This document shows, piece after piece, positions 1 through 64,000 of a stretch of 64,000 nt of DNA. Source of the DNA: Colwellia sp. (lineage in GTDB: Bacteria; Pseudomonadota; Gammaproteobacteria; Enterobacterales; Alteromonadaceae); NCBI GenBank assembly GCA_002733765.1, contig NVWU01000021.1, positions 220 to 64,219 on the forward strand, given 5' to 3'. The translations under genes were made by a program, and so were the position numbers. Position 1 is the stretch's first letter, and each line of letters begins with the position of its first letter. The notes beneath the pieces are model-generated. The model did not search any database. It had not been told where the DNA came from and saw nothing but the letters and a program-made list of their open reading frames with translations.

Positions 1-136
1 AAGCTTTAACAATTGAGTGGCCAGCATTTTCTGCCATATCATTGGCTAGTTTAGCTAATCTTCAGGTTCTTCTTGGATCGCCTAACTCTGTGCCAAAAAT
101 AAATTCGGCCCATTCTTTTGGATTTAAATGATTCAT
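1..136 (-). pseudogene. Truncated IS4-superfamily transposase with early in-frame stop
   Basis: The frame begins MNHLNPKEWAEFIFGTELGD, followed by PRRT, then a TGA stop at 62-64 (codon 25), then RLAKLANDMAENAGHSIV to the window edge. This matches the N-terminal DNA-binding domain of Tn5-type transposases, where the equivalent stretch reads roughly WAxxxFGxxxLGDxRRTxRLVxLA. The stop falls where an arginine is normal, so a single CGA to TGA change explains it. An ATG at codon 34 could restart translation but would drop most of the N-terminal DNA-contacting segment. The rest of the gene is outside the window, so further damage cannot be judged. A base-calling error would also explain the stop. 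Confidence 0.72.
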
Positions 137-196
137 TTTTCTCAGGGGCTTTATTACAATGAGCTTATTAGATGACAGACTCATCAACTATCATAG

Positions 197-215
197 ACTT
201 GTGTATAAAAGACAG
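197..215 (-). repeat. Terminal inverted repeat of the IS50-like element
   Basis: The 19-bp end is ACTTGTGTATAAAAGACAG on the plus strand. It differs from the IS50 outside end at only two positions and marks the boundary between element and host DNA. Confidence 0.75.
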
Positions 216-524
216 ACCTACATCCATGTAAGCAAGGCATTGATTTAAGATAATGGTTATTCCCTTATCAAAATCAATAACGCCGCATGTAAGCCTTTAC
301 CTTTTATTAGGTACTCGCCCTTCGGGGGGGTCGTAGAAAACTGATAACATTACAAAATGAATGGAATATAGAATAACTCTGTTTAACTCATTTTGTTTGT
401 TCTAAGCTCACTACGTAACGCTAAGTTGGTTGATTCATTATTTCAATTGGTATTGCATAAAATATGTTTGCGTCTCGATATTTTTATAGCTTACCAAATG
501 TTCTTTAATGAGTTGAAACGGGAA
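216..524. other. Intergenic region between IS end and murI, no gene seen
   Basis: I see no convincing coding frame on either strand. The 9-mer CATGTAAGC occurs twice (224-232 and around 288-296). A small GC-rich hairpin-like stretch (CGCCCTTCGGGGGGG, around 315-330) stands out from the AT-rich background and might be part of a terminator or a dispersed repeat. No U-tract follows it in the murI direction. Confidence 0.4.
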
Positions 525-1319
525 TTAAATTTTAGCTTTAAATACTTTTATATCTTGTTCCCATAACTGACTAATAGATTTGATTACGTTGGCTAAATCT
601 CCACTTGTCCAAAATTCAACAGTGCCTATAACTCTTTTATTTTTATCCATATTATGACTCTGTAGCCTTTTTTTTACCTCCATTGCAACAGGAACCGCGG
701 TATCAATAATAGCAGCTTTATCTCCCACAACATTTTTAATAAGAATACTGAGAAATGAAAAGTGAGTGCAACCGAGAACTATTTGGTCACAACCTTTTGA
801 TAGAAGGGGGTGGATATATTGTTCTGTTATTTGCATTGCCTGTTCATTATCGTGATTAAGGTTCTCAACTAAAGACACTAACTTAGGACAAGCTTTGGTT
901 TCTATTTTTACCTGCTGAGAGTATTTAGATTTGAGAAAATGAAAATATTCACTTTCTAATGTTTGTTCAGTTGCTAGAATACCGATAATTCCTGTTTTAC
1001 TTTTTAAGGCAGCAGGTTTTATGGCAGGTTCAACGCCAACAATAGGAATGGAGAATTTTGAACGTAAACTATTTATTGAATTGACAGTAGCGGTATTGCA
1101 TGCCATCACAACCATCTTGCAACCTTGGTTAATTAGGAAGTTAATAATATCTTCTGATCGTTGGTTGATTATCTCTTTTGTCTTATTTCCATATGGAGAA
1201 AATTCGGTATCAGCGAAGTAAATTAAATTTTCATCCGGGATCGTACGTTTAATAGCTCTAACAATCGAAAGTCCTCCGACGCCAGAATCAAATATTCCTA
1301 TTGGTTTTTGTCTTTGCAT
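525..1319 (-). CDS. murI: Glutamate racemase
   Basis: Interconverts L- and D-glutamate without a cofactor in the cytoplasm, supplying D-Glu for peptidoglycan. The 264-residue length is normal for the family. The N-terminal IGIFDSGVGGLSIV carries the conserved aspartate and serine. The two catalytic cysteines lie in ACNTAT (Cys74) and LGCTHF (Cys184, followed by His186). The start is the ATG directly before QRQKPIGIFDSG, which fits family alignments. dinG lies 47 bases upstream on the same strand, so the two are probably co-transcribed, although the functions are unrelated. Nothing is odd in the sequence. Confidence 0.96.
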   Translation of the reverse strand: MQRQKPIGIFDSGVGGLSIVRAIKRTIPDENLIYFADTEFSPYGNKTKEIINQRSEDIINFLINQGCKMVVMACNTATVNSINSLRSKFSIPIVGVEPAIKPAALKSKTGIIGILATEQTLESEYFHFLKSKYSQQVKIETKACPKLVSLVENLNHDNEQAMQITEQYIHPLLSKGCDQIVLGCTHFSFLSILIKNVVGDKAAIIDTAVPVAMEVKKRLQSHNMDKNKRVIGTVEFWTSGDLANVIKSISQLWEQDIKVFKAKI

Positions 1320-1366
1320 TATACTATCTAATTTATCTGAATCGTCAATTATGTATTTTTAATTAT

Positions 1367-3514
1367 TTATCTTTCAATTACGCGCTCAAAAGGTGGCAGT
1401 GAATCAAGTAGTTGTTTGCCGTAACGTTTAGTTACTACTCGTTTATCCATTAAAGTGATCACGCCTTCATCTAATTCATTACGCAATAATCTACCACAGG
1501 CTTGTACCAGTTTTTTTGAGGTATCAGGTACCGATAGGCTCATAAATGGATTACCACCTTTTGCGCTAACATATTCAGCTTGTGCCTGTTCAACAGGTGA
1601 GGTTGGCACTGAAAAGGGTAGTTTAGTGATAATTAAATTAGTTAAATAGTTGCCCGGTAAATCTAACCCTTCTGAAAAACTTTGTGTACCAAAAATAATA
1701 CTTACTTCATTCTTATCACAACGTTTTTTGTGGCTTTCAATAATATGCTGGCGAGAGTGTTCACCTTGTACAACAATGTCGAGTTTGTGTTGCTCACGTA
1801 ACGCTTGTGCTACTTTTTCCATTTGCCAATAAGATGAAAACAGCACTAGGCTAGCATTACCTTGCGCTAGATATTTTGGCAGCTTTTCAATGAGTTCATC
1901 CGTAAATTCAGCTGCACTGGGTTCATTGTTCATATTAGCAACCACTAGTTGTGCATTATTTTGATAATCAAAAGGTGAGCCGACTTGTTGATATTGGCTA
2001 CCATCATTATTTTTTAAACCGGCTTGAAAACGAAAATGGTCAAAAGAATTTAAAGCCAATAGCGTTGCAGAACATAACACGGCACCTTCACATTGGCTCC
2101 ACAGTTTATCTTCTAAAGTGAAACCTATTTCGATAGGGGAGGCGCAAAGGAGGTAGTCATGGCGGGCATTGCCTTTACTGGGGTTTTGTTTTTGCAGCCA
2201 ACGTGCCATGGGGGCTGCTTTTTCACTGTCAGTTTTGGCATACATTTTCCACAACGCCATTAAATTTTCTAATCGTTGTAGCATAAAACCCGCTTCACCT
2301 AGTACTGGTTCGGCTAAGTACATTTTTGTATCACCATCTTTAACTGATTCAATTAAGGCGCTGTATAGTTTATTTAAATGGCTGAGTGATTTTTTACTGA
2401 GTTCATAAATATCTTCAGCCCAGTTTTTTAACGTTTTAGGAATGATACCATTATCAAAACGGTAGACTTGTTCATCATTGTTATTGTTACCTTTAAAGGT
2501 GTTATTAAAGCTATTGTTGTCTTTGTTTTCAGAAAAATAAAGGCTGGCATTATTGTCAATAAAGGTGAGTACTTTTTGCATTTCCATTAACAAGTCTTGG
2601 CAATCATCCCCCAGCTTTAATGCCGGCGAAATTGCCCGTTGCGATTTAATTAGTTTAGCCATTTTATCGCCAGTATCTCTTAGCTTAGTGAGCCAATCTA
2701 TTGCGCCACGTAAGGTAATGCTAGCACTAGAATGATCGCGTGTTACTTTGGGTAAGTGATGGGCTTCATCAATAATATAAAAGGTTTCATCGGGGGCCGA
2801 TAGTATTCTACCGCCACCTAGTTCGAGATCAGCTAATAATAAACTGTGGTTTACTACTAATACGTGCGCTTGTTCCATTGTTTCGCGTGCTTTATGAAAC
2901 GGGCAATGGCTATGTTCACTCAAGCTTTTTAAGCAGCTGTGTTTGTCGCTTTGTACTTGTGACCAAATATGATGGGGAAGTTGAGTTTTCCATGAATCAA
3001 TATCGCCTAGCCAACTGCCATCGGTTAAGGCTTTATGCATGGCATTTAATGTACGTATATCACTGGCTTTTGGTTTTTCGGCAAAAGTGAAACCGACTTG
3101 TGGAGACTCTGAGTTATGTGAAACTGCTTGGGTTAATTTTTGTCGACAAACATAGCGTTGACGACCTTTAGCTAAAGAAAAATCAAATTTCAATCCTGCA
3201 TGTTTTTTTAAAAAAGGTAGGTCTTTGTCTACTAATTGTTCTTGTAATGCCACTGTTGCAGTGGAAATACATACTTTTTTACTCTGAGCTAAAGCGAGCG
3301 GAATAGCGCCTAAGCTATAAGCCAATGATTTGCCTGTGCCAGTGCCGGCTTCAATCGTAATTATTTTTCTATCTTTACTGTATTCACCCGCTAATGTTTT
3401 TGCTATTTCGGCAATTAAAAAAGTTTGCTGTTTACGCGGATTGAAATTACTTAAATTTTCACCGATAGTTTTATACGCTTGACGGATCACTTGTTTTAAC
3501 TGGTCAGTTAACAT
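1367..3514 (-). CDS. dinG: DinG-type ATP-dependent DNA helicase with three of four Fe-S cysteines
   Basis: Superfamily 2 XPD/Rad3-like 5'-to-3' helicase that, in the family, unwinds R-loops and D-loops during replication-transcription conflicts and DNA damage. Length is 715 residues, as in E. coli DinG (716). Walker A (AGTGTGKS, about 56-63), the DEAH box (IIDEAHHLP, about 247-255) and the C-terminal QxxGRLLR motif are intact. The family binds a 4Fe-4S cluster through four cysteines, C120, C194, C199 and C205 in E. coli. Here I find Cys123, Cys194 and Cys204, but residue 199 is serine and no other cysteine lies nearby. The cluster may be altered or absent, or this may be a clade trait. The gene diverges from polB across a LexA-type box at 3553-3572. 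Confidence 0.9.
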   Translation of the reverse strand: MLTDQLKQVIRQAYKTIGENLSNFNPRKQQTFLIAEIAKTLAGEYSKDRKIITIEAGTGTGKSLAYSLGAIPLALAQSKKVCISTATVALQEQLVDKDLPFLKKHAGLKFDFSLAKGRQRYVCRQKLTQAVSHNSESPQVGFTFAEKPKASDIRTLNAMHKALTDGSWLGDIDSWKTQLPHHIWSQVQSDKHSCLKSLSEHSHCPFHKARETMEQAHVLVVNHSLLLADLELGGGRILSAPDETFYIIDEAHHLPKVTRDHSSASITLRGAIDWLTKLRDTGDKMAKLIKSQRAISPALKLGDDCQDLLMEMQKVLTFIDNNASLYFSENKDNNSFNNTFKGNNNNDEQVYRFDNGIIPKTLKNWAEDIYELSKKSLSHLNKLYSALIESVKDGDTKMYLAEPVLGEAGFMLQRLENLMALWKMYAKTDSEKAAPMARWLQKQNPSKGNARHDYLLCASPIEIGFTLEDKLWSQCEGAVLCSATLLALNSFDHFRFQAGLKNNDGSQYQQVGSPFDYQNNAQLVVANMNNEPSAAEFTDELIEKLPKYLAQGNASLVLFSSYWQMEKVAQALREQHKLDIVVQGEHSRQHIIESHKKRCDKNEVSIIFGTQSFSEGLDLPGNYLTNLIITKLPFSVPTSPVEQAQAEYVSAKGGNPFMSLSVPDTSKKLVQACGRLLRNELDEGVITLMDKRVVTKRYGKQLLDSLPPFERVIER

Positions 3515-3552
3515 TTATCGGCAGTTTCCAAAGTTTAAAGAATAAAGTACAC

Positions 3553-3572
3553 TGCTGTATATATTAACAGGT
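3553..3572. promoter_or_regulatory. Candidate LexA (SOS) box shared by dinG and polB
   Basis: TGCTGTATATATTAACAGGT has the CTG-N10-CAG architecture of the gammaproteobacterial LexA site and matches the E. coli consensus TACTGTATATATATACAGTA at 15 of 20 positions. It lies in the 114-bp region between the divergent dinG and polB genes, 38 bases from the dinG start and 56 bases from the polB start. Both genes belong to the LexA regulon in E. coli. Confidence 0.72.
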
Positions 3573-3628
3573 TTTTATTTTTTATATATAAACTAGTCAA
3601 TAAATTTAACGGATAATACGTAAATTAT

Positions 3629-6136
3629 ATGTCAACAACGAAACACTACATAGAAAATGGTTTTCTATTAACTCGTCAAATTAAAGATCGGGGTAATAGT
3701 TTACAAATTATACTGTGGCTGAAAACCGCTGTTGGTGCTAAAAAACTTATTATTGATAATGAATTAACCGTGTTTTTTGTTGAAGAAAAGCAAGCTGCCC
3801 AAGCTGAACAGTTATTACAACAACATGGCCTCAACCTTGTTAAACAACAACGCCTCTCTTTAAAAACCTTTGGACAACAATTGGTGCATGGTTTCTATTT
3901 TAATACCTTAAGCCAATTTTATCGCGCCCGTGACTGTTTAAAACACGCACAAATAAAATGTTATGAGGATGATATACGCCCTGATGATCGGTATTTGATG
4001 GAGCGCTTTATTACCGCAGATATTGATTTTATTGGTAATAATCAGACCATGGTTAATTTTGATCGTGTTAATCAAGCTAAGTGCAGAGCTTCGGCTGAAA
4101 AATCAGTTATTGTGCTGTCTATGTTATCGCTTGATATTGAATGTTCAATGTCTGGTGAGCTGTACTCGATAGGACTTTATGCAAATAATAAAAATAGCAA
4201 TGTTGATGGAAATGAACTTAAACGGGTATTAATGATAGGTGAGCCACAAGCTGATGTGGACTCATATATCGTTTGGCTTAAAGATGAAAAAGAACTATTA
4301 GTTGAGTTGATTAAGCAAGTAGAACTGATTGATCCGGACATTTTTATTGGTTGGAATGTTATTAATTTCGATTTTCGATTATTACAAAAACGGATGGATT
4401 TATACGAAATAAACTTCGCTATTGGCCGCGATGGTAGTGCACCCCGTTGGCGGAAAAATAGCAATAACACTGAGCAAATATTTATTGAAATAGCAGGGCG
4501 TGTAGTACTTGATGGCATTGATTTACTGAAAACAGCGACTTATAGCTTTCCGAGTTTTTCACTTGATAATGTTGCCAATACGCTGTTAGGCATAGGTAAA
4601 AAAATAGATAGTGCAGCTAATACTACACCAGAAAGTAGAGTGGCTGAAATTACTCATAACTTTAATCATGATAAAGCGGGATTAGCGGCTTATAACTTAG
4701 AAGATTGTCGCTTGGTTTGGTTAATATTTGAGAAAACTCAGTTATTAGAGTTTGCTCAACTTAGAGCACAATTAACGGGCCTTGCTATTGATAGAGTAGG
4801 TGGCTCAGTGGCCGCTTTTACTAATTTGTATTTACCTAAGTTGCATCGTAGTGGTTATGTTGCGCCTAATATGGGGGATGGTGAGTCAGATCTTATTTCC
4901 CCAGGCGGTTATGTGATGGACTCCATTCCCGGTCTTTATGACAATGTGTTAGTACTTGATTTTAAATCACTGTACCCAAGCATTATTCGTACCTTTAAAA
5001 TAGATCCAATGGGATTGATAGAAGGATTAAAGGAAAAGGTAAGTGAGCATAACGAACCTAAAAAAGCGATTAAGGGTTTTGATGGTGCTTATTTTTCACG
5101 AAATGAACATTTTTTGCCTGATATTATTACCTCACTTTGGTTAGAGCGCGATAAAGCTAAGCTGCAGAAAAATTTGGCTTTATCACAAGCAATTAAAATC
5201 ATCATGAATAGTTTTTATGGTATTTTAGGCTCAACAGGTTGTCGGTTTTTCGATCCTAGACTCTCTGGCTCTATTACTAAACGTAGCCATGAAATTTTAA
5301 AAATAACTAAATCCTGGATTGAAACCAAAGGTTATCGTGTTATTTATGGTGATACTGATTCAATTTTTGTGCATGTTGGCAGTGAGCAATCGTTATCGCA
5401 GTGTAAAGTGTTAGGTAATGAACTTCAGGATTTAATTAATGAAAAGTGGCAGCAACATATCACGGATGAATTTAAGTTACCCTGTGAATTAGAAATTGAA
5501 TTTGAAACCCATTTTAGCAAGTTTTTAATGCCCACTATTCGCGGTAGGGATGTTGGGACGAAGAAACGTTATGCGGGATTGATGGTTGATTTAAACAAGG
5601 TTAATAATGACGATATTAATAAAGTAGAACAAGACAGTAAGGTTGCTTCGACACTAATATTTAAAGGCTTAGAGAGTGTACGTACTGATTGGACACAATT
5701 GGCGAAAGATTTTCAAAAAAATTTATATTGGCAAGTATTTAATCCTGAGCTGTTTGATAAGCAATATATTGAAAATTATATAAAAGAAACGGTTGCTAAA
5801 ACGTTAAGCGGGGAGTTTGACGATAAGTTGATTTATCGTAAACGTATTCGACGTAAACTTAATGAGTATGTAAAAAACGTTCCACCGCATATTAAAGCGG
5901 CTCGTTTGGCCGATGATATTAATACTAAGCAAGGTAAAACATTGCGTTATCAAAAGCGCGGTTGGATTGAATACTATATAACCGTTAATGGCCCGCAAGT
6001 GGTAGAGCATTTATCTACACCACTTGATTATCAATTCTATATCGATAGGCAGTTAGGTGCAGTTGCAGACGCTATTCTACCTTTTATTGATTCTAGTTTT
6101 ATACAAATAACAGAAGCTCAGTTAGGCTTGTTTTAA
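3629..6136 (+). CDS. polB: DNA polymerase II (family B, proofreading)
   Basis: Family B polymerase used for replication restart and translesion synthesis. Length is 835 residues against 783 in E. coli. The exonuclease motifs are present: Exo I LSLDIECS (Asp169, Glu171), Exo II GWNVINFD (Asn243, Asp248) and Exo III YNLED (Tyr355, Asp359). The polymerase motifs are also complete: A, LDFKSLYPSII (Asp444); B, KIIMNSFYG (about 523-531); C, YGDTDS (Asp575, Asp577). Proofreading and synthesis should therefore both be active. The gene is alone on the plus strand, divergent from dinG, with an SOS-type box between them. A long AT-rich hairpin follows the stop codon. Confidence 0.97.
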   Translation: MSTTKHYIENGFLLTRQIKDRGNSLQIILWLKTAVGAKKLIIDNELTVFFVEEKQAAQAEQLLQQHGLNLVKQQRLSLKTFGQQLVHGFYFNTLSQFYRARDCLKHAQIKCYEDDIRPDDRYLMERFITADIDFIGNNQTMVNFDRVNQAKCRASAEKSVIVLSMLSLDIECSMSGELYSIGLYANNKNSNVDGNELKRVLMIGEPQADVDSYIVWLKDEKELLVELIKQVELIDPDIFIGWNVINFDFRLLQKRMDLYEINFAIGRDGSAPRWRKNSNNTEQIFIEIAGRVVLDGIDLLKTATYSFPSFSLDNVANTLLGIGKKIDSAANTTPESRVAEITHNFNHDKAGLAAYNLEDCRLVWLIFEKTQLLEFAQLRAQLTGLAIDRVGGSVAAFTNLYLPKLHRSGYVAPNMGDGESDLISPGGYVMDSIPGLYDNVLVLDFKSLYPSIIRTFKIDPMGLIEGLKEKVSEHNEPKKAIKGFDGAYFSRNEHFLPDIITSLWLERDKAKLQKNLALSQAIKIIMNSFYGILGSTGCRFFDPRLSGSITKRSHEILKITKSWIETKGYRVIYGDTDSIFVHVGSEQSLSQCKVLGNELQDLINEKWQQHITDEFKLPCELEIEFETHFSKFLMPTIRGRDVGTKKRYAGLMVDLNKVNNDDINKVEQDSKVASTLIFKGLESVRTDWTQLAKDFQKNLYWQVFNPELFDKQYIENYIKETVAKTLSGEFDDKLIYRKRIRRKLNEYVKNVPPHIKAARLADDINTKQGKTLRYQKRGWIEYYITVNGPQVVEHLSTPLDYQFYIDRQLGAVADAILPFIDSSFIQITEAQLGLF

Positions 6137-6464
6137 ATTAAATCGTGTTTAGTTATCTTTATATTTTTAGATGTAAGTTGATTCTTACTACTTTATTGTG
6201 TATTACTTGTTACTTATGTTAAGTAACAAGTAACAAGTAATCACATTTTTTAAAATTAGCTTTTATATTAGAATCTAATCTAAAACAGTACTTTAATGCG
6301 AGTAATTGTCATTACTTTGAGTTAGGTGCTGTATTGAGTAGGGATGTTCAAAAAAGTCAAGGTTAGACAATGCAAAAATCATTAAATACAGTGCTTCTGT
6401 GAGTGAAATTAAATCTCTCGAGATAAAGCATCGTCATAATCTTATCTAGGTAGTAGGAATAAAT
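6137..6464 (+). other. Intergenic region between polB and the chemoreceptor gene
   Basis: The 328-bp stretch holds the hairpin at 6203-6233 and otherwise AT-rich sequence leading to the chemoreceptor start. I see no convincing small gene and no clear sigma-28 type motility promoter. Confidence 0.4.
6203..6233. terminator. Perfect 13-bp AT-rich hairpin after polB
   Basis: TTACTTGTTACTT and AAGTAACAAGTAA form a perfect 13-bp inverted repeat around a 5-base loop, 66 bases past the polB stop. A second register (AACAAGTAA) follows, and a T-run lies about 12 bases downstream. It is likely the polB transcript end, but the U-tract is not directly adjacent. Confidence 0.5.
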
Positions 6465-8420
6465 ATGTTTGAAAAAATGAAGTTAAGTATGCAACTCAAT
6501 ATTTCCTTTGGTTTAATATTAGTGTTATTACTGATAACATCTGGCATTGCTTATCAAGGCATTTCTCAAAATTATAACGGGTTTGTTGAATATAGAGGCC
6601 TTGCCAAAGATACAAATTTAGCAGGTCGCGTTCAAGCGAATATGCTGACAATGCGACTGTCTGTTTTAGGCTTCTTAAATACACGAGATGAATCTGCCAT
6701 TACGAAATTTGACCAACGACGAGAAAAAATGGATGCTTTTTTATTAGAAGCTAAAGTTGAAATTCAAAACCCTAAACGGGCCCAATTGGTTGCGGAAGTT
6801 TCTTCAGAGGTAAACATATATAAAGATGGCTTTGCTCGTGTTGTCAAATTGTTTGCTGAGAGAAATAAAATTGTCTCAGAACAATTAGACCCTGCGGGTT
6901 TAGCTATGCGTGAAGCGACTACTGAGATAATCAATTCTGCATACAATGATGGTGATTCAGCTGCTGCCTACTATGGCTCACATGTACAAGAAAATTTATT
7001 GCTTGGACGTCTTTTTGTAACTAAATACTTAGTAACTAACGCTAAAAATGATTCATCAAGAGCGCTTGATGAACTGACCAATAAAATGGTCAAGTCTTTA
7101 AATGAATTAGATGAGCAAATAGAACGCCCTAATAGGCGTGCATTACTTGCTAAAATTAGAAAAAATCATCAACAATATATTTTAGCATTTAACAAGGTTA
7201 TTAAAATAATAAAAGTAAGAAACGACCTTATTGATAACACGCTTAATAAAGTAGGCCCTTCCGTTGCTAATAAAATTGAGCAGGTTAAATTATCGGTTAA
7301 AAGTGACCAAGATGCTTTAGGTCCACAAGTACAAGAAAATGCGAATAATACACAAAATTTAGTTGGTATCATTTCTATATTATCTCTATTAATAGGTATC
7401 GTTATTGCCATTGTTATGGCTAAAATAATTCGTAAACCTATTGGAGGTGAACCAACAGAAATAGCGAGGATAACAAATGAAATTGCTGAAGGTAATTTAA
7501 ATCAAAACTTGAAAATAACTGATAGTGATACGGGGATATATCGTTCGGTAGCTGAAATGTCTCAGCGTTTGCAAGTACTTATTCGTGCGATGGCTGATAC
7601 GAGTTCAGCATTAATCAATTCATCAAATCATAGTTCTAATATAGCGGAAAAAAATTCAGAAATAGTACTCGATCAAAAACAAATGACTGATATGGTGGTA
7701 GTCGCTATTGAAGAGATGTCTAATAGCATTCAAGAAGTTGTCAAGCATGCTTCAGATTCAGCCGAAAAATCTGAAATAGGACTAAAAGAAGCAAATAAAG
7801 GTAGGCTGGCTGTTGAGGCAACCGTGTCATCGGTAAATGAGTTAGCTGAAAATTTATCTGATTCAATGCTTGTTATCGCTGAACTCGAAAAACAAAGTAA
7901 TGAAATAGGTTCAGTTATTGAGGTTATTCAAAGTATTTCAGAGCAAACTAATTTATTAGCGTTAAACGCCGCTATTGAAGCTGCTAGAGCTGGCGATCAA
8001 GGGCGAGGTTTTGCTGTGGTTGCAGATGAGGTAAGAACACTTGCTCAGCGAACACAAGACTCTACGGCTGAAATTCATACTATTATTAATAATTTACAGA
8101 GTGGGACCGAAAAAACAGTTGCGGTGATGAAACAAAGTACCTTGAAAGCGACTGAAACAGCAGCACAATCTGAAGCAACAAACACCGCTCTGTTAGCAAT
8201 TGATAATATCATCAATGAAATATCATCAATGAATGTACAAGTGGCAACGGCCGTTGCAGAGCAATCTAATGTTGCAGCTGAAATTACCAATAATATGTCG
8301 GTTATTAAAGATAAGTTAGACGAAACGACCCATATGGCACAGGAAGCACAAGCGGCTAGTACTGAGGTCAAAGAAATGGCCAATGAATTAAATGTAATGG
8401 CTTCTAAGTTTACTGTTTAA
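6465..8420 (+). CDS. Methyl-accepting chemotaxis protein
   Basis: Transmembrane chemoreceptor that signals to CheA/CheW. Order of parts in 651 residues: an N-terminal membrane helix (about 10-30), a long all-helical periplasmic sensor of about 250 residues resembling the helical bimodular (HBM) class, a second membrane helix (about 300-320), a HAMP segment ([18 protein letters not shown], about 328-345), and the coiled-coil signalling domain. The hairpin tip reads [18 protein letters not shown] and [16 protein letters not shown], as is typical. There is no C-terminal CheR-tethering pentapeptide. The gene is monocistronic, so the ligand cannot be inferred from neighbours. HBM domains bind small organic acids in known cases, but I cannot assign one here. 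Confidence 0.93.
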
Positions 8421-8760
8421 TTGTTATATCAACCGGATCAATAACTTAGTTCGGTTGGTATCTCCTTGGTGTAAAGCCGATTTATTTGAATTTTTGAACA
8501 AAATGTAATTATCACCACTACCGCAAAATTTTTGAGTTAATCGTTCTACGCTACTTACAAAATCAAAACATCTATCCCCGCTCTAGCTAAATCATGTATC
8601 TTTAAATGGAATGGTGATAGCTTTATTATAAGTTATATTTAATTTTAATTAGATAACAGGTGAAAGCGAATTCATTTCAATGTATAAATAGATTCATATT
8701 TAGATGGCTAGATAGCTAATTTGTTTATTAATAGAAAAAGTAAAAAAGGTTTTTAAAGAG
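8421..8760 (+). other. Intergenic region upstream of metC
   Basis: The 340-bp stretch has no convincing gene. Just past the chemoreceptor stop, ATCAACCG and CGGTTGGT (about 8428-8459) form an imperfect inverted repeat that may end that transcript. Near metC there is a TATAAA-like hexamer at about 8682, and two tandem MetJ-like octamers follow at 8702-8717. Confidence 0.35.
8702..8717 (+). promoter_or_regulatory. Possible tandem MetJ boxes upstream of metC
   Basis: AGATGGCT and AGATAGCT are directly adjacent octamers. They match the MetJ met-box AGACGTCT at 6 of 8 and 5 of 8 positions. They lie 43 bases before the metC start, downstream of a TATAAA-like -10. MetJ binds two or more tandem octamers and represses methionine genes in gammaproteobacteria. 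The match is modest. Confidence 0.3.
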
Positions 8761-9933
8761 ATGAAACAAGATACTAAAATTGTTACCGCTGGTCGTAAGG
8801 CTAAGTGGACAAATGGCGTGGTAAACCCAAGTGTGACTCGCGCTTCAACCGTCGTTTTTAATACGGTTGAAGAAATGAATAATGCCTTAAAAAACCGTAA
8901 TAACCAAACGATGGTATATGGTAGACGTGGTACAACGACAGCATTTGCCTTTAGTGATGCCATGACTGAGCTTGAAGGTGGTGCGGGTTGTGCTCTTTAC
9001 CCTTCAGGGACTGCAGCAATTACTAACGCGATCATTTCTTTTGTGAAAAGTGGCGATCATATCTTAATGGTTGATAGTGCTTATGAGCCTACACGCGATT
9101 ATTGCGATAAAATTCTTGCTAAAATGGGTGTTGAAACCACTTATTATGATCCCTTAATTGGTGCTGGTATTGAAGCATTGATTCAACCTAATACTCGTAT
9201 TATTTTTTTAGAGTCGCCGGGGTCAATTACTATGGAAGTACAGGATGTGCCAACCATTAGTGCTATTGCCCATAAACATGATTGTATTGTTATGCTTGAT
9301 AATACGTGGGGCGCCGGTATTAATTTTAAACCATTTGATTATGGTGTTGATATTAGTGTTCAAGCAGCGACCAAGTATATAGTAGGTCACTCTGATGTTA
9401 TGTTAGGTACTGCAACAGCAGTCGAAAAATATTGGCCACAATTACGTGATAATAGTTATCTAATGGGCCAATGTACTTCACCTGATGATCTTTACCTTGC
9501 TTTACGTGGTATCCGTACTATTGGCGTACGTTTAAAGCAGCATCAACAAAGTGCTTTAAAGGTTGCTAATTGGTTAAAAGATAGAGATGAAGTTGATACT
9601 ATCTTGCATCCTGCATTTGAGTCTTGTCCGGGCCATGAGTTTTTTAAGCGTGATTTTACTGGCTCTAATGGTTTGTTTTCTTTTACCTTAAATTGTGGCA
9701 ATAGAGAGGCACTAACTGCATTTCTTGATGGTTTATCTCATTTTAAGATGGGTTACTCATGGGGAGGATTTGAGTCTTTGATTTTAGGCATTACCAGTGT
9801 TGATTCAATTCGTAGCGCGACTAAATGGACCACTAAATTTCCATTAATTCGTTTGCATATTGGTTTAGAAGATGTCGATGATTTAATTGAAGATCTGGAA
9901 CTCGGTTTTCAACGCTTTAATGCACTTTTATAG
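8761..9933 (+). CDS. metC: Cystathionine beta-lyase (PLP-dependent)
   Basis: Cys/Met-metabolism PLP enzyme that cleaves cystathionine to homocysteine, pyruvate and ammonia in methionine synthesis. Length of 390 residues is close to E. coli MetC (395). Seen motifs: YGRRGT near residues 53-58, YPSGTAAI for phosphate binding, LDNTWGAG (Asp180 contacts the pyridine nitrogen), and the Schiff-base lysine in SVQAATKYIVGHSD (Lys205). YSWGGFESL near the C terminus is characteristic of the beta-lyase branch rather than gamma-synthases. RBS AAAGAG sits directly before the ATG. The gene is monocistronic, with a candidate MetJ site upstream and a long palindrome downstream. Confidence 0.93.
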   Translation: MKQDTKIVTAGRKAKWTNGVVNPSVTRASTVVFNTVEEMNNALKNRNNQTMVYGRRGTTTAFAFSDAMTELEGGAGCALYPSGTAAITNAIISFVKSGDHILMVDSAYEPTRDYCDKILAKMGVETTYYDPLIGAGIEALIQPNTRIIFLESPGSITMEVQDVPTISAIAHKHDCIVMLDNTWGAGINFKPFDYGVDISVQAATKYIVGHSDVMLGTATAVEKYWPQLRDNSYLMGQCTSPDDLYLALRGIRTIGVRLKQHQQSALKVANWLKDRDEVDTILHPAFESCPGHEFFKRDFTGSNGLFSFTLNCGNREALTAFLDGLSHFKMGYSWGGFESLILGITSVDSIRSATKWTTKFPLIRLHIGLEDVDDLIEDLELGFQRFNALL

Positions 9934-9991
9934 TAAATAATACCTATATTAATCGTTCAAAATTATTATTCTCGTTGAGTGCTAAGTAGAA

Positions 9992-10026
9992 ATCATAAGA
10001 TTAAACGATATCTTTAATCTTATGAT
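9992..10026. terminator. Perfect 14-bp palindrome between convergent metC and alkaline phosphatase genes
   Basis: ATCATAAGATTAAA and TTTAATCTTATGAT pair perfectly across a 7-base loop, in the only gap between two convergent genes. The position fits a bidirectional transcript end. No strong U-tract is attached on either side. Confidence 0.55.
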
Positions 10027-10063
10027 AATCAATGTATTGTTTATCGTTAATTTTTAAATGACT

Positions 10064-11455
10064 CTACTTACCTAACAGGAAAAATATTTTTTTCGCAATA
10101 TCAATATTATCTTGTTGACCGTTGAACAGCTCGCTTTGCTTGCCAAAGGAAAATACAGGTACGTCGATGGCTGTGTGACCGCCTGAAGTCCAGCCTGTAT
10201 TCGAATATTTATTGATAATCTGTTTTACTGTAAGTGATAATGAAAACTCAAGTGCGGATATGCCTTTGAGTTGATTTATCTTAGTATTATTGTTGATTAT
10301 CGCGGTATTTTTACTGTGCATAAGTAGGGCTATATCATCGTTAGATAGTTCAAAATTAAATAATGTAGTAGTCATTACAGAATTAATTTCATTTTTGATT
10401 AGTTGTTTAGCAATGTATATTGGAGAGTGCTTCATAGTGCGCAATTTTTCAGGTTGCCATTCGTACTTTCCTTTTGCCCCGATAGTTAGACCACCAGTAC
10501 TATGATCGGCGGTTACTATGACGAGTGTGTCAGGGTTCTGCTCAACAAAGTGCTCTAAATATTCTAGTGTTTTAGCTAAGTCATCCATTTCAGCCATTGC
10601 ACCACTAATATCATTTACGTGTCCGGCCCAATCTATTTGGCTGGCTTCAATTAGCATAAAAAAGCCTTGCGCTTTTTCTGATGAATTATTTTGGTAGTCA
10701 ATAAAATGATGTACGGCCGCTTTAGTCATGGCTGATAAACGGTACTTATTTGTATCATCTAGTGCCCAGGGTAAGCCGACATCAGCAAACAGTCCAAGTA
10801 CTGGCTTATTGTTTGGTAAGTTTGTTAGATCTTGATAATTATTAATATAATGAAAACCTGCTTGTTTAAATTCGTTGACAATATTTCTGTCCTCACGAAT
10901 AAAATATTGCCAACCACCGCCAAAATATAAATCAGCTTTAATACCGTTATCTATATAACTATCGGCAATCGCATTGTAATTTTTACGATTTTCATTATGA
11001 GTTAAATATGAGGCTGGTGTCGCATGATTTATTTGTGAGGTAACAACTACTCCTGTCGCTTTACCTTGAAGTTTTGCCCACTCTAAGACCGATTGTACGC
11101 TATTTTTGTTTACATCAACGCCAATGGCGCCGTTATAGCTTTTTATGCCGGTAGCTAATGCGGTAGCACTGGCGGCTGAATCTGTCACTATACCTGAAAC
11201 AGCAGCAGGGTATGTGCTAGAAAAACCTGTTAAGTGACGATCGAATACGGTTTCTTCAATTGCTTCTGTTTCGGGATTGTCGCTAAAATAACGATAAGCG
11301 GTGGTGTACGCAGGGCCCATGCCATCACCGATGACCATGATAATATTTTTAGGTGCCGTGTTTTTTTTAGGCATCACTTCTTGTTTAGACGTTTCGGTGC
11401 TAACACAAGAGACTGTACTTAAAGAAAGTAATAAAAGGGGGAGAAAATGTCTCAT
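10064..11455 (-). CDS. Alkaline phosphatase, probable lipoprotein
   Basis: Alkaline-phosphatase superfamily phosphomonoesterase, probably anchored outside the cytoplasmic membrane and releasing phosphate from organic phosphates. The N-terminus has a signal peptide ending at a lipobox-like STVSC (Cys17). The metal and nucleophile motifs are VIGDGMGP (Asp44) and TDSAASATAL (Asp92, Ser93 as nucleophile). The metal-binding ADHSTGG appears later, and the C-terminal metal histidine is in WTSGGHTAIDVPV. Length is 463 residues. It follows the exonuclease/phosphatase-fold gene by 10 bases and is last in a three-gene unit led by a TetR regulator. Context suggests it dephosphorylates nucleotides released from extracellular nucleic acids (inference). 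Confidence 0.9.
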   Translation of the reverse strand: MRHFLPLLLLSLSTVSCVSTETSKQEVMPKKNTAPKNIIMVIGDGMGPAYTTAYRYFSDNPETEAIEETVFDRHLTGFSSTYPAAVSGIVTDSAASATALATGIKSYNGAIGVDVNKNSVQSVLEWAKLQGKATGVVVTSQINHATPASYLTHNENRKNYNAIADSYIDNGIKADLYFGGGWQYFIREDRNIVNEFKQAGFHYINNYQDLTNLPNNKPVLGLFADVGLPWALDDTNKYRLSAMTKAAVHHFIDYQNNSSEKAQGFFMLIEASQIDWAGHVNDISGAMAEMDDLAKTLEYLEHFVEQNPDTLVIVTADHSTGGLTIGAKGKYEWQPEKLRTMKHSPIYIAKQLIKNEINSVMTTTLFNFELSNDDIALLMHSKNTAIINNNTKINQLKGISALEFSLSLTVKQIINKYSNTGWTSGGHTAIDVPVFSFGKQSELFNGQQDNIDIAKKIFFLLGK

Positions 11456-11465
11456 TTTTTTCCTG

Positions 11466-12692
11466 TTATTCAGTTAGTTCTACATCAACCCATACCAAAC
11501 GATGATCGGATGAGGCTTGTCTATTTTTGATTAAACGGTAAGTGTTTTTATTCTGTTGTGGCCAAAATACGCCAGATTTTTTGATAATAAAACCAAATGT
11601 TGATGGTAATACATAATCAGCTCTCATCCCCCAGTAAGCTGTATGATATAGGCCGTTGATATTCCCACTTGAATGGTTTTGACCACCAAGGCTTGTCGGT
11701 AAAGAGTCTTGAATTTTATCGCTGCTTAGTAATGCCATGATACCTTTACTTGTTTTTGTCATAATAGCATCACCTTCAACATGAGAAGCGTTTAGATCGC
11801 CAATAATAATAAAATGTTGATCAGCTTCTAAAGCCCCTTTATGATGATTATCATCATAAATATAAGCGCCTTGTTTGGTATTAATATAGTCAAACCAGAA
11901 GCGAATTTCGTCATGGTTTCGACTGCCATTGCGATTTTCAGGGCCATCAAAAACGGGTGGGGTTGGGTGACTAGCAAGGATATGTATTGTTTTATCATTA
12001 ATTTTGATTGGAATATCCCAGTGAGATTTAGATGATAATCTTAGGGTTTGCCACGTTTCTTCTGTATACCAAGGTTGATTTGTTTCAGGGTTTATAGGTT
12101 TTACTGCGTCAGGCATATCATGCCATTTAAATTTTTGAAATGTTCTGATAGCCTTTTCGTCAATCGGATATTTAGATAATAGCACCATACCAAAGTGTCC
12201 AATAAAATAACCAAAACCATGAGTATCAACAGGTAGTTGATTTGTTTTGCCGTCATGATTTAAATCACTGTTTACTTTTACGCCCGTATTAACGGAACCT
12301 TGATAAAAATAAGGGTAGTTAATTGCATGTTGATTATGCTGCGATTTTCTTAAATAGTTATTGATGAAATAGTGAATATTGGTAGCGCTATCATCAACAC
12401 GATCAAATTCATTTAATAAAATAATATCAGGCTTAACCCTTTGAATTATTTCAGCAATATTTTTAATTTGTTGATTATTGCTTTTTAATGCATGGCTGAG
12501 TTCATTATTATTAATATTGGGCGTATACATGTCTATATTTTCAGCATAGTTTAATGCTTCCATACTGACATTAAAGGTGGCTACTCTTAGAGTAGTTGGC
12601 GCTTCTATTGTCATACCTTTACTCGACATAATTAAGCTAAAAAAAATAGAGACGAGTAATTTAGCATTGCTATGATAAATAAATGGCTTCAT
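11466..12692 (-). CDS. Exported endonuclease/exonuclease/phosphatase-fold enzyme
   Basis: EEP-superfamily (DNase I-like) metal-dependent hydrolase. Motifs: LRVATFNVSM near the start of the mature protein, DIILLNEFDRV (metal-binding Glu), a region with IIGDLNASH (Asp and Asn of the active site), and the C-terminal ASSDHRLVWVDV (catalytic Asp-His). The N-terminus has a hydrophobic export signal before TIEAPTTLR. I place the start at the ATG of MKPFIYHSN, which forms a 4-bp ATGA overlap with the TetR stop. An in-frame ATG five codons earlier is possible but less coupled. That gives 408 residues. The substrate is not proven: nucleic acid, phosphodiester or inositol phosphate are all seen in the superfamily. 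The neighbours favour nucleic acid. Confidence 0.86.
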   Translation of the reverse strand: MKPFIYHSNAKLLVSIFFSLIMSSKGMTIEAPTTLRVATFNVSMEALNYAENIDMYTPNINNNELSHALKSNNQQIKNIAEIIQRVKPDIILLNEFDRVDDSATNIHYFINNYLRKSQHNQHAINYPYFYQGSVNTGVKVNSDLNHDGKTNQLPVDTHGFGYFIGHFGMVLLSKYPIDEKAIRTFQKFKWHDMPDAVKPINPETNQPWYTEETWQTLRLSSKSHWDIPIKINDKTIHILASHPTPPVFDGPENRNGSRNHDEIRFWFDYINTKQGAYIYDDNHHKGALEADQHFIIIGDLNASHVEGDAIMTKTSKGIMALLSSDKIQDSLPTSLGGQNHSSGNINGLYHTAYWGMRADYVLPSTFGFIIKKSGVFWPQQNKNTYRLIKNRQASSDHRLVWVDVELTE

Positions 12693-13330
12693 TGCTTTAA
12701 GCCACAACCGCGCAAAATAAAATCAGTAAGAAAATTAGTTATATGGGTAATGTCATCTTCTGTGTAATCAATACGATCCATAATAGTTAATATTTGATTG
12801 TCAAAATCAGCATAATGTTGCGTTGATGACCAAATGAGAAAAATTAAGTTCACGGGTTCAATTGGTTGCATTTGCCCCTTATCAATCCAAAACTGGAAAA
12901 TTTTTGCCTTCTTTTGCACCCATTGATGAAGGTAGGTACGCGTAAAATCTTGTAAGTGTTGCGTCCCTTGAATAATTTCCATGGCGTAAATTTTAGACGC
13001 TTTAGGATTGGTAAATGACATGGTTATTTTGGCTTTAACGAATTTTTCAATGGCAAGTTTAGGGCCATCTTCAGGCAGAATATCACCAATTCCTTCATCC
13101 CACATAGTTAACGTTTGTTCTAGCACCGCATGATAAATGTTCTTTTTATTTTTAAAGTAATACAACACGTTAGCTTTTGGCATACCAGCATTGTCGGCAA
13201 TAGCTTGTACCGTAGCACCTTGATAACCTTGTGATATAAATTCATCTTGGGCAGCAGATAAAATTTTATTAACACTTATCGTCCTAATATTTTTAGACTT
13301 GTTTTTTTTTGTCATTGTATTATTTGTCAT
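12689..13330 (-). CDS. TetR-family regulator, RutR-like
   Basis: A 213-residue TetR regulator. The N-terminal helix-turn-helix is in ATVQAIADNAGMPKANVLYY and FKNKKNIYHAVLE (about 39-71), with an extended basic N-terminus (about residues 5-17). The C-terminal half resembles the RutR/YcdC type of ligand domain (FQFWIDKGQMQPIEPVNL, LIWSSTQHYADF). RutR itself senses uracil and thymine. Cytidine deaminase and thymidine phosphorylase lie in the same locus, so a pyrimidine ligand is an attractive inference. The gene leads a coupled unit with the EEP enzyme and alkaline phosphatase and diverges from the TonB receptor, the usual layout for a local regulator. Two in-frame ATGs near the 5' end leave the exact start uncertain by a few codons. 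Confidence 0.88.
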   Translation of the reverse strand: MTNNTMTKKNKSKNIRTISVNKILSAAQDEFISQGYQGATVQAIADNAGMPKANVLYYFKNKKNIYHAVLEQTLTMWDEGIGDILPEDGPKLAIEKFVKAKITMSFTNPKASKIYAMEIIQGTQHLQDFTRTYLHQWVQKKAKIFQFWIDKGQMQPIEPVNLIFLIWSSTQHYADFDNQILTIMDRIDYTEDDITHITNFLTDFILRGCGLKQ

Positions 13331-13636
13331 TAACTTTTGATTATAACGTTAATATTGAACAAAACTTTATTATTGATTATTTGGTGTTAAATCACGTTAT
13401 ATTGCCTACGATAAATATTTTTTTTGTATAAATAATAGTTATTTATATTTTTAATCATATCGTTATTTATCAAAAAATACAAAAAACTGACCTTTTGGTG
13501 TGTTTTTAAATTTATTATATTTTTTTTACTCAAATTAAGTTAGTTTAACTAGCTATGTAATTAAATTGTAAAGTAATGCTATTACAGTCTAAAGAAAAAC
13601 AATAATTAACCCATAGAAATAGATAGGAATACTAAG
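13331..13636. other. Divergent control region between TetR regulator and TonB receptor
   Basis: About 306 very AT-rich bases hold the promoters of both divergent units. I see no coding frame. A RutR-like half-site pair is listed separately at 13488-13501. A poly-T rich segment (about 13515-13530) and a second TTGGTGTTAAA stretch near 13380 are the other notable features. Confidence 0.45.
13488..13501. promoter_or_regulatory. Possible RutR-like operator
   Basis: TGACCTTTTGGTGT resembles the core of the E. coli RutR site TTGACCANNTGGTCAA: TGACC, a short gap, then TGGT. The right arm is imperfect. It lies between the divergent TetR gene and TonB receptor, where such a regulator would be expected to bind. 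Low information content makes a chance match possible. Confidence 0.25.
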
Positions 13637-16600
13637 ATGAATATCTACCCTCTAACACGAATAGCTGGTGCATTAGTTGTTGCGCTTGGTTTATCAACTT
13701 CGGTTGTTTCAACTGATGTAATGGCAAATACCACTTCTTCAGGAATTAAAGGCCAAGTTGTAGGACCAAAAGGCAATGCTGCTATTGGCACTCAGGTTAC
13801 TATTATTCATACTCCCTCTGGTACAACTAAAACAGCTCTTGTAAATCAGTGGGGCGGATTTGCGGTGAAAGGCTTAAGAGTAGGTGGTCCTTATAGAATA
13901 ATTATTCACTCTGATATTTTTGAAGATACTGAGCTTACCGATGTGTTTTTAACATTAAGTGAAACTTACCCTGTTAATGTCTCGCTTGAAGCGCAACAAG
14001 AGATTGAAACCATTACTGTAACAGGGCGTGTCGTTAATAAAAATTATGGTAGTAATAGCCCTTCTTCAAACTTTAACTTGAAAGATATTCAATTAACGCC
14101 AACCGTGAATCGCGACATAAAAGATGTCATCCGTGTTGATCCTCGTATATATATCGATGAAACCTCTAGCGGTGGCGCTATTCAATGTGCCGGCGGTAAT
14201 CCGCGATTCAACAGTTTAACTGTTGATGGTGCACGTATGAACGATAACTTTGGTTTAAGTAGTAATGGTTATCCAACGGTTCGCATTCCTTTTTCTTATG
14301 ATGCTATCGACCAAGTTGCGGTAGAGTTAGCACCGTTTGATGTGCAATATGGTGGTTTTACCTCTTGTAACATTAATGCGGTAACTAAGTCTGGCGGTAA
14401 TGAAGTTCATGGTAGTGTTTTCGTAGATTACACCAATGATTCATTAAAAGGTGATCGTTTGGAGGGCACTAAAATACCTACTGGTGATTACAATGAAAAA
14501 CGTTATGGGTTTAATGTAGGCCTGCCATTAATTGAAGATAAATTGTTTGTTTTTGCGGCTTATGAAAAATTAGATGGCGCACAAATCATGCAGTACTCGC
14601 CCTTTGATAATGGGGCGGTAATACAAAGTGATATTGATAGAATCATTCAAATAGCAAAAGAAAAATATAACTATGATCCAGGCACTTTAGTGCCAAGCAT
14701 GCCGGTAAAAGATGAAAAAATCTTAGTGAAACTTGATTGGAATATCAATGATAGCCACCGATTAAACTTTGTTTATAATTACAATGATGGTTTTGAAGTA
14801 GACCAATCAGATGAAGGGTCTACTCGTTTATCTTTGTCTAACCATTTTTATGAGCGTGGTGCTAAATTTACTTCCTATGTATCATCATTATATTCAGATT
14901 GGAGCGATAATTTTTCGTCAGAAATTCGTCTTGGTTATTCAGAGCTTGATAATCGTCAAGTTTCCTTCGATCAAGCCAGTGGTTTTGGTGAATTTAGAAT
15001 TGAAAAAGTTGGTGCTGACCGTGGTAAAGACATTGATGTTTATCTAGGACCCGATGATTCTCGTCAATCAAATAAATTAAATTATGATAATTTTTCTTTG
15101 AAAATAGCCGGTACCTATTACCTTGATGACCATGAGTTATATTTTGGTTATGAACGGGAGGAATTAGATGTATTCAATTTATTTGTTCAGCATAGCCAAA
15201 CGGAAACACGCTTTAATAACATTGAAGATTTTGAATCTGGGCTAGCGGATGATGTTTATTACGGTAATGCCAGTTCGCATAACCCTGATGATGCAGCGGG
15301 TGAATTTAAATATGCGTTAAATACGGTGTATTTTCAAGACAAGTTTGAGTTGACTGATTATGATGTCATTATCACTGCGGGCTTACGTTATGATTGGTAT
15401 ACCAGTAATGACAAGCCTACTCATAACCAAAATTTTGAAGATAGATATGGTTATTCAAATGCTCAGAACCTTGATGGTATTGATTTAATTCAACCGCGCT
15501 TTGGCTTTAACTGGGCAGCGACAGAGCAATTAGAAGTACGTGGCGGCTTTGGTTTATATTCTGGCGGTAATCCTAATGTTTGGATATCAAATAGTTATTC
15601 AAATGATGGTGTTCGTAACATTCAAGATTCAATCAAAGATGTTCAAATACTTGGTGTAAACGCGATTGATTATAATGGCACAGGTCAGCCTGGTTATGAT
15701 ATACCACAATCACTTTATGACGATATAGGTAGTGGTATCATTGATGATAGCACTAATGCTACGGATCCAAATTTTGAAATTCCTTCAGAATGGAAATATT
15801 CATTAGGCTTAACTTATGTAACGGCTGATGAATATGTATTAATGGCTGATTTACTCTATACAGATAAACAAAACTCAGCCACGATTAGTAATTTAGCGGA
15901 TGAGATTGTGGCAACTGCCCCTGATGGTCGTCCGGTTTATGATAGTGTTAATCACTCAGGTGAATCGGATTTTTTATTAACTAATGTGACCGGAGATGAT
16001 GCTAAATCTACTGTACTTTCCTTTGCGGTAAGCAAAGCATATGACAATGGTTTTACTTTTTCTGCTTCATATGCTTATACCGATGCACAAGATGTTCATC
16101 CGATGACTAGCTCTGTCGCATTTTCTAACTATCACGGTATTGCGGTATCAGATCCTGAAAATCCACAGTTAGCAGCGTCAAACTATGAAATTCCACATCG
16201 TTTTACCTTAAATTTAACGTATAGTCGTGAGCTTTTCAGTGGTTACCAAACAAACTTTAGTGTCTTTGGACAGGCTAACCAAGGTCATCCATATACGTAT
16301 TCTTTTGCTAATCACCGTAATAGCGGATTAGGCTTTAATGATAAGAACCGTCAGTTACTTTATATACCGACGGAAAATGACTCGAGCGTTGTTTATGGTG
16401 CTGGTTTTGATCAACAAGCCTTTAATGACTTTATTGCCAGTGAAGGGTTAACCCGTGGTCAAATAATGAATAGAAATGAGTTAGAAGGTAAGTGGTGGAC
16501 TAAGTTTGACATACGTGTAGAGCAAGAGTTTATCGGCTTCAGGGCTGGACACAAAGCGAGTGCTTATTTTGTTATTGAAAACTTTGGTAATATGCTAAAT

Positions 16601-16771
16601 GATGATTGGGGTGTACTTAAGGAAGGAGACTTTTTGCAAGGTGCAGTGACTGCAAGTATCACTGATGATGGCAAGTATTCTTATGATGAGTTTAATAATC
16701 CATCATCGTCAAGCCGAGTAACTGATGCGTCATTATGGGAAATGCGTATTGGTATTAAGTACGACTTTTAA
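13637..16771 (+). CDS. TonB-dependent outer-membrane receptor with carboxypeptidase-like N-terminal domain (Oar-like)
   Basis: Large outer-membrane transporter of 1044 residues. A signal peptide ends near VMANTT (about residue 31). It is followed by a CarboxypepD_reg-like beta-sandwich (SGIKGQVVGPKGNAAIGTQV to about 115) and a TonB box (ETITVTGR, about 129-136). The plug domain follows, then a long beta-barrel ending in the aromatic terminus MRIGIKYDF. Energy comes from TonB-ExbBD; the substrate is not evident from sequence. Two cysteines in the plug (IQCAGGN and TSCNINA) may form a disulfide. It is divergent from the TetR/nuclease/phosphatase unit and upstream of cdd-deoA, so nucleosides or nucleic-acid fragments are plausible cargo (inference). 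A terminator follows. Confidence 0.92.
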   Translation: MNIYPLTRIAGALVVALGLSTSVVSTDVMANTTSSGIKGQVVGPKGNAAIGTQVTIIHTPSGTTKTALVNQWGGFAVKGLRVGGPYRIIIHSDIFEDTELTDVFLTLSETYPVNVSLEAQQEIETITVTGRVVNKNYGSNSPSSNFNLKDIQLTPTVNRDIKDVIRVDPRIYIDETSSGGAIQCAGGNPRFNSLTVDGARMNDNFGLSSNGYPTVRIPFSYDAIDQVAVELAPFDVQYGGFTSCNINAVTKSGGNEVHGSVFVDYTNDSLKGDRLEGTKIPTGDYNEKRYGFNVGLPLIEDKLFVFAAYEKLDGAQIMQYSPFDNGAVIQSDIDRIIQIAKEKYNYDPGTLVPSMPVKDEKILVKLDWNINDSHRLNFVYNYNDGFEVDQSDEGSTRLSLSNHFYERGAKFTSYVSSLYSDWSDNFSSEIRLGYSELDNRQVSFDQASGFGEFRIEKVGADRGKDIDVYLGPDDSRQSNKLNYDNFSLKIAGTYYLDDHELYFGYEREELDVFNLFVQHSQTETRFNNIEDFESGLADDVYYGNASSHNPDDAAGEFKYALNTVYFQDKFELTDYDVIITAGLRYDWYTSNDKPTHNQNFEDRYGYSNAQNLDGIDLIQPRFGFNWAATEQLEVRGGFGLYSGGNPNVWISNSYSNDGVRNIQDSIKDVQILGVNAIDYNGTGQPGYDIPQSLYDDIGSGIIDDSTNATDPNFEIPSEWKYSLGLTYVTADEYVLMADLLYTDKQNSATISNLADEIVATAPDGRPVYDSVNHSGESDFLLTNVTGDDAKSTVLSFAVSKAYDNGFTFSASYAYTDAQDVHPMTSSVAFSNYHGIAVSDPENPQLAASNYEIPHRFTLNLTYSRELFSGYQTNFSVFGQANQGHPYTYSFANHRNSGLGFNDKNRQLLYIPTENDSSVVYGAGFDQQAFNDFIASEGLTRGQIMNRNELEGKWWTKFDIRVEQEFIGFRAGHKASAYFVIENFGNMLNDDWGVLKEGDFLQGAVTASITDDGKYSYDEFNNPSSSSRVTDASLWEMRIGIKYDF

Positions 16772-16811
16772 TTACTGCACTGTTTAGTTAGAGCAGTTTT
16801 TACCAAGTAAT

Positions 16812-16838
16812 ACCGTGCTTAAATGCGCGGTTTTTTTT
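16812..16838 (+). terminator. Intrinsic terminator after the TonB receptor
   Basis: ACCGTGC, a 6-base loop, GCGCGGT and then a run of eight T. The stem is 7 bp with one G-T pair. It separates the receptor from cdd 24 bases later, so cdd-deoA may be read through partially or have its own promoter. Confidence 0.8.
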
Positions 16839-16861
16839 GCTTAAATTGATAAGAGAATCAA

Positions 16862-17320
16862 ATGTCCTTTAAAAAGAATACTGATATTGTCGACGTTACG
16901 GTTAAACAATGGGGTGAATTATCTAAAGCGGCTGAAACCGCTTTTAATAAAGCTTATGCGCCTTATAGTGATTTTAAGGTAGGTGCTGCCGCATTAACAG
17001 CTGATAATCAAATAGTTCAAGGGTGTAATGTTGAAAATGCATCTTATGGATTAACGATATGTGCTGAGCGAAATTGCATTGCCAATGGCGTTATTACTAA
17101 CCAAAGTAATAAAAAAGTTACCTTTACTGCTTTGGTTATTTACACCGCGCAAGAAAAGTTAACACCTCCTTGTGGAGCCTGTCGACAAGTGGTCAGTGAA
17201 TTTTTCCCAAAAAATGCGTTAGTTATGGCAGTAAATCACCTTAACGAGCAGAAAAAGTGGACGGTGGAACAATTACTGCCTGATGCTTTTACTCCTTATG
17301 ATTTACTTAATAAAACATAA
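16862..17320 (+). CDS. cdd: Cytidine deaminase (short, tetrameric type)
   Basis: Converts cytidine and deoxycytidine to uridine and deoxyuridine in pyrimidine salvage. Zinc motifs: ICAERNCI (Cys67, proton-shuttling Glu69) and PPCGACRQ (Cys104, Cys107). NVENASYG is the substrate-binding motif. The 152-residue length matches the short homotetrameric class, as in Bacillus, not the roughly 294-residue dimeric enzyme of E. coli. deoA follows after 30 bases, so the two form an operon. The 16812 terminator lies just upstream. Confidence 0.95.
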   Translation: MSFKKNTDIVDVTVKQWGELSKAAETAFNKAYAPYSDFKVGAAALTADNQIVQGCNVENASYGLTICAERNCIANGVITNQSNKKVTFTALVIYTAQEKLTPPCGACRQVVSEFFPKNALVMAVNHLNEQKKWTVEQLLPDAFTPYDLLNKT

Positions 17321-17350
17321 TTAATTGCAAACGTATAAGGAATTTACATT

Positions 17351-18682
17351 ATGGTATTACCCCAAGAAATTATTGCTAAAAAATGTGCTGGACAAACCTT
17401 AAGCGAAATAGATATCGGTTTATTTGTCGATGGCTTAATGTCGTCAAACTTTAATGATGCGCAAGTAGGCGCGATGGCGATGGCTATATTTCTGCAAGGC
17501 TTAAATAAACAAGAAACGGTGTATTTAACCAATGCTATGATGAAATCAGGAAAAGTACTTTCTTGGGGAAAGGTTAAAAACACTGATGGTTTATTGCTCA
17601 ATGGGCCGATACTTGATAAACACTCAACAGGTGGCGTTGGCGATAAAGTCAGCTTTATGTTAGCCGCAATAATTGCTGCGTGTGGAGGATACGTGCCAAT
17701 GATTTCAGGTCGCGGCCTAGGTCATACTGGTGGTACTGCAGATAAATTAGAAAGCATCGCAGGCTTTAATGTCCAGCCAAAGTTGGAGCAGTTTCAACGT
17801 ATCGTGGCAGATTTAGGTATGGCTATCATTTCACAAACGCCGGAGCTAGCACCAGCAGATAGACGTTTGTATGCTATTCGTGATGTTACCGCGACGGTTG
17901 CTTCAATACCGCTAATCACGGCCTCCATTTTATCTAAAAAATTAGCTGCGGGACTTGATGTACTTGTGATGGATATCAAGGTAGGTAATGGTGCATTGAT
18001 GACCGAGCTTGATCAAGCCCGCGCTCTAGCAAAAAATATCACTACTGTTGCTAATAATGCGGGTGTTAATACTCAAGCTATTATCACTGATATGAATCAA
18101 GTCTTGGGCAATACAGCGGGTAATGCCTTAGAAATAAATGAAACGGTGAAATATCTAACTGGAAAATTGCGTGAGCCTAGGTTACATAAGGTTGTCGTAA
18201 GCTTAGCAAAAGCGATGTTGATAAATAGTCAATTGGCAGCAGATGAAAAGAGTGCTTTTTTTCAAATTGATCGGGCTTTAGCATCAGGCAAGGCGGCAGA
18301 AATATTTGCTAAGATGATTAGTGCACTAGGGGGACCAAATGACTTATTAGAGAAGCCATGGCGTTCAATGAATAAGGCTGAAGTTATTATTGACGTGTTA
18401 GCGCCGTGCCATGGTTACATTAATACCATGAACACTCGTGATATAGGTTTGTCTGTAGTTAGTTTAGGTGGTGGGCGAACGAGTAATGATCAAATCATAG
18501 ATCACAGCGTTGGCTTTGATTGTATTTTACCTATTGGCACTAAAGTTAATAAGGGGGATGTATTAGCAAGAGTGCATGCGTCTTCTAAACTCAATGCAGA
18601 ACTTGCTAGTCAACAATATATTAAGGCACTAGTGTTTTCAGATGTTTCTGTACCCGAAGCAAAAGTCATTTATCGTTTTTAA
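17351..18682 (+). CDS. deoA: Thymidine phosphorylase
   Basis: Phosphorolysis of thymidine (and deoxyuridine) to the free base and deoxyribose-1-phosphate. Length is 443 residues, as in E. coli DeoA (440). Signatures: LDKHSTGGVGDKVS (phosphate site, about 93-106), MISGRGLGHTGGTADKLESI (about 117-136) and MDIKVGNGALM. It lies 30 bases after cdd, and together they degrade deoxycytidine and thymidine. The remaining deo genes (deoC, deoB, deoD) are not in this window. A copy of the 31-bp dispersed repeat begins 4 bases after its stop. Confidence 0.96.
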   Translation: MVLPQEIIAKKCAGQTLSEIDIGLFVDGLMSSNFNDAQVGAMAMAIFLQGLNKQETVYLTNAMMKSGKVLSWGKVKNTDGLLLNGPILDKHSTGGVGDKVSFMLAAIIAACGGYVPMISGRGLGHTGGTADKLESIAGFNVQPKLEQFQRIVADLGMAIISQTPELAPADRRLYAIRDVTATVASIPLITASILSKKLAAGLDVLVMDIKVGNGALMTELDQARALAKNITTVANNAGVNTQAIITDMNQVLGNTAGNALEINETVKYLTGKLREPRLHKVVVSLAKAMLINSQLAADEKSAFFQIDRALASGKAAEIFAKMISALGGPNDLLEKPWRSMNKAEVIIDVLAPCHGYINTMNTRDIGLSVVSLGGGRTSNDQIIDHSVGFDCILPIGTKVNKGDVLARVHASSKLNAELASQQYIKALVFSDVSVPEAKVIYRF

Positions 18683-18880
18683 TGTTTATACCCGCTCCAC
18701 TTGAATATGCTCGTTTCGGAAGTCCGAGCGACTCATAATCAAGACACATTTTTTATTAAGGGTTATATTTCTTAAAAAGAAAGGTAACGTGAGTATGATT
18801 TGCTCAGCCTTCCCTATGGGGCTGGTTTAGAAACGCTTTATACTGCGTTATTTATTTTGACAAGGGAGTAACTATTCTCT
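18683..18880. other. Intergenic region between convergent deoA and the AstE-like gene
   Basis: This 198-bp gap contains the dispersed repeat at 18687-18717. A weak CAGCC/GGCTG hairpin lies near 18808-18827, and the stretch GAAACGCTTTATACTGCGTTAT (about 18832-18853) resembles one near 29207. No gene is seen. Confidence 0.4.
18687..18717 (+). repeat. 31-bp dispersed repeat, copy A
   Basis: Begins TATACCCGCTCCACTTGAAT and ends in ATGCTCGTTTC. The reverse complement of 52322-52352 matches it at 29 of 31 positions. Weaker similarity continues about 10 bases further (GGAAGTCCGA against AGCAAGCCTGA). Confidence 0.75.
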
Positions 18881-19948
18881 TTAAAGCCGATTATTTGTTT
18901 GTTTTACTACATAAAATAAGCAATCATTTAATGCGATTTGCTTATCAGAGGTTGCTTTGAATAGCCGTAAATTTTGTTTACATACTAATTGATTTTCACG
19001 AATGTAAAAATATTCATCAATAACATTACGACCATGTTTATTGAGTAAGTGTAAATTTTCAAGACCATTACCATCAATCCAACCGATCATTTCACCTTGA
19101 TTAGCACCACCAAAATTGAAATAGTCTATATTTTTTTTAAGTGTTATGCCGCTATAACCTTCATCATACGCAGCATAAGATAAATTGATACCTGCTCTTA
19201 CTTGTAATCTAAGTGGTAGGTAAATTATTTCAACACTTCTTTCTTGTTGGATATAGCTAATGTCTTCACAGTTTGCGATATGGCATATTCCGGCATACGC
19301 TATTTCATGTGCTTGTTCATCAACACGACCACCGCATTCTATCGTAATAGATGGACAAGAGAAATCTTGCTCCATCAGTGAACAAAGCTGTAAATCAGAA
19401 AGCACTAATGTTTGGCAAAAAAATGAAGTTAGTGAGAGCGTTTCTGCTGTGATTTTAGAACTGATAGCAAAAGTAGGGCAGGGACTAGGAGTATTGTGAA
19501 GATCTATCATCACTTCAGGATCTACCTCTTTAACGGCTTGCTCAATCAATTGTGCTCTTTCGTAACAGCCTTTATACTTTTCTATTTGAATTATATCGGG
19601 CTCTTTCTCGCCGAAACACCGATTGATATCTTTGCTTCCGTCAATAAAGCGTTTAGACAATAATGGTTTGACGCAAGCGGCTTCTACAGAGCAAATAATA
19701 AAACGTAAATTGGTCTTTGGCAGCTCTTTTACATTCCGTGTGGTTAACCAACGGTGTAATGCGATTAAACCTGACGGTTCACTTCCTTGTAAAAGTGTCG
19801 TGATTACCCTGCATTTTTTGGACTCTAATCCTGTTATATCAATAACTGTCGGACCTGTCATTGACAATAAAAATTGTTCATAATCCGCATGCAAATCTCG
19901 CCAATTTGGATCTTGTAGATAGTTGATCTCGCTAAAATCTATTTCCAT
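18881..19948 (-). CDS. Succinylglutamate desuccinylase/aspartoacylase family protein lacking one zinc ligand
   Basis: A 355-residue member of the AstE/AspA branch of M14-like zinc hydrolases, which cleave N-acyl amino acids. Seen: LLQGSEPSGL (residues about 52-61), the substrate motif DINR (108-111), the zinc histidine in MIDLHNTP (His151), and a catalytic-type glutamate in TIECGGR (Glu204). The first motif is normally HGxE, with His and Glu both binding zinc. Here position 54 is Gln (CAA) and Glu57 remains. The C-terminal part is a beta-rich domain ending VVKQTNNRL. With one ligand changed, activity is doubtful or altered, so I do not assign astE. It stands alone between convergent deoA and divergent hinT, so context gives no substrate. 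Confidence 0.8.
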   Translation of the reverse strand: MEIDFSEINYLQDPNWRDLHADYEQFLLSMTGPTVIDITGLESKKCRVITTLLQGSEPSGLIALHRWLTTRNVKELPKTNLRFIICSVEAACVKPLLSKRFIDGSKDINRCFGEKEPDIIQIEKYKGCYERAQLIEQAVKEVDPEVMIDLHNTPSPCPTFAISSKITAETLSLTSFFCQTLVLSDLQLCSLMEQDFSCPSITIECGGRVDEQAHEIAYAGICHIANCEDISYIQQERSVEIIYLPLRLQVRAGINLSYAAYDEGYSGITLKKNIDYFNFGGANQGEMIGWIDGNGLENLHLLNKHGRNVIDEYFYIRENQLVCKQNLRLFKATSDKQIALNDCLFYVVKQTNNRL

Positions 19949-20150
19949 ATCATTACCTACAGAAGTGGGATAAAGGGGTTAAATAACCGATAGTATTAGC
20001 ATGTCATACCTTTAGCTTACACCGTGTTGATTAAGGTCAATAAAAGTGGTTGAACAGTGCGCATTTTTATAAAAAATGCATGATAATTGTTTTGTCGCAA
20101 TATTTTTTAACGTAAACTGTTGATAAATTCCCTAACCACATGAGTAGTTT

Positions 20151-20504
20151 ATGACTGAAGAGACTATTTTTTCTAAAATTATTAGACAAGAGATTCCAAC
20201 CCCGCTTTTATATCAAGACGAGTTAGTAAGTGCTTTTAGGGATATATCACCTCGCGTTAGCACTCATATATTAATTGTGCCTAATAAGCATATAGCGACT
20301 ATTAATGAGGTAACTGATGCCGACGAGTTAACGATGGGAAGAATGATCAGTGTGGCGAAAAAATTAGCTAAGCAAGAAGGTATTGCCGAAAGTGGTTATC
20401 GTTTGATCATCAATTGCAATGAAGATGGCGGACAAGAAGTCCTTCATATTCATATGCATCTACTTGGTGGGCAGCGATTAGGCGCTATGTTATCAATTGA
20501 TTAA
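20151..20504 (+). CDS. hinT: HIT-family nucleotide hydrolase (HinT-like)
   Basis: Histidine-triad purine nucleoside phosphoramidase type. The 117 residues contain the active-site triad in [12 protein letters not shown] (His99, His101, His103) and the conserved N-terminal [19 protein letters not shown]. The family hydrolyses AMP-lysine and related phosphoramidates in the cytoplasm. It is monocistronic. The acylphosphatase gene is 172 bases downstream and probably has its own promoter. Confidence 0.93.
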
Positions 20505-20676
20505 AAACGTGAAAGACGGTGATGATATGACGACAAAACTCAATAATTTTTATGAGGTTTAGTTGATATAGATCTAAAAAAGTTAACAACTTATTCCTCT
20601 TTATCTGTAATTTACTGTTGTCTGGTATTTAACCGTCTATACTCACTTTAGAGTAATAATAAAAAGAGCATAAACC

Positions 20677-20946
20677 ATGAATGTTAGTTACGTTGTACAT
20701 ATTTCGGGTAAAGTACAAGGTGTTTATTTTAGAGTGTCAAGCCAACAAAAAGCCATTGATTATGGTTTAAGTGGTTATGCTAAAAATTTAGAAAATGGTG
20801 ATGTTGAGGTGTTTTTGTCAGGAGAGCAGAAAAACGTGGATAAAATGTTAGCTTGGTTAAAACATGGGCCTGAACAAGCACAAGTAACCAAAATTCAACC
20901 AAAAAAAATGGCTTGGCAAGAGCATAGTTTTTTTTCAATTAATTAA
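20677..20946 (+). CDS. acyP: Acylphosphatase
   Basis: Small ferredoxin-like-fold enzyme hydrolysing carboxyl-phosphate bonds (acetyl phosphate, carbamoyl phosphate). The 89 residues show GKVQGVYFRVSSQQKA with the phosphate-binding arginine (Arg19) and GYAKNLENGDVEV with the catalytic asparagine (Asn37). Both are intact, so it should be active. Monocistronic. Confidence 0.94.
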   Translation: MNVSYVVHISGKVQGVYFRVSSQQKAIDYGLSGYAKNLENGDVEVFLSGEQKNVDKMLAWLKHGPEQAQVTKIQPKKMAWQEHSFFSIN

Positions 20947-21089
20947 CTCATATAATGGCATTTACACTCGGGTCTGTTGAACTTTCGAGCTTGTTCTTTC
21001 TGCTATTCAAAGGATTCTCCTAAAAGCCTTTTACTTTTTGTTGAGCCGTATTTTCTTAGCGTGATTAGGCCATACACTACTTACCGCGA

Positions 21090-21305
21090 TTAAGACGACT
21101 CATCTATAAATTGAAAGCGCTGTAATGCTTTCCCCTCTCGAGTAATAGTTTCATTAAACATGGTTAAAGGTCGTATCCATATATCATTTTTGTTATCAAA
21201 GGGGTGATACACAACAAAAGTCTCTTCAGTTTCGCTATGTCTAGCAAGATGAAGTACTTGATAATAACTCCCTTTGAAATGCTGATATTTTCCCAATCTA
21301 ATCAT
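21090..21305 (-). CDS. DUF1653 family protein
   Basis: A 71-residue protein of the DUF1653 type: RLGKYQHFKGSYYQVLHLAR, then ETEETFVVYHPFD, then IWIRPLTMFNE. The family forms a small beta-rich fold and has no established function that I know of. It lies downstream of ilvIH on the same strand, separated from ilvH by a hairpin, so it is probably a separate transcript. Confidence 0.85.
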   Translation of the reverse strand: MIRLGKYQHFKGSYYQVLHLARHSETEETFVVYHPFDNKNDIWIRPLTMFNETITREGKALQRFQFIDESS

Positions 21306-21327
21306 TAGATTTCCTATTGTAATAAAT

Positions 21328-21352
21328 GCTGCAAGTGATTATAACTTGCAGC
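21328..21352 (-). terminator. Hairpin at the end of ilvIH
   Basis: GCTGCAAGT and ACTTGCAGC form a perfect 9-bp stem with a 7-base loop, 24 bases past the ilvH stop on the minus strand. The downstream side reads ATTTATT, a weak U-tract. Confidence 0.6.
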
Positions 21353-21375
21353 TTGGTATTGGCATCTTTTTAGCA

Positions 21376-21873
21376 TTATACTCGCATTGCTTTTTCACCG
21401 CGAGCTATACCAACACAGCCAGAACGTACTGATTCAATAATTTCAGTTTCATTACTCAGTGTTTCGATAAAAGCATTTAATTTTTCACTATTACCTGTTA
21501 GCTCAATAGTATAAATCTGTTTACCTATATCAACGATGGATCCCCGGAATATATCAGTAATGCGTTTTACTTCGGTACGTGATTTACTATTACTTGCAGC
21601 AACTTTTACCAATAACAATTCGCGTTCAACATGTTTACGATCGGTTAATTCAGAAATTTTAATTACATCAACTAGTTTGTTTACTTGCTTTACTATTTGC
21701 TCTAAAACTCTGTCGTTGCCAATGGTGGCAATGGTAATTCTAGATATACTGTTATCGTCGGTTGGGGCAACTGTTAAACTTTCAATATTAAAAGCACGTT
21801 GTGAAAATAATCCAACAATACGTGATAATGCACCGGGTTCATTTTCTAATAAAATAGCTAAAATATGACGCAT
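21376..21873 (-). CDS. ilvH: Acetolactate synthase small (regulatory) subunit
   Basis: Regulatory subunit of acetohydroxyacid synthase III type. The 165 residues contain an N-terminal ACT domain (RHILAILLENEPGALSRIVG with the valine-binding Asn-Glu-Pro-Gly loop, about 2-75) and a C-terminal ACT-like half ending GVARGEKAM-type (here GIARGEKAMRV). It confers valine feedback inhibition and stabilises IlvI. It follows ilvI by 85 bases in the same operon, which is preceded by a leader peptide and attenuator. Confidence 0.95.
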   Translation of the reverse strand: MRHILAILLENEPGALSRIVGLFSQRAFNIESLTVAPTDDNSISRITIATIGNDRVLEQIVKQVNKLVDVIKISELTDRKHVERELLLVKVAASNSKSRTEVKRITDIFRGSIVDIGKQIYTIELTGNSEKLNAFIETLSNETEIIESVRSGCVGIARGEKAMRV

Positions 21874-21958
21874 TATGCTTTCACTCCTTTATTTTTTATA
21901 TTGGCTAACATGTTATTAATTTTTTTGATTGAATTTATCGTCTTTAGCAAGTGAGTCA

Positions 21959-23686
21959 TTAAGTCTTAACTCCCTTTTTAATCCACATATCATCAATGCC
22001 ACCTTGGCGAATATGCATAGGGTAAACATGCTCTTTTTCATCAACTAATACGTCAACAAACACTAATTTGTCTTTGATACTGAAGGCCTGTTCTAGTTTA
22101 GCGTCAAGTTCATCTAAGGTATCTATCTGAATGCCAATATGGCCATAAGCCTCGGCAACTTTACAAAAATCAGGTAATGACTCCATATAAGAAGAAGAGT
22201 GCCTGCCACCATAAACCATATCTTGCCATTGACGAACCATACCAAGTGAGCGGTTGTTCAATGTGATAATCACAACAGGTAAGTTGTATTGCTTACAAGT
22301 AGATAATTCTTGAATATTCATTTGAATAGAGCCATCACCAGTAATACAAATAACATGCTTATCTGGAAAAGCAAGTTTAACCCCCATGGCTGCAGGTAAG
22401 CCAAAACCCATGGTGCCAGCACCGCCTGAATTTATCCATTGGCGTGGTTTAGCAAACGGATAGAATTGCGCGGCAAACATTTGATGTTGACCAACATCAG
22501 ACGCGACGTAAGCTTCACCATTAGTAATTTTATACATGGCTTCGATAACACGTTGCGGTTTTATTTTTTCATTTGCACCTTGTTCGTAACTCACGCTGCG
22601 GATGTCACGCCATACCTTAATTTGTTGCCACCAGTCTTTTAACGCTTCTTCATCAGGGCTGTAATTAATTTCGTTAAGCTCATCGAGTAATTGTTGCATA
22701 ACAATATCAACTAAACCAACGACAGGAATATGGGCGTTAATGGTTTTAGAGATAGACGTTGGATCAATGTCTACGTGAATAATGGTCGCGTTAGGGCAAA
22801 ATTTTTCAACATTGTTGGTCACTCTATCGTCAAATCGAGCACCAAGGGCTAAAATCACATCTGCATTCGCCATGGTTTTATTTGCTTCTAGACTTCCATG
22901 CATGCCTAACATACCAATAAAGTTTTTGTGTGTTCCCGAAATACCACCAAGCCCCATTAACGTATTAGTAATCGGCGCCTTTAATGTTTCAACTAACGTA
23001 GTTAACAGTTGAGAAGCATCGGCTAAAATAATGCCACCGCCTGAATAGACCACTAATTTTTTTGCTTCACTTATTGTTTTAGCTGCTTTGCAAATTTGTT
23101 TTGGATGGCCTTTAATATTCGGATTATAAGAGCGCATTTTAACGTTAGTTTCGATGTTAAAAGGCGCTTTGTTTTGCGGAATAAGTAAGTCTTTGGGTAG
23201 CTCTACTACTACTGGGCCAGGTCTCCCTGTACTGGCAATATAAAATGCTTTAGCAATTATGTTGGGAATTTCAGCTAAATCACGACAGTTAAAGCTATGT
23301 TTGATAATAGGGCGAGTACAACCAACAATGTCAGTTTCCTGAAAAGCATCATTACCGATGAGCGTAGTAGGTACTTGACCGGCTAATACAACCATAGGAA
23401 TAGAGTCCATATAAGCCGTAGCAATACCGGTAACACAATTGGTAGCACCTGGACCTGAGGTGGCTAATACTACGCCTACTTTACCTGTTGCACGAGTGTA
23501 ACCGTCAGCCATATGGGTTGCTGCTTGTTCATGGCGAACCAAAATATGTTCAATTTCATCTTGCTGAAATATAGCATCATAGAGATCTAAAATAGAGCCA
23601 CCAGGGTAGCCAAAAATATACTTTACCTTAAGTGCAGATAGCGCTTTAACCACCATTTCAGCACCAGTAAAAAGTTCTGTTGTCAT
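21959..23686 (-). CDS. ilvI: Acetolactate synthase large (catalytic) subunit
   Basis: Thiamine-diphosphate enzyme condensing pyruvate with pyruvate or 2-oxobutyrate, the first common step of valine, leucine and isoleucine synthesis. Length 575 residues. The N-terminal TPP[10 protein letters not shown] glutamate lies in [18 protein letters not shown] (about 51-68). ATSGPGATN and the FAD-region motifs are present, and the C-terminal TPP/Mg motif is [10 protein letters not shown]. IlvH is downstream. The start ATG follows AAAGG at proper spacing. Control by attenuation is strongly suggested by the leader ORF (23790-23879) and terminator (23722-23759) upstream. Confidence 0.96.
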
Positions 23687-23721
23687 GTTGATACCTTTCA
23701 GTTGAATTAACTTATTGTAAA

Positions 23722-23759
23722 ATATAAAAAACCCTCGATCTTTATCAGAGCGAGGGTTT
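23722..23759 (-). terminator. Attenuator terminator upstream of ilvI
   Basis: On the minus strand AAACCCTCG pairs with CGAGGGTTT, followed by TTTTTTATATTTT. It lies 43 bases before the ilvI start and 30 bases after the leader-peptide stop. Upstream RNA containing CGAGG (within the leader end) can pair with CCTCG of the terminator's 5' arm, giving a competing antiterminator. Confidence 0.85.
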
Positions 23760-23789
23760 AGTTATTTAATTGCTTACTTATTTTAATAA

Positions 23790-23879
23790 TTAGTCTTTCG
23801 CATAACCTGAGCCTCGTAATGATTTGACTATCATTACGACCATGAGGACGACGTTGAGGTTATGAGTATATGAAATCAT
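23790..23879 (-). CDS. ilv leader peptide (branched-chain amino acid attenuation)
   Basis: A 29-codon frame beginning MISYTHNLNVVLMVVMIVKS and ending GYAKD. Residues 8-18 (LNVVLMVVMIV) are nine branched-chain or methionine residues plus one Asn, with four GTC and one GTA valine codons and two CTC leucine codons. This is the design of ilv leader peptides, where ribosome stalling at Val, Leu or Ile codons prevents terminator formation. The coding region folds on itself: CATAACCT near its start pairs with AGGTTATG near its end, and TCGTAATGAT pairs with ATCATTACGA, the expected 1:2 pause hairpin. It is too short for ordinary gene callers. Confidence 0.82.
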   Translation of the reverse strand: MISYTHNLNVVLMVVMIVKSLRGSGYAKD

Positions 23880-23939
23880 GCTTTGTTTAAATTATCGGCT
23901 TAATTAATTATTATAAAATAAGGTTAATGCTTAATCATA

Positions 23940-23968
23940 TTTTTAAAGGGTTTATCTATTACTGTCAA
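23940..23968 (-). promoter_or_regulatory. Candidate sigma-70 promoter of the ilv leader-ilvIH operon
   Basis: On the minus strand a perfect TTGACA (-35, 23963-23968) is followed after 17 bases by TAAAAA (-10, 23940-23945). That would place the start about 50-55 bases before the leader ATG. A second TTGACA lies at 23977-23982. Confidence 0.4.
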
Positions 23969-24192
23969 CCATTAAATGTCAAAATCAAAGTATTTATTTG
24001 AAAATTGACGATGATAATAAATGTTAAACTTATTATCGATAACGGTAATTAATTGTTTTACCTGTATAAATATTAAATTATGTTTTATAGTGTTAATTGA
24101 ATTTAATGCGGCTATTACAATTTGGTACATTATTACCTAAATAGATAATATAAGGTATGTGTACCCAATAATTATGATAAAACGGGAACGTT

Positions 24193-24777
24193 ATGACCTT
24201 AATGAAAAAGATGTTTGCTACTGTATTGCTTATTGCAGTTGCTAGCTGTTCAACAACCTACGAAGCAAAAGTTGACTTTGATAAAAACAGTAAAGTTGAC
24301 ACTTTGAATTATAAAACTTTTGCTTGGTTAAACCCAGGTAAAATAATGGCTCCAGCAGAAGATATTAACCCAGTGATGAAACTGCGTGTTGATGAAGAAA
24401 TTGAGAAAGCTTTTATCGCTAAAGGTTATCAGTTAATTGATGATGCTGAAAAGGCAGATTTTGCCATTTCTTATACGGTAGGTAATCGTGATAAAATTAA
24501 AGTAAGTAGTTACCCTACAACTTATAATACAGGTTTTGGCTGGGGACGAGGCTACTATGGTGGTGGTTATGGTGGTATGTATGGCATGCAAATGGGTACG
24601 GAAACTCGTGTTCATCAATATACTGAAGGTAAGTTAGCGATTGATGTTTATGATGTTAAATCTCATCAGCCGGCATGGCATGGCTGGGCGGTAAAACGTA
24701 TTACTTCTGATGATAAAGAAGCACCATCATCAACTATTAAAGATATAGTTAATAAAGTGGTTATTCAATTTAACTAA
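24193..24777 (+). CDS. DUF4136 lipoprotein
   Basis: A 194-residue predicted outer-membrane or periplasmic lipoprotein. The signal peptide ends at LLIAVASCSTT with a lipobox cysteine at about residue 19. The mature part follows the DUF4136 pattern: YKTFAWLNPG, VDEEIEKAFIAKGYQ, ADFAISYTVGNRD. A Gly/Tyr-rich loop (GWGRGYYGGGYGGMYGMQMG, about 116-135) is inserted before ELAIDVYD-type strands (here KLAIDVYDVKSHQPAWHGWA). The family function is unknown. Monocistronic, divergent from the ilv operon, with an intrinsic terminator after it. Confidence 0.88.
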   Translation: MTLMKKMFATVLLIAVASCSTTYEAKVDFDKNSKVDTLNYKTFAWLNPGKIMAPAEDINPVMKLRVDEEIEKAFIAKGYQLIDDAEKADFAISYTVGNRDKIKVSSYPTTYNTGFGWGRGYYGGGYGGMYGMQMGTETRVHQYTEGKLAIDVYDVKSHQPAWHGWAVKRITSDDKEAPSSTIKDIVNKVVIQFN

Positions 24778-24800
24778 TTTAAGTTTAGTTATTACTTAAT

Positions 24801-24825
24801 AAAAAGCAGCTTAGGCTGCTTTTTT
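24801..24825 (+). terminator. Intrinsic terminator after the DUF4136 gene
   Basis: AAAAAGCAGC, loop TTAG, GCTGCTTTTTT: a compact stem with a strong T-run. Confidence 0.88.
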
Positions 24826-24896
24826 GTTGATATTTTATTTATTATTTTAGTATGTTTTAATTATGCACAGACCCTAGGTTATGTAGCAGAGGTAAA

Positions 24897-24995
24897 ATGA
24901 TAGATTTTATCAAATATCTTAGCGACGCAGGTAGCTTACTTGTTTTAAATATTCCTAATATAGCACTAAGTGAGTTAATTGATTGTTTTGATTAA
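24897..24995 (+). CDS. Candidate 32-residue small ORF
   Basis: ATG to TAA frame, product MIDFIKYLSDAGSLLVLNIP followed by 12 residues ending LIDCFD. It is preceded by AGAGGT at about 7 bases, a good Shine-Dalgarno match. It lies between the DUF4136 terminator and the convergent yfbR end. The product is hydrophobic in the middle and acidic at the end. I recognise no family. With so short a frame, chance is a serious alternative. Confidence 0.22.
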   Translation: MIDFIKYLSDAGSLLVLNIPNIALSELIDCFD

Positions 24996-25018
24996 TATAA
25001 TAAGTTGAGGTTTCCAAT

Positions 25019-25621
25019 TTAACTGTCTTGCTCAGCGAGCTTATCTACGCTAACAAGACAATTTTCAGCGAATATATCCATAAAGTATGCCACTTCGGGA
25101 AGTTCATTTTTATAAAATATCAACATAGAGTTTAATTTGTCTTTTACCGGTTCAAATTCCACGTTACCAAATCGAATTTCATCACAAGCTTTGATATATG
25201 CTGAAATAATATCAGCAGCTTTAACGATAAGTTTGTATTCAGGATCTACCTCATTTTGTACAAGTAAATCAGAAAATGATGCTTGAAGCTCTTTAGGTAA
25301 AGAAACTAAACATTCTTTTTCAGAAAGGTTTTCTAGTTTTTTAAACTCTCTAGTGAACTCAGGATTATGGTATTTTGTTACGTGGTTTAAGTCTTGTAGT
25401 TTTGACTCAGAGATCTCATGATAAATAGCAACGGTAGCCGCCTTTTCAGGACTTAACTTTCCATTGTATTTTTTATTTCTTATTACCGTTAATAGATGAG
25501 CAATTACTGCCACCATATGAGAGTGTTCAGCTACATTCTCTTTTTTAACGGTGTGCATTAACCCCCATCTTTTGATGAGGGGCATTCGGTAAATCCATGC
25601 TAAAAAGGTACTTTGTTTCAT
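25019..25621 (-). CDS. yfbR: YfbR-type 5'-deoxynucleotidase with altered HD motif
   Basis: HD-domain phosphohydrolase that dephosphorylates deoxynucleoside 5'-monophosphates, mainly dAMP and dUMP in E. coli. Length is 200 residues against 199, and numbering aligns without gaps. Metal and catalytic residues in E. coli are H33, H68, D69, E72, D77 and D137. Here His33 (NVAEHSH), His68, Glu72, Asp77 and Asp137 (AADIISAY) are present, but the HD aspartate is glutamate (YHEISE, codon GAG). The following LPTPVKY motif is also changed to LNHVTKY. The family assignment is secure; activity or metal preference may differ. Single gene, convergent with the DUF4136 region. Confidence 0.88.
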   Translation of the reverse strand: MKQSTFLAWIYRMPLIKRWGLMHTVKKENVAEHSHMVAVIAHLLTVIRNKKYNGKLSPEKAATVAIYHEISESKLQDLNHVTKYHNPEFTREFKKLENLSEKECLVSLPKELQASFSDLLVQNEVDPEYKLIVKAADIISAYIKACDEIRFGNVEFEPVKDKLNSMLIFYKNELPEVAYFMDIFAENCLVSVDKLAEQDS

Positions 25622-25786
25622 AAGATCTAATTTGAACCATTTATATTTTTATATTGGCATTAAGCCTTTTTTATTTCGTGCATCGCATTAAATTCAATTT
25701 CAGGTGCGTAGATAATACATGCCTGATAATTTGACGAGTGCATAGCGTAATAATTTAAGGTTCAAGCTACTTGCAGAGTAAATTGT

Positions 25787-27004
25787 TTATAATTGTTTAT
25801 AAGTAGCAAAGAAATTTTTCAATTTTTCTATTGCCGGTGCCAATTCATCGACATGCGGTAAAAACACTAATCTAAAGTAATTTTGTGCCTTAATATTAAA
25901 GGCACTACCGTGAACAAGCAGTATTTTTTCTTGTTTAAGTAAATCTAAAATCATTTTTTCATCATTGGTAATGTTAAACTTTTCAGCATCTACTTTCACA
26001 AATAAATATAATGCTCCCATTGCTGGGTGGCATGATAGCCCATCTATATCATTGATCATTTTGGCTGCCATATTACGCTGTTTTAATAATCGACCGTCAC
26101 CGGTAATCAGTTCATTAATACTTTGATAACCGCCTAATGCTGTTTGAATGGCATGTTGACTTGGTACATTAGAGCACATGCGCATTGAGGCCAGAATTGT
26201 CAACCCTTCTAAATAATCTTCGGCGTGAATTTTAGGACCAGATAAAACCATCCAACCTGCTCTAAATCCGGCGATTCGGTAATTTTTAGATAAACCACCC
26301 ATGGTAATCATAAATACATCTTGAGCAAGTGATGCTGTTGAAATGTGTTTAGCATCATCATATAAAATTTTATCGTAAATTTCATCACTGAAAATAATTA
26401 GACTATGTTTTCTTGCCAGTGCAATGATGCCTTCTAATATTTCTTTCGGGTAAACGGCGCCTGTTGGGTTATTTGGATTAATTAAAACAATCGCTTTGGT
26501 TTTGTCCGAAATTTTACTTTCCATATCTTTGATATCGGGATACCAACTATTTTCATCATCACAAATATAATGAACAGGGTTACCACCAGAAAGTGATACT
26601 GCAGCTGTCCATAATGGATAGTCAGGTGCGGGAATTAATACATCATCGCCATCGTTTAGTAAGCCTTGCATTGCCATAACAATTAACTCACTAACACCAT
26701 TACCGATAAATATATCATCAACGCATACATCTTTAATGCCCTGCTGTTGAAAATATTGCATTACAGCAACACGCGCAGAATAAATACCTTTAGATTCGCT
26801 ATAGCCTTGCGAATTAGGTAAGTTATGAATAACGTCTTTTAAAATATCGTCGGGCGCTTCAAAACCAAAAGGTGCAGGGTTACCAATATTTAATTTAAGA
26901 ATTTTATGGCCTTCATCTTCTAGGCGATTTGCCTCTGCTGCTATTTGTCCTCTAATTTCATAACAAACATTGTTTAATTTAGATGACTTTATAATAGCTT
27001 TCAT
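25787..27004 (-). CDS. alaA: Alanine-synthesising aminotransferase (AlaA type)
   Basis: Class I/II PLP aminotransferase making alanine from pyruvate and glutamate. Its 405 residues equal E. coli AlaA in length. Motifs: NIGNPAPFGFEAP (about 39-51), NPNNPTGAVYP (about 176-186), DEIYDKILYD (about 207-216), and the PLP lysine in MGGLSKNYRIAGFRAGW (Lys240). Monocistronic between yfbR and proS, all on the minus strand but with terminator and gap signals between them. Confidence 0.93.
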   Translation of the reverse strand: MKAIIKSSKLNNVCYEIRGQIAAEANRLEDEGHKILKLNIGNPAPFGFEAPDDILKDVIHNLPNSQGYSESKGIYSARVAVMQYFQQQGIKDVCVDDIFIGNGVSELIVMAMQGLLNDGDDVLIPAPDYPLWTAAVSLSGGNPVHYICDDENSWYPDIKDMESKISDKTKAIVLINPNNPTGAVYPKEILEGIIALARKHSLIIFSDEIYDKILYDDAKHISTASLAQDVFMITMGGLSKNYRIAGFRAGWMVLSGPKIHAEDYLEGLTILASMRMCSNVPSQHAIQTALGGYQSINELITGDGRLLKQRNMAAKMINDIDGLSCHPAMGALYLFVKVDAEKFNITNDEKMILDLLKQEKILLVHGSAFNIKAQNYFRLVFLPHVDELAPAIEKLKNFFATYKQL

Positions 27005-27151
27005 GATGAGGTTACTTCTTCAATTAATGTGTATAGGATAATAGTTTCTATTGTTGCTAATATTAGTGACTATTGAAATAGTTAACGGTAAGTTTTTAAT
27101 GATAACTTACATTTTTTTTGTCTAAAAAAAACATTTTTAGCTTTCAGCAGC

Positions 27152-27179
27152 AAAAAAGGGACAAATAGCCCCTTTTTTT
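27152..27179 (-). terminator. Intrinsic terminator after proS
   Basis: On the minus strand AAAAAAAGGGG, loop, then CCCTTTTTT. The stem is short in GC but flanked by complementary A and T runs, so it could work in both directions. It sits 47 bases past the proS stop and separates proS from alaA. Confidence 0.75.
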
Positions 27180-27225
27180 AATTAGCTTGTGTAATTTGCT
27201 AAACGTTATTTTAGCTGAATTTAGC

Positions 27226-28935
27226 TTAGCTAAAAAGCGACATAACTTCATCAATAGCAAGTAAAGACTTTTCACCCGTAATGCGGTTTTTAATTTCTAC
27301 TTGTTGCTTATCTAAATTTCGTTCGCCGATAATCACTAATAATGGTGTTCCCATTAATTCGTGATCAGCAAACATAACGCCTGGGCGTTCTTTTCTATCA
27401 TCAAACAGTACTTCAATACCCGCTTGGTTAAATTGCTCATATAGTGCTTCAGCAGTTGCTTTTACTCGTGCTGATTTTGCCATATTCATTGGTACAATTG
27501 CCACTTGAAAAGGTGCGATAGCTTTTGGCCATTTGATACCATATTTATCATGGTTTTGCTCAATGGTAGCAGCAACAATACGTGAAACACCAATACCATA
27601 GCAACCCATTGTTAAAGTTTGGTTTTTACCACCATCATTCAATACTGAACAACCCATAGCCTCAGCATACTTGGTGCCCAATTGAAAAATATGGCCAACT
27701 TCAATACCACGTTTAATAACAATATTTCCTTGACCACAAGGGCTAGGATCACCTGCAACAACATTACGAATGTCTGCAACTTGGTAAGTAGCACAATCTC
27801 TTTGCCAGTTTACACCAGTTAAGTGGTTGTCATTTTCATTCGCGCCACAAACAAAGTCGCTTAACTGCGCAGCGCTGCGATCAACAATAAGGTCAATGTT
27901 TATACCAACGGGACCAATTGAGCCAGCATTACAGTTAATAGAAGCTAATACTTGTTCTTCACTAGCAAATGTAAGTGGTGAGGCAACTTGTGATAAATGT
28001 TCTATTTTGATCTCGTTAAGTTGATGATCACCACGAAGTACTAAAGCGACGATAGGTGTTTCACCTTGCTCATTTTCTACACCACAAACAAGTAACGTTT
28101 TAACGGTAGATTTAATATCAACAGCTAAAAAGCTTACCAAGTCATTAATAGATTTGACATTGGGGGTGGCAACTTTCGTTAGTGTTTGTGTTGGCTCTGC
28201 GCGCTCTGCTTTAGGTGCTAACGCTTCAGCTTTTTCAATATTGGCGGCAAAGTCACTGGCATCGCTAAAAGCAATATCATCTTCACCTGAATCGGCTAGC
28301 ACATGAAACTCATGACTGGCATCGCCGCCAATAGAGCCAGTATCAGCTAAAACGGGACGATAATCTAAACCTAAACGGTCAAAAATACGGCAGTAAGCAT
28401 CAAACATTGTTTGATAGGTTTTTTCTAAGCACTCTTGCTCTAAATGAAAAGAATAAGCATCTTTCATTAAAAACTCTCGACTACGCATAATACCAAAACG
28501 AGGACGAATTTCATCGCGAAATTTACTTTGAATTTGAAACAATGATAAGGGGAGTTGTTTGTAACTACTTAGTTCGTTTGCAACTAATTTGGTGATTACT
28601 TCTTCATGTGTTGGGCCTAAAACGAAAGGGCGCTTATGGCGATCGTTCAAACGCAATAGCTCTGGACCATAATCATTCAAACGTCCTGACTCTTCCCATA
28701 AATCGGCAGGTTGAACCATTGGCATTAATATTTCGTTAGCGCCGGCACGTTGCATTTCTTCACGAACAATGTTTTCTACTTTTTTCAACACGCGCAAGCC
28801 AGTGGGTAACCAGGTATATAAACCTGAAGCTAGGTTACGCACAAGACCGGCGCGTAGCATTAATTGGTGGCTAATAACTTCGGCACTTGCAGGAGTTTCT
28901 TTTAAGGTAGATAGTAAATATTGACTGGTACGCAT
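27226..28935 (-). CDS. proS: Prolyl-tRNA synthetase (bacterial type with editing domain)
   Basis: Charges tRNA-Pro in the cytoplasm. I place the start at the ATG of [15 protein letters not shown], the family's usual N-terminus. An in-frame ATG eight codons earlier gives an extension not seen in the family. That makes 569 residues, close to E. coli (572). Class II motif 1 region ([16 protein letters not shown]), motif 2 ([26 protein letters not shown]) and motif 3 ([14 protein letters not shown]) are present. The inserted YbaK-like editing domain lies at about 225-385. The C-terminal anticodon-binding domain ends near residue 569. Confidence 0.95.
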
Positions 28936-29349
28936 CACTAAAATTTCCGTAAAATACATGCAAGCGAGAGTAGTTCAGAGCTAACATGAAGGTAAATAAA
29001 ATTGTCGCTATTCTAGCAGGGAGATTAGTGATGAAAAAGTAATAAATAATAATTTTTTTATCTGGTTGTTTTATGTACAGGTAGAGTCTGGTATGGCTTA
29101 TTGAAAAAGAGCTAGTTAATTAGTCATCATAATTAGATGAGCATCATGCTAAATATTTAATTCTGTGATTAAATGCCTATGCGCTTGATGACATGGGCGG
29201 TACGGAAACATTTATACTGCGCTATAACTTTAACGTAGTTTGCTGAAGTAGAAAGATAACAAAAAAAAGCTACGGTAAATTAACGATGGAAGTATTTAAC
29301 CGTAATAAAGTTGCTCAAAAATATCGATAAAAATTAGGGGGAATTCCCT
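28936..29349. other. 414-bp intergenic region between the S4-domain gene and proS
   Basis: I see no gene of convincing length. Around 29273-29313, ACGGTAAAT and ATTTAACCGT form a near-perfect inverted repeat that could end or process the S4-gene transcript. The stretch GGAAACATTTATACTGCGCTAT (about 29204-29225) resembles one at 18832-18853 and may be part of a degenerate dispersed repeat. Confidence 0.4.
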
Positions 29350-29730
29350 CTAAAATGAGATGGGTTTTCTTTTGTTTTTTTTAGGAGCATTTTCATTGTT
29401 AGATGCTACTGTTGGGTCTTCTTCCTGCTTATCAATAAAACGAGCAGTACTTTTTGTTTGAATTTTTTGTTCTATTTTTTCTTCATTGAATACGTTCTCT
29501 AAATTTTCATTTATAATCACTTGTAAAGTTTCACCGTTAAACTCAACAATGTCATTATGATAAACTTTTTTCCGTTTTTGATATTCCACTTCACCGTTAA
29601 GTAAAACATACCCTTCACTAATAACTACTTTGGCTTCACCGCCGCCAGCAACTAAGTCTGCAATTTTTAATAGTTTGCATAACTCAATAGGCTGTTGATC
29701 TAATTGTATTTCTAAATAACTTTCTGACAT
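29350..29730 (-). CDS. S4-domain RNA-binding protein with charged tail (YbcJ-like core)
   Basis: A 126-residue protein. Residues about 5-72 form an S4 RNA-binding domain of the YbcJ type: ELCKLLKIADLVAGGGEAKV, ISEGYVLLNGEVEYQKRKKVY, DIVEFNGETLQVI. After it comes an acidic, Gln/Glu-rich linker and a basic end (APKKNKRKPISF), an extension compared with the roughly 70-residue YbcJ. It probably binds structured RNA or ribosomes; the exact role is unknown. It diverges from the acyl-CoA dehydrogenase gene. Confidence 0.82.
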   Translation of the reverse strand: MSESYLEIQLDQQPIELCKLLKIADLVAGGGEAKVVISEGYVLLNGEVEYQKRKKVYHNDIVEFNGETLQVIINENLENVFNEEKIEQKIQTKSTARFIDKQEEDPTVASNNENAPKKNKRKPISF

Positions 29731-29919
29731 TATATTATTGGATTCATTGGTAAACTAAACACAATCATTTTATCAGTAATCAGCGTAATAAAAAATAAAA
29801 AACTAAAAATAGCTTGCTTAGGTGGTATGACCAGTGTTTTAATCAGGGATATTATCTTTAGCTGAAAACATATATTTATAACTGCAGCTATTAAAGTCAT
29901 CCAATGATAGGAGTAAAAC

Positions 29920-31740
29920 ATGCTTAGTTATAAGGCACCGATAACAGATATTAAATTTTTAATTGAGGATGTTTTTGATTATTACGGTCATTATCAAAAA
30001 TATCCAGAATTTGAAGACGCAACTCCAGACTTGGTTGATGCTATTTTTCAAGAGTGTGCTAAGTTTTGTGAAAATGAATTACTTCCTTTATACCAAAGTG
30101 GTGATAAAGAAGGTTGTACTTTTGATAATGGTAAAGTAACCACGCCGAAAGGTTTCAAAGCAGCTTATGATAAGTATGTTGAAGGTGGTTGGCAGAGTTT
30201 ATCTCACCCTGTTGAGCATGGTGGTCAGGGCTTACCGCCATCATTAGGTATGGTTAAATCAGAAATGTTAGGTACGGCAAATTGGTCGTGGGCTATGTAC
30301 CCTGGCTTGAGCCATGGTGCGATGAATACGGTACAAAGCCATGGTAGTGATGAGCAAAAAGAATTATATCTAACACGATTAACTGAAGGTTCATGGGCTG
30401 GCACTATGTGTTTAACTGAACCGCAATGTGGTACGGATTTAGGTCAAGTAAAAACCAAAGCAGAGCCAAATGGCGATGGTACTTATAATATTACCGGAAC
30501 TAAAATTTTTATCTCTGCTGGAGAGCATGACTTAACCGATAATATTATTCATATAGTGCTCGCTAGGCTCCCTGACGCGCCAGCAGGTACTCGTGGCATT
30601 TCGTTATTTATTGTGCCTAAAATAAAAACAGACGCTCAAGGGAATTTAGGAGAGGGCAACCATGTTATTTGTGGTTCTATTGAAGATAAAATGGGCATTA
30701 AGGCTTCTTCTACTGCGGTCTTAAATTTTGATCAGGCGGTTGGAGAGTTAATAGGTCCTGAAAATAAAGGCTTAGAATGCATGTTCACCTTTATGAATAC
30801 TGCTCGTGTAGGTACGGCTTTACAAGGCATATGTAGTGCAGAATTAGCTTATCAAAATTCATTGATTTATGCCAAAGAACGATTATCTATGCGTGCGCTT
30901 ACAGGGAAAAAATTTCCAGAGCAAGTGGCTGATCCTATCATCGTTCATCCTGATGTACGTAAAATGTTGATGACACAAAAAGCTATTTCTGAAGGTGGCC
31001 GTGCCATGATTTATTATACGGCTAAAATTGTTGATGATATCGAGATGGCGAAAACTGATGCTGATAGAAAGATTGCTGATGACAGGCTTGGTTTTATTAC
31101 ACCTATTTTAAAAGCATTTTTAACTGAACTTGGCTCAGAAAGTGCCAATCAGGGTTTACAAATATTTGGTGGTCATGGTTACATCAAAGAATGGGGGATG
31201 GAACAAATTGTTCGTGATGCGCGTATTGCCACGCTTTATGAGGGAACAACAGGAATTCAAGCATTAGATCTGCTAGGTCGTAAAATTTTACTGTCACGTG
31301 GTAAGTCATTAAAAGCGTTTACCAAAGAAGTTTTAATCTTTTGCAAAGACAAAAGTATGATTTCGAATAATCCACACAAGCGTAAAATGAATAAATTTAT
31401 TTGGCCGTTAAGTAAATCAGTCGCCAATTGGCAGCAATATTCATTACGTTTAGCGTTAAAGGCGAAGAAAGATAGAGATATTGTTGGCTCTGCTTCTGTT
31501 GATTATTTGATGTATTCTGGTTATATAGTCATGGCCTATTTTTGGGCGAAAATGGCGCAAACGGCTTATGAAAAGTTAGCAACGGATGTAGAGAATCGTG
31601 ACTTTTACCGAGCAAAAATTAAAACGGCAGAATTTTATTTTGAACGCATGTTACCAAGAACTAAATCATTAGCGAAAACTATGATGGCAGATCCAAAAAC
31701 TTTGATGCAACTTGATCAAGAGCTATTATCATTCTTATAG
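29920..31740 (+). CDS. Acyl-CoA dehydrogenase, long form with extra C-terminal domain
   Basis: FAD-dependent acyl-CoA dehydrogenase of 606 residues, longer than the usual 380-400. Seen: the middle-domain FAD motif MCLTEPQCGTDLGQVKTKAEP (about 158-178), TKIFISAGEHDL, and the catalytic glutamate motif LYEGTTGIQALDLLGRK (about 436-452). There is an additional C-terminal helical domain (PF12806-like, about 470-600). Such enzymes include medium/long-chain dehydrogenases and DmdC-type 3-methylmercaptopropionyl-CoA dehydrogenases. I cannot separate these by reading. It is convergent with fadE, suggesting a fatty-acid role (inference). Confidence 0.87.
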   Translation: MLSYKAPITDIKFLIEDVFDYYGHYQKYPEFEDATPDLVDAIFQECAKFCENELLPLYQSGDKEGCTFDNGKVTTPKGFKAAYDKYVEGGWQSLSHPVEHGGQGLPPSLGMVKSEMLGTANWSWAMYPGLSHGAMNTVQSHGSDEQKELYLTRLTEGSWAGTMCLTEPQCGTDLGQVKTKAEPNGDGTYNITGTKIFISAGEHDLTDNIIHIVLARLPDAPAGTRGISLFIVPKIKTDAQGNLGEGNHVICGSIEDKMGIKASSTAVLNFDQAVGELIGPENKGLECMFTFMNTARVGTALQGICSAELAYQNSLIYAKERLSMRALTGKKFPEQVADPIIVHPDVRKMLMTQKAISEGGRAMIYYTAKIVDDIEMAKTDADRKIADDRLGFITPILKAFLTELGSESANQGLQIFGGHGYIKEWGMEQIVRDARIATLYEGTTGIQALDLLGRKILLSRGKSLKAFTKEVLIFCKDKSMISNNPHKRKMNKFIWPLSKSVANWQQYSLRLALKAKKDRDIVGSASVDYLMYSGYIVMAYFWAKMAQTAYEKLATDVENRDFYRAKIKTAEFYFERMLPRTKSLAKTMMADPKTLMQLDQELLSFL

Positions 31741-31755
31741 AGGTAATTTCGAAAT

Positions 31756-31788
31756 AAAAACGCACAAAATAAAATTTGTGTGTTTTTT
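31756..31788. terminator. Terminator between convergent acyl-CoA dehydrogenase genes
   Basis: AAAAACGCACAAA, a short AT loop, and TTTGTGTGTTTTTT. The stem includes one G-T type pair, with A and T runs on either side, so it can serve both strands. Confidence 0.78.
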
Positions 31789-31797
31789 AATGCGAAT

Positions 31798-34242
31798 TTA
31801 TGTTGTTTTATCCCGTTGAGCATTTTTATTGCTCATTAGTTCACTATGATCAAAATCATCAACGGCAATAATTGCTTTTCTACCTTGTTCTGTTTTAATT
31901 AATAGTGCCGCTTCAGTTGCTGAAATAGCACTTGCGGCTAAACCTAGTTTTGCCACATTATCGAGATGATAAAAAGGTAATTTTTTATCTAAGGCAATAC
32001 ATACCTTGGTGAAAGCAGGCTCACAGGCAATAATATCTTCTAACGTTTGTTCTAATATGCCAAAAACATTGTTGCCATCACGGGTTAAATATTGATCTTT
32101 ACCGAGTCGTGTTCTTACTTCACTAGGTGTTTGTAATAATGTAGCAATCTGATGATCTAAGTTATCACTGGGCTTGGTTAACCATGTACCAAACGGGAAA
32201 ATAATTAGCCGTAAACTGAGAGCAAGCCATTTATTGGGAAAATTATTTAGTAGCGCATCAATAGCTTGTTGGATAGTAAATAATGAATCTTCAACAGCCC
32301 ACTGTACTAAAGGTAAATCGTCAGGCTTCCTTCCTTCATCATTAAAGCGTTTTAAACAAGCACTTGCTAGATATAAATGACTTAAGACATCACCAAGACG
32401 AGCTGAAATTCGCTCTTTTCTTTTCAAATTAGCCCCTAATGCTAGCATGGCGATATCACTGAGCATGGCTAAATTAGCACTAAAGCGTGTTAATAATTGA
32501 TAATAATGTTTAGTTTCATCAGTAAAAGGACTAGGTAATAAGCGGGCTCCAGTAAATGAGCACCATAAACTACGACTAATATTACTGATACTAAAACCAA
32601 TATGACCAAATAAGGCATGGTCAAAATCACTTAATGCCTGCTCCCCATCTTTATTACTAGCTGCTTGTAGTTCGGCCAGCACATAAGGGTGACAACGAAT
32701 AGCGCCTTGACCATAAATAATTAAACTGCGTGTTAGGATGTTTGCACCTTCTACGGTAATAGCGATAGGTGCGCCTTGATAACTTCGGGCAAGGTAATTA
32801 CTGGGTCCCATACAAATACCTTTTCCACCATGAATATCCATGGCGTCATTCATTGATGAACGCATTTTTTCTGTTAGATGATATTTAGCAATGGCTGATA
32901 TAACGGATGGTTTTTCACCAAGGTCGATTGCCCCTGTGGACATTATCGTGACTGCATCCATTAAATAAGCATTGCCGCCAATACGAGCTAAAGCCTCTTC
33001 AATGCCTTCCATTTTACCTATAGGTAATTTAAATTGCTGGCGTATACGACTATAAGCACCTGTTGCTAATGCAGCTGTTTTAATACTACCCGCACTGTTT
33101 GAAGGTAAAGTAATAGCACGACCAACAGATAAACATTCTACTAACATACGCCAACCTTGGCCTGCCATATCACTACCACCAATAATATAATCAAGAGGAA
33201 CAAAAACATTCTCACCCTGTGTAGGGCCATTTTGAAAAGGAATATTTAATGGAAAGTGTCGTCGACCGATAGTGATGCCTTCCATATCAGTTGGAATAAG
33301 CGCGCAGGTTATACCTAAATATTTTTTATCGCCAAGTAAGCTATCAGGGTCTTCTAACTTAAATGCTAACCCTAGCACGGTAGCGATAGGAGCCAGTGTA
33401 ATATAACGTTTATCCCAATTAAGTCGCATCCCCAATACTTCTTTATCTTTAAATTTTTGTCGACAAATAATTCCGGTATCAGGAATTGCGCCTGCATCTG
33501 AGCCAGCCTCTGGACCAGTCAGTGCAAAACAAGGGATTTCTTGTCCTTTAGCCAGACGAGGTAAATAATAATCTTGCTGCGCTTTTGTGCCGTACTCTTG
33601 CAATAATTCCCCTGGCCCTAATGAGTTTGGTACACCAACGGTACTCGCCAATACTGAACTTACTCCGGCAAGTTTTTGCAATACTCTTGATTGGGCAAAT
33701 GCTGAAAATTCTAATCCGCCATACTTCTTTTTGATAATCAGGGCAAAAAATTGATTATCTTTTAGAAATTGCCAAACCTCTGGTGATAAATCGGCAATTT
33801 CGTGAGTAGTATGCCAATCATTTACCATAGCGCAAACTTGTTCAACGGGGCCATTTAAGAAGGCTTTTTCTTGTACACTAAGACGAGGCTGAGGATAATT
33901 ATGTAACTTTGTCCAGTCTGGATTACCACGAAATAGCTCAGCGTCAAACCAAGTAGTGCCGGCATCTATCGCTTGCTGTTCTGTTTCAGACATTTGTGGC
34001 ATGATTTTTTTAAATAAGCTTAACAATGGCATACTAATAAACTGCAGGCGAATACTATCAATATTTAATGGTAGGGCAATGACAGCAAATAATAACCATG
34101 AAACAAAACCGATAATGTTAGCAAAGGTACCAATCGCTAACAGTGCCATGAATGCAAAGGTGAAAGTTGACAGCGATGCTTTTACATAGCTCATAAACCA
34201 AGTTAATAAAAATGCGGCGATGAGCCATAGAAAAATATCCAT
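31798..34242 (-). CDS. fadE: FadE-type membrane-associated acyl-CoA dehydrogenase
   Basis: First enzyme of the aerobic fatty acid beta-oxidation spiral. The 814 residues equal E. coli FadE. Two hydrophobic N-terminal helices (about 3-20 and 27-60) precede the catalytic region, as in E. coli. FAD/substrate motifs: [20 protein letters not shown] (about 240-259), [16 protein letters not shown] (about 472-487) and [19 protein letters not shown] (about 497-515). A large C-terminal FadE-specific domain follows. The gene diverges from yafJ with about 186 bases between. I looked for a FadR or PsrA operator there and saw none I would defend. Confidence 0.95.
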
Positions 34243-34428
34243 AAAATCCCCTTTTTACCAATGAATAACGTTCTAAAATTATAAACTAGTTGAATGTAAA
34301 GACTGTTTTAACTGTATAATCTAGTTATAGATGAAATAAATAAGATAGCCAAGCATAAGTGAGGACTATTTTATTATAAGTTGTGGTTTTCTTTATGTTT
34401 AGTTTAATGTTTTATTTAGGGTTTAGTT

Positions 34429-35214
34429 ATGTGTGAGCTTTTAGCGATGTCAGCTAATATACCAACAGACATTTGTTTTAGTTTTAGTGGTTTGATGCAA
34501 CGAGGAGGAAATACTGGCCCTCATAAAGATGGTTGGGGTATTACTTTTTATGAAGGTAAAGGGTGCCGAAGTTTTAAAGATCCTAAGCCAAGTGCTCATT
34601 CACCCATTGCTGATTTAGTGACAAAATATCCTATGAAAAGTGAAGCGGTGGTTTGTCATATTCGCCAAGCCAATTCAGGGGGCGTTTGCTTAGAAAACAC
34701 TCATCCTTTTATTCGACAAATGTGGGGTAAAAATTGGACTTATGCTCATAATGGTCAATTAAAAGGCTTTGCCGAAAAATTACCAATTAAATTACATTTA
34801 CCGATAGGAACCACAGATAGCGAACATGCTTTTTGTTGGATTTTAGATCAACTTCATTATAAGTTTGGCGCGCAGCAACCACAGGCTGAAGTATTATTTG
34901 AGTTTATTGCTACACTGACATGGAAAATAGATGAGCTTGGCGTTGCCAATATGATTATTACTGATGGTGAATATTTATTTGCTTATTGTTCAAATAATTT
35001 ACATTGGATTACTAGGCGTGCTCCATTTGGTAAAGCTAGCTTGATTGATGTTGAAGTGGCGGTAGACTTTCATAAAGAAACAACAGATAAAGATATCGTG
35101 ACTGTTATTGCCACTAAACCATTAACTGATGATGAAACATGGCATAAAATGAGTGCAGGGCATTGGCACTTATTTTGCCTAGGCGAGTCAATTGCTTGTG
35201 GTATAGAAAGCTAG
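34429..35214 (+). CDS. yafJ: Class II glutamine amidotransferase (YafJ-like)
   Basis: Ntn-type glutaminase-domain protein of 261 residues. Met1 is followed by the nucleophile Cys2 (MCELLAMSAN), exposed after Met removal. Other motifs: HKDGWGITFYEG (about 37-48), VCHIRQANSGGVCLENTHPF (about 75-94), and WTYAHNGQLKGF with the oxyanion Asn/Gly (about 103-114). The physiological acceptor in this family is not well established. In Alteromonadales and enterics it often sits near fadE, as here, divergently. Confidence 0.92.
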   Translation: MCELLAMSANIPTDICFSFSGLMQRGGNTGPHKDGWGITFYEGKGCRSFKDPKPSAHSPIADLVTKYPMKSEAVVCHIRQANSGGVCLENTHPFIRQMWGKNWTYAHNGQLKGFAEKLPIKLHLPIGTTDSEHAFCWILDQLHYKFGAQQPQAEVLFEFIATLTWKIDELGVANMIITDGEYLFAYCSNNLHWITRRAPFGKASLIDVEVAVDFHKETTDKDIVTVIATKPLTDDETWHKMSAGHWHLFCLGESIACGIES

Positions 35215-35227
35215 TTTAAGCACTGAC

Positions 35228-35256
35228 GATCATAACAACAGTTATGATCTTGTTTT
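35228..35256. terminator. Hairpin between convergent yafJ and the DUF3108 gene
   Basis: GATCATAAC, loop AACA, GTTATGATC, followed by TTGTTTT on the plus strand. Perfect 9-bp stem in the right place for the yafJ end. Confidence 0.68.
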
Positions 35257-35281
35257 GGTAAGTTAGAGCTTAAAGGCTGTA

Positions 35282-36046
35282 TTACAACTTTTTAACGGCT
35301 TTACCCTCGATTCTTAGACTTGAAAGTTGTGCTTCAAACTGCTCGGTTCCCGCTTTGGTTTGATAAAGTTTTACTAATAGATAATCAAGTTCAGGGGCGA
35401 ACCAAGCATAGGTAACGCGCTCCTTTTCTTTTACTTCTCGTTTAAAGCGAATTGTTTTAATTAAACCATAAGGTAAAATTAATTCTTCTTTACCATCATA
35501 TTGATAAACATAATCTTTAATTGAACCTGAGGTGTTGATAACGGGGTATATATAACGTTTGTGGCTAGCATTAATAATTAAATTTAAGCGATGTTGTAGG
35601 TGATAACTAAGCTTGTCTTGTAGATTATTAGAGAAATCAACTTGATGTTCTCTTTTTCGTTCAATATCTTTAGCTGTTCCTGTTACAGCATCATAATGCC
35701 ACTCGTAACGTTTATCTTTACCTGTGCCTTCTCTCGTATAAATATAGTGCTGTGGCGTTACTTTGTTGTTATTTATAGTCAGTATTGAGGTTTCACTGCG
35801 AGTTTGAGAGAAAATCAACCATTCAACATGAGTTTTATAATGATAGTTTATGTTGCCATCTGCTTGATAGCTTAATGTTCTAGTGGCATTACCAACAGGA
35901 TCTGATTTATGTAATACGGTATATTGTGCAGAAAATTCAGCTAATATTTGTTGGCTTTTAATTTGCTTATTGCTATCTGCGACACTAACAAAGCAAGTGA
36001 ATGATAAAAGAGCAACTGAAAAGGAAAAGGGAAATTTAATTAACAC
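35282..36046 (-). CDS. DUF3108 exported protein
   Basis: A 254-residue protein with a cleavable signal peptide (MLIKFPFSFSVALLSFTCFV, then SVADSNK). The mature part is beta-rich, with the DUF3108 pattern: FSAQYTVLHKSDPVGNATRTL, then TSILTINNNKVTPQHYIYTREG, then a C-terminal RVTYAWFAPELDYLLVKLYQ. The family is periplasmic and of unknown function. It is downstream of purMN in the same direction, a common neighbourhood in gammaproteobacteria, but a 14-bp palindrome separates it from purN. Confidence 0.87.
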   Translation of the reverse strand: MLIKFPFSFSVALLSFTCFVSVADSNKQIKSQQILAEFSAQYTVLHKSDPVGNATRTLSYQADGNINYHYKTHVEWLIFSQTRSETSILTINNNKVTPQHYIYTREGTGKDKRYEWHYDAVTGTAKDIERKREHQVDFSNNLQDKLSYHLQHRLNLIINASHKRYIYPVINTSGSIKDYVYQYDGKEELILPYGLIKTIRFKREVKEKERVTYAWFAPELDYLLVKLYQTKAGTEQFEAQLSSLRIEGKAVKKL

Positions 36047-36055
36047 AAATAATCC

Positions 36056-36088
36056 AGTATAAAGGTAAGAATGACTTACCTTTATACT
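36056..36088 (-). terminator. Perfect 14-bp palindrome between purN and the DUF3108 gene
   Basis: AGTATAAAGGTAAG, loop AATGA, CTTACCTTTATACT, directly after the purN stop. The stem is perfect but no U-tract follows on the minus strand. Confidence 0.5.
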
Positions 36089-36094
36089 AACAGT

Positions 36095-36751
36095 TTATTC
36101 GTCGTTCGCATAACCACAAGCAGGTAAGGTACAACCGTCCAAGATAGCATGCTCACTTTGCTCTTCTACTGTCATGTTAAGACGCTTTTGACAGAACCAT
36201 TTTACCACTAAAGGATAAATTCTATGCTCTTGTTCATGCACTCGTGCGGCTAAGTCATCGCTAGTATCACCTTCAAACACAGGCACTTTGGCTTGTAAAA
36301 TTACCGGACCACCATCAAGCTCTTCGGTAACAAAATGTACACTTACACCATGTTCTTTATCGCCAGCGTCTATAGCACGTTGATGTGTATTAAGACCTTG
36401 ATACTTAGGCAATAATGATGGATGGATGTTGAGTAATTTACCTTGATAATGCTGTACAAAAGCAGGTGATAATATACGCATAAACCCCGCTAAGACGATA
36501 ACATCAGGAGATAATTGATCAATTTTAATGATTAAAGCTTGATCATAACTCTCACGGCTATCAAAGTCTTTATGGGATAAAGAAATAGCGGTAATGTTTG
36601 CATTTTCAGCACGGGTTAAACCGTAAGCATCACTTTTATTTGAGATAACGCCAACGACAGAGCCTGGATAATCAGCTAATTCGCTAGCATCAATAATCGC
36701 TTGTAAATTAGTGCCACTGCCTGAGATTAATACAACGATTCGGCTAGACAT
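36095..36751 (-). CDS. purN: Phosphoribosylglycinamide formyltransferase
   Basis: Transfers the formyl group of 10-formyl-THF to GAR in purine synthesis. 218 residues. Phosphate loop VLISGSGTNLQAIID (about 6-20), catalytic Asn-His-Asp set in LNIHPSLLPKYQGLNTHQRA (about 106-125) and HGVSVHFVTEELDGGPVI (about 133-150). purM lies 111 bases upstream; a 10-bp GC hairpin in that gap may reduce purN expression. The C-terminus ends in a tail with two cysteines (GCTLPACGYANDE). Confidence 0.95.
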   Translation of the reverse strand: MSSRIVVLISGSGTNLQAIIDASELADYPGSVVGVISNKSDAYGLTRAENANITAISLSHKDFDSRESYDQALIIKIDQLSPDVIVLAGFMRILSPAFVQHYQGKLLNIHPSLLPKYQGLNTHQRAIDAGDKEHGVSVHFVTEELDGGPVILQAKVPVFEGDTSDDLAARVHEQEHRIYPLVVKWFCQKRLNMTVEEQSEHAILDGCTLPACGYANDE

Positions 36752-36790
36752 TTATTTTCCTTATTCTCTTAAGATAAGTCTGTAGATAAG

Positions 36791-36819
36791 TTAAAGGGGC
36801 GTATTATCAGCCCCTTTAA
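36791..36819. terminator. Hairpin in the purM-purN gap
   Basis: TTAAAGGGGC and GCCCCTTTAA form a perfect 10-bp stem with a 9-base loop. In the purM direction the following bases are CTTATC, not a U-tract, so this may be a processing or partial-termination signal rather than a full stop. Confidence 0.45.
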
Positions 36820-36862
36820 TTTTACTCTGTAACTTATGCGTAATTAATTTACTGCAATAAGT

Positions 36863-37915
36863 CTATGAAAAAACTACTTGCTCTTCACCATCGGCTTTAT
36901 CACTGATAGCGCCAATGTGCCAAGCATTTTCACCGTGAGCGGTAAGTATTTCAATACTTTGCGCTACGTTATCTGCGGGTACTACGATAATCATGCCGAC
37001 ACCACAGTTAAATGTACGATACATTTCATGCTCGGTAATATTACCATTGTCTTTTAACCAATTGAAAATTACCGGCCATTGCCAGCTATCACCATTGATT
37101 ACAGCTTGTGCTGTTTCTGGTAAAACACGTGGGATATTTTCCCAAAAGCCACCACCAGTTATATGAGATAAGGCATGTACATCAATATCTTTAAGTAAGG
37201 CTAAGACAGACTTAACGTAAATTTTAGTGGGTTCAAGTAAATGTTCGCTAATTGCTTTTCCATCAAGTTGCTCGCTAGTATCGGTATTATTAATTTCTAA
37301 TACTTTACGAATTAATGAAAAACCATTTGAATGAGGACCTGAAGCACCTAAGGCAATTAGTTGATCACCGGCAGCGACTTTAGTGCCATCAATCAAACGT
37401 GATTTTTCAGCAACACCAACACAAAAACCAGCGATATCATAATCGCCCTTATGGTACATGCCTGGCATTTCTGCTGTTTCACCACCAACTAGAGCACAGC
37501 CAGCTTGAATACAACCCTCGGCAATACCTTCTACAACTGATGAAGCAACCGCTACATCAAGTTTTGCGGTGGCATAGTAATCTAAAAAGAATAATGGCTC
37601 AGCACCTTGCACGATAAGATCGTTCACACACATGGCCACTAAGTCGATACCAACTGTGTCGTGTTTGTTTAAATCAATGGCTAAGCGTAATTTGGTTCCC
37701 ACGCCGTCAGTACCCGCAACTAACACTGGCTCTTTATAGCCAGTGGGTAATTGACAAACACTACCAAAACCACCTAAACCGCCCATAACTTCAGGGCGAG
37801 TTGTGCGCTTTACTGCACCTTTAATGTTTTCAACAAGGGCGTTACCAGCATCAATATCAACACCAGCATCTTTATAGCTCAAAGACTGTTTTTGTTCGCT
37901 CACGGGAAACCTCAA
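36863..37915 (-). CDS. purM: Phosphoribosylformylglycinamidine cyclo-ligase
   Basis: AIR synthetase of purine biosynthesis, 350 residues. Signatures: [19 protein letters not shown] (about 11-29), [14 protein letters not shown] (about 66-79), [16 protein letters not shown] (about 138-153) and THITGGG-type (here [17 protein letters not shown]). It heads a purMN unit and diverges from the DUF2066-hda pair, an arrangement common in gammaproteobacteria. I found no clear PurR operator in the 193-bp divergent region. Confidence 0.96.
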
Positions 37916-38108
37916 AAAATTACCGATAAAATAATACCTAAATAGCCTGATCTTTAAGCGTAGTTAGGTTTAAAAGATGCGTATTCTACCAGTGCCTGAG
38001 CACATACTCAAAATCTTTATATCAAATCGATAAAATTTTTTATTTGGCGGTATAAAATGGTGTGGTTGTGGTAACATTATCGATAAAGTTTTACCTTAAT
38101 AATTCACT

Positions 38109-39314
38109 ATGTTCAAAATATTAATTTTTTTACTTCTTGTTATTACTAGTTTTTTACCTTTTTCAGCCATAGAAGCGGTAGAAGTAACTGACTTGTACCA
38201 AGCAAGTGTTACCATAAATTCTCAAAATGACACAGATAGAGCTATCGCTTTAAAAGAAGCGCTAGCGGCAGTAATGGTCAAAGTCGGTGGTAATAAAAGT
38301 GTATTGGATAATAAAATAATCAAAAAATCATTGATTAATTATCAACTTTATTTAAATCAATATCGTTACCAGTTAAATACTATCCATGCAATAAAGCCGA
38401 CAGATGAAAATCAAACCAAACAATTATTTTTATTAGCTAGCTTTAATGAGGATAAAATAAATCAATTATTCCAGCAAGCTAATCTCGCCATATGGGGAAG
38501 TTTGCGTCCACAAGTTTTACTGTGGTTAGTAAATGAAGATGGCTTAATTCGCACTATTATGTCTAATTCAACAGATTCTAACCTACCTACTATAGTAAAT
38601 AACTTCTCTGTTCAACGAGGCTTACCTATCATCATGCCTTTGATGGATTTAACTGATGCTAATCAAATTAAACTAAGTGATATTTGGGGACGTTTTGGGC
38701 AACCGATAATAAAAGCTTCGAATCGATATTTTGCTGAAGCTATTGTGGTCATGAGGATATCAAATTCAAGCTTACTACCTTTCGAACAGGAAGATAAAAT
38801 TAATATTGAAGCGAATGATTGCGGGTTATTATGCACTCAAGCTGAATTGAAAAAACAAAGCTACACACTCGATTGGAGTATTCTAGGTTGGAGCCTAAAG
38901 GACAAGCAGCAAAGGCTTAGTCAACAATACCAAGGTAGTGAACGGCAAAAATTATTACAACAAGGTTTAGCCGATATAACAGAATTGATTTATCAACGTT
39001 ATGCTTTATCAACAACAAGTCACAATGACTTTATTATTGAAGTGGCCAATATAGATTCGTTAGCAACTTATGTTGATGTGTTTGATTTTTTAACTAATTT
39101 ATCTGCAGTTAAGTCAGTTACATTGTTAAATGCAGAAGGTGCATCAAGACGTTTTAATTTACAACTGCTAGGTACATCGGATGCTTTTGTCGCTTCATTA
39201 ACGCTTAATAAACAGCTCAAACAATTTATAGACCCACTTGCTAGATTTAACACCACGACATTAAATAATGAAACAGATGAAATAGCTGTGCCAATTTTTT
39301 ATTGGGGTAATTGA
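38109..39314 (+). CDS. DUF2066 exported protein
   Basis: A 401-residue protein with a signal peptide (MFKILIFLLLVITSFLPFSA). The DUF2066 pattern follows: VTDLYQASVTINSQNDTDRAIALKEALAAVMVKVGGN (about 25-60). The family function is unknown; many members are found upstream of hda or perM in gammaproteobacteria. Its TGA overlaps the hda ATG by one base (TGATG), so translation of hda is probably coupled to it. Two direct repeats ATCGATAAANTTTT lie in the promoter region (about 38026-38039 and 38087-38100). Confidence 0.88.
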   Translation: MFKILIFLLLVITSFLPFSAIEAVEVTDLYQASVTINSQNDTDRAIALKEALAAVMVKVGGNKSVLDNKIIKKSLINYQLYLNQYRYQLNTIHAIKPTDENQTKQLFLLASFNEDKINQLFQQANLAIWGSLRPQVLLWLVNEDGLIRTIMSNSTDSNLPTIVNNFSVQRGLPIIMPLMDLTDANQIKLSDIWGRFGQPIIKASNRYFAEAIVVMRISNSSLLPFEQEDKINIEANDCGLLCTQAELKKQSYTLDWSILGWSLKDKQQRLSQQYQGSERQKLLQQGLADITELIYQRYALSTTSHNDFIIEVANIDSLATYVDVFDFLTNLSAVKSVTLLNAEGASRRFNLQLLGTSDAFVASLTLNKQLKQFIDPLARFNTTTLNNETDEIAVPIFYWGN

Positions 39315-40033
39315 TGAAAAATATTTCACAATTAACATTGTCGGTGCAATTACCCGATGATGAAACATTTGGTAGCTACTTGAGTGAATCTAATCATTCA
39401 GTGGTGAGCCAATTACAGTTATTTATTGAGCAAAGCCAAATTTCTACGCCCAATAAACCAAGCCATTTCTATTTATTTGGGTTAACGGGAGTAGGGAAAT
39501 CTCATTTACTGCATGCTTGTAGTGCTTATGCTGCGCAGTTAAATAAAACTTCAGTGTGTTTATCTTGTGCTGAATTACTTTTACTCTCCGTAGAAGTATT
39601 AGATGGCTTAGAACGAATTGATGTCATTTGTTTAGATGATATTCAACTCATCGCGGGCAATACCGTTTGGCAACAAGCTATTTTTGATTTGTATAATAGA
39701 GTATTAGAACAAAATAATTGTCTACTGATCAGCGGCGATCAAAGCGCTACTCAGTTAGGGCTTAGTTTGCCTGATTTAGTTTCTCGTTTAAGCTGGGGAT
39801 TAACAGAGCAAGTCAAACCGCTTGATGATGATGAAAAAGTTACCGCTTTACAATACCGTGCTTCTAAGCGTGGTTTAACTTTGAGTAGTGAAGCGGCCAA
39901 TTTTTTACTTAATCGTTTATCACGTGAAATGGGAAATTTGATCGCCTCGCTTGATATACTTGATAAAGCATCAATAAGAGAGCAACGTAAAATCACGATC
40001 CCTTTTATTAAAGATGTTTTACATTTAATTTAA
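39314..40033 (+). CDS. hda: Hda, [16 protein letters not shown] AAA+ protein
   Basis: With ADP and the DNA-loaded beta clamp, Hda stimulates DnaA-ATP hydrolysis and prevents re-initiation. 239 residues from the ATG in the TGATG overlap; an in-frame TTG one codon earlier is less likely. Walker A is GLTGVGKS (about 56-63) and Walker B VICLDDIQ. The Arg-finger region is DLVSRLSWG, followed by a lid domain ending IPFIKDVLHLI. The N-terminal clamp-binding motif, QLSLPL in E. coli, reads QLTLSV (residues 6-11), followed by the conserved LPDDETF. It lacks the proline of the usual motif. Confidence 0.94.
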   Translation: MKNISQLTLSVQLPDDETFGSYLSESNHSVVSQLQLFIEQSQISTPNKPSHFYLFGLTGVGKSHLLHACSAYAAQLNKTSVCLSCAELLLLSVEVLDGLERIDVICLDDIQLIAGNTVWQQAIFDLYNRVLEQNNCLLISGDQSATQLGLSLPDLVSRLSWGLTEQVKPLDDDEKVTALQYRASKRGLTLSSEAANFLLNRLSREMGNLIASLDILDKASIREQRKITIPFIKDVLHLI

Positions 40034-40053
40034 CCCTTTATTGTGAGTGCATA

Positions 40054-40665
40054 ATGAACGTAGTGAATGTTGATAAACAACAGGTAATTCCATCGAAAAT
40101 TATTTGTATAGGGCGTAACTATGTTGATCATATCGCTGAACTAGGCAATGAAGTTCCTGATGAAATGGTCGTATTTTTAAAGCCTAATTCAGCTATTTCA
40201 ACACAGTTACAATCTTTTCATCAAGAAATATTACATTATGAAGCTGAGCTGTGCTTTCTTTATCAGCAAGGAAAATTTAGTGCTGTTGCATTAGGTTTAG
40301 ATTTAACAAAGCGCACGTTACAAGCGAAATTGAAAGCAAAAGGCTTACCATGGGAACGTGCTAAGGCTTTTAATGGCGCCGCCGTTTTTAGTGATTTTGT
40401 TCTTATAGATGAAATAGACAGTTCATTGAGCTTAACATTAGCAATTGATGGTAAATTAACTCAAGCTGGTGGTATTGAATTAATGATGGTTAAGCCAGAT
40501 GAAATATTAACTCAACTACAAAGTTTTATTCACCTTGAAGATGGCGATATTGTGATGACAGGCACACCTAAAGGAGTAGGGCAGATAGTTAGTGGCAGTC
40601 AGTTTGTGGGTAAAGTTATTTGCCAAGGTAAAACACTTGTTTGCTCTACCTGGCTAGCAAACTAA
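40054..40665 (+). CDS. Fumarylacetoacetate hydrolase family protein (YcgM-like)
   Basis: A 203-residue FAH-fold protein. CIGRNYVDHIAELGN (about 18-32) is the typical N-terminus, and the metal-binding HYEAELCF (about 61-68) contributes the Glu-x-Glu pair. The C-terminal DIVMTGTPKGVG (about 166-177) is the family signature. Members act as acylpyruvate hydrolases or oxaloacetate decarboxylases, so the exact substrate is open. It follows hda by 20 bases, so co-transcription is likely though the roles are unrelated. Confidence 0.88.
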   Translation: MNVVNVDKQQVIPSKIICIGRNYVDHIAELGNEVPDEMVVFLKPNSAISTQLQSFHQEILHYEAELCFLYQQGKFSAVALGLDLTKRTLQAKLKAKGLPWERAKAFNGAAVFSDFVLIDEIDSSLSLTLAIDGKLTQAGGIELMMVKPDEILTQLQSFIHLEDGDIVMTGTPKGVGQIVSGSQFVGKVICQGKTLVCSTWLAN

Positions 40666-40690
40666 CGCTTAACTAAGTCTAAATTAACCG

Positions 40691-42073
40691 TTAGTTAACT
40701 ACTTGAGTGACGGCTTCTTCTTTTGGCTTACTTGGATCAAAACGCCTTATTTGTACTATCATGCCTATATAAGGGTGATCAAAATAATGTATTTCGCCAG
40801 TGATTACTCGTTTATTCTGACTAAAATTAACAAGTTTATGATTCGTTTTGTTCGTCGTATTATTAGTACTGCCAGCTAAAGATTGACTGAGTATATTAAA
40901 GTCTGCAGTGATATAAAGATAATGATCTAAATGGACTTTAAAGAAACCATCCAAAAACCAAGATTGTAGTGGCTTTATCGGTAACTCACTTATCCTTAGC
41001 GAGTTATTTTCGTTTATACGGACTTCATTAATAGCAATTAACTCCTCAAATGTTTGTTGTTCAAGTTCGTCAATTAACCGATTAATATTGGCACTATTTA
41101 TTGTCTCTAACTCATTAAAGACTTGTGTTAGTTTTTGTTGTTTAACTACATCATAAAGATGATTTTTTTTGACTATGGCACTATCAACTTCTTGTTGCTC
41201 TACACTATTTGATTGTTGAAAAATCAATTCTTCTGCCAATTTTTCTTTATCAAGTGCCGATTGGTATTTATTCAATGTTTGACGATATTGGTAGTCTAAA
41301 TTATTGCCCGCAAATAATTTAAGCGGAATAGCTTTACCTCGGGTAACACCTACTTGTCGCCAACCGAAATGTAATAAAGGCTTAAATTCTTTACTCCATT
41401 GTAAGCGTTGTTTTATATCAGCTAATAATAATGATTCGTCAGCGATAAGATAAGGGCCATCGCTAATATGCGTATCTAAAGCATTAAGTTTGGTTGGCAG
41501 CGCTTCAACATCTAGTGCATTTAACGGAAAGTTATCAAGTTGCTCATCAGTAAATAGGTTTTTAATATCTTTACGGCTAATAATGCAGATATTTTGAGTT
41601 GAAAACAGTGGACTCGCCAGTTCTTTTTGCAGATTTAAGATAAGCTCTTTTTGTTGCACAACCGTTTTATTTCCAGTTGTAAATTTTGGCATGCTAAAAC
41701 CATCTATATGCTCAACTGATTCTATAGCCTCAAAAAAGGCGGTATTAATTCGCGGTAATGGCTCCAGAAAAAGATCCTGTGTATCCTGTTCACCGCACAA
41801 AGGCATAAATTGTTTTATGCCTGTTAAGTTGGGTTGTAAATAGGATGAGAGTAAATCAAAGTGTTTTTTGTATTGAGGTAAACTTGCTGAACTAACATCG
41901 TCAGGAAACTTTTCTTTTAACCCTTTTTTATCACCTAACTGTTGAAATAAAATAACTTCTACTTCAAACCACCGTTCAGGCTTCTCCGTTTGAGTTGCTA
42001 ATACACTACTACTGACACTAGCACAGAGTAGTGATATATAAAGTGATGAGAAAAACCTGACGTTAAGTTTCAT
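40691..42073 (-). CDS. csiV: CsiV-like peptidoglycan-binding protein
   Basis: Exported protein of 460 residues. A signal peptide of about 26 residues ends near SSVLATQ, followed by KPERWFEVEVILFQQLGDKK, the characteristic start of the CsiV (DUF2803) family. In Vibrio cholerae CsiV is a periplasmic peptidoglycan-binding cofactor acting with LpoA and PBP1A. The middle (about 250-345) is Gln/Glu-rich and probably helical. The C-terminal half contains HLDHYLYITADFNIL and GEIHYFDHPYIGMIVQIRRF, the other conserved blocks. It is preceded by a 139-residue unknown gene with only a few bases between. Confidence 0.83.
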   Translation of the reverse strand: MKLNVRFFSSLYISLLCASVSSSVLATQTEKPERWFEVEVILFQQLGDKKGLKEKFPDDVSSASLPQYKKHFDLLSSYLQPNLTGIKQFMPLCGEQDTQDLFLEPLPRINTAFFEAIESVEHIDGFSMPKFTTGNKTVVQQKELILNLQKELASPLFSTQNICIISRKDIKNLFTDEQLDNFPLNALDVEALPTKLNALDTHISDGPYLIADESLLLADIKQRLQWSKEFKPLLHFGWRQVGVTRGKAIPLKLFAGNNLDYQYRQTLNKYQSALDKEKLAEELIFQQSNSVEQQEVDSAIVKKNHLYDVVKQQKLTQVFNELETINSANINRLIDELEQQTFEELIAINEVRINENNSLRISELPIKPLQSWFLDGFFKVHLDHYLYITADFNILSQSLAGSTNNTTNKTNHKLVNFSQNKRVITGEIHYFDHPYIGMIVQIRRFDPSKPKEEAVTQVVN

Positions 42074-42076
42074 TAA

Positions 42077-42496
42077 CTATCCGTTAGTTAGGGTTGATAA
42101 AAAGTCTTGAACTTCCTGTTTTAATTCTTCGCTACTAATGTTCTGCGCCGCAGTGTTTGCCATCGTTGCGTATTCTAATGCTTTACTACTTTCTTCAAAC
42201 TCTTGCTGTCTTTGGGCCATCGCTAAATAAACAGAAGCAATAAACGTTTCAAGTTTTAATTTCTCAGCAATCGTTAAGGCTATTTGATAAATCTCCATAG
42301 CTTGATCGCCATCACCAGTAAAGTCAGCGAGCGCTTCCCATTGTAATGGATGATCTTTTGGAGAACCTTGATTAGTTGCACACAGTTTTTGTAAGTCGCT
42401 ACAGGCACTGTTTCTTGCATCGTCGTCATCTTTTTCTGAGGCATTAGCAATATTTTGACAGATGTCGAGAATTTCATTGTATAAAGGAGCTTTCAT
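42077..42496 (-). CDS. Uncharacterised helical protein, TPR-like
   Basis: A 139-residue acidic, mostly helical cytoplasmic protein with no signal peptide or membrane segment. Residues about 55-130 look like two or three helical hairpins (QWEALADFTGDGDQAMEIYQ, TFIASVYLAMAQRQQEFEES, SSKALEYATMANTAAQNI) with TPR-like periodicity. I recognise no named family. It is directly upstream of csiV on the same strand with a 3-base gap, so the two are almost certainly co-translated. A link to cell-wall synthesis is only by association. Confidence 0.75.
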   Translation of the reverse strand: MKAPLYNEILDICQNIANASEKDDDDARNSACSDLQKLCATNQGSPKDHPLQWEALADFTGDGDQAMEIYQIALTIAEKLKLETFIASVYLAMAQRQQEFEESSKALEYATMANTAAQNISSEELKQEVQDFLSTLTNG

Positions 42497-42701
42497 TGTG
42501 TTTCCGAATTAAATAAAGGTCAATAGAGCCGGTAGACTTTTTATGTCTGAACTGTATGAAAAATAATCAGTAAAGTTCAGCTAGCCCTAAAATAATATAA
42601 TTTATTGTGTCATTGTATCGCATAATATTGCCAGTGCGTGATATATTAGGTGCTTATTTTTTTAGTTAGCTAAACTTCAAACAACCCCATAGGTCTCTCT
42701 T

Positions 42702-42989
42702 ATGCTATGTGTCATCTATAAAAGTGCTAAAAAAGCGCAAACGTATCTTTTTGTTAAAACTCGAGATGATTTCTCTTTGGTGCCTGAAGCGTTAATGACA
42801 ATGTTTGGTACACCAACGTTGGTTACATTAACGAATCTGGCGACCAAAAAAAAACTCGCTTTTGCTAATTTAGAAAAAGTGAAGATAAACTTAAATGAAG
42901 AAGGGTATTATTTGCAATTACCGCCACCGCCAGAAGATTTATTAAAGCAACATAAAGCTCAAATGGATAATCAAAATCAAGGAGAGTAG
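42702..42989 (+). CDS. ycgL: YcgL domain protein
   Basis: A 95-residue protein of the YcgL family: MLCVIYKSAKKAQTYLFVK, then VPEALMTMFGTP, and the C-terminal YYLQLPPPPEDLLKQH. The family is small, cytoplasmic and of unknown molecular function. It precedes the lytic transglycosylase gene by 4 bases, then ycgN; this ycgL-ycgM-ycgN type neighbourhood is conserved in gammaproteobacteria. Confidence 0.93.
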   Translation: MLCVIYKSAKKAQTYLFVKTRDDFSLVPEALMTMFGTPTLVTLTNLATKKKLAFANLEKVKINLNEEGYYLQLPPPPEDLLKQHKAQMDNQNQGE

Positions 42990-42993
42990 CGTT

Positions 42994-44037
42994 ATGCTAA
43001 AAGTACATACGCTTTTACTTAGCTTATTTTTATTAAGTCTTTCAATTTTTTTTGCAAATACCATAAAAGCTAAAGAACTAACACAAATTGGTTTTGAACA
43101 ATATATTATTGAGTTAAAAGCGGAGGCTTTAATACATGGGTTTGAACAGAGCCTAATTGATAAGAGCTTTGCGGAAGTTAAATTTCATAAACGTGCAGTA
43201 ATCGCCGATCGTAAACAGCCTGAGAACGTTGAAACCTTGGACACTTATTTACCTAAACGTGTTCCTAGTTGGAAAGTAAAAAAAGCTCGTACGTTATATA
43301 AACAGCATAAAACAATTTTGACCGAAATAGGGAGTAAATATGGTGTACAACCACGTTTCATCGTAGCCTTATGGGGATTAGAAACAAATTTTGGTAAGTT
43401 TACCGGTGGTTATAATGTTGTTTCAGCTTTATCTACTTTAGCTTATGAAGGACGCCGAGAAGTGTTTTTTAAAAAGCAGTTATGGGCAACGTTAACTATA
43501 TTAAAGCAAGGTCATATTGATATTGCCGATATGAAAGGCTCGTGGGCGGGTGCTATGGGACAAAATCAGTTCATGCCAACATCATTTTTAGCTTATGCCG
43601 TTGACGGTGATGGTGATGGTAAAAAAGATATTTGGCATAACCAAGTAGATATTTTTTCTTCGATGGCAAATTATTTACAAAAAGAAGGCTGGAATGGTGA
43701 ATTAACGTGGGGGCGTCAAGTTAAATTACCAGCAAACTTTGATACAACATTAGCGATTCCTAAAAATACAGGTAGTCGTAAAAACTGGCTAAAAGCCTGG
43801 GATAAATCTGAAAAAACGTTAGCCCAATGGCAAACACTAGGCATTCGTCGTACTGATGGAACTAACCTACCCAAAGTTGATATAAAAGCGGCATTGGTTT
43901 TTCCTGATGATGAAAAAGGTCGTGCTTATTTAGCTTATGATAATTATAAAAGTCTAATGCACTGGAATTTATCTTATTACTTTGTGAGTTCAGTTGGCCA
44001 TTTATCCGATCGTATTAAATTTCCGCCTATTCACTAA
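42994..44037 (+). CDS. Lytic murein transglycosylase (MltB family)
   Basis: Cleaves the beta-1,4 MurNAc-GlcNAc bond of peptidoglycan to the 1,6-anhydro product. 347 residues with a signal peptide (about 1-27, ending TIKAKE) and no lipobox cysteine, so probably soluble periplasmic. Catalytic glutamate in ALWGLETNFGKF (Glu130). Other family motifs: SWAGAMGQNQFMPTSFLAYA (about 187-206), DGDGDGKKDIW (about 208-218, an EF-hand-like calcium loop as in MltB), and SMANYLQKEGW. It lies 4 bases after ycgL. Confidence 0.93.
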   Translation: MLKVHTLLLSLFLLSLSIFFANTIKAKELTQIGFEQYIIELKAEALIHGFEQSLIDKSFAEVKFHKRAVIADRKQPENVETLDTYLPKRVPSWKVKKARTLYKQHKTILTEIGSKYGVQPRFIVALWGLETNFGKFTGGYNVVSALSTLAYEGRREVFFKKQLWATLTILKQGHIDIADMKGSWAGAMGQNQFMPTSFLAYAVDGDGDGKKDIWHNQVDIFSSMANYLQKEGWNGELTWGRQVKLPANFDTTLAIPKNTGSRKNWLKAWDKSEKTLAQWQTLGIRRTDGTNLPKVDIKAALVFPDDEKGRAYLAYDNYKSLMHWNLSYYFVSSVGHLSDRIKFPPIH

Positions 44038-44069
44038 TTGATAAATTTGAAGAGAAGCTTGAAAAAAAC

Positions 44070-44591
44070 ATGAACAAAAACGATATTAACATTGTGCCTT
44101 TTTGGCAAAATAAAACACTAGCTGAAATGTCTCGCAATGAATGGGAATCATTATGCGATGGTTGTGCTAAGTGCTGTTTAAATAAATTTATTGATGATGA
44201 AGATACCGATGAGCAGACAGAATTACAGCCAACTGATCATTTGAAAGCCGGTGAGCAAGTGCATTATTCAAATATTGCTTGTTATCTACTGAATGAAAAA
44301 ACATGTCAATGTAGCCAATATAACAAGCGAACTACGTTAGTGCCTGATTGTGTTAAATTAACGCAAGATAATTTAGATGATGTTTTTTTTATGCCGCCAA
44401 GCTGTACGTATAGGCGTTTGCAAGAAGATCGAGGTATGCCATCTTGGCATCCGTTACTGCATAAAGGTAAAAAATCAGCCATGCATAAAGTAGGCATGTC
44501 AGTACGTGGAAAAATAGTTAAAGATGATGATGTTGCACTTGAAGACTTTGAAGACTATATCGTTTCTTGGCCTTTAAATGATATTGACTAA
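44070..44591 (+). CDS. ycgN: YcgN family cysteine-cluster protein (UPF0260)
   Basis: A 173-residue protein with a cysteine cluster near the N-terminus (LCDGCAKCCLNKFID; Cys29, 32, 35, 36) and further cysteines in NIACYLLNEKTCQCSQY, VPDCVKL and PPSCTYR. The pattern fits metal binding as in the YkgJ/YcgN zinc- or iron-chelating families. Function is unknown. It ends the ycgL-transglycosylase-ycgN run, 32 bases after the transglycosylase. Confidence 0.92.
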   Translation: MNKNDINIVPFWQNKTLAEMSRNEWESLCDGCAKCCLNKFIDDEDTDEQTELQPTDHLKAGEQVHYSNIACYLLNEKTCQCSQYNKRTTLVPDCVKLTQDNLDDVFFMPPSCTYRRLQEDRGMPSWHPLLHKGKKSAMHKVGMSVRGKIVKDDDVALEDFEDYIVSWPLNDID

Positions 44592-44636
44592 CGTTTAAAT
44601 CGCACTGTTAACTTTTTATTAGCTTCGAATTTATTT

Positions 44637-45518
44637 ATGAATACTAAACAACAAAGTCTTTTATACTTACATAGTGCTGTATTACTTTTTGGTGGTACTG
44701 CCTTATTCTCAAAACTCATTGGTTTACCGGCACTCGATATAACTGTTTATCGTGCTGCAGTTGCTGCAGTTATTTTGTTTATTGTCTTAACTTTGCAAAA
44801 GCAAAATATTAGGTTGGCAAATGCTAAAGATTATGGCATTGCTTTATTGCTTGGTATTGTAGTGGGAATTCATTGGGTTACTTATTTTGCTGGTATGCAA
44901 ATGGCGGGTATAACTATTGGTATTATTGCTTTTTTTACCTATCCAGTTATTACCGTTTTTTTAGAGCCACTATTAACCCGTTACCTCAGTAAAAACAAAG
45001 TAAGCATCAAGCCAAAACCAAAAGATATCTTTATTGCTTTTATTGTTATGCTAGGCATTTTTTTACTTATACCTGAAATAAGTTTAGGCAACCAAGTTAC
45101 TCTAGGCATAGCTACAGGTGTTTTATCAGCGCTATTTTTTGCTTTAAGAAATATTATTCATAAAAATCATTTTAGTCACTATTCTGGGCCTCATACCATG
45201 TTGTACCAAACCTTGGTGGCTTGCTTAATCTTATGTTTATTTGTTGAAGTACCACCAATGGATGTCACACATGATGACTGGCTACTTATCTTATTAGTCG
45301 GTGTCATTTTTACTGCAATGCCGCATGCCTTATTTGCGTCATCTTTACGTTATTTATCAGCAACAACTGCAGGGCTTATTTCTTGTTTACAGCCTTTATA
45401 TGGTAGTGTATTGGCATTTTTATTACTAAGTGAGCGGGTAAATATGTGGACAATTATTGGCGGACTTTTAGTAATTAGTGCAGCACTATTTGAGACATGG
45501 TCGGTTAGTCGAAGGTGA
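44637..45518 (+). CDS. EamA/DMT-family membrane transporter
   Basis: A 293-residue protein with about ten transmembrane helices arranged as two EamA repeats. The first starts LYLHSAVLLFGGTALFSKL and ends near residue 120. The second starts around DIFIAFIVMLGIFLLIPE and ends LLLSERVNMWTIIGGLLVIS. These permeases export metabolites or amino acids, and the substrate cannot be read from sequence. It starts 45 bases after ycgN. Confidence 0.88.
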   Translation: MNTKQQSLLYLHSAVLLFGGTALFSKLIGLPALDITVYRAAVAAVILFIVLTLQKQNIRLANAKDYGIALLLGIVVGIHWVTYFAGMQMAGITIGIIAFFTYPVITVFLEPLLTRYLSKNKVSIKPKPKDIFIAFIVMLGIFLLIPEISLGNQVTLGIATGVLSALFFALRNIIHKNHFSHYSGPHTMLYQTLVACLILCLFVEVPPMDVTHDDWLLILLVGVIFTAMPHALFASSLRYLSATTAGLISCLQPLYGSVLAFLLLSERVNMWTIIGGLLVISAALFETWSVSRR

Positions 45519-45837
45519 TGATTCGCTTCATTGCTATACCTAATTGCTATAAATAAGCGTCAACCTACCTGCCATAAATCTAAAACAGTTCATTTGTGTA
45601 GATTACTAACGCTATTATAAAATGATAGCGTTGATGTATTTTGGACGTTTTTTGATTTTTTTATTCTTTACCTGCTACTTTTGAGTGATTTTCTTTACTA
45701 CTTTTGAAGTATCAATTTTCATCAGGTATTACAAACCATAGTTATTTTTAAATTTGTGTTTAAAATTAACGCTATAAATGGTAAAACATTGGGTAGTCTG
45801 GTTAAATTTATTATTTCTCAACTGTTTAAGGTGTTTT
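45519..45837. other. Intergenic region upstream of pntA
   Basis: The 319-bp stretch holds the hairpin at 45608-45632 and the pntAB promoter region. Two copies of CTACTTTTGA (about 45674-45683 and 45699-45708) form a direct repeat 25 bases apart, which could be an activator site. No gene is seen. Confidence 0.4.
45608..45632. terminator. Hairpin after the DMT transporter gene
   Basis: AACGCTAT, 9-base loop, ATAGCGTT: a perfect 8-bp stem about 90 bases past the stop. The T-rich run begins only some 20 bases later, so termination is likely but not certain. Confidence 0.45.
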
Positions 45838-47370
45838 ATGAACATTGGAATTCCCAAAGAGTCATTAATCGGTGAAAACCGTGTTGCTGGCTCGCCCAGC
45901 TCTATTAGTGCACTGATTAAGTTAGGCTTTACTGTACAAGTACAAAAAGGTGCAGGTATTAAAGCAAGTTTTACTGACGATGAATATAGTGCTAATAATG
46001 CAGAATTAGTTAGCAAGAAAAGTTGTTGGCAAAGCGATATTATTTTAAAAGTAAATGCACCAACGCTTGAAGAAGTTGCTTCTATGAATAATGGGGCGAC
46101 ACTGATTAGCTTTATTGCACCAGCACAAAGTCCTGAGTTACTTGCCGCACTTAAAGAGAAATCAATAACAACGTTAGCCATGGAAATGGTGCCACGCATG
46201 ACACGTTCTCAATCAATGGATGCGCTGAGTTCAATGGCTAACATTGCGGGATATCGTGCGGTTATTGAAGCGTCTAATCTTTTTGGTCGTTTTTTTACCG
46301 GGCAAATAACCGCTGCAGGTAAAATGCCGCCAGCGAAAGTGATGATAATTGGTGCTGGGGTTGCAGGCTTAGCCGCCATTGGTACTGCGGGTAGTTTAGG
46401 TGCCATTGTACGCGCTTTTGATACACGCCCTGAAGTTAAAGAGCAAATCGAAAGTATGGGCGCTGAGTTCCTTGAGCTTGATTACGAAGAGCCAGAAGAT
46501 ACCGGCTCAGGTGATGGTTACGCGAAAGAAATGAGTAAAGCCTTTATTGATGCTGAAATGGCACTGTTTGCAGAGCAAGCCAAAGACGTTGATATTATTA
46601 TTACTACCGCGATGATTCCGGGTAGACCCGCGCCAAAATTGATCACTGAAAAAATGGTTGAATCAATGAAGGCGGGCAGTGTGATTGTAGATTTAGCCGC
46701 TGCTGGTGGTGGTAACTGTGAATGTACAGTGCCAGGTAAAGTTGTTGATGCGCATGGTGTTAAAGTGATTGGTTATACTGATTTAGTGTCTCGTTTACCT
46801 AATCAGTCTTCACAGCTTTATGCGAATAACTTAGTGAATTTAACTAAACTTTTATGTAAAAACAAAGATGGCACACTTGATATTGATTTTGATGATGTCG
46901 TCATTCGTAATATGACAGTGGTTAAAGAAGGTGAAATTACTTTCCCACCACCACCTATTCAAGTGAGTGCCGCGCCAGCTAAAAAAGTAGAAGCTGAGCC
47001 GGTGACAGTCATTGAAGAAGAGCCGACTTCACCGGTTAAAAAGTACGCCTTTATGGCGGTTGGAGTGGCATTGTTTGGTTGGGTAGCCAGTGTTGCCCCT
47101 GCAGATTTTCTTACTCATTTTACTGTTTTTGTTCTGTCTTGTATTATTGGCTATTACGTAGTTTGGAATGTCAGTCACTCTTTGCATACACCGTTGATGA
47201 GCGTCACGAATGCTATTTCAGGCATTATTATTGTTGGGGCTTTATTACAAATAGGCTCGGATAATACACTGGTACAGATATTTGCCGCATTCGCGACGTT
47301 AGTGGCGACCATTAATATTGTTGGTGGCTTTAAAGTCACTAGTCGTATGTTAAAAATGTTTAGTAGGTAG
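45838..47370 (+). CDS. pntA: Proton-translocating NAD(P) transhydrogenase, alpha subunit
   Basis: With PntB, couples hydride transfer between NAD(H) and NADP(H) to proton movement across the inner membrane, chiefly supplying NADPH. I start it at the ATG of [16 protein letters not shown], the conserved N-terminus. A longer in-frame start 20 codons earlier adds non-family sequence. That gives 510 residues, as in E. coli PntA. Domain I (NAD binding): [20 protein letters not shown], and [22 protein letters not shown] with its Rossmann motif. A Pro/Glu-rich linker follows, then about four C-terminal transmembrane helices (about 400-505). pntB starts 8 bases later. Confidence 0.96.
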
Positions 47371-47378
47371 GGAATAGT

Positions 47379-48788
47379 ATGGAATCTACACAATTAGTGT
47401 CAAACGGTTTTATTAGTGCAGCATATATAATTTCTGCCTTGCTTTTTGTTTTTAGTTTAGCGGGTTTAAGCAAACAAGAAACGGCTCAACGAGGTAATTT
47501 ATTCGGAATGGTAGGTATGGCTATCGCCTTACTTGCAACGCTTCTTGACCCGCGCGTGTCTAATGTTTTTATTATTATTATTGCAATGATTGTTGGCTCA
47601 GGTATTGGGCTGAGGTTAGCGAATAAAGTAGAAATGACACAAATGCCAGAGCTTGTGGCAATATTACATAGTTTTGTTGGTTTAGCCGCCGTGTTAGTGG
47701 GTTTTAATAGTTATTTTGATGCAGGGCATAGTGCAGTTGTTACCGCTGCTGAGCATACCGCTATGAGTATTCACTTAAGTGAAATTTTCATCGGAATATT
47801 TATTGGTGCCGTAACTTTTACTGGTTCTATTGTCGCTTTTGGTAAATTACGTGGGGTTATAAGCTCTAGTGCGTTGATGTTACCTCATCGTCATAAAATG
47901 AATTTAGCCGCAGGAGTTCTGAGTTTTTTAATGTTACTTACTTTTGTGAATAATGGCGGTTCAAATACAGCATTATTCTTAATGACCCTTATTGCCTTGG
48001 TATTTGGTTGGCATTTGGTTGCCTCAATTGGTGGTGCGGACATGCCGGTTGTTGTCTCTATGTTAAATTCTTATTCAGGTTGGGCTGCTGCTGCTGCTGG
48101 CTTTATGTTAAGTAATGATTTACTTATTATTACCGGTGCTTTAGTGGGCTCTTCAGGTGCTATTTTATCTTACATTATGTGTAAGGCGATGAATCGCTCT
48201 TTTATTAGTGTTATTGCCGGTGGTTTTGGCACGACAGTGGTGATTGATAATGATAAAGATTATGGCGAGCACACCGAAGTACAAGCTGAAGCTGTTGCTG
48301 ATTTATTACGAAGTGCTAAATCGGTGGTAATCGCTCCTGGTTACGGTATGGCTGTTGCTCAAGCGCAATATCCTGTTTATGAAATGACTCAACAGTTAAT
48401 AAATAAAGGGATAAAAGTGCGTTTTGCTATACACCCTGTGGCGGGTCGTTTACCTGGTCATATGAATGTATTATTAGCTGAAGCAAAAGTACCGTATGAT
48501 ATCGTGTTAAGTATGGATGAAGTCAATGATGATTTCCCTGAGACTGACGTAGTGTTAGTTATTGGCGCGAATGATACGGTTAACCCTGCTGCTGCTGAAG
48601 ACCCAACTAGTCCTATCGCGGGTATGCCAGTTCTTGAGGTTTGGAATGCCAAAGAGGTTATTGTGTTTAAACGTTCAATGAATACTGGTTATGCTGGTGT
48701 GCAAAATCCATTGTTCTTTAAAGATAATACTCAAATGTTGTTTGGTGATGCTAAAGAAACGGTAGAGCAAATATTTAGGGCTTTATAA
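47379..48788 (+). CDS. pntB: Proton-translocating NAD(P) transhydrogenase, beta subunit
   Basis: 469 residues against 462 in E. coli. The N-terminal half holds about nine transmembrane helices, including [17 protein letters not shown] with the proton-channel histidine. The C-terminal domain III binds NADP(H): [20 protein letters not shown] (about 318-337), [23 protein letters not shown] and [15 protein letters not shown]. It forms an operon with pntA, closed by a strong terminator. Confidence 0.97.
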
Positions 48789-48815
48789 AAGCGCTACAGA
48801 TAATTTGTGAAAAAC

Positions 48816-48852
48816 AAAAGCCTCAACAATAAATTATTGTTGAGGCTTTTTT
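48816..48852 (+). terminator. Strong intrinsic terminator after pntAB
   Basis: AAAAGCCTCAACAAT, loop AAATT, ATTGTTGAGGCTTTT then further T. The stem is a perfect 15 bp, including the A/T tails. Confidence 0.92.
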
Positions 48853-49076
48853 GTTAATTGGTATAACTGATAGCAATACTAGCAAGTTAGTGATTAAATA
48901 TTAATAAGAATAAATCTTTAACAACAAGATGCTTGATTGAGCAATAACTAGTTATTGGCATTGAAAGCAACGACGTTATTGTAATATTTAGTCCATTTAA
49001 AATGATCATATATTTATTCGTATTGATATTAGGTATATAATCCGCCTCTTTATTTTTTTTGTTCTTTGGGTGACGT

Positions 49077-50375
49077 ATGAGTGTTGATGCAATTGGTTTA
49101 TCGGCTGATTTATTAAAAGCGGTTAAAGCGTGTGGTTATAAAAATTTAACGCCAATTCAGCAGCAGGCTATTCCGATGATCCGGTCAGGCGCTGATTTAT
49201 TAGCAAGTGCGCAAACGGGTACAGGGAAAACAGCGGCCTTTAGTTTGCCTATTTTAGATGCCTTAGCAAAAAACTCTGCTCAAGGGACAGCCATTAAAGC
49301 ACTTATATTAACCCCTACTCGTGAGCTAGCGGCACAAGTGGCTGATAATATGAAAACCTATAGCCAGTTTTTACCATTGAAAATAGGTGTGGTTTATGGC
49401 GGCGGTAAAATGTCGTCTCAAACTAACTTATTAAAACAAGGTCTTGATGTCTTAGTTGCAACGCCAGGACGGCTAATTGAACACTTAAATTTACGTAATG
49501 TTGATTTGTCACAAGTAAAGCATCTTGTGCTAGATGAAGCTGACCGTATGCTTGATATGGGTTTTTTGACGGATATTGAAAAACTGATGTTAGCCATAAG
49601 GCATAAACATCAAACCTTGATGTTTTCAGCAACGTATTCTAATAAAGTAAAATCTTTAGCTAATCAGTTATTAACTACACCAAAAATTTTAGGCGTAGCA
49701 AAACAAAACTCAACATCAGGTAAGGTGAAACAGTCAGTTTATTGGGTGAGTGAAGCAAGAAAACGCGAATTACTCTCTGAGTTAATTGGTGTCAATAATT
49801 GGCAGCAGGTTCTTGTTTTTGCGGGGACAAAAGAAAGCGCTAATGTTCTTGCTAAAGAGTTAAAACTTGATGGGATAAAAGCGGCGCTTTGCCATGGAGA
49901 TAAAACACAAGGTGCTCGTAATAAAGCATTAACTGACTTTCGAGAAGGTAAAGTACGTGTGTTAGTTGCAACTGATGTTGCCGCGCGTGGTTTAGATATT
50001 GATAACTTAGCTTATGTGGTTAACTTTCATTTACCCTTTTTAGCTGAAGACTATATTCACCGTGTTGGTCGTACTGGCCGTGCAGGAAAGTCAGGTACGG
50101 CTATTTCGTTAGTTAGTCCGAAAGATGAAAAATTTTTAGAAAATATTGAAGCGCTTATTGAACGAAAATTTGAACGTATCATTGTGCCAGGTTATGAATT
50201 AAGACGAGATGAAGCATTGGAGTACCAACAAATTACTGAAAAGCGTGCCAGTAAAAACCGTTATCGTGCTAGCCAAGAAAAAAATCAAGCAATAGCAAAA
50301 AAGAATACTAAAAAAACATCACCAATGCTCGCGGCAAGTAAAAAATACAATACTAAAATCAAGAAAAAACGTTAA
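49077..50375 (+). CDS. rhlE: DEAD-box ATP-dependent RNA helicase (RhlE type)
   Basis: RNA helicase for ribosome assembly and RNA turnover, commonly important at low temperature. 432 residues with complete core motifs: Q-motif (YKNLTPIQQQAIP, about 21-33), AQTGTGKTAAFSLPIL (Walker A), PTRELAAQV, TPGRLIEHL, LDEADRMLDMGF, SAT, and RVGRTGRAGKSG. The C-terminal tail (about 385-432) is strongly basic, Lys/Asn/Gln-rich, and likely binds RNA. Its TAA overlaps the ATG of the next gene by one base (TAATG). Confidence 0.93.
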   Translation: MSVDAIGLSADLLKAVKACGYKNLTPIQQQAIPMIRSGADLLASAQTGTGKTAAFSLPILDALAKNSAQGTAIKALILTPTRELAAQVADNMKTYSQFLPLKIGVVYGGGKMSSQTNLLKQGLDVLVATPGRLIEHLNLRNVDLSQVKHLVLDEADRMLDMGFLTDIEKLMLAIRHKHQTLMFSATYSNKVKSLANQLLTTPKILGVAKQNSTSGKVKQSVYWVSEARKRELLSELIGVNNWQQVLVFAGTKESANVLAKELKLDGIKAALCHGDKTQGARNKALTDFREGKVRVLVATDVAARGLDIDNLAYVVNFHLPFLAEDYIHRVGRTGRAGKSGTAISLVSPKDEKFLENIEALIERKFERIIVPGYELRRDEALEYQQITEKRASKNRYRASQEKNQAIAKKNTKKTSPMLAASKKYNTKIKKKR

Positions 50376-51082
50376 TGAAAGAAAAGTTAACTACTAATAA
50401 GGCAGCATCTAATGCTGCTTTATTGCATATAACGACGGAAACACCGTTTAATAAAAGGCATGATTGTTGGTTTTGTGGTGAGCCTAATCAATATGTATTT
50501 ACTTACCTTAATGCTTTTGAGCCTCAACTCTCACTACCAAGCTGTAAAGAATGTTATCAGGTTGCTAAAAAATCAATGTCAAAAGCTAACTATGAAGGAG
50601 TCCATCACTCTATTTGGACAATAAAATCAGACGTTAAGCATTATCTAGTGCAGTATTACCGTAAAGACTTGGCTATCGGTATTAATTGGACAAAAATAGA
50701 GTTAGAAGAAAGTGAATTTGAACAGGGTGATTTTGCCGGTTTTCAACGAAGTGCTTGGTTTATGTTTGAGCTAGCAAAGGCGAGGGTGAATTATATTAGT
50801 TGGCCGCTTATCGTGGATGGAATTACGGTACCTGATGAGTATCAGGAGCAGAGTTTTAATTTTGATGATGTTGTCTATCCAAATATTGAACAAGCGATGC
50901 AGCATTACGCCAACACCTTATCATTAAGTCTCGATTACTTTCGTTCGGTTGTAGAATTATTAGGCGATGAAAATTTTGCGAAAGCTGTTAGGTTTTGTCG
51001 ATTATTAGTTGCCGCCAATGTTTTTGAGCGGCAACAGGCACTACGCCAGTTACGTATAGAAATAACATCGCTTAACCGCTAG
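50375..51082 (+). CDS. Uncharacterised protein with N-terminal zinc-ribbon
   Basis: A 235-residue cytoplasmic protein. Two CxxC pairs, HDCWFCGEP (Cys31, Cys34) and LPSCKECYQVAKK (Cys57, Cys60), suggest a zinc ribbon of the kind seen in HNH-type or nucleic-acid-binding proteins. I see no HNH catalytic histidine pattern. The remainder (about 70-235) is rich in Trp and acidic residues (SAWFMFELAKARVNYISWPL, NFDDVVYPNIEQAMQHYAN) and looks alpha-helical. I recognise no named family. It overlaps the helicase stop codon by one base, so its translation is coupled to rhlE and a role in RNA metabolism is a reasonable guess. Confidence 0.78.
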   Translation: MKEKLTTNKAASNAALLHITTETPFNKRHDCWFCGEPNQYVFTYLNAFEPQLSLPSCKECYQVAKKSMSKANYEGVHHSIWTIKSDVKHYLVQYYRKDLAIGINWTKIELEESEFEQGDFAGFQRSAWFMFELAKARVNYISWPLIVDGITVPDEYQEQSFNFDDVVYPNIEQAMQHYANTLSLSLDYFRSVVELLGDENFAKAVRFCRLLVAANVFERQQALRQLRIEITSLNR

Positions 51083-51086
51083 CCTA

Positions 51087-51977
51087 TCAAACCACACTTA
51101 AGCGCTGTGACATATTCATTTTTTGGCGATATAAAGCTTGATCTGCCCGCTCAAATAAACTTTGCTCATTATCAGCCCTATTCATAAAAGTAGTGCCTAA
51201 ACTGCAACCTACTTGATATTTGGCTAATAATACATTCACTTTTAACGCGCTATCAATTCTACTTTGAATGATGTCTAAAGCATTTTCACTTGCGTTTTCT
51301 ACTATAATGGCAAACTCATCGCCGCCAAAACGAAAAACACTATCAGAGTCACGAATACAAGCACGAAGTATATTAGCAAATTGTTTTAATACCTGATCGC
51401 CAATGCTATGGCCATATGTATCGTTGATGGCTTTAAACTTATTTAAATCACCTAACACTAAACCTATTTGGGTATGATGACGGTTAGCATTATGCATAGC
51501 ACGTTTTAATTGTTCATCAAAATAACGACGATTTCCTAAACCAGTAAGCCCATCATGCATGGCAAGCTGCATAGCCTGATGATATTGCAAAGCATTTTTT
51601 AAGGGGTACAGAATTATCTGATGAATGCGTTGTAAGTCTTTATAATGAATCATACTTATAGGGTTATTAATACCGTAGCTTAAGGTACCAATAAACTCAT
51701 CATTAATTTTTAATTCGAATTGACGTTCATGCTTGGCTTTACGGCTTCCTCGTAAAGTTTTACTGACTGTTTGAGTTTTGAAATACAAGCCACAAAAGTT
51801 AATATAACGAGCAGATTCCATCGCAATAATATCAAGTAACTTTCCTAAATCTAGTGTAGTTTGCAGCTGCTCAAGTAGGCTAGAATGATTTTTACTATAT
51901 TCGTTAGAAGTGTCTTTTAATGCATTAAACGCATGGAACGATGATGTTGGATTATCAAGTATATTTAATGTTTGCAT
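51087..51977 (-). CDS. Diguanylate cyclase (GGDEF domain)
   Basis: Makes cyclic di-GMP from two GTP. 296 residues, no membrane segment. Residues about 30-130 form a GAF-like sensor region. The GGDEF domain (about 137-296) has the start motif DGLTGLGNRRYFDEQL, metal site LGDLNKFKAINDTYGH, active site FRFGGDEFAI (GGDEF at 218-222), and an upstream RDSD (209-212) matching the RxxD inhibitory site. It should be active and feedback-inhibited. Convergent with the zinc-ribbon gene, with only 4 bases between the two stop codons. Confidence 0.93.
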   Translation of the reverse strand: MQTLNILDNPTSSFHAFNALKDTSNEYSKNHSSLLEQLQTTLDLGKLLDIIAMESARYINFCGLYFKTQTVSKTLRGSRKAKHERQFELKINDEFIGTLSYGINNPISMIHYKDLQRIHQIILYPLKNALQYHQAMQLAMHDGLTGLGNRRYFDEQLKRAMHNANRHHTQIGLVLGDLNKFKAINDTYGHSIGDQVLKQFANILRACIRDSDSVFRFGGDEFAIIVENASENALDIIQSRIDSALKVNVLLAKYQVGCSLGTTFMNRADNEQSLFERADQALYRQKMNMSQRLSVV

Positions 51978-52377
51978 ACTTGTGCCTCTCTATATAGTAG
52001 CCTTGTCAATATTATAGAAAACTAGTTATTGACGGTTAGATAAGTTTGTTACTTTATACCTACAGTTAAGCAAAAACTGTTCCAAATTGTAATTAGGGTT
52101 AGTATATATTAAAGTTAATATTAACTGGTTGATTATTAATGTTTTTTATTTAAAATTATAAGTTTTTTTTGTAAACGCTACTATTAATATTATTGTCAGT
52201 AACTTGACGGCAAAAATTTGCCATGTGGCAACACTTGGTGAAGCAGGATTGAACTGGAATTAGAAATGCCTTTAAGCCGGCATTGGTTAAAGAGAATGAT
52301 TATTAATTGTTCAGGCTTGCTGAAACGAGCATATTCAAATGGAGTGGGTATATACTTATGATCTTTAAGGAATCTAT
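51978..52377. other. 400-bp intergenic region between the diguanylate cyclase and Kef-type genes
   Basis: The region is divergent, so both genes' promoters should be here. The right third (about 52200-52352) contains the second copy of the 31-bp repeat and adjoining GC-richer sequence unlike the flanking AT-rich DNA (about 52200-52320). This looks like an inserted repeat unit. No coding frame is convincing. Confidence 0.45.
52322..52352 (-). repeat. 31-bp dispersed repeat, copy B (inverted relative to copy A)
   Basis: On the minus strand it begins TATACCCACTCCATTTGAAT and ends ATGCTCGTTTC, differing from copy A at two positions. It lies 25 bases before the Kef-type antiporter start. Confidence 0.75.
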
Positions 52378-54345
52378 ATGAGCGGTCATCTTGAAGTTTT
52401 AGCTATTTTATCTAGTGCGGTCTTTATTGTCTGGTTATTCCGTCGATTAAAATTACCTGCTATTTTAGCTTATTTGGTTGCTGGTATGTTAGTGGGCGAA
52501 CATGGTTTAAATATAGCTCAAGACCAAGTCGATTATGATCATTTCGCTGAATTGGGTATTGTTTTTTTATTATTTACTTTAGGTTTAGAGTTCTCTCTAC
52601 CCCGGTTGATCGCTATGCGGCATTTAGTGTTAGCGGTGGGAAGCTTACAAGTGGGTATATCTTTATTCATTTTTATGATCGCTAGTATGTTCTTTGGTCT
52701 TAGTTTTGAATCAGCTTTTGTCGTCGGCGGTATTTTAACATTATCTTCCACTGCTATTGTGATTAGACAGCTAAGTGAAACAGGCGCAATGAAACGTAAA
52801 TCAGGCCAGTTATCGGTCGCTATCTTATTATTTCAAGATGTCGCTGTAGTACCACTACTTATTATTATTCCCATGCTAGCACTAGACAGTGATACTTCAA
52901 TGGCTTGGGCTTTGGGTCTTGCTATTTTTAAAGGCGTTGTAGTTGTCACGCTATTATTATTTATTGGTAAATGGCTTTTGCCTAAAGTCTTTAATATTAT
53001 TGCTCAAGTAAGAACAGATGAACTCTTTGTTTTAACAACTCTTTTAGTCACCTTGTTAGCTTCGGCACTTACGCAATGGTTTGGTTTATCTATGGCATTG
53101 GGAGCCTTTTTAGCCGGTATGATGTTAAGTGAAAGTGAATATAAACATCAATTAGAAGCAGATATAAGACCTTATCGTGATATTTTATTAGGTTTGTTTT
53201 TTATTACCGTCGGTATGAAGCTTGATGTTACTTTATTATTGTCATCACCTTTTAGCTTACTCGCCATTATGTTTAGCTTTATGTTAGTTAAAGTTATGGT
53301 CATTAAAATTTTAGCAACGCGAGCAGGAGAATCTGCAAAAGATGCTTGGGCATCAGGATTAATGTTAGCTCAAATGGGGGAGTTTGGCTTTGTACTCATT
53401 GCACTTGCTAATCAAGTGAAATTATTACCAAGTGATGTGTCATCTATGTTACTTGGTGCAGGTGTTATTAGTATGGCTATTACTCCGTATATGATTGATC
53501 ACGCTCGCTCATGGTCTATCTTTTTAAGTCAGGAAAAATCTCCTGAAACTGATGATTTAGAACAATTACCTGAAAATGATAATTTAAAAGATCATGTTAT
53601 TATTTGTGGTTTTGGCAGAATAGGGCAAACAGTTAGCCGTTTTCTAAAACAAGAAAAAATTGCTTTTGTTGCTATTGATATTGATCCACTACGTACCCGA
53701 ACCGCACGAGAAGCAGGAGAGAATGTGTTATTTGGCTCATCACGACAAACAGAACTGTTAAATGCCGCACACCTATCACAAGCTAAATTAGTGGTAATCG
53801 CGTTTGGTGAAGATAAACAGTCATTGGAGGTTATTCAAAAAGTACGTTCTTTATCACCTGAGGTACCTATTTTGGTGCGCACACGCAATGATGACCATTT
53901 AGATATGTTATATGATGCGGGGGCAAATGAAGTGGTACCAGAAAGCTTAGAAGGCAGCTTAATGTTAGTTTCACAAGTGCTATCGCTTACTGGTGTACCC
54001 TTTTCTCGTATTATGCGCCGTGTACAAAAGGAGCGTAAAAGCCATTATAACCATTTGCATGGCTTCTTTCAGGGAGAGCACACTGATATGAGCCCTGAAG
54101 CTATTGATAGAATTGAATTTGCGCACGCTATTTTGATTAATAATAATTCTTTTGGTTGTGGCAGAAGTATTAAGTCATTAAATCTTGGAAAAAGAAAAGT
54201 AAATATTATTGCATTACGCCGGGGTAATATTGAGTGTGAATCACCAGAAGAAGACACTATTTTACAGGCTCAAGATACACTAATTGTTCGTGGAAAACCT
54301 AGAGGAGTAGAAGGAGCCGATCGGTATATACACGAGGGTATTTAA
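52378..54345 (+). CDS. Kef-type monovalent cation:proton antiporter (CPA2) with RCK domain
   Basis: A 655-residue inner-membrane protein. Residues about 5-375 form 12-13 transmembrane helices of the CPA2 exchanger, with FLLFTLGLEFSLPRL and SLGAFLAG-type (here MALGAFLAGMML) motifs. Residues about 400-520 form an RCK_N domain with a dinucleotide-binding GxGxxG (HVIICGFGRIGQTVSRFL). An RCK_C (TrkA-C-like) domain closes the protein (about 575-645). The family includes KefB and KefC, glutathione-gated potassium efflux systems. No KefF/KefG ancillary gene is adjacent, so glutathione gating is not supported by context. Confidence 0.9.
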   Translation: MSGHLEVLAILSSAVFIVWLFRRLKLPAILAYLVAGMLVGEHGLNIAQDQVDYDHFAELGIVFLLFTLGLEFSLPRLIAMRHLVLAVGSLQVGISLFIFMIASMFFGLSFESAFVVGGILTLSSTAIVIRQLSETGAMKRKSGQLSVAILLFQDVAVVPLLIIIPMLALDSDTSMAWALGLAIFKGVVVVTLLLFIGKWLLPKVFNIIAQVRTDELFVLTTLLVTLLASALTQWFGLSMALGAFLAGMMLSESEYKHQLEADIRPYRDILLGLFFITVGMKLDVTLLLSSPFSLLAIMFSFMLVKVMVIKILATRAGESAKDAWASGLMLAQMGEFGFVLIALANQVKLLPSDVSSMLLGAGVISMAITPYMIDHARSWSIFLSQEKSPETDDLEQLPENDNLKDHVIICGFGRIGQTVSRFLKQEKIAFVAIDIDPLRTRTAREAGENVLFGSSRQTELLNAAHLSQAKLVVIAFGEDKQSLEVIQKVRSLSPEVPILVRTRNDDHLDMLYDAGANEVVPESLEGSLMLVSQVLSLTGVPFSRIMRRVQKERKSHYNHLHGFFQGEHTDMSPEAIDRIEFAHAILINNNSFGCGRSIKSLNLGKRKVNIIALRRGNIECESPEEDTILQAQDTLIVRGKPRGVEGADRYIHEGI

Positions 54346-54366
54346 TGTTTCTGTTTTGGTCGTGGG

Positions 54367-55518
54367 TTATAAATTTAAAAAAAGTTTTATTTGACTTTCC
54401 TGCTCCATTGCATCTTTAAAGCCTAACTTTATTAATTCGGCACAAAAGTTTTTTTCAAATAATAGATAGCTAATAATACTTGATTCAGAATCACTGCTAA
54501 TACCAGCACTACGTAACAATAGTCGAACAGGTAAAGGTAAATCATAATAATAATTGAGTGCTATGGCATTAAAATCATGACTTGGATTAATAATAAAACT
54601 GTCAATATGCTTCAAACCTTCAATATTATTTTTTTTGCTTTCTGGGATTAATTTTAGTGTGTCATTAATGCGTGCCATGCGCTCTAAATCACTATTCATC
54701 GTATCTGCAAAGATGGAATCTAGCAGGTGACCAGCAATAGTTGCTGCTGTTGGTGGATGTGGATTATTTTCACTTGCATATAAGGATGTTTTCGGTTGGT
54801 CTACGCCGATAACAAAGATACGCTTAGCACCCAAATGAATAGCTGGGCTAAGTGGTGATAATTGATGTACTGAGCCATCGCCAAAATATTGATTTTTTAT
54901 TTTTATTGATGGAAAAACTAATGGAATTGCTGATGATGCCATTAAATGTTCGCTATTGAGTTGTGTTGGTTGACCACATCGCTTTGCTCTTTCCCAAGGT
55001 TGAGTCTTTTCTTCTGCTTGAAAAAAGCTGATAGAGTTTCCTGTGCTATAACTTGATGCCGTTACTGAAACTGCTGATAAATATCCACGTAAAATATTGT
55101 TGTCAATGCGTTTAAAGCTCATCACAGAATTGAGTAAATTTCTTAGTGGCTCATTGTTCAATAAACTACGAGGTAATTTATTAGCATAGTCAGCTTGAAA
55201 GCTCGCTAACATACCTTTCCCAATATGGCCAAAAACGCCTTTGGCATCATTATGATAAATTTTTGCCGTGTCTAAGTTTTTCCATATCCATTCTAGTTTT
55301 TTTACCCCTAAATTAAAACATGAGGCGTAGCAACCTAGCGCTGTAGTATTGATAGCACCTGCTGAGGTGCCACAGAGAATAGGGAAGGGGGTACCATGGT
55401 TTCTGGGGATCAATTTAGCGATTGCCGATAACACACCTACTTGATAAGCAGCACGCGCACCACCCCCGGTGAGTACTAAAGCATTTTTACTTTCGACATA
55501 GTTACGTTTTTTAGTCAT
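54367..55518 (-). CDS. Patatin-like phospholipase
   Basis: A 383-residue serine hydrolase with the Ser-Asp dyad of patatins. The oxyanion motif is LVLTGGGARAAYQVG (about 14-28), the nucleophile motif CGTSAGAIN (Ser52), and the acid motif QYFGDGSVHQLSPL (Asp214). No signal peptide, so cytoplasmic or membrane-peripheral. The C-terminal part (about 270-383) is an extension of unknown function. Convergent with the Kef-type gene with 21 bases between. Substrate is likely phospholipid or lysophospholipid, not resolved. Confidence 0.9.
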   Translation of the reverse strand: MTKKRNYVESKNALVLTGGGARAAYQVGVLSAIAKLIPRNHGTPFPILCGTSAGAINTTALGCYASCFNLGVKKLEWIWKNLDTAKIYHNDAKGVFGHIGKGMLASFQADYANKLPRSLLNNEPLRNLLNSVMSFKRIDNNILRGYLSAVSVTASSYSTGNSISFFQAEEKTQPWERAKRCGQPTQLNSEHLMASSAIPLVFPSIKIKNQYFGDGSVHQLSPLSPAIHLGAKRIFVIGVDQPKTSLYASENNPHPPTAATIAGHLLDSIFADTMNSDLERMARINDTLKLIPESKKNNIEGLKHIDSFIINPSHDFNAIALNYYYDLPLPVRLLLRSAGISSDSESSIISYLLFEKNFCAELIKLGFKDAMEQESQIKLFLNL

Positions 55519-55840
55519 TATTTATTGTTATACCAATGTTATTAAATTAACTCCAATTTATAAAACAACTTAATAGGCTTGGTATTAGTTTAAGTTCCCT
55601 TAATCGTAAGTTACTTAAGTGTATGATGTTTTATGTATTTTCGCTAGTTCGATTTGTTGGTATTAGATAATAGGTTCGGGAAATAAGGCGGTTTACGGTA
55701 GCTACCTAAAAGGGAGAAGTAATTATAAGTGGTGTGCGGAGTTTGTGCTAAAAGTGACGATACAACAGACGTTAATGATAAAAATCTCGACCGCAAGTGA
55801 TCGAGATTTTTCTGTTTAACAATAGACGTTGTATTTTTTA
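55519..55840. other. Intergenic region between patatin and CoA-transferase genes
   Basis: The 322-bp stretch holds the operon terminator at 55781-55812. Near the patatin start, ATACCAA and TTGGTAT (about 55531-55586) bracket a 42-base AT-rich segment as a loose inverted repeat. I see no gene. Confidence 0.4.
55781..55812 (-). terminator. Terminator of the liu/sco operon
   Basis: AAAATCTCGA, 10-base loop, TCGAGATTTT with A and T runs at both ends, 29 bases past the scoB stop. On the minus strand the T-run is TTTTTATC. Confidence 0.85.
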
Positions 55841-56497
55841 TTAAAATGTCATCTCAGGAATATCACCCGTAACAACTAGCTCACCTTCAGTTAACTTGAT
55901 TATTTCTTCAACTGAAACACCAGGCGCGCGCTCTAGTAAATGAAATTTCCCTTCTTTAATTTCGATAAAGGCTAAATCAGTTAATACTTTTTTGATGCAC
56001 GATTTTCCCGTGAGGGGTAAAGTACAGTTGCTCAGTAACTTAGATACACCATGCTTTGATGCATGAGTCATAGTGACTATTATATTATCCGCGCCAGCGA
56101 CTAAATCCATTGCGCCGCCCATTCCTTTGATAAGTTTACCAGGGATCATATAAGAGGCAATATTACCATTTACGTCTACTTCAAATGCACCGAGTACTGT
56201 TAAGTCAACATGGCCACCGCGGATCATGGCAAAAGATTCTGCAGAATCGAAAATAGAAGCGCCTTTGGCCATCGTTACAGTCTGCTTACCAGCATTAATT
56301 AGATCAGCATCTATTTCTTCTTCGGTTGGAAACTGTCCCATACCTAAAAGCCCATTTTCTGATTGCAACATAACTTCCATGTTGTCAGGTATATAGTTAG
56401 CAACTAAGGTTGGAATACCTATACCTAAATTTACGTAATAGCCATCTTGTAATTCTTGGGCAACACGTTGTGCAATTTGTTCTCTTGATAAAGCCAT
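55841..56497 (-). CDS. scoB: 3-oxoacid CoA-transferase, subunit B
   Basis: Beta subunit of succinyl-CoA:3-oxoacid CoA-transferase (SCOT type; AtoA-like enzymes are the alternative). 218 residues with YYVNLGIGIPTLVANYIP and the catalytic glutamate in MLQSENGLLGMG (Glu47), which carries the CoA thioester intermediate. Its ATG overlaps the scoA stop by one base (TAATG), so the two are translated together. It ends the leucine-degradation operon and would activate the acetoacetate made by HMG-CoA lyase. Confidence 0.94.
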   Translation of the reverse strand: MALSREQIAQRVAQELQDGYYVNLGIGIPTLVANYIPDNMEVMLQSENGLLGMGQFPTEEEIDADLINAGKQTVTMAKGASIFDSAESFAMIRGGHVDLTVLGAFEVDVNGNIASYMIPGKLIKGMGGAMDLVAGADNIIVTMTHASKHGVSKLLSNCTLPLTGKSCIKKVLTDLAFIEIKEGKFHLLERAPGVSVEEIIKLTEGELVVTGDIPEMTF

Positions 56498-57216
56498 TAT
56501 TTATCTCCTTTTGCTGAAGATGGACGAATAGTACGTTGTTCTATACGTTTTTCGAAGCTGCCTAATATTAGACGATCAACATAAATTCCTGCGGTGTGAA
56601 TTTGATCAGGATCTAATTCACCCGGTTCAACAATTTCTTCTACTTCAACGACGGTAATTTTTCCTGCCGTGGCTGCCATAGGATTAAAGTTTCTTGCCGT
56701 TTTTCTGAATACTAAGTTACCGAATCTGTCAGCTTTCCACGCTTTAACAATGGCAAAATCACCAACAATGGCTTCTTCTAAAATATAATTACGCCCATTA
56801 AATGTTCGTTCATCTTTACCTTCCGCAACTGGTGTACCTACACCTGTTGCCGTGTAAAATGCAGGAATACCAGCACCGCCAGCACGCATTTTTTCAGCTA
56901 GAGTACCTTGTGGCGTTAATTCTACTTCGAGTTCTCCAGCCATCATTTGGCGTTCAAACTCAGCATTTTCACCTACATAAGAGGCGACAATTTTTTTTAT
57001 TTGTCTATCAATCAATAAAACACCTAAACCAAAATCATCAACACCGCAGTTATTCGAAACTAAGGTCAATCCTTTAGTACCTTTACGTTTTATTTCACTA
57101 ATCAAGTTTTCTGGGATGCCACATAAACCAAAACCACCTGCGATAACTGTCATGTCATCTGTTAGTCCAGCCATGGCTTCCTCATAGCTTGAGACTACTT
57201 TGTCGAACCCTGCCAT
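56497..57216 (-). CDS. scoA: 3-oxoacid CoA-transferase, subunit A
   Basis: Alpha subunit, 239 residues. Motifs: [18 protein letters not shown] (about 22-39), [16 protein letters not shown] (about 51-66), and the Gly-rich [19 protein letters not shown] (about 118-136), typical of the SCOT alpha half. It lies 131 bases after the HMG-CoA lyase gene on the same strand. A possible internal promoter in that gap would let the transferase be expressed separately. Confidence 0.94.
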
Positions 57217-57347
57217 CTTATTTTCCTCATTTGGTTTAATATTTTATAAAAATTTAACAGAGTGGAAGAAAAAATAAAAGAAATAGTCACTATATTTTTT
57301 TTTGCTTACATTTTTCTTATCTCTGTGTACAGAAGTTGCTACTATCG

Positions 57348-58265
57348 TTAAGTTTGTTCTTGCGCTAAATAAGCATTAGATACTTTAGATATAGGCGCCT
57401 TACCTAACTTATCACTAATAAACCAACCTGCTTGTAGTAGTTTCTTGAAATCGATGCCTGTTGTTATCTCCAAACCATTAAGCATATAAACAACATCCTC
57501 AGTGGCTACATTGCCTGAAGCACCTTTAGCATAAGGACAACCACCTAAACCAGCTACTGCGCTATCGATAACACCAACCCCTAGTTGCAATGCCGCGTAA
57601 ATGTTGGTTAACGCTTGCCCATAAGTATCATGAAAATGAACGGCTAGCTTGTCTATTGGTACGCGAGCGCTAACGGCTTGAATCATTTTTGTTACGCTAG
57701 CTGGATTGCCCACACCTACTGTGTCACCTAATGAAATTTCATAACAACCCATGGCAAAAAGTTTTTCAGCAACTAAAGCAACTTGCTCTGGAGCTATCTC
57801 ACCTTCATAAGGACAACCTAACACACAAGAAACATAACCACGTACTTTGATATTAGCTTTCTTAGCGGCTTCCATAATAGGCGCAAAACGTTCAAGGCTT
57901 TCTTCAATAGAGCAATTTATATTTTTTTGGCTAAAGCTTTCAGATGCAGCGCCAAAAATAGCGACTTCATCTGCATTGACTGCTAATGCAGCCTCAAAGC
58001 CGCGCAGATTAGGCGTTAATGCTGCGTAGGTTACATTTTTTTTACGATTGAGCTTTTCAAATATTTCAGTAGATGTTGCCATTTGTGGCACCCATTTAGG
58101 TGAAACAAAGCTGCCACTTTCAATATAGTTAACGCCGGCATCGCCAAGTTTTTCTATCAGTTGAATTTTGTCATTGGCACTAACAGGAGTTGCTTCATTT
58201 TGTAGACCATCTCTAGGACCTACTTCAACAACTTTTACGTGTTGTGGTAATTTGCTTGATAACAT
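57348..58265 (-). CDS. liuE: Hydroxymethylglutaryl-CoA lyase
   Basis: Cleaves HMG-CoA to acetoacetate and acetyl-CoA, last step of leucine catabolism. 305 residues, TIM-barrel. Motifs: [18 protein letters not shown] (about 10-27, catalytic Arg and Asp), [24 protein letters not shown] (metal-binding histidines, about 204-215), and the HMG-CoA lyase signature [19 protein letters not shown] with its cysteine (about 237-255). It follows the carboxylase biotin subunit with 2 bases between, so the two are tightly coupled. Also known as mvaB. Confidence 0.96.
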
Positions 58266-58267
58266 GA

Positions 58268-60313
58268 TTACTCCGACTCTTCGCTAGTATTTTCTTGTGC
58301 CGTAAAAGCTAATAACTCAGCGCCACCATCAACCATATCACCGGCTTGGAAAAATACTTCATTAATAGTACCGTTACTTGGCGCTTTGATAGTATGTTCC
58401 ATTTTCATCGCTTCCATGATCATTAACGATTGATTTTTGCTGACCAGTTCACCCGGTTGAACTAAAACACTAACCATAGTGCCATTCATTGGTGCGATTA
58501 AACCACCATGATTATCATCTTCGTTATGCTGACCACAGTCTGGCAGAATATGAGTAAAGTTAAATACCCCATTAGTTCTATATAGACTAATGTTATTTTC
58601 AAAATGATTAAAAGTAGTTTGGCTACGATGTCCGTTAATAGTTGCGACGATAGTGTCATCATTATGCGGCGCCGTTAATATCTCGCCTTGGCAATCAAAT
58701 TGTTCACCATTTACCTTAATGGAATAATAGGCATCATTACCTTGGCGTTTTTGTTCAATGGTTATTGTATATTCAGTCTCATTATGCGCCAATATTAGGG
58801 TATGTAAATTAGCTTCATTTAAACGCCACGCATTTGCATTGTACCAGGGAGAATGTGGATCATTACTTTGTTGTGCTTGCTGTTTAGCTTTGTTTTCTTT
58901 CGATAGAATAAGAAATAAAGCCGCGATAGGTAGTTCGTTGACTAATGGTTTTTCATCTTTATGGAAAATAAGGTCATGATTTTTTTCAATAAAACCAGTA
59001 TCAATATCAGCTTCTTTAAAAGGTGTTGATGTGGCTAAATTATAAAGAAAATCAATATTAGTGACGACACCATTAATACGATATTCACTCAATGCTTTTG
59101 CTAAACGTTGGAGTGCTTTTTCACGATTTTCATCCCAGACAATTAATTTAGCAATCATGGGATCGTAATACACGCTAACATCATCACCTTGGCGAACACC
59201 AGTATCTATACGAACATGTTTACTTTCAATTGGTGTTTTTAATAGAGTCAACTTTCCTGTTGCAGGTAAAAAGTCGTTATTCGCATCTTCGGCATAAATA
59301 CGGGCTTCAAAAGCATGGCCGTTAAGCACAAGTTGATCTTGTGTTTTTGGCAGATATTCACCCGCAGCTACGCGTAATTGCCATTCGACTAAATCTTGTC
59401 CACTGATCATTTCAGTAACAGGATGCTCAACTTGTAAGCGGGTATTCATTTCCATAAAATAGAAAGAACCGTCAATATCAAGTAAAAATTCAACGGTACC
59501 AGCACCTTGGTAGCCTATCGCTTGGGCAGATTTAATTGCCGATTCGCCCATTTGAGTACGTAATTCTTCGCTCATACTAAACGCAGGAGCCTCTTCAATC
59601 ACTTTTTGATGACGACGTTGTACTGAGCAATCACGTTCAAATAAATAAACCGCATTGTCGTGATTATCACAAAACACTTGGATTTCAACATGACGAGGCT
59701 GCGTTAAATACTTTTCAACTAACATAGTGTCATCACCAAATGATGACATTGCTTCACGTTTTGCTGCGGCTAAACCTTCATCGAATTCGCTTTCGTTCCA
59801 AACTTGGCGCATTCCTTTACCACCACCACCTGCGGTGGCTTTTAATAGTACAGGGTAGCCCATGTCGTCAGCGGCTTTTTTGATGATATCGCGTGATTGA
59901 TCATCACCATGATAACCAGGCACTAAAGGTACATTGGCTTTTTCCATGATGTTTTTAGCGGCGGATTTAGAGCCCATCGCTTCAATAGCACCAACAGGAG
60001 GGCCAATAAAAGTGATATCTTCAGCGGCACAGTTACGACAAAAAGAGGCATTTTCAGACAAAAATCCATAACCAGGATGAATCGCTTGCGCTCCTGTTTG
60101 TTTGGCTGCAGCGATGACTTTATCACCTAATAAATAGCTTTCGCGAGATGGCGAAGGACCAATGTAAACTGCTTCATCAGCCATATGAACATGCAAAGCA
60201 TCTTTGTCGGCCTCTGAATAAACGGCAACGGTTAATATACCCATTTTCTTGGCTGTTTTAATAATACGGCAGGCAATTTCACCACGGTTGGCAATTAAAA
60301 TTTTACTGAACAT
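58268..60313 (-). CDS. liuD: Methylcrotonoyl-CoA carboxylase, biotin-containing subunit
   Basis: Biotin carboxylase plus carrier subunit of 3-methylcrotonyl-CoA carboxylase, 681 residues. The biotin carboxylase domain (about 1-450) has [14 protein letters not shown] at the start, the ATP-grasp loop [14 protein letters not shown], and [19 protein letters not shown] linker domain follows (about 450-600). The C-terminal biotinyl domain contains the acceptor lysine in [12 protein letters not shown] (about 634-645). The start ATG follows an AAGGATAA ribosome-binding site. Paired with liuB for activity. Confidence 0.96.
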
Positions 60314-60376
60314 TTATTTATCCTTTTATTATCACTTAGTATCACTGAGTAAGGGGTAACTCGACGCTTATTTGGT

Positions 60377-61168
60377 TTACCAATTAGGCGAACGTTTTTC
60401 AAAAAAAGCCGTTAAGCCTTCTTGTCCTTCAGTTGATACGCGAATAGCTGCTATGCGTTCACTTGTGTCTTTAAGTAAGTTTTCATTAATTGTTTGAAAG
60501 GCAACATCTTGGCTAAGTTTTTTTGCCTGTCGTCTAGCTTGGCTACCATTAGCTAATAATTTAGCTACCATAGTGCTCACTTCATTAGTTAATTCATCAG
60601 GCGCTACTATTTCATCCACTAAGCCAAGTTTCAATGCTTGCTCAGCAAAGAAACGCTCGGCCGTTTGAAAGTAACGACGACTGGCTTTTAAACCAATAGC
60701 ATCAACGACATAAGGGCTGATGGTGGCGGGTATTAAACCCAATTTCACTTCACTTAAGCAAAAACTTGCTTTAGTACTCGCGATAACAATGTCGCAACAG
60801 CTAGCTAAACCTACAGCACCACCAAAAGCGGCACCTTGAATTTTGGCGATAGTTGTCTGTGGCAAAAAGTTTAACGCTTTTAACATTTGTGCTAACGCGT
60901 TGGCATCTTTCAGGTTATCTTCATACGAGTAACCGGCCATACGCTTCATCCAACCTAAGTCAGCACCCGCACTAAAGCTTTTTCCGTTTGAGGCTAAAAT
61001 CATAATGCTAACGTCATCACGCTCACTGATGTCATTAAAAATATCAGTTAATTGTTTAATGATTACATCATCAAAAGCATTGTGTTTTTCTGGATTGTTT
61101 AAAGTAACGGTAGCAATACCTTGCTCATTAATTTCTAACAAAACTTTGTCGTTATTGGACTTCATCAT
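60377..61168 (-). CDS. liuC: Methylglutaconyl-CoA hydratase
   Basis: Enoyl-CoA hydratase/isomerase family, 263 residues, hydrating 3-methylglutaconyl-CoA to HMG-CoA. Seen: VTLNNPEKHNAFDD (about 20-33), the oxyanion motif NGKSFSAGADLGWMKRM (about 62-78), and KIQGAAFGGAVGLASCCDIV (about 105-124). AFGGAVGL followed by a catalytic glutamate in LSEVKLGLIPATISPYV fits this role. Gene order between the two carboxylase subunits is typical of liu operons and makes the assignment firm. Confidence 0.94.
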   Translation of the reverse strand: MMKSNNDKVLLEINEQGIATVTLNNPEKHNAFDDVIIKQLTDIFNDISERDDVSIMILASNGKSFSAGADLGWMKRMAGYSYEDNLKDANALAQMLKALNFLPQTTIAKIQGAAFGGAVGLASCCDIVIASTKASFCLSEVKLGLIPATISPYVVDAIGLKASRRYFQTAERFFAEQALKLGLVDEIVAPDELTNEVSTMVAKLLANGSQARRQAKKLSQDVAFQTINENLLKDTSERIAAIRVSTEGQEGLTAFFEKRSPNW

Positions 61169-61196
61169 AAGTACGCTTTACCCTTGTTCAATACGG

Positions 61197-62804
61197 TTAC
61201 ATACGGAAGATGCCAAATTTGGTCTCTTCAATTGTTTTGTTTAATGAGGCAGAAATAGCTAAGCCTAAAACTTGTCTTGTGTCAGCGGGATCGATAATGC
61301 CATCATCCCATAAGCGCGCTGAAGCGTAATAAGGGTGGCCTTGGTGTTCATAGTTATCAATGATAGGCTGCTTAAAGCTCTGTTCATCGGATTCACTCCA
61401 ACTTTCACCTAGTTTTTCTTTTTTATCACGGGTTACTTGTGCCATAACACCAGCGGCTTGTTCGCCACCCATCACTGAAATACGTGAGTTTGGCCACATA
61501 AATAAGAAGCGAGGATCATAAGCGCGACCACACATGCCATAATTTCCTGCACCAAAGCTACCACCAATTAAAATAGTAAATTTAGGCACTTGTGCCGTAG
61601 CAACGGCAGTAACCATTTTGGCACCATGTTTAGCGATACCACCTGATTCGTACTGTTTACCAACCATAAATCCGGTGATATTTTGTAAAAATACCAGTGG
61701 AATTTTTCGTTGTGCACAAAGTTGAATAAAGTGAGCACCTTTTTCAGCAGACTCACCAAATAACACACCATTATTGGCAACAATACCAACGGGATAACCA
61801 TAAATATTGGCGAAGCCGCAAACTAAGGTATTGCCATAAAGGGCTTTAAATTCGTGAAAGTCACTGCCATCAACAATACGAGCGATAATTTCACGTACAT
61901 CATAAGGTTGGCGAGTATCTTTAGGGATAATGCCGTAAATGTCATCACTTGGATATGCGGGCTCAACAACTTGCTGGAAGTTTATTGATACTGGTTTTAC
62001 TCGGTTTAAATTGTTAACGGCTGAACGTGCTATTTCCAGTGCATGATGATCGTTTTGTGCATAATGATCGGTAACACCTGAAGTACGACAATGTACATCT
62101 GCACCGCCTAGATCTTCAGCGCTTACTACTTCACCCGTCGCTGCTTTAACTAGTGGCGGTCCAGCTAAAAATATAGTTCCTTGCTCTTTAACAATAATAG
62201 ACTCATCTGCCATCGCCGGAACATAAGCACCACCCGCGGTACAAGAGCCCATCACAACAGCAATTTGAGGAATATTGTTGGCTGACATATTTGCTTGGTT
62301 AAAGAAAATTCGACCAAAGTGTTCTTTGTCTGGAAATACATCGTCTTGGTTTGGTAGATTTGCACCACCAGAATCAACTAAATAAATACAAGGTAGGTTG
62401 TTTTCTTTAGCAATGGCTTGTGCTCGAAGATGTTTTTTGACGGTTAGTGGGTAATAAGTCCCCCCTTTTACGGTGGCATCATTAGCAACAATAACGCACT
62501 CTTGCCCAGCCACTCGGCCTATACCTGTGATAATACCGGCACTAGGTACGTTATCATCGTATACCTGGTAGGCGGCAAGCTGTGAAAACTCTAAAAATGC
62601 TGAGCCATCGTCAAGTAAAGCATTTACTCTGTCTCTTGGTAATAATTTACCTCGTCCGACATGACGCTCTTGATATTTTTCGCCACCGCCAAGTTTGATT
62701 TCACTGAGTTTTTCTCGTAAATCATCCACTTGGGTTTGCATATGTACAGCATTGTCTAAGAAATCTTGGCTGCGAGTGTTTATCTTACTTACTATTTTTG
62801 CCAC
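61197..62804 (-). CDS. liuB: Methylcrotonoyl-CoA carboxylase, carboxyltransferase subunit
   Basis: Carboxyltransferase (beta) subunit, 535 residues, with two crotonase-like halves. N-half: [20 protein letters not shown] (about 42-61) and [19 protein letters not shown]-half: [23 protein letters not shown] and [21 protein letters not shown], with [15 protein letters not shown] as acyl-CoA site motif. It carboxylates 3-methylcrotonyl-CoA with LiuD. liuC follows after 28 bases. A 201-bp gap upstream separates it from liuA, unusually long within this operon. Confidence 0.96.
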
Positions 62805-62854
62805 GGGAGAGAGCCTTTTATTTGATAGTAATCATTTATTTTATTGCGACTTAA

Positions 62855-62915
62855 CTCAACTACTGCGTTAAAAAATACTCATTGACTAACGTCAACTCTG
62901 CTTTTTTGTCTTGTA
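62855..62915. repeat. Possible degenerate intergenic repeat between liuA and liuB
   Basis: CAACTACTGCGTTAAAAAAT followed by ACTCATTGACTAACGTCAAC. TTGAC and GTCAA form a small inverted repeat with a 4-base loop. The ACTGCGTTA element recurs in other gaps of this window (near 18845). From memory, similar intergenic sequences are common in Alteromonadales, but I cannot confirm it here. Confidence 0.3.
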
Positions 62916-63005
62916 TTTGAATTAAACCGCTGCAAACTAAACAATTACTGGTTTGATACCCACTAAATTAATTATTTGGTAGTGATTCAGTAATAAGTTT
63001 AATTG

Positions 63006-64000
63006 CTACTTAGATTCGTTGAATAACTCACGGCCTATCAGCATACGGCGAATTTCTGACGTACCAGCACCTATTTCATACAACTTAGCGTCACGTAGTA
63101 AACGACCGGCTGGAAATTCATTGATATAACCATTACCACCAAGTAATTGAATGGTATCAAGCGCCATTTTTGTTGCTAACTCAGCAGCATAAAGAATAAC
63201 GGCAGCTGAATCTTTTCGGGTAGTTTCACCACGATCGCACGCTTGGGCAACCATGTAGGCGTATGATTTTGCAGCATTCATTTGAGTGTACATGTCAGCT
63301 ACTTTACCTTGTACTAATTGAAACTCACCAATGGATTGACCAAATTGTTTTCTGTCATGAATATAAGGCACGACGAGATCCATACAAGCATCCATAATAC
63401 CTAATGAACCGCCAGACAATACTACACGCTCATAATCTAAGCCCGACATTAATACTCTAACGCCTTTACCTTCTTGTCCTAAGATATTTTCAGCAGGTAC
63501 TTCACAGTCTTGAAATACTAATTCACAGGTATTTGAACCACGCATCCCTAATTTGTCTAATTTCTGATGACGAGAAAATCCAGGGTAATCACGTTCAACA
63601 ATAAATGCAGTAATACCTTTTGAGCCGGCACTGGTATCTGTTTTGGCGTAAATAACATAGACATCAGCTTCTGGACCATTGGTTATCCACATTTTGTTGC
63701 CGTTAAGAATGTATTTATCACCCTTCTTGTCAGCACGAAGTTTCATACTTACCACGTCAGAGCCTGCATTGGGCTCACTCATCGCTAGAGCACCAACATG
63801 CTCACCAGTGCAAAGCTTAGGCAGATATTTTAATTTTTGCTCATGAGAGCCATTTTTTCTTAATTGGTTAATACATAGGTTTGAACATGCGCCATAGCTC
63901 AAGCCAACAGAAGCGGAAGCTCTGCTGATTTCTTGCATAGCAACAATGTGTTCTAAATAACCTAAACCTGAGCCGCCATATTCTTCTTCAACGGTCATAC
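63006..64000 (-). CDS. liuA: Isovaleryl-CoA dehydrogenase, 5' end cut by window edge
   Basis: First dehydrogenation of the leucine pathway: isovaleryl-CoA to 3-methylcrotonyl-CoA with FAD. 331 or so residues lie in the window; the full family length is about 390, so roughly 55-60 N-terminal residues lie beyond the right edge. The first Met visible ([13 protein letters not shown]) is internal, not the start. Motifs: [19 protein letters not shown] (FAD), [19 protein letters not shown], the catalytic glutamate region [14 protein letters not shown] typical of isovaleryl-CoA dehydrogenases, and [20 protein letters not shown]. It heads the visible liu operon. The regulator (LiuR in other species) would lie further right. 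Confidence 0.95.

Follow-up and report, generated by a model that had tools for sequence, protein, structure and literature searches.

Do six neighbouring genes of Colwellia sp., for a TetR-family regulator, a putatively exported DNase I-fold (EEP) enzyme, an alkaline phosphatase, a TonB-dependent receptor, cytidine deaminase and thymidine phosphorylase, make up one regulated locus for the use of nucleic acid? A sequence-only reading of the 64-kb stretch of contig NVWU01000021.1 analysed here (the window) had grouped them in this way, and the claim is supported by the co-occurrence of the genes in relatives, by their nucleoside-related neighbours and by a shared box. We consider it probable (about 0.72) that the locus forms the front end, at the outer membrane and in the periplasm, of a nucleic-acid or nucleoside utilisation regulon, in which a conserved gene set for cutting, dephosphorylation, import and breakdown appears to stand under one regulator. 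No description of a locus of such make-up was found among the literature matches listed, a body of work that largely leaves out subscription papers.

Gene content and layout

All six genes are present in the window with the coordinates, strands and families that had been claimed for them, as borne out by the domain scores:

10064..11455, minus strand: alkaline phosphatase of the PhoA family, probably exported and possibly a lipoprotein (PF00245, 325.5 bits, 6.7e-97)
11466..12692, minus strand: EEP (DNase I-fold) phosphodiesterase/nuclease candidate with a signal-like N-terminus (PF03372, 107.4 bits)
12689..13330, minus strand: RutR-like TetR-family regulator (PF08362 TetR_C_3, 144.3 bits, 3.3e-42)
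13487..13502, no strand: predicted operator, RutR-like box CTGACCTTTTGGTGTG (top-scoring position of the 64-kb window)
13637..16771, plus strand: Oar-like TonB-dependent receptor (CarboxypepD_reg PF13620, 42 bits, and OMP_b-brl_4 PF25183, 128.8 bits)
16812..16838, plus strand: intrinsic-terminator-like hairpin and T run (from its sequence; similar elements read by eye in L005 and L006)
16862..17320, plus strand: cdd, cytidine deaminase (TIGR01354, 139.6 bits, cut-off 113.65)
17351..18682, plus strand: deoA, thymidine phosphorylase (TIGR02643, 582 bits, cut-off 570.7)

Both cdd and deoA exceed the cut-offs of their equivalog models. The TetR_C_3 match agrees with the RutR-like ligand domain that had been ascribed to the regulator, and the N-terminal CarboxypepD_reg domain together with the beta-barrel fits a TonB-dependent receptor. 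The plug domain PF07715 was not listed for the window receptor at E 0.001; it scored 25.4 (cut-off 23.9) in L075 and 21.7 in L074. The open reading frame listing has the EEP gene start with TTG at 12707, whereas ATG at 12692 overlaps the TetR stop codon and yields the ATGA overlap described earlier; the 10-base spacing between the EEP stop and the phosphatase start was likewise found.

Conservation of the locus in relatives

Comparison of gene neighbourhoods across relatives bears out the grouping. TetR, EEP and phosphatase occur together in 45 of the 47 genomes with a close regulator. Among the 46 loci with a close TetR, the EEP, phosphatase and receptor genes are each present in 45, and cdd and deoA each in 38; such group sizes count stretches, some genomes giving more than one, and one stretch (L042) is only 4 kb long. 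The outer surroundings of these 46 loci vary. Genes for tdk (29/46), deoC (27/46) and upp (22/46) are frequent companions, and nupC, udk, deoB, deoD, xdhABC and endonuclease I also occur as neighbours in relatives. One locus has a nucleoside hydrolase nearby, and in one linked locus (L043) xdhABC follows the receptor. In genomes without a linked TetR, udk and nupC accompany 36 of the 46 EEP-receptor loci. At some EEP loci no nucleoside gene was recognised nearby, and a search of the own genome for endonuclease I (PF04231) gave none at E 0.001.

A TetR search at E 1e-60 gave matches in 10 of 295 genomes of the order. Outside the family there were four hits, all in three genomes that belong to a single other family; by eye, none of the four short stretches contains an EEP or phosphatase gene.

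The EEP enzyme and the alkaline phosphatase

Seven EEP residues (N41, E95, H242, D299, N301, D396 and H397), which we take to be the conserved catalytic positions, do not vary among the 119 homologues aligned. A fold search with the AlphaFold2 model (pLDDT 91.4) placed the predicted structure near nucleases and sphingomyelinases alike, its neighbours being sphingomyelinases, TDP2, nocturnin and exonuclease III. Such a comparison does not discriminate between a nuclease and an enzyme with other substrates, and cleavage of nucleic acid is a proposal. Neither the EEP enzyme nor the receptor matched any sequence of a solved structure.

The closest solved sequence to the phosphatase is a cold-active alkaline phosphatase (3a52, E 1.3e-116). 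It had been called a lipoprotein. Its signal sequence does match a lipobox, but only a permissive one, and the match is not conserved (26 of the 44 orthologues examined), so that a lipoprotein is possible. In some relatives EEP and phosphatase are fused. One such fusion protein, of 829 amino acids, is encoded in G135 within an island that also contains cdd, deoA, deoB, nupC and deoD, the genes for transaldolase and transketolase, and two for endonuclease I. At another locus, L103, the EEP gene adjoins PhoX, an alkaline phosphatase of an unrelated family.

The regulator and its predicted operator

The regulator matches the RutR structure 3loc (E 3.7e-35), and the uracil-contact residues of RutR, W77, W167, Q171 and Q179, have the same residue numbers in it; in the linked regulators they are kept in 46/46, 44/46, 46/46 and 46/46 cases, respectively. 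Because ~40% paralogues, several of them from purine-catabolism clusters, keep these residues equally (with one exception at 179), the pocket does not identify uracil or thymine as the ligand, and this assignment was dropped.

The predicted RutR-like box in the control region is new beyond the earlier reading. With 16.6 bits it is the best site of the window, the runner-up having 11.8. The consensus of the linked loci, TTGACCATATGGTCAA, is a 16-base palindrome at the regulator's own divergent promoter, in what we take to be the RutR consensus form. Its information is 17.9 bits, whereas none of 30 reseeded shuffles exceeded 8.4, and of 15 permuted seeds seven converged on the box motif and eight on other motifs of lower information. 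An unseeded search of the regulator/receptor regions, compared with one shuffled set only, returned the box word as the commonest filtered spaced word (37/52 regions); non-palindromic words were nearly as common, e.g. TGTA-N8-GTAA (35/52). The 52 regions include three duplicates (L011, L013, L014) that were removed for the motif derivation on 49, and L012, which has no regulator/receptor region, is in neither set. A roughly 16-base palindrome is also given for the RutR box in the accessible part of PMC10891134.

The box model was trained on the regulator/receptor gaps, and other gaps served as held-out tests. Matches were found in 35 of 38 receptor/cdd gaps (permuted-model mean 0.33), at 12 of 14 EEP-receptor loci from genomes with an unlinked RutR-like regulator (mean 0.18) and at none of 32 such loci from genomes without a RutR-like regulator (mean 0.35). 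The highest counts among 300 permuted matrices were 32, 11 and 5 in the three tests, presumably from permutations that nearly restored the starting order. The box is absent from the EEP loci of two group B genomes that carry a RutR-like TetR. Its presence between the two divergent units and, in relatives, also before cdd, udk-nupC and the EEP-phosphatase fusion supports common control.

In the Colwellia genome a second box (14.9 bits) lies between udk-nupC-deoC-tdk and deoB; it was a targeted find from inspecting nupC, not the product of an unbiased scan. The strict box pattern gave 6 sites in the whole genome versus 7 in the reversed control and missed the deoB box, and a genome-wide regulon defined by this pattern was rejected for want of an excess. 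Its five sites outside the locus lie by genes that seem unrelated by eye. Two of these sites, at 19.7 and 16.5 bits, score comparably to the locus site.

The arrangement had been read as two divergent units with one control region. The shared region with its box stands, but the rightward unit is interrupted: a GC-rich stem-loop and T run separate the receptor from cdd, so that receptor, cdd and deoA are probably not one simple unit. Terminator and promoter scans of the window were not above chance (6 found versus 6.7 expected and 37 versus 36.0, respectively), and the hairpin therefore rests on its sequence and on its counterparts in the receptor-cdd gaps of the two nearest relatives. The model of a single receptor-cdd-deoA transcript is weakened further by the separate cdd boxes of the held-out test; the window itself is one of the 3 in 38 loci without a box before cdd.

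Proposed function and alternatives

Gene content, conservation, the fusion of EEP to phosphatase and the placing of the boxes, that beside deoB included, are computed results. The scheme that we infer adds to them what the enzymes act on and whether they are exported, what the receptor carries and in which direction, repression, the base sensed and the order of the outer steps. The putatively exported EEP enzyme would cut the phosphodiester backbone of nucleic acid or oligonucleotides outside the cell, and the alkaline phosphatase, probably exported too, would remove phosphate from the products. The receptor, a candidate importer, would bring nucleic-acid fragments, nucleotides or nucleosides across the outer membrane, before or after hydrolysis, and NupC, encoded elsewhere in the genome, would carry nucleosides inward. 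Pyrimidine deoxynucleosides would then be broken down to free bases and sugar phosphates by Cdd and DeoA together with DeoB and DeoC. The RutR-like regulator, as a putative repressor bound to the palindrome between the divergent units, would keep both off until released by a free nucleobase, a product of the pathway.

For the locus as part of such a regulon we counted the co-conservation in 46 loci despite changing surroundings, the EEP-phosphatase fusion inside the G135 nucleoside island and the EEP gene beside PhoX, udk and nupC at the EEP-receptor loci without linked TetR, the three held-out box tests, the deoB box and the RutR pocket residues. Counted against it were the lack of a genome-wide excess of the strict pattern and the high-scoring sites by seemingly unrelated genes, the window's missing cdd box with the hairpin intervening, the two group B genomes without a box, the non-specific EEP fold, the EEP loci without a nucleoside neighbour and the retention of the pocket in paralogues.

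Other functions can be envisaged. It is unlikely that the locus serves mainly phosphorus scavenging, with EEP as a broad phosphodiesterase of phospholipid headgroups and other diesters, the phosphatase freeing phosphate and cdd-deoA as mere neighbours with their own promoter. The fold near sphingomyelinases, the PhoX neighbour, the hairpin and the separate box before cdd in most relatives would fit this, but the same kind of RutR-like box stands ahead of the receptor/TetR unit and ahead of cdd, and udk and nupC adjoin most of the other EEP-receptor loci. Purine use as the original function, with regulators sensing a purine base and cdd-deoA added later, is somewhat unlikely. Four of nine ~40% paralogues examined (L199, L200, L205, L206) form divergent pairs with xdhABC and have a box in the intervening gap, L201 lies beside guanine deaminase and adenosine deaminase, and xdhABC follows the receptor in L043; against this, the linked loci are rich in cdd, deoA, tdk, deoC and upp, L201 and L203 also lie beside cdd-deoA, and no site in the stretches around L202 and L207 reaches 14 bits. 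We think it improbable that the regulator is no more than the orthologue of RutR, with the locus as its usual regulon of pyrimidine catabolism. Box type and pocket are as in RutR, and RutR regulons are reported for 68 proteobacterial genomes in the available portion of PMC5343134; however, the regulator scores 157.7 bits on the RutR equivalog model TIGR03613 (cut-off 368), below which the three ~40% paralogues scanned also fall, and in several relatives the linked regulator coexists with a distinct RutR-like protein of ~40% identity.

The receptor gene poses a question of its own, as it has repeatedly been replaced in place among relatives with most neighbours unchanged. The operator is retained in the exchange and, in the clearest pair, the gene start and end as well. 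One locus pair has flanks that are 99% identical and receptors that are 38% identical, and in the two genomes of the swap pair five of seven comparable Oar-like receptors are not swapped. A broader reading, less likely than not, is that a RutR-family nucleobase switch governs a complete nucleic-acid feeding regulon from outer membrane to central metabolism, in which the TonB receptor would be active importer, interchangeable cassette and door for phages or bacteriocins at once. Its use as such a door would be the reason why homologous recombination near the start and stop codons repeatedly inserts a receptor of less than 60% identity and spares the operator and most of the enzyme genes. That phages or bacteriocins using the receptor, and not its cargo, drive the swapping has only slightly less than an even chance. 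The divergence of receptors between near-identical flanks and the unswapped receptors of the same genomes speak for it, as do, in the parts of these papers at hand, the role of the E. coli nucleoside channel Tsx as phage and colicin receptor (PMC11658791) and the link of phages to replacement islands of exposed structures (PMC4033161). A change of cargo, however, predicts the identical pattern, the two receptor types stand side by side at some loci, and the strong divergence of the phosphatase in some swap pairs (56-62% identity) is not explained by phage pressure on the receptor.

Comparison with known systems

The Colwellia regulator resembles E. coli RutR, which controls rutAG and carAB, in its TetR_C_3 domain, in the identically placed uracil contacts and in a 16-base palindromic box, presumably of the RutR form. 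It differs in falling below the equivalog cut-off, in having F for RutR Y97 and A for L100, and in its link to the EEP-phosphatase-receptor locus: its divergent neighbour is the receptor and not the rutA-G operon.

Extracellular DNA utilisation in Shewanella and Vibrio employs Xds/Dns, ExeM, PhoX, UshA, CpdB and NupC. As far as the available excerpts describe it, outer hydrolysis, dephosphorylation, nucleoside uptake and deo catabolism are shared with the scheme proposed here, whereas the Colwellia locus has a PhoA-type phosphatase and EEP in one operon, to which genes for a TonB-dependent receptor and a RutR-like regulator are linked. In polysaccharide-utilisation loci a depolymerase, a TonB receptor, catabolism and a dedicated regulator are grouped, as a putative depolymerase, receptor, catabolism and regulator are here; unlike them, the six genes include no SusD and no carbohydrate-active enzyme, and nucleoside enzymes take their place. 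Tsx is, like the receptor, a candidate for nucleoside entry through the outer membrane, but is described as a nucleoside-specific porin and not as a TonB-dependent importer. In the accessible text of a 2024 review of TonB-dependent substrates, nucleosides appear only with Tsx (all 10 matching places); the Colwellia locus supplies a candidate for such a receptor, along with a regulator and its predicted operator, and an EEP paired with a phosphatase. Replacement flexible genomic islands, as portrayed in part of PMC4033161, likewise exchange surface genes between conserved flanks, whereas in the present case the exchange affects one gene body within a metabolic locus, and these natural receptor-swap pairs in near-identical loci make the questions of cargo and of phages directly testable.

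Conservation of the gene set

Gene calls and profile matches in the genome of the window (41 contigs totalling 4.05 Mb, completeness 98.9%) confirmed the coordinates and families of the six genes as placed by the sequence-only reading. The ATGA overlap between the genes of TetR and EEP (the DNase I-fold nuclease candidate) was also confirmed, provided that the ATG at 12692 is taken as the EEP start, and the phosphatase gene does begin 10 bases after EEP. Among the 17 named loci matched with EEP, Colwellia was the closest.

Each of the six proteins served as a query against 147 genomes of the family, with thresholds that differ between proteins. Matches were obtained in 114 genomes for EEP, 80 for TetR (E 1e-30), 126 for the phosphatase (1e-60), 129 for the receptor (1e-120), 81 for deoA (1e-60) and 113 for cdd (1e-12). 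In 47 genomes (counted by hand from the match list) a TetR shares 57% or more identity with that of the window. Gene order was read on 118 stretches, none longer than 20 kb, comprising the surroundings of EEP matches and two island continuations. The proposed grouping of the genes agrees with these neighbourhoods: of 46 loci with a close TetR (window included), EEP, phosphatase and receptor genes are each present in 45, and cdd and deoA each in 38. Other nucleoside genes in the same 46 loci were tdk (29), deoC (27), nupC (25), upp (22), udk (14) and xdhA (2). Since the outer neighbours differ between loci, the co-occurrence is not plain synteny. The exceptions among the 47 genomes are G029, in which TetR and EEP lie on different contigs, and G073, in which the genome search gave no EEP match. 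cdd and deoA were not seen in 8 of the 46 stretches, one of them just 4 kb long; at locus L043 their place after the receptor is taken by xanthine dehydrogenase genes.

Regulator and predicted operator

The RutR-like ligand domain assigned to TetR was borne out by its alignment to RutR (3loc, E 3.7e-35) and by retention of W77, W167, Q171 and Q179, described as uracil contacts of RutR in PMC10891134; Y97 is replaced by F and L100 by A. We call the protein RutR-like because it scores under the cut-off of the RutR equivalog. As a control, ten places of approximately 40% identical relatives or their cdd-deoA genes were fetched, yielding nine regulators. All nine keep the four residues, save one at position 179, thus these residues fit a nucleobase pocket and are equally compatible with different bases. 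Four of the paralogues (L199, L200, L205, L206) are divergent from xdhABC with a strong operator-like box between, and are likely to be purine-catabolism regulators within the RutR-like family. The L201 paralogue adjoins guanine deaminase, adenosine deaminase, cdd and deoA, that of L203 is divergent from cdd-deoA, and that of L208 has a different gene context; no box was found in the fetched stretches of L202 and L207. Neighbours were named at L200 and L201 only (PuuE and deaminases). TetR relatives of 47-53% identity from a different family of the order have a Bmp-like substrate-binding protein on one side and an amidohydrolase on the other (L189, L190, L192; by eye, from N-terminal sequence only).

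An unseeded spaced-word count found TGAC-N4-TGGT in 37 of 52 TetR-receptor gaps, whereas in a single shuffled set no word was present in more than 9. A palindromic weight matrix derived from 49 non-duplicate gaps, with the RutR form as seed, gave the consensus TTGACCATATGGTCAA with 17.9 bits, and none of 30 shuffled, reseeded runs exceeded 8.4; of 15 permuted seeds, 7 led to the same motif. The best site of the window is at 13487-13502 (16.6 bits; runner-up 11.8). Outside the training regions, boxes of at least 14 bits were present in 35 of 38 receptor-cdd gaps and, where a RutR-like TetR lies elsewhere in the genome, in 12 of 14 EEP-receptor loci; in genomes with no RutR-like TetR at E 1e-30, all 32 such loci lacked one. 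With 300 permuted matrices the three sets gave, in turn, means of 0.33, 0.18 and 0.35 and maxima of 32, 11 and 5. A broader definition of upstream sites changes 0 of 32 to 1 of 32; tallied by hand per genus under this definition, sites occur in 6 of 7 genera with vs. 1 of 9 without a RutR-like TetR (Fisher p 0.009), which is the fairer figure because the genomes are related. In all scanned loci, training sites included, 182 sites exceeded 15 bits, 155 of them outside called coding sequence. Non-palindromic spaced words, such as TGTA-N8-GTAA in 35 of the 52 gaps, are nearly as common as the RutR-like dyad, and perhaps represent a promoter or the site of another regulator.

In the window's own genome a strict box pattern matched 6 sites and its reversed control 7. 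As judged by eye, the locus site alone lies near relevant genes; of the others, two reach 19.7 and 16.5 bits. The single NupC-family match of this genome lies in an 11.1-kb stretch where udk-nupC-deoC-tdk is divergent from deoB. Between them is the box TTGACTAGTTGGTCAT (G000:C6:56294, L210:8295), at 14.9 bits the best of the stretch, thus inner steps of the proposed utilisation chain adjoin a similar predicted operator. A profile search of the genome did not find endonuclease I.

Of the proposed rightward unit, the gene order receptor-cdd-deoA stands, but it is probably not a single simple unit, because a GC-rich hairpin and T run separate receptor and cdd; the same was seen, by eye, in L005 and L006. 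Most linked loci have a box of their own in the receptor-cdd gap, and the window, L049 and L095 have none. In the window's genome expression of cdd-deoA may depend on read-through.

Functional links of EEP

In genome G135 (L077, L078) EEP and phosphatase are fused in one protein of 829 residues (PF03372 at 54-405, PF00245 at 421-827). The island around it contains cdd and deoA (called by similarity to the window), genes for a deoB-like metalloenzyme and a deoD-like phosphorylase (named by eye) and nupC, as well as transaldolase, glucose-6-phosphate isomerase, transketolase and two endonuclease I proteins. Comparable fusions occur in G130 and G069, and a further EEP-phosphatase pairing is at L103:5107-10923, where an EEP with MAM-like and PKD domains is followed by PhoX. 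In genomes without a linked TetR, EEP and receptor are together in 46 loci, 36 of which also have udk and nupC. A 2OG-Fe(II) oxygenase gene (PF03171, PF14226) follows udk-nupC at L106:15277-16116; its relatives occur in 35 stretches, 14 of group B (RutR-like TetR elsewhere in the genome) and 21 of group C, and a nucleobase or nucleoside dioxygenase is conceivable.

For the predicted EEP model, which is of high confidence (pLDDT 91.4), the top Foldseek match was the uncharacterised EEP 4ruw, and below it came sphingomyelinases, TDP2, nocturnin and exonuclease III; query TM-scores were about 0.4-0.5. It is the gene context that suggests nucleic acid as the candidate substrate.

Replacement of the receptor gene

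A quick, midpoint-rooted tree divides the receptors into two deep groups (51 and 57 rows), with linked and unlinked loci in each. The clearest replacement is between genomes G066 and G099:

L074:5508-8804 and L075:5121-8390, swapped receptor gene pair, 38% protein identity inside 99% identical flanks

Around the receptor, aligned DNA segments of 5139 and 11211 bases are 99.5% and 99.3% identical, respectively, and the proteins are 100 (TetR), 99 (EEP), 98 (phosphatase), 100 (cdd) and 100% (deoA) identical. Receptors were less than 60% identical in 22 of 37 locus pairs with a mean TetR/EEP/phosphatase identity of at least 75%, these pairs being overlapping and not independent. Both ends of the swap could be mapped by BLAST in 17 of the 22 pairs, the ends being blurred where pairs are less similar: homology is lost at points from 329 bases upstream to 285 downstream of the approximate receptor start, and regained at points from 45 bases upstream to 402 downstream of the stop. 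Conversely, receptors are 86% identical between L005 and G135 with flanking proteins at 57-70%, and 91% between G034 and G099 with flanks at 54-83%. Between the window and L005 the receptor is 57% and the phosphatase 62% identical, with TetR at 87, EEP at 83 and deoA at 89%. As the phosphatase is also low in some pairs (56-62%), abrupt divergence is not confined to the receptor. Such phosphatases, where TetR is 86-95% and deoA 84-92% identical, were observed for L005 vs. the window and L006; similar divergence occurs in pairs among L054, L056, L062, L066, L069, L047 and L050.

An assembly fault as the source of the swap is argued against by the single contig in G066 and by the presence of the other allele in G099, G128 and G021. 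Of seven comparable Oar-like receptors of G066 and G099, five are 96.6-99.9% identical (in the fetched stretch), that of the locus is replaced and one other partly so; three further matches had no fetched counterpart. Replacement of the receptor may be driven by cargo or by phage.

Relation to known systems

The sequence-only reading knew of no described example of this make-up. Likewise, among the papers listed in searches of a literature that largely excludes subscription journals, none was seen to describe such a locus, to place a TonB-dependent receptor in a regulon of this kind or to report the swapping of that receptor, and the supplements of PMC5343134 may list some of the targets. The individual parts are already known. 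Feeding on DNA by marine bacteria is known (PMC8289736), and RutR regulons, labelled pyrimidine catabolism, are reported for 68 genomes with a mean of 10.9 targets in PMC5343134.
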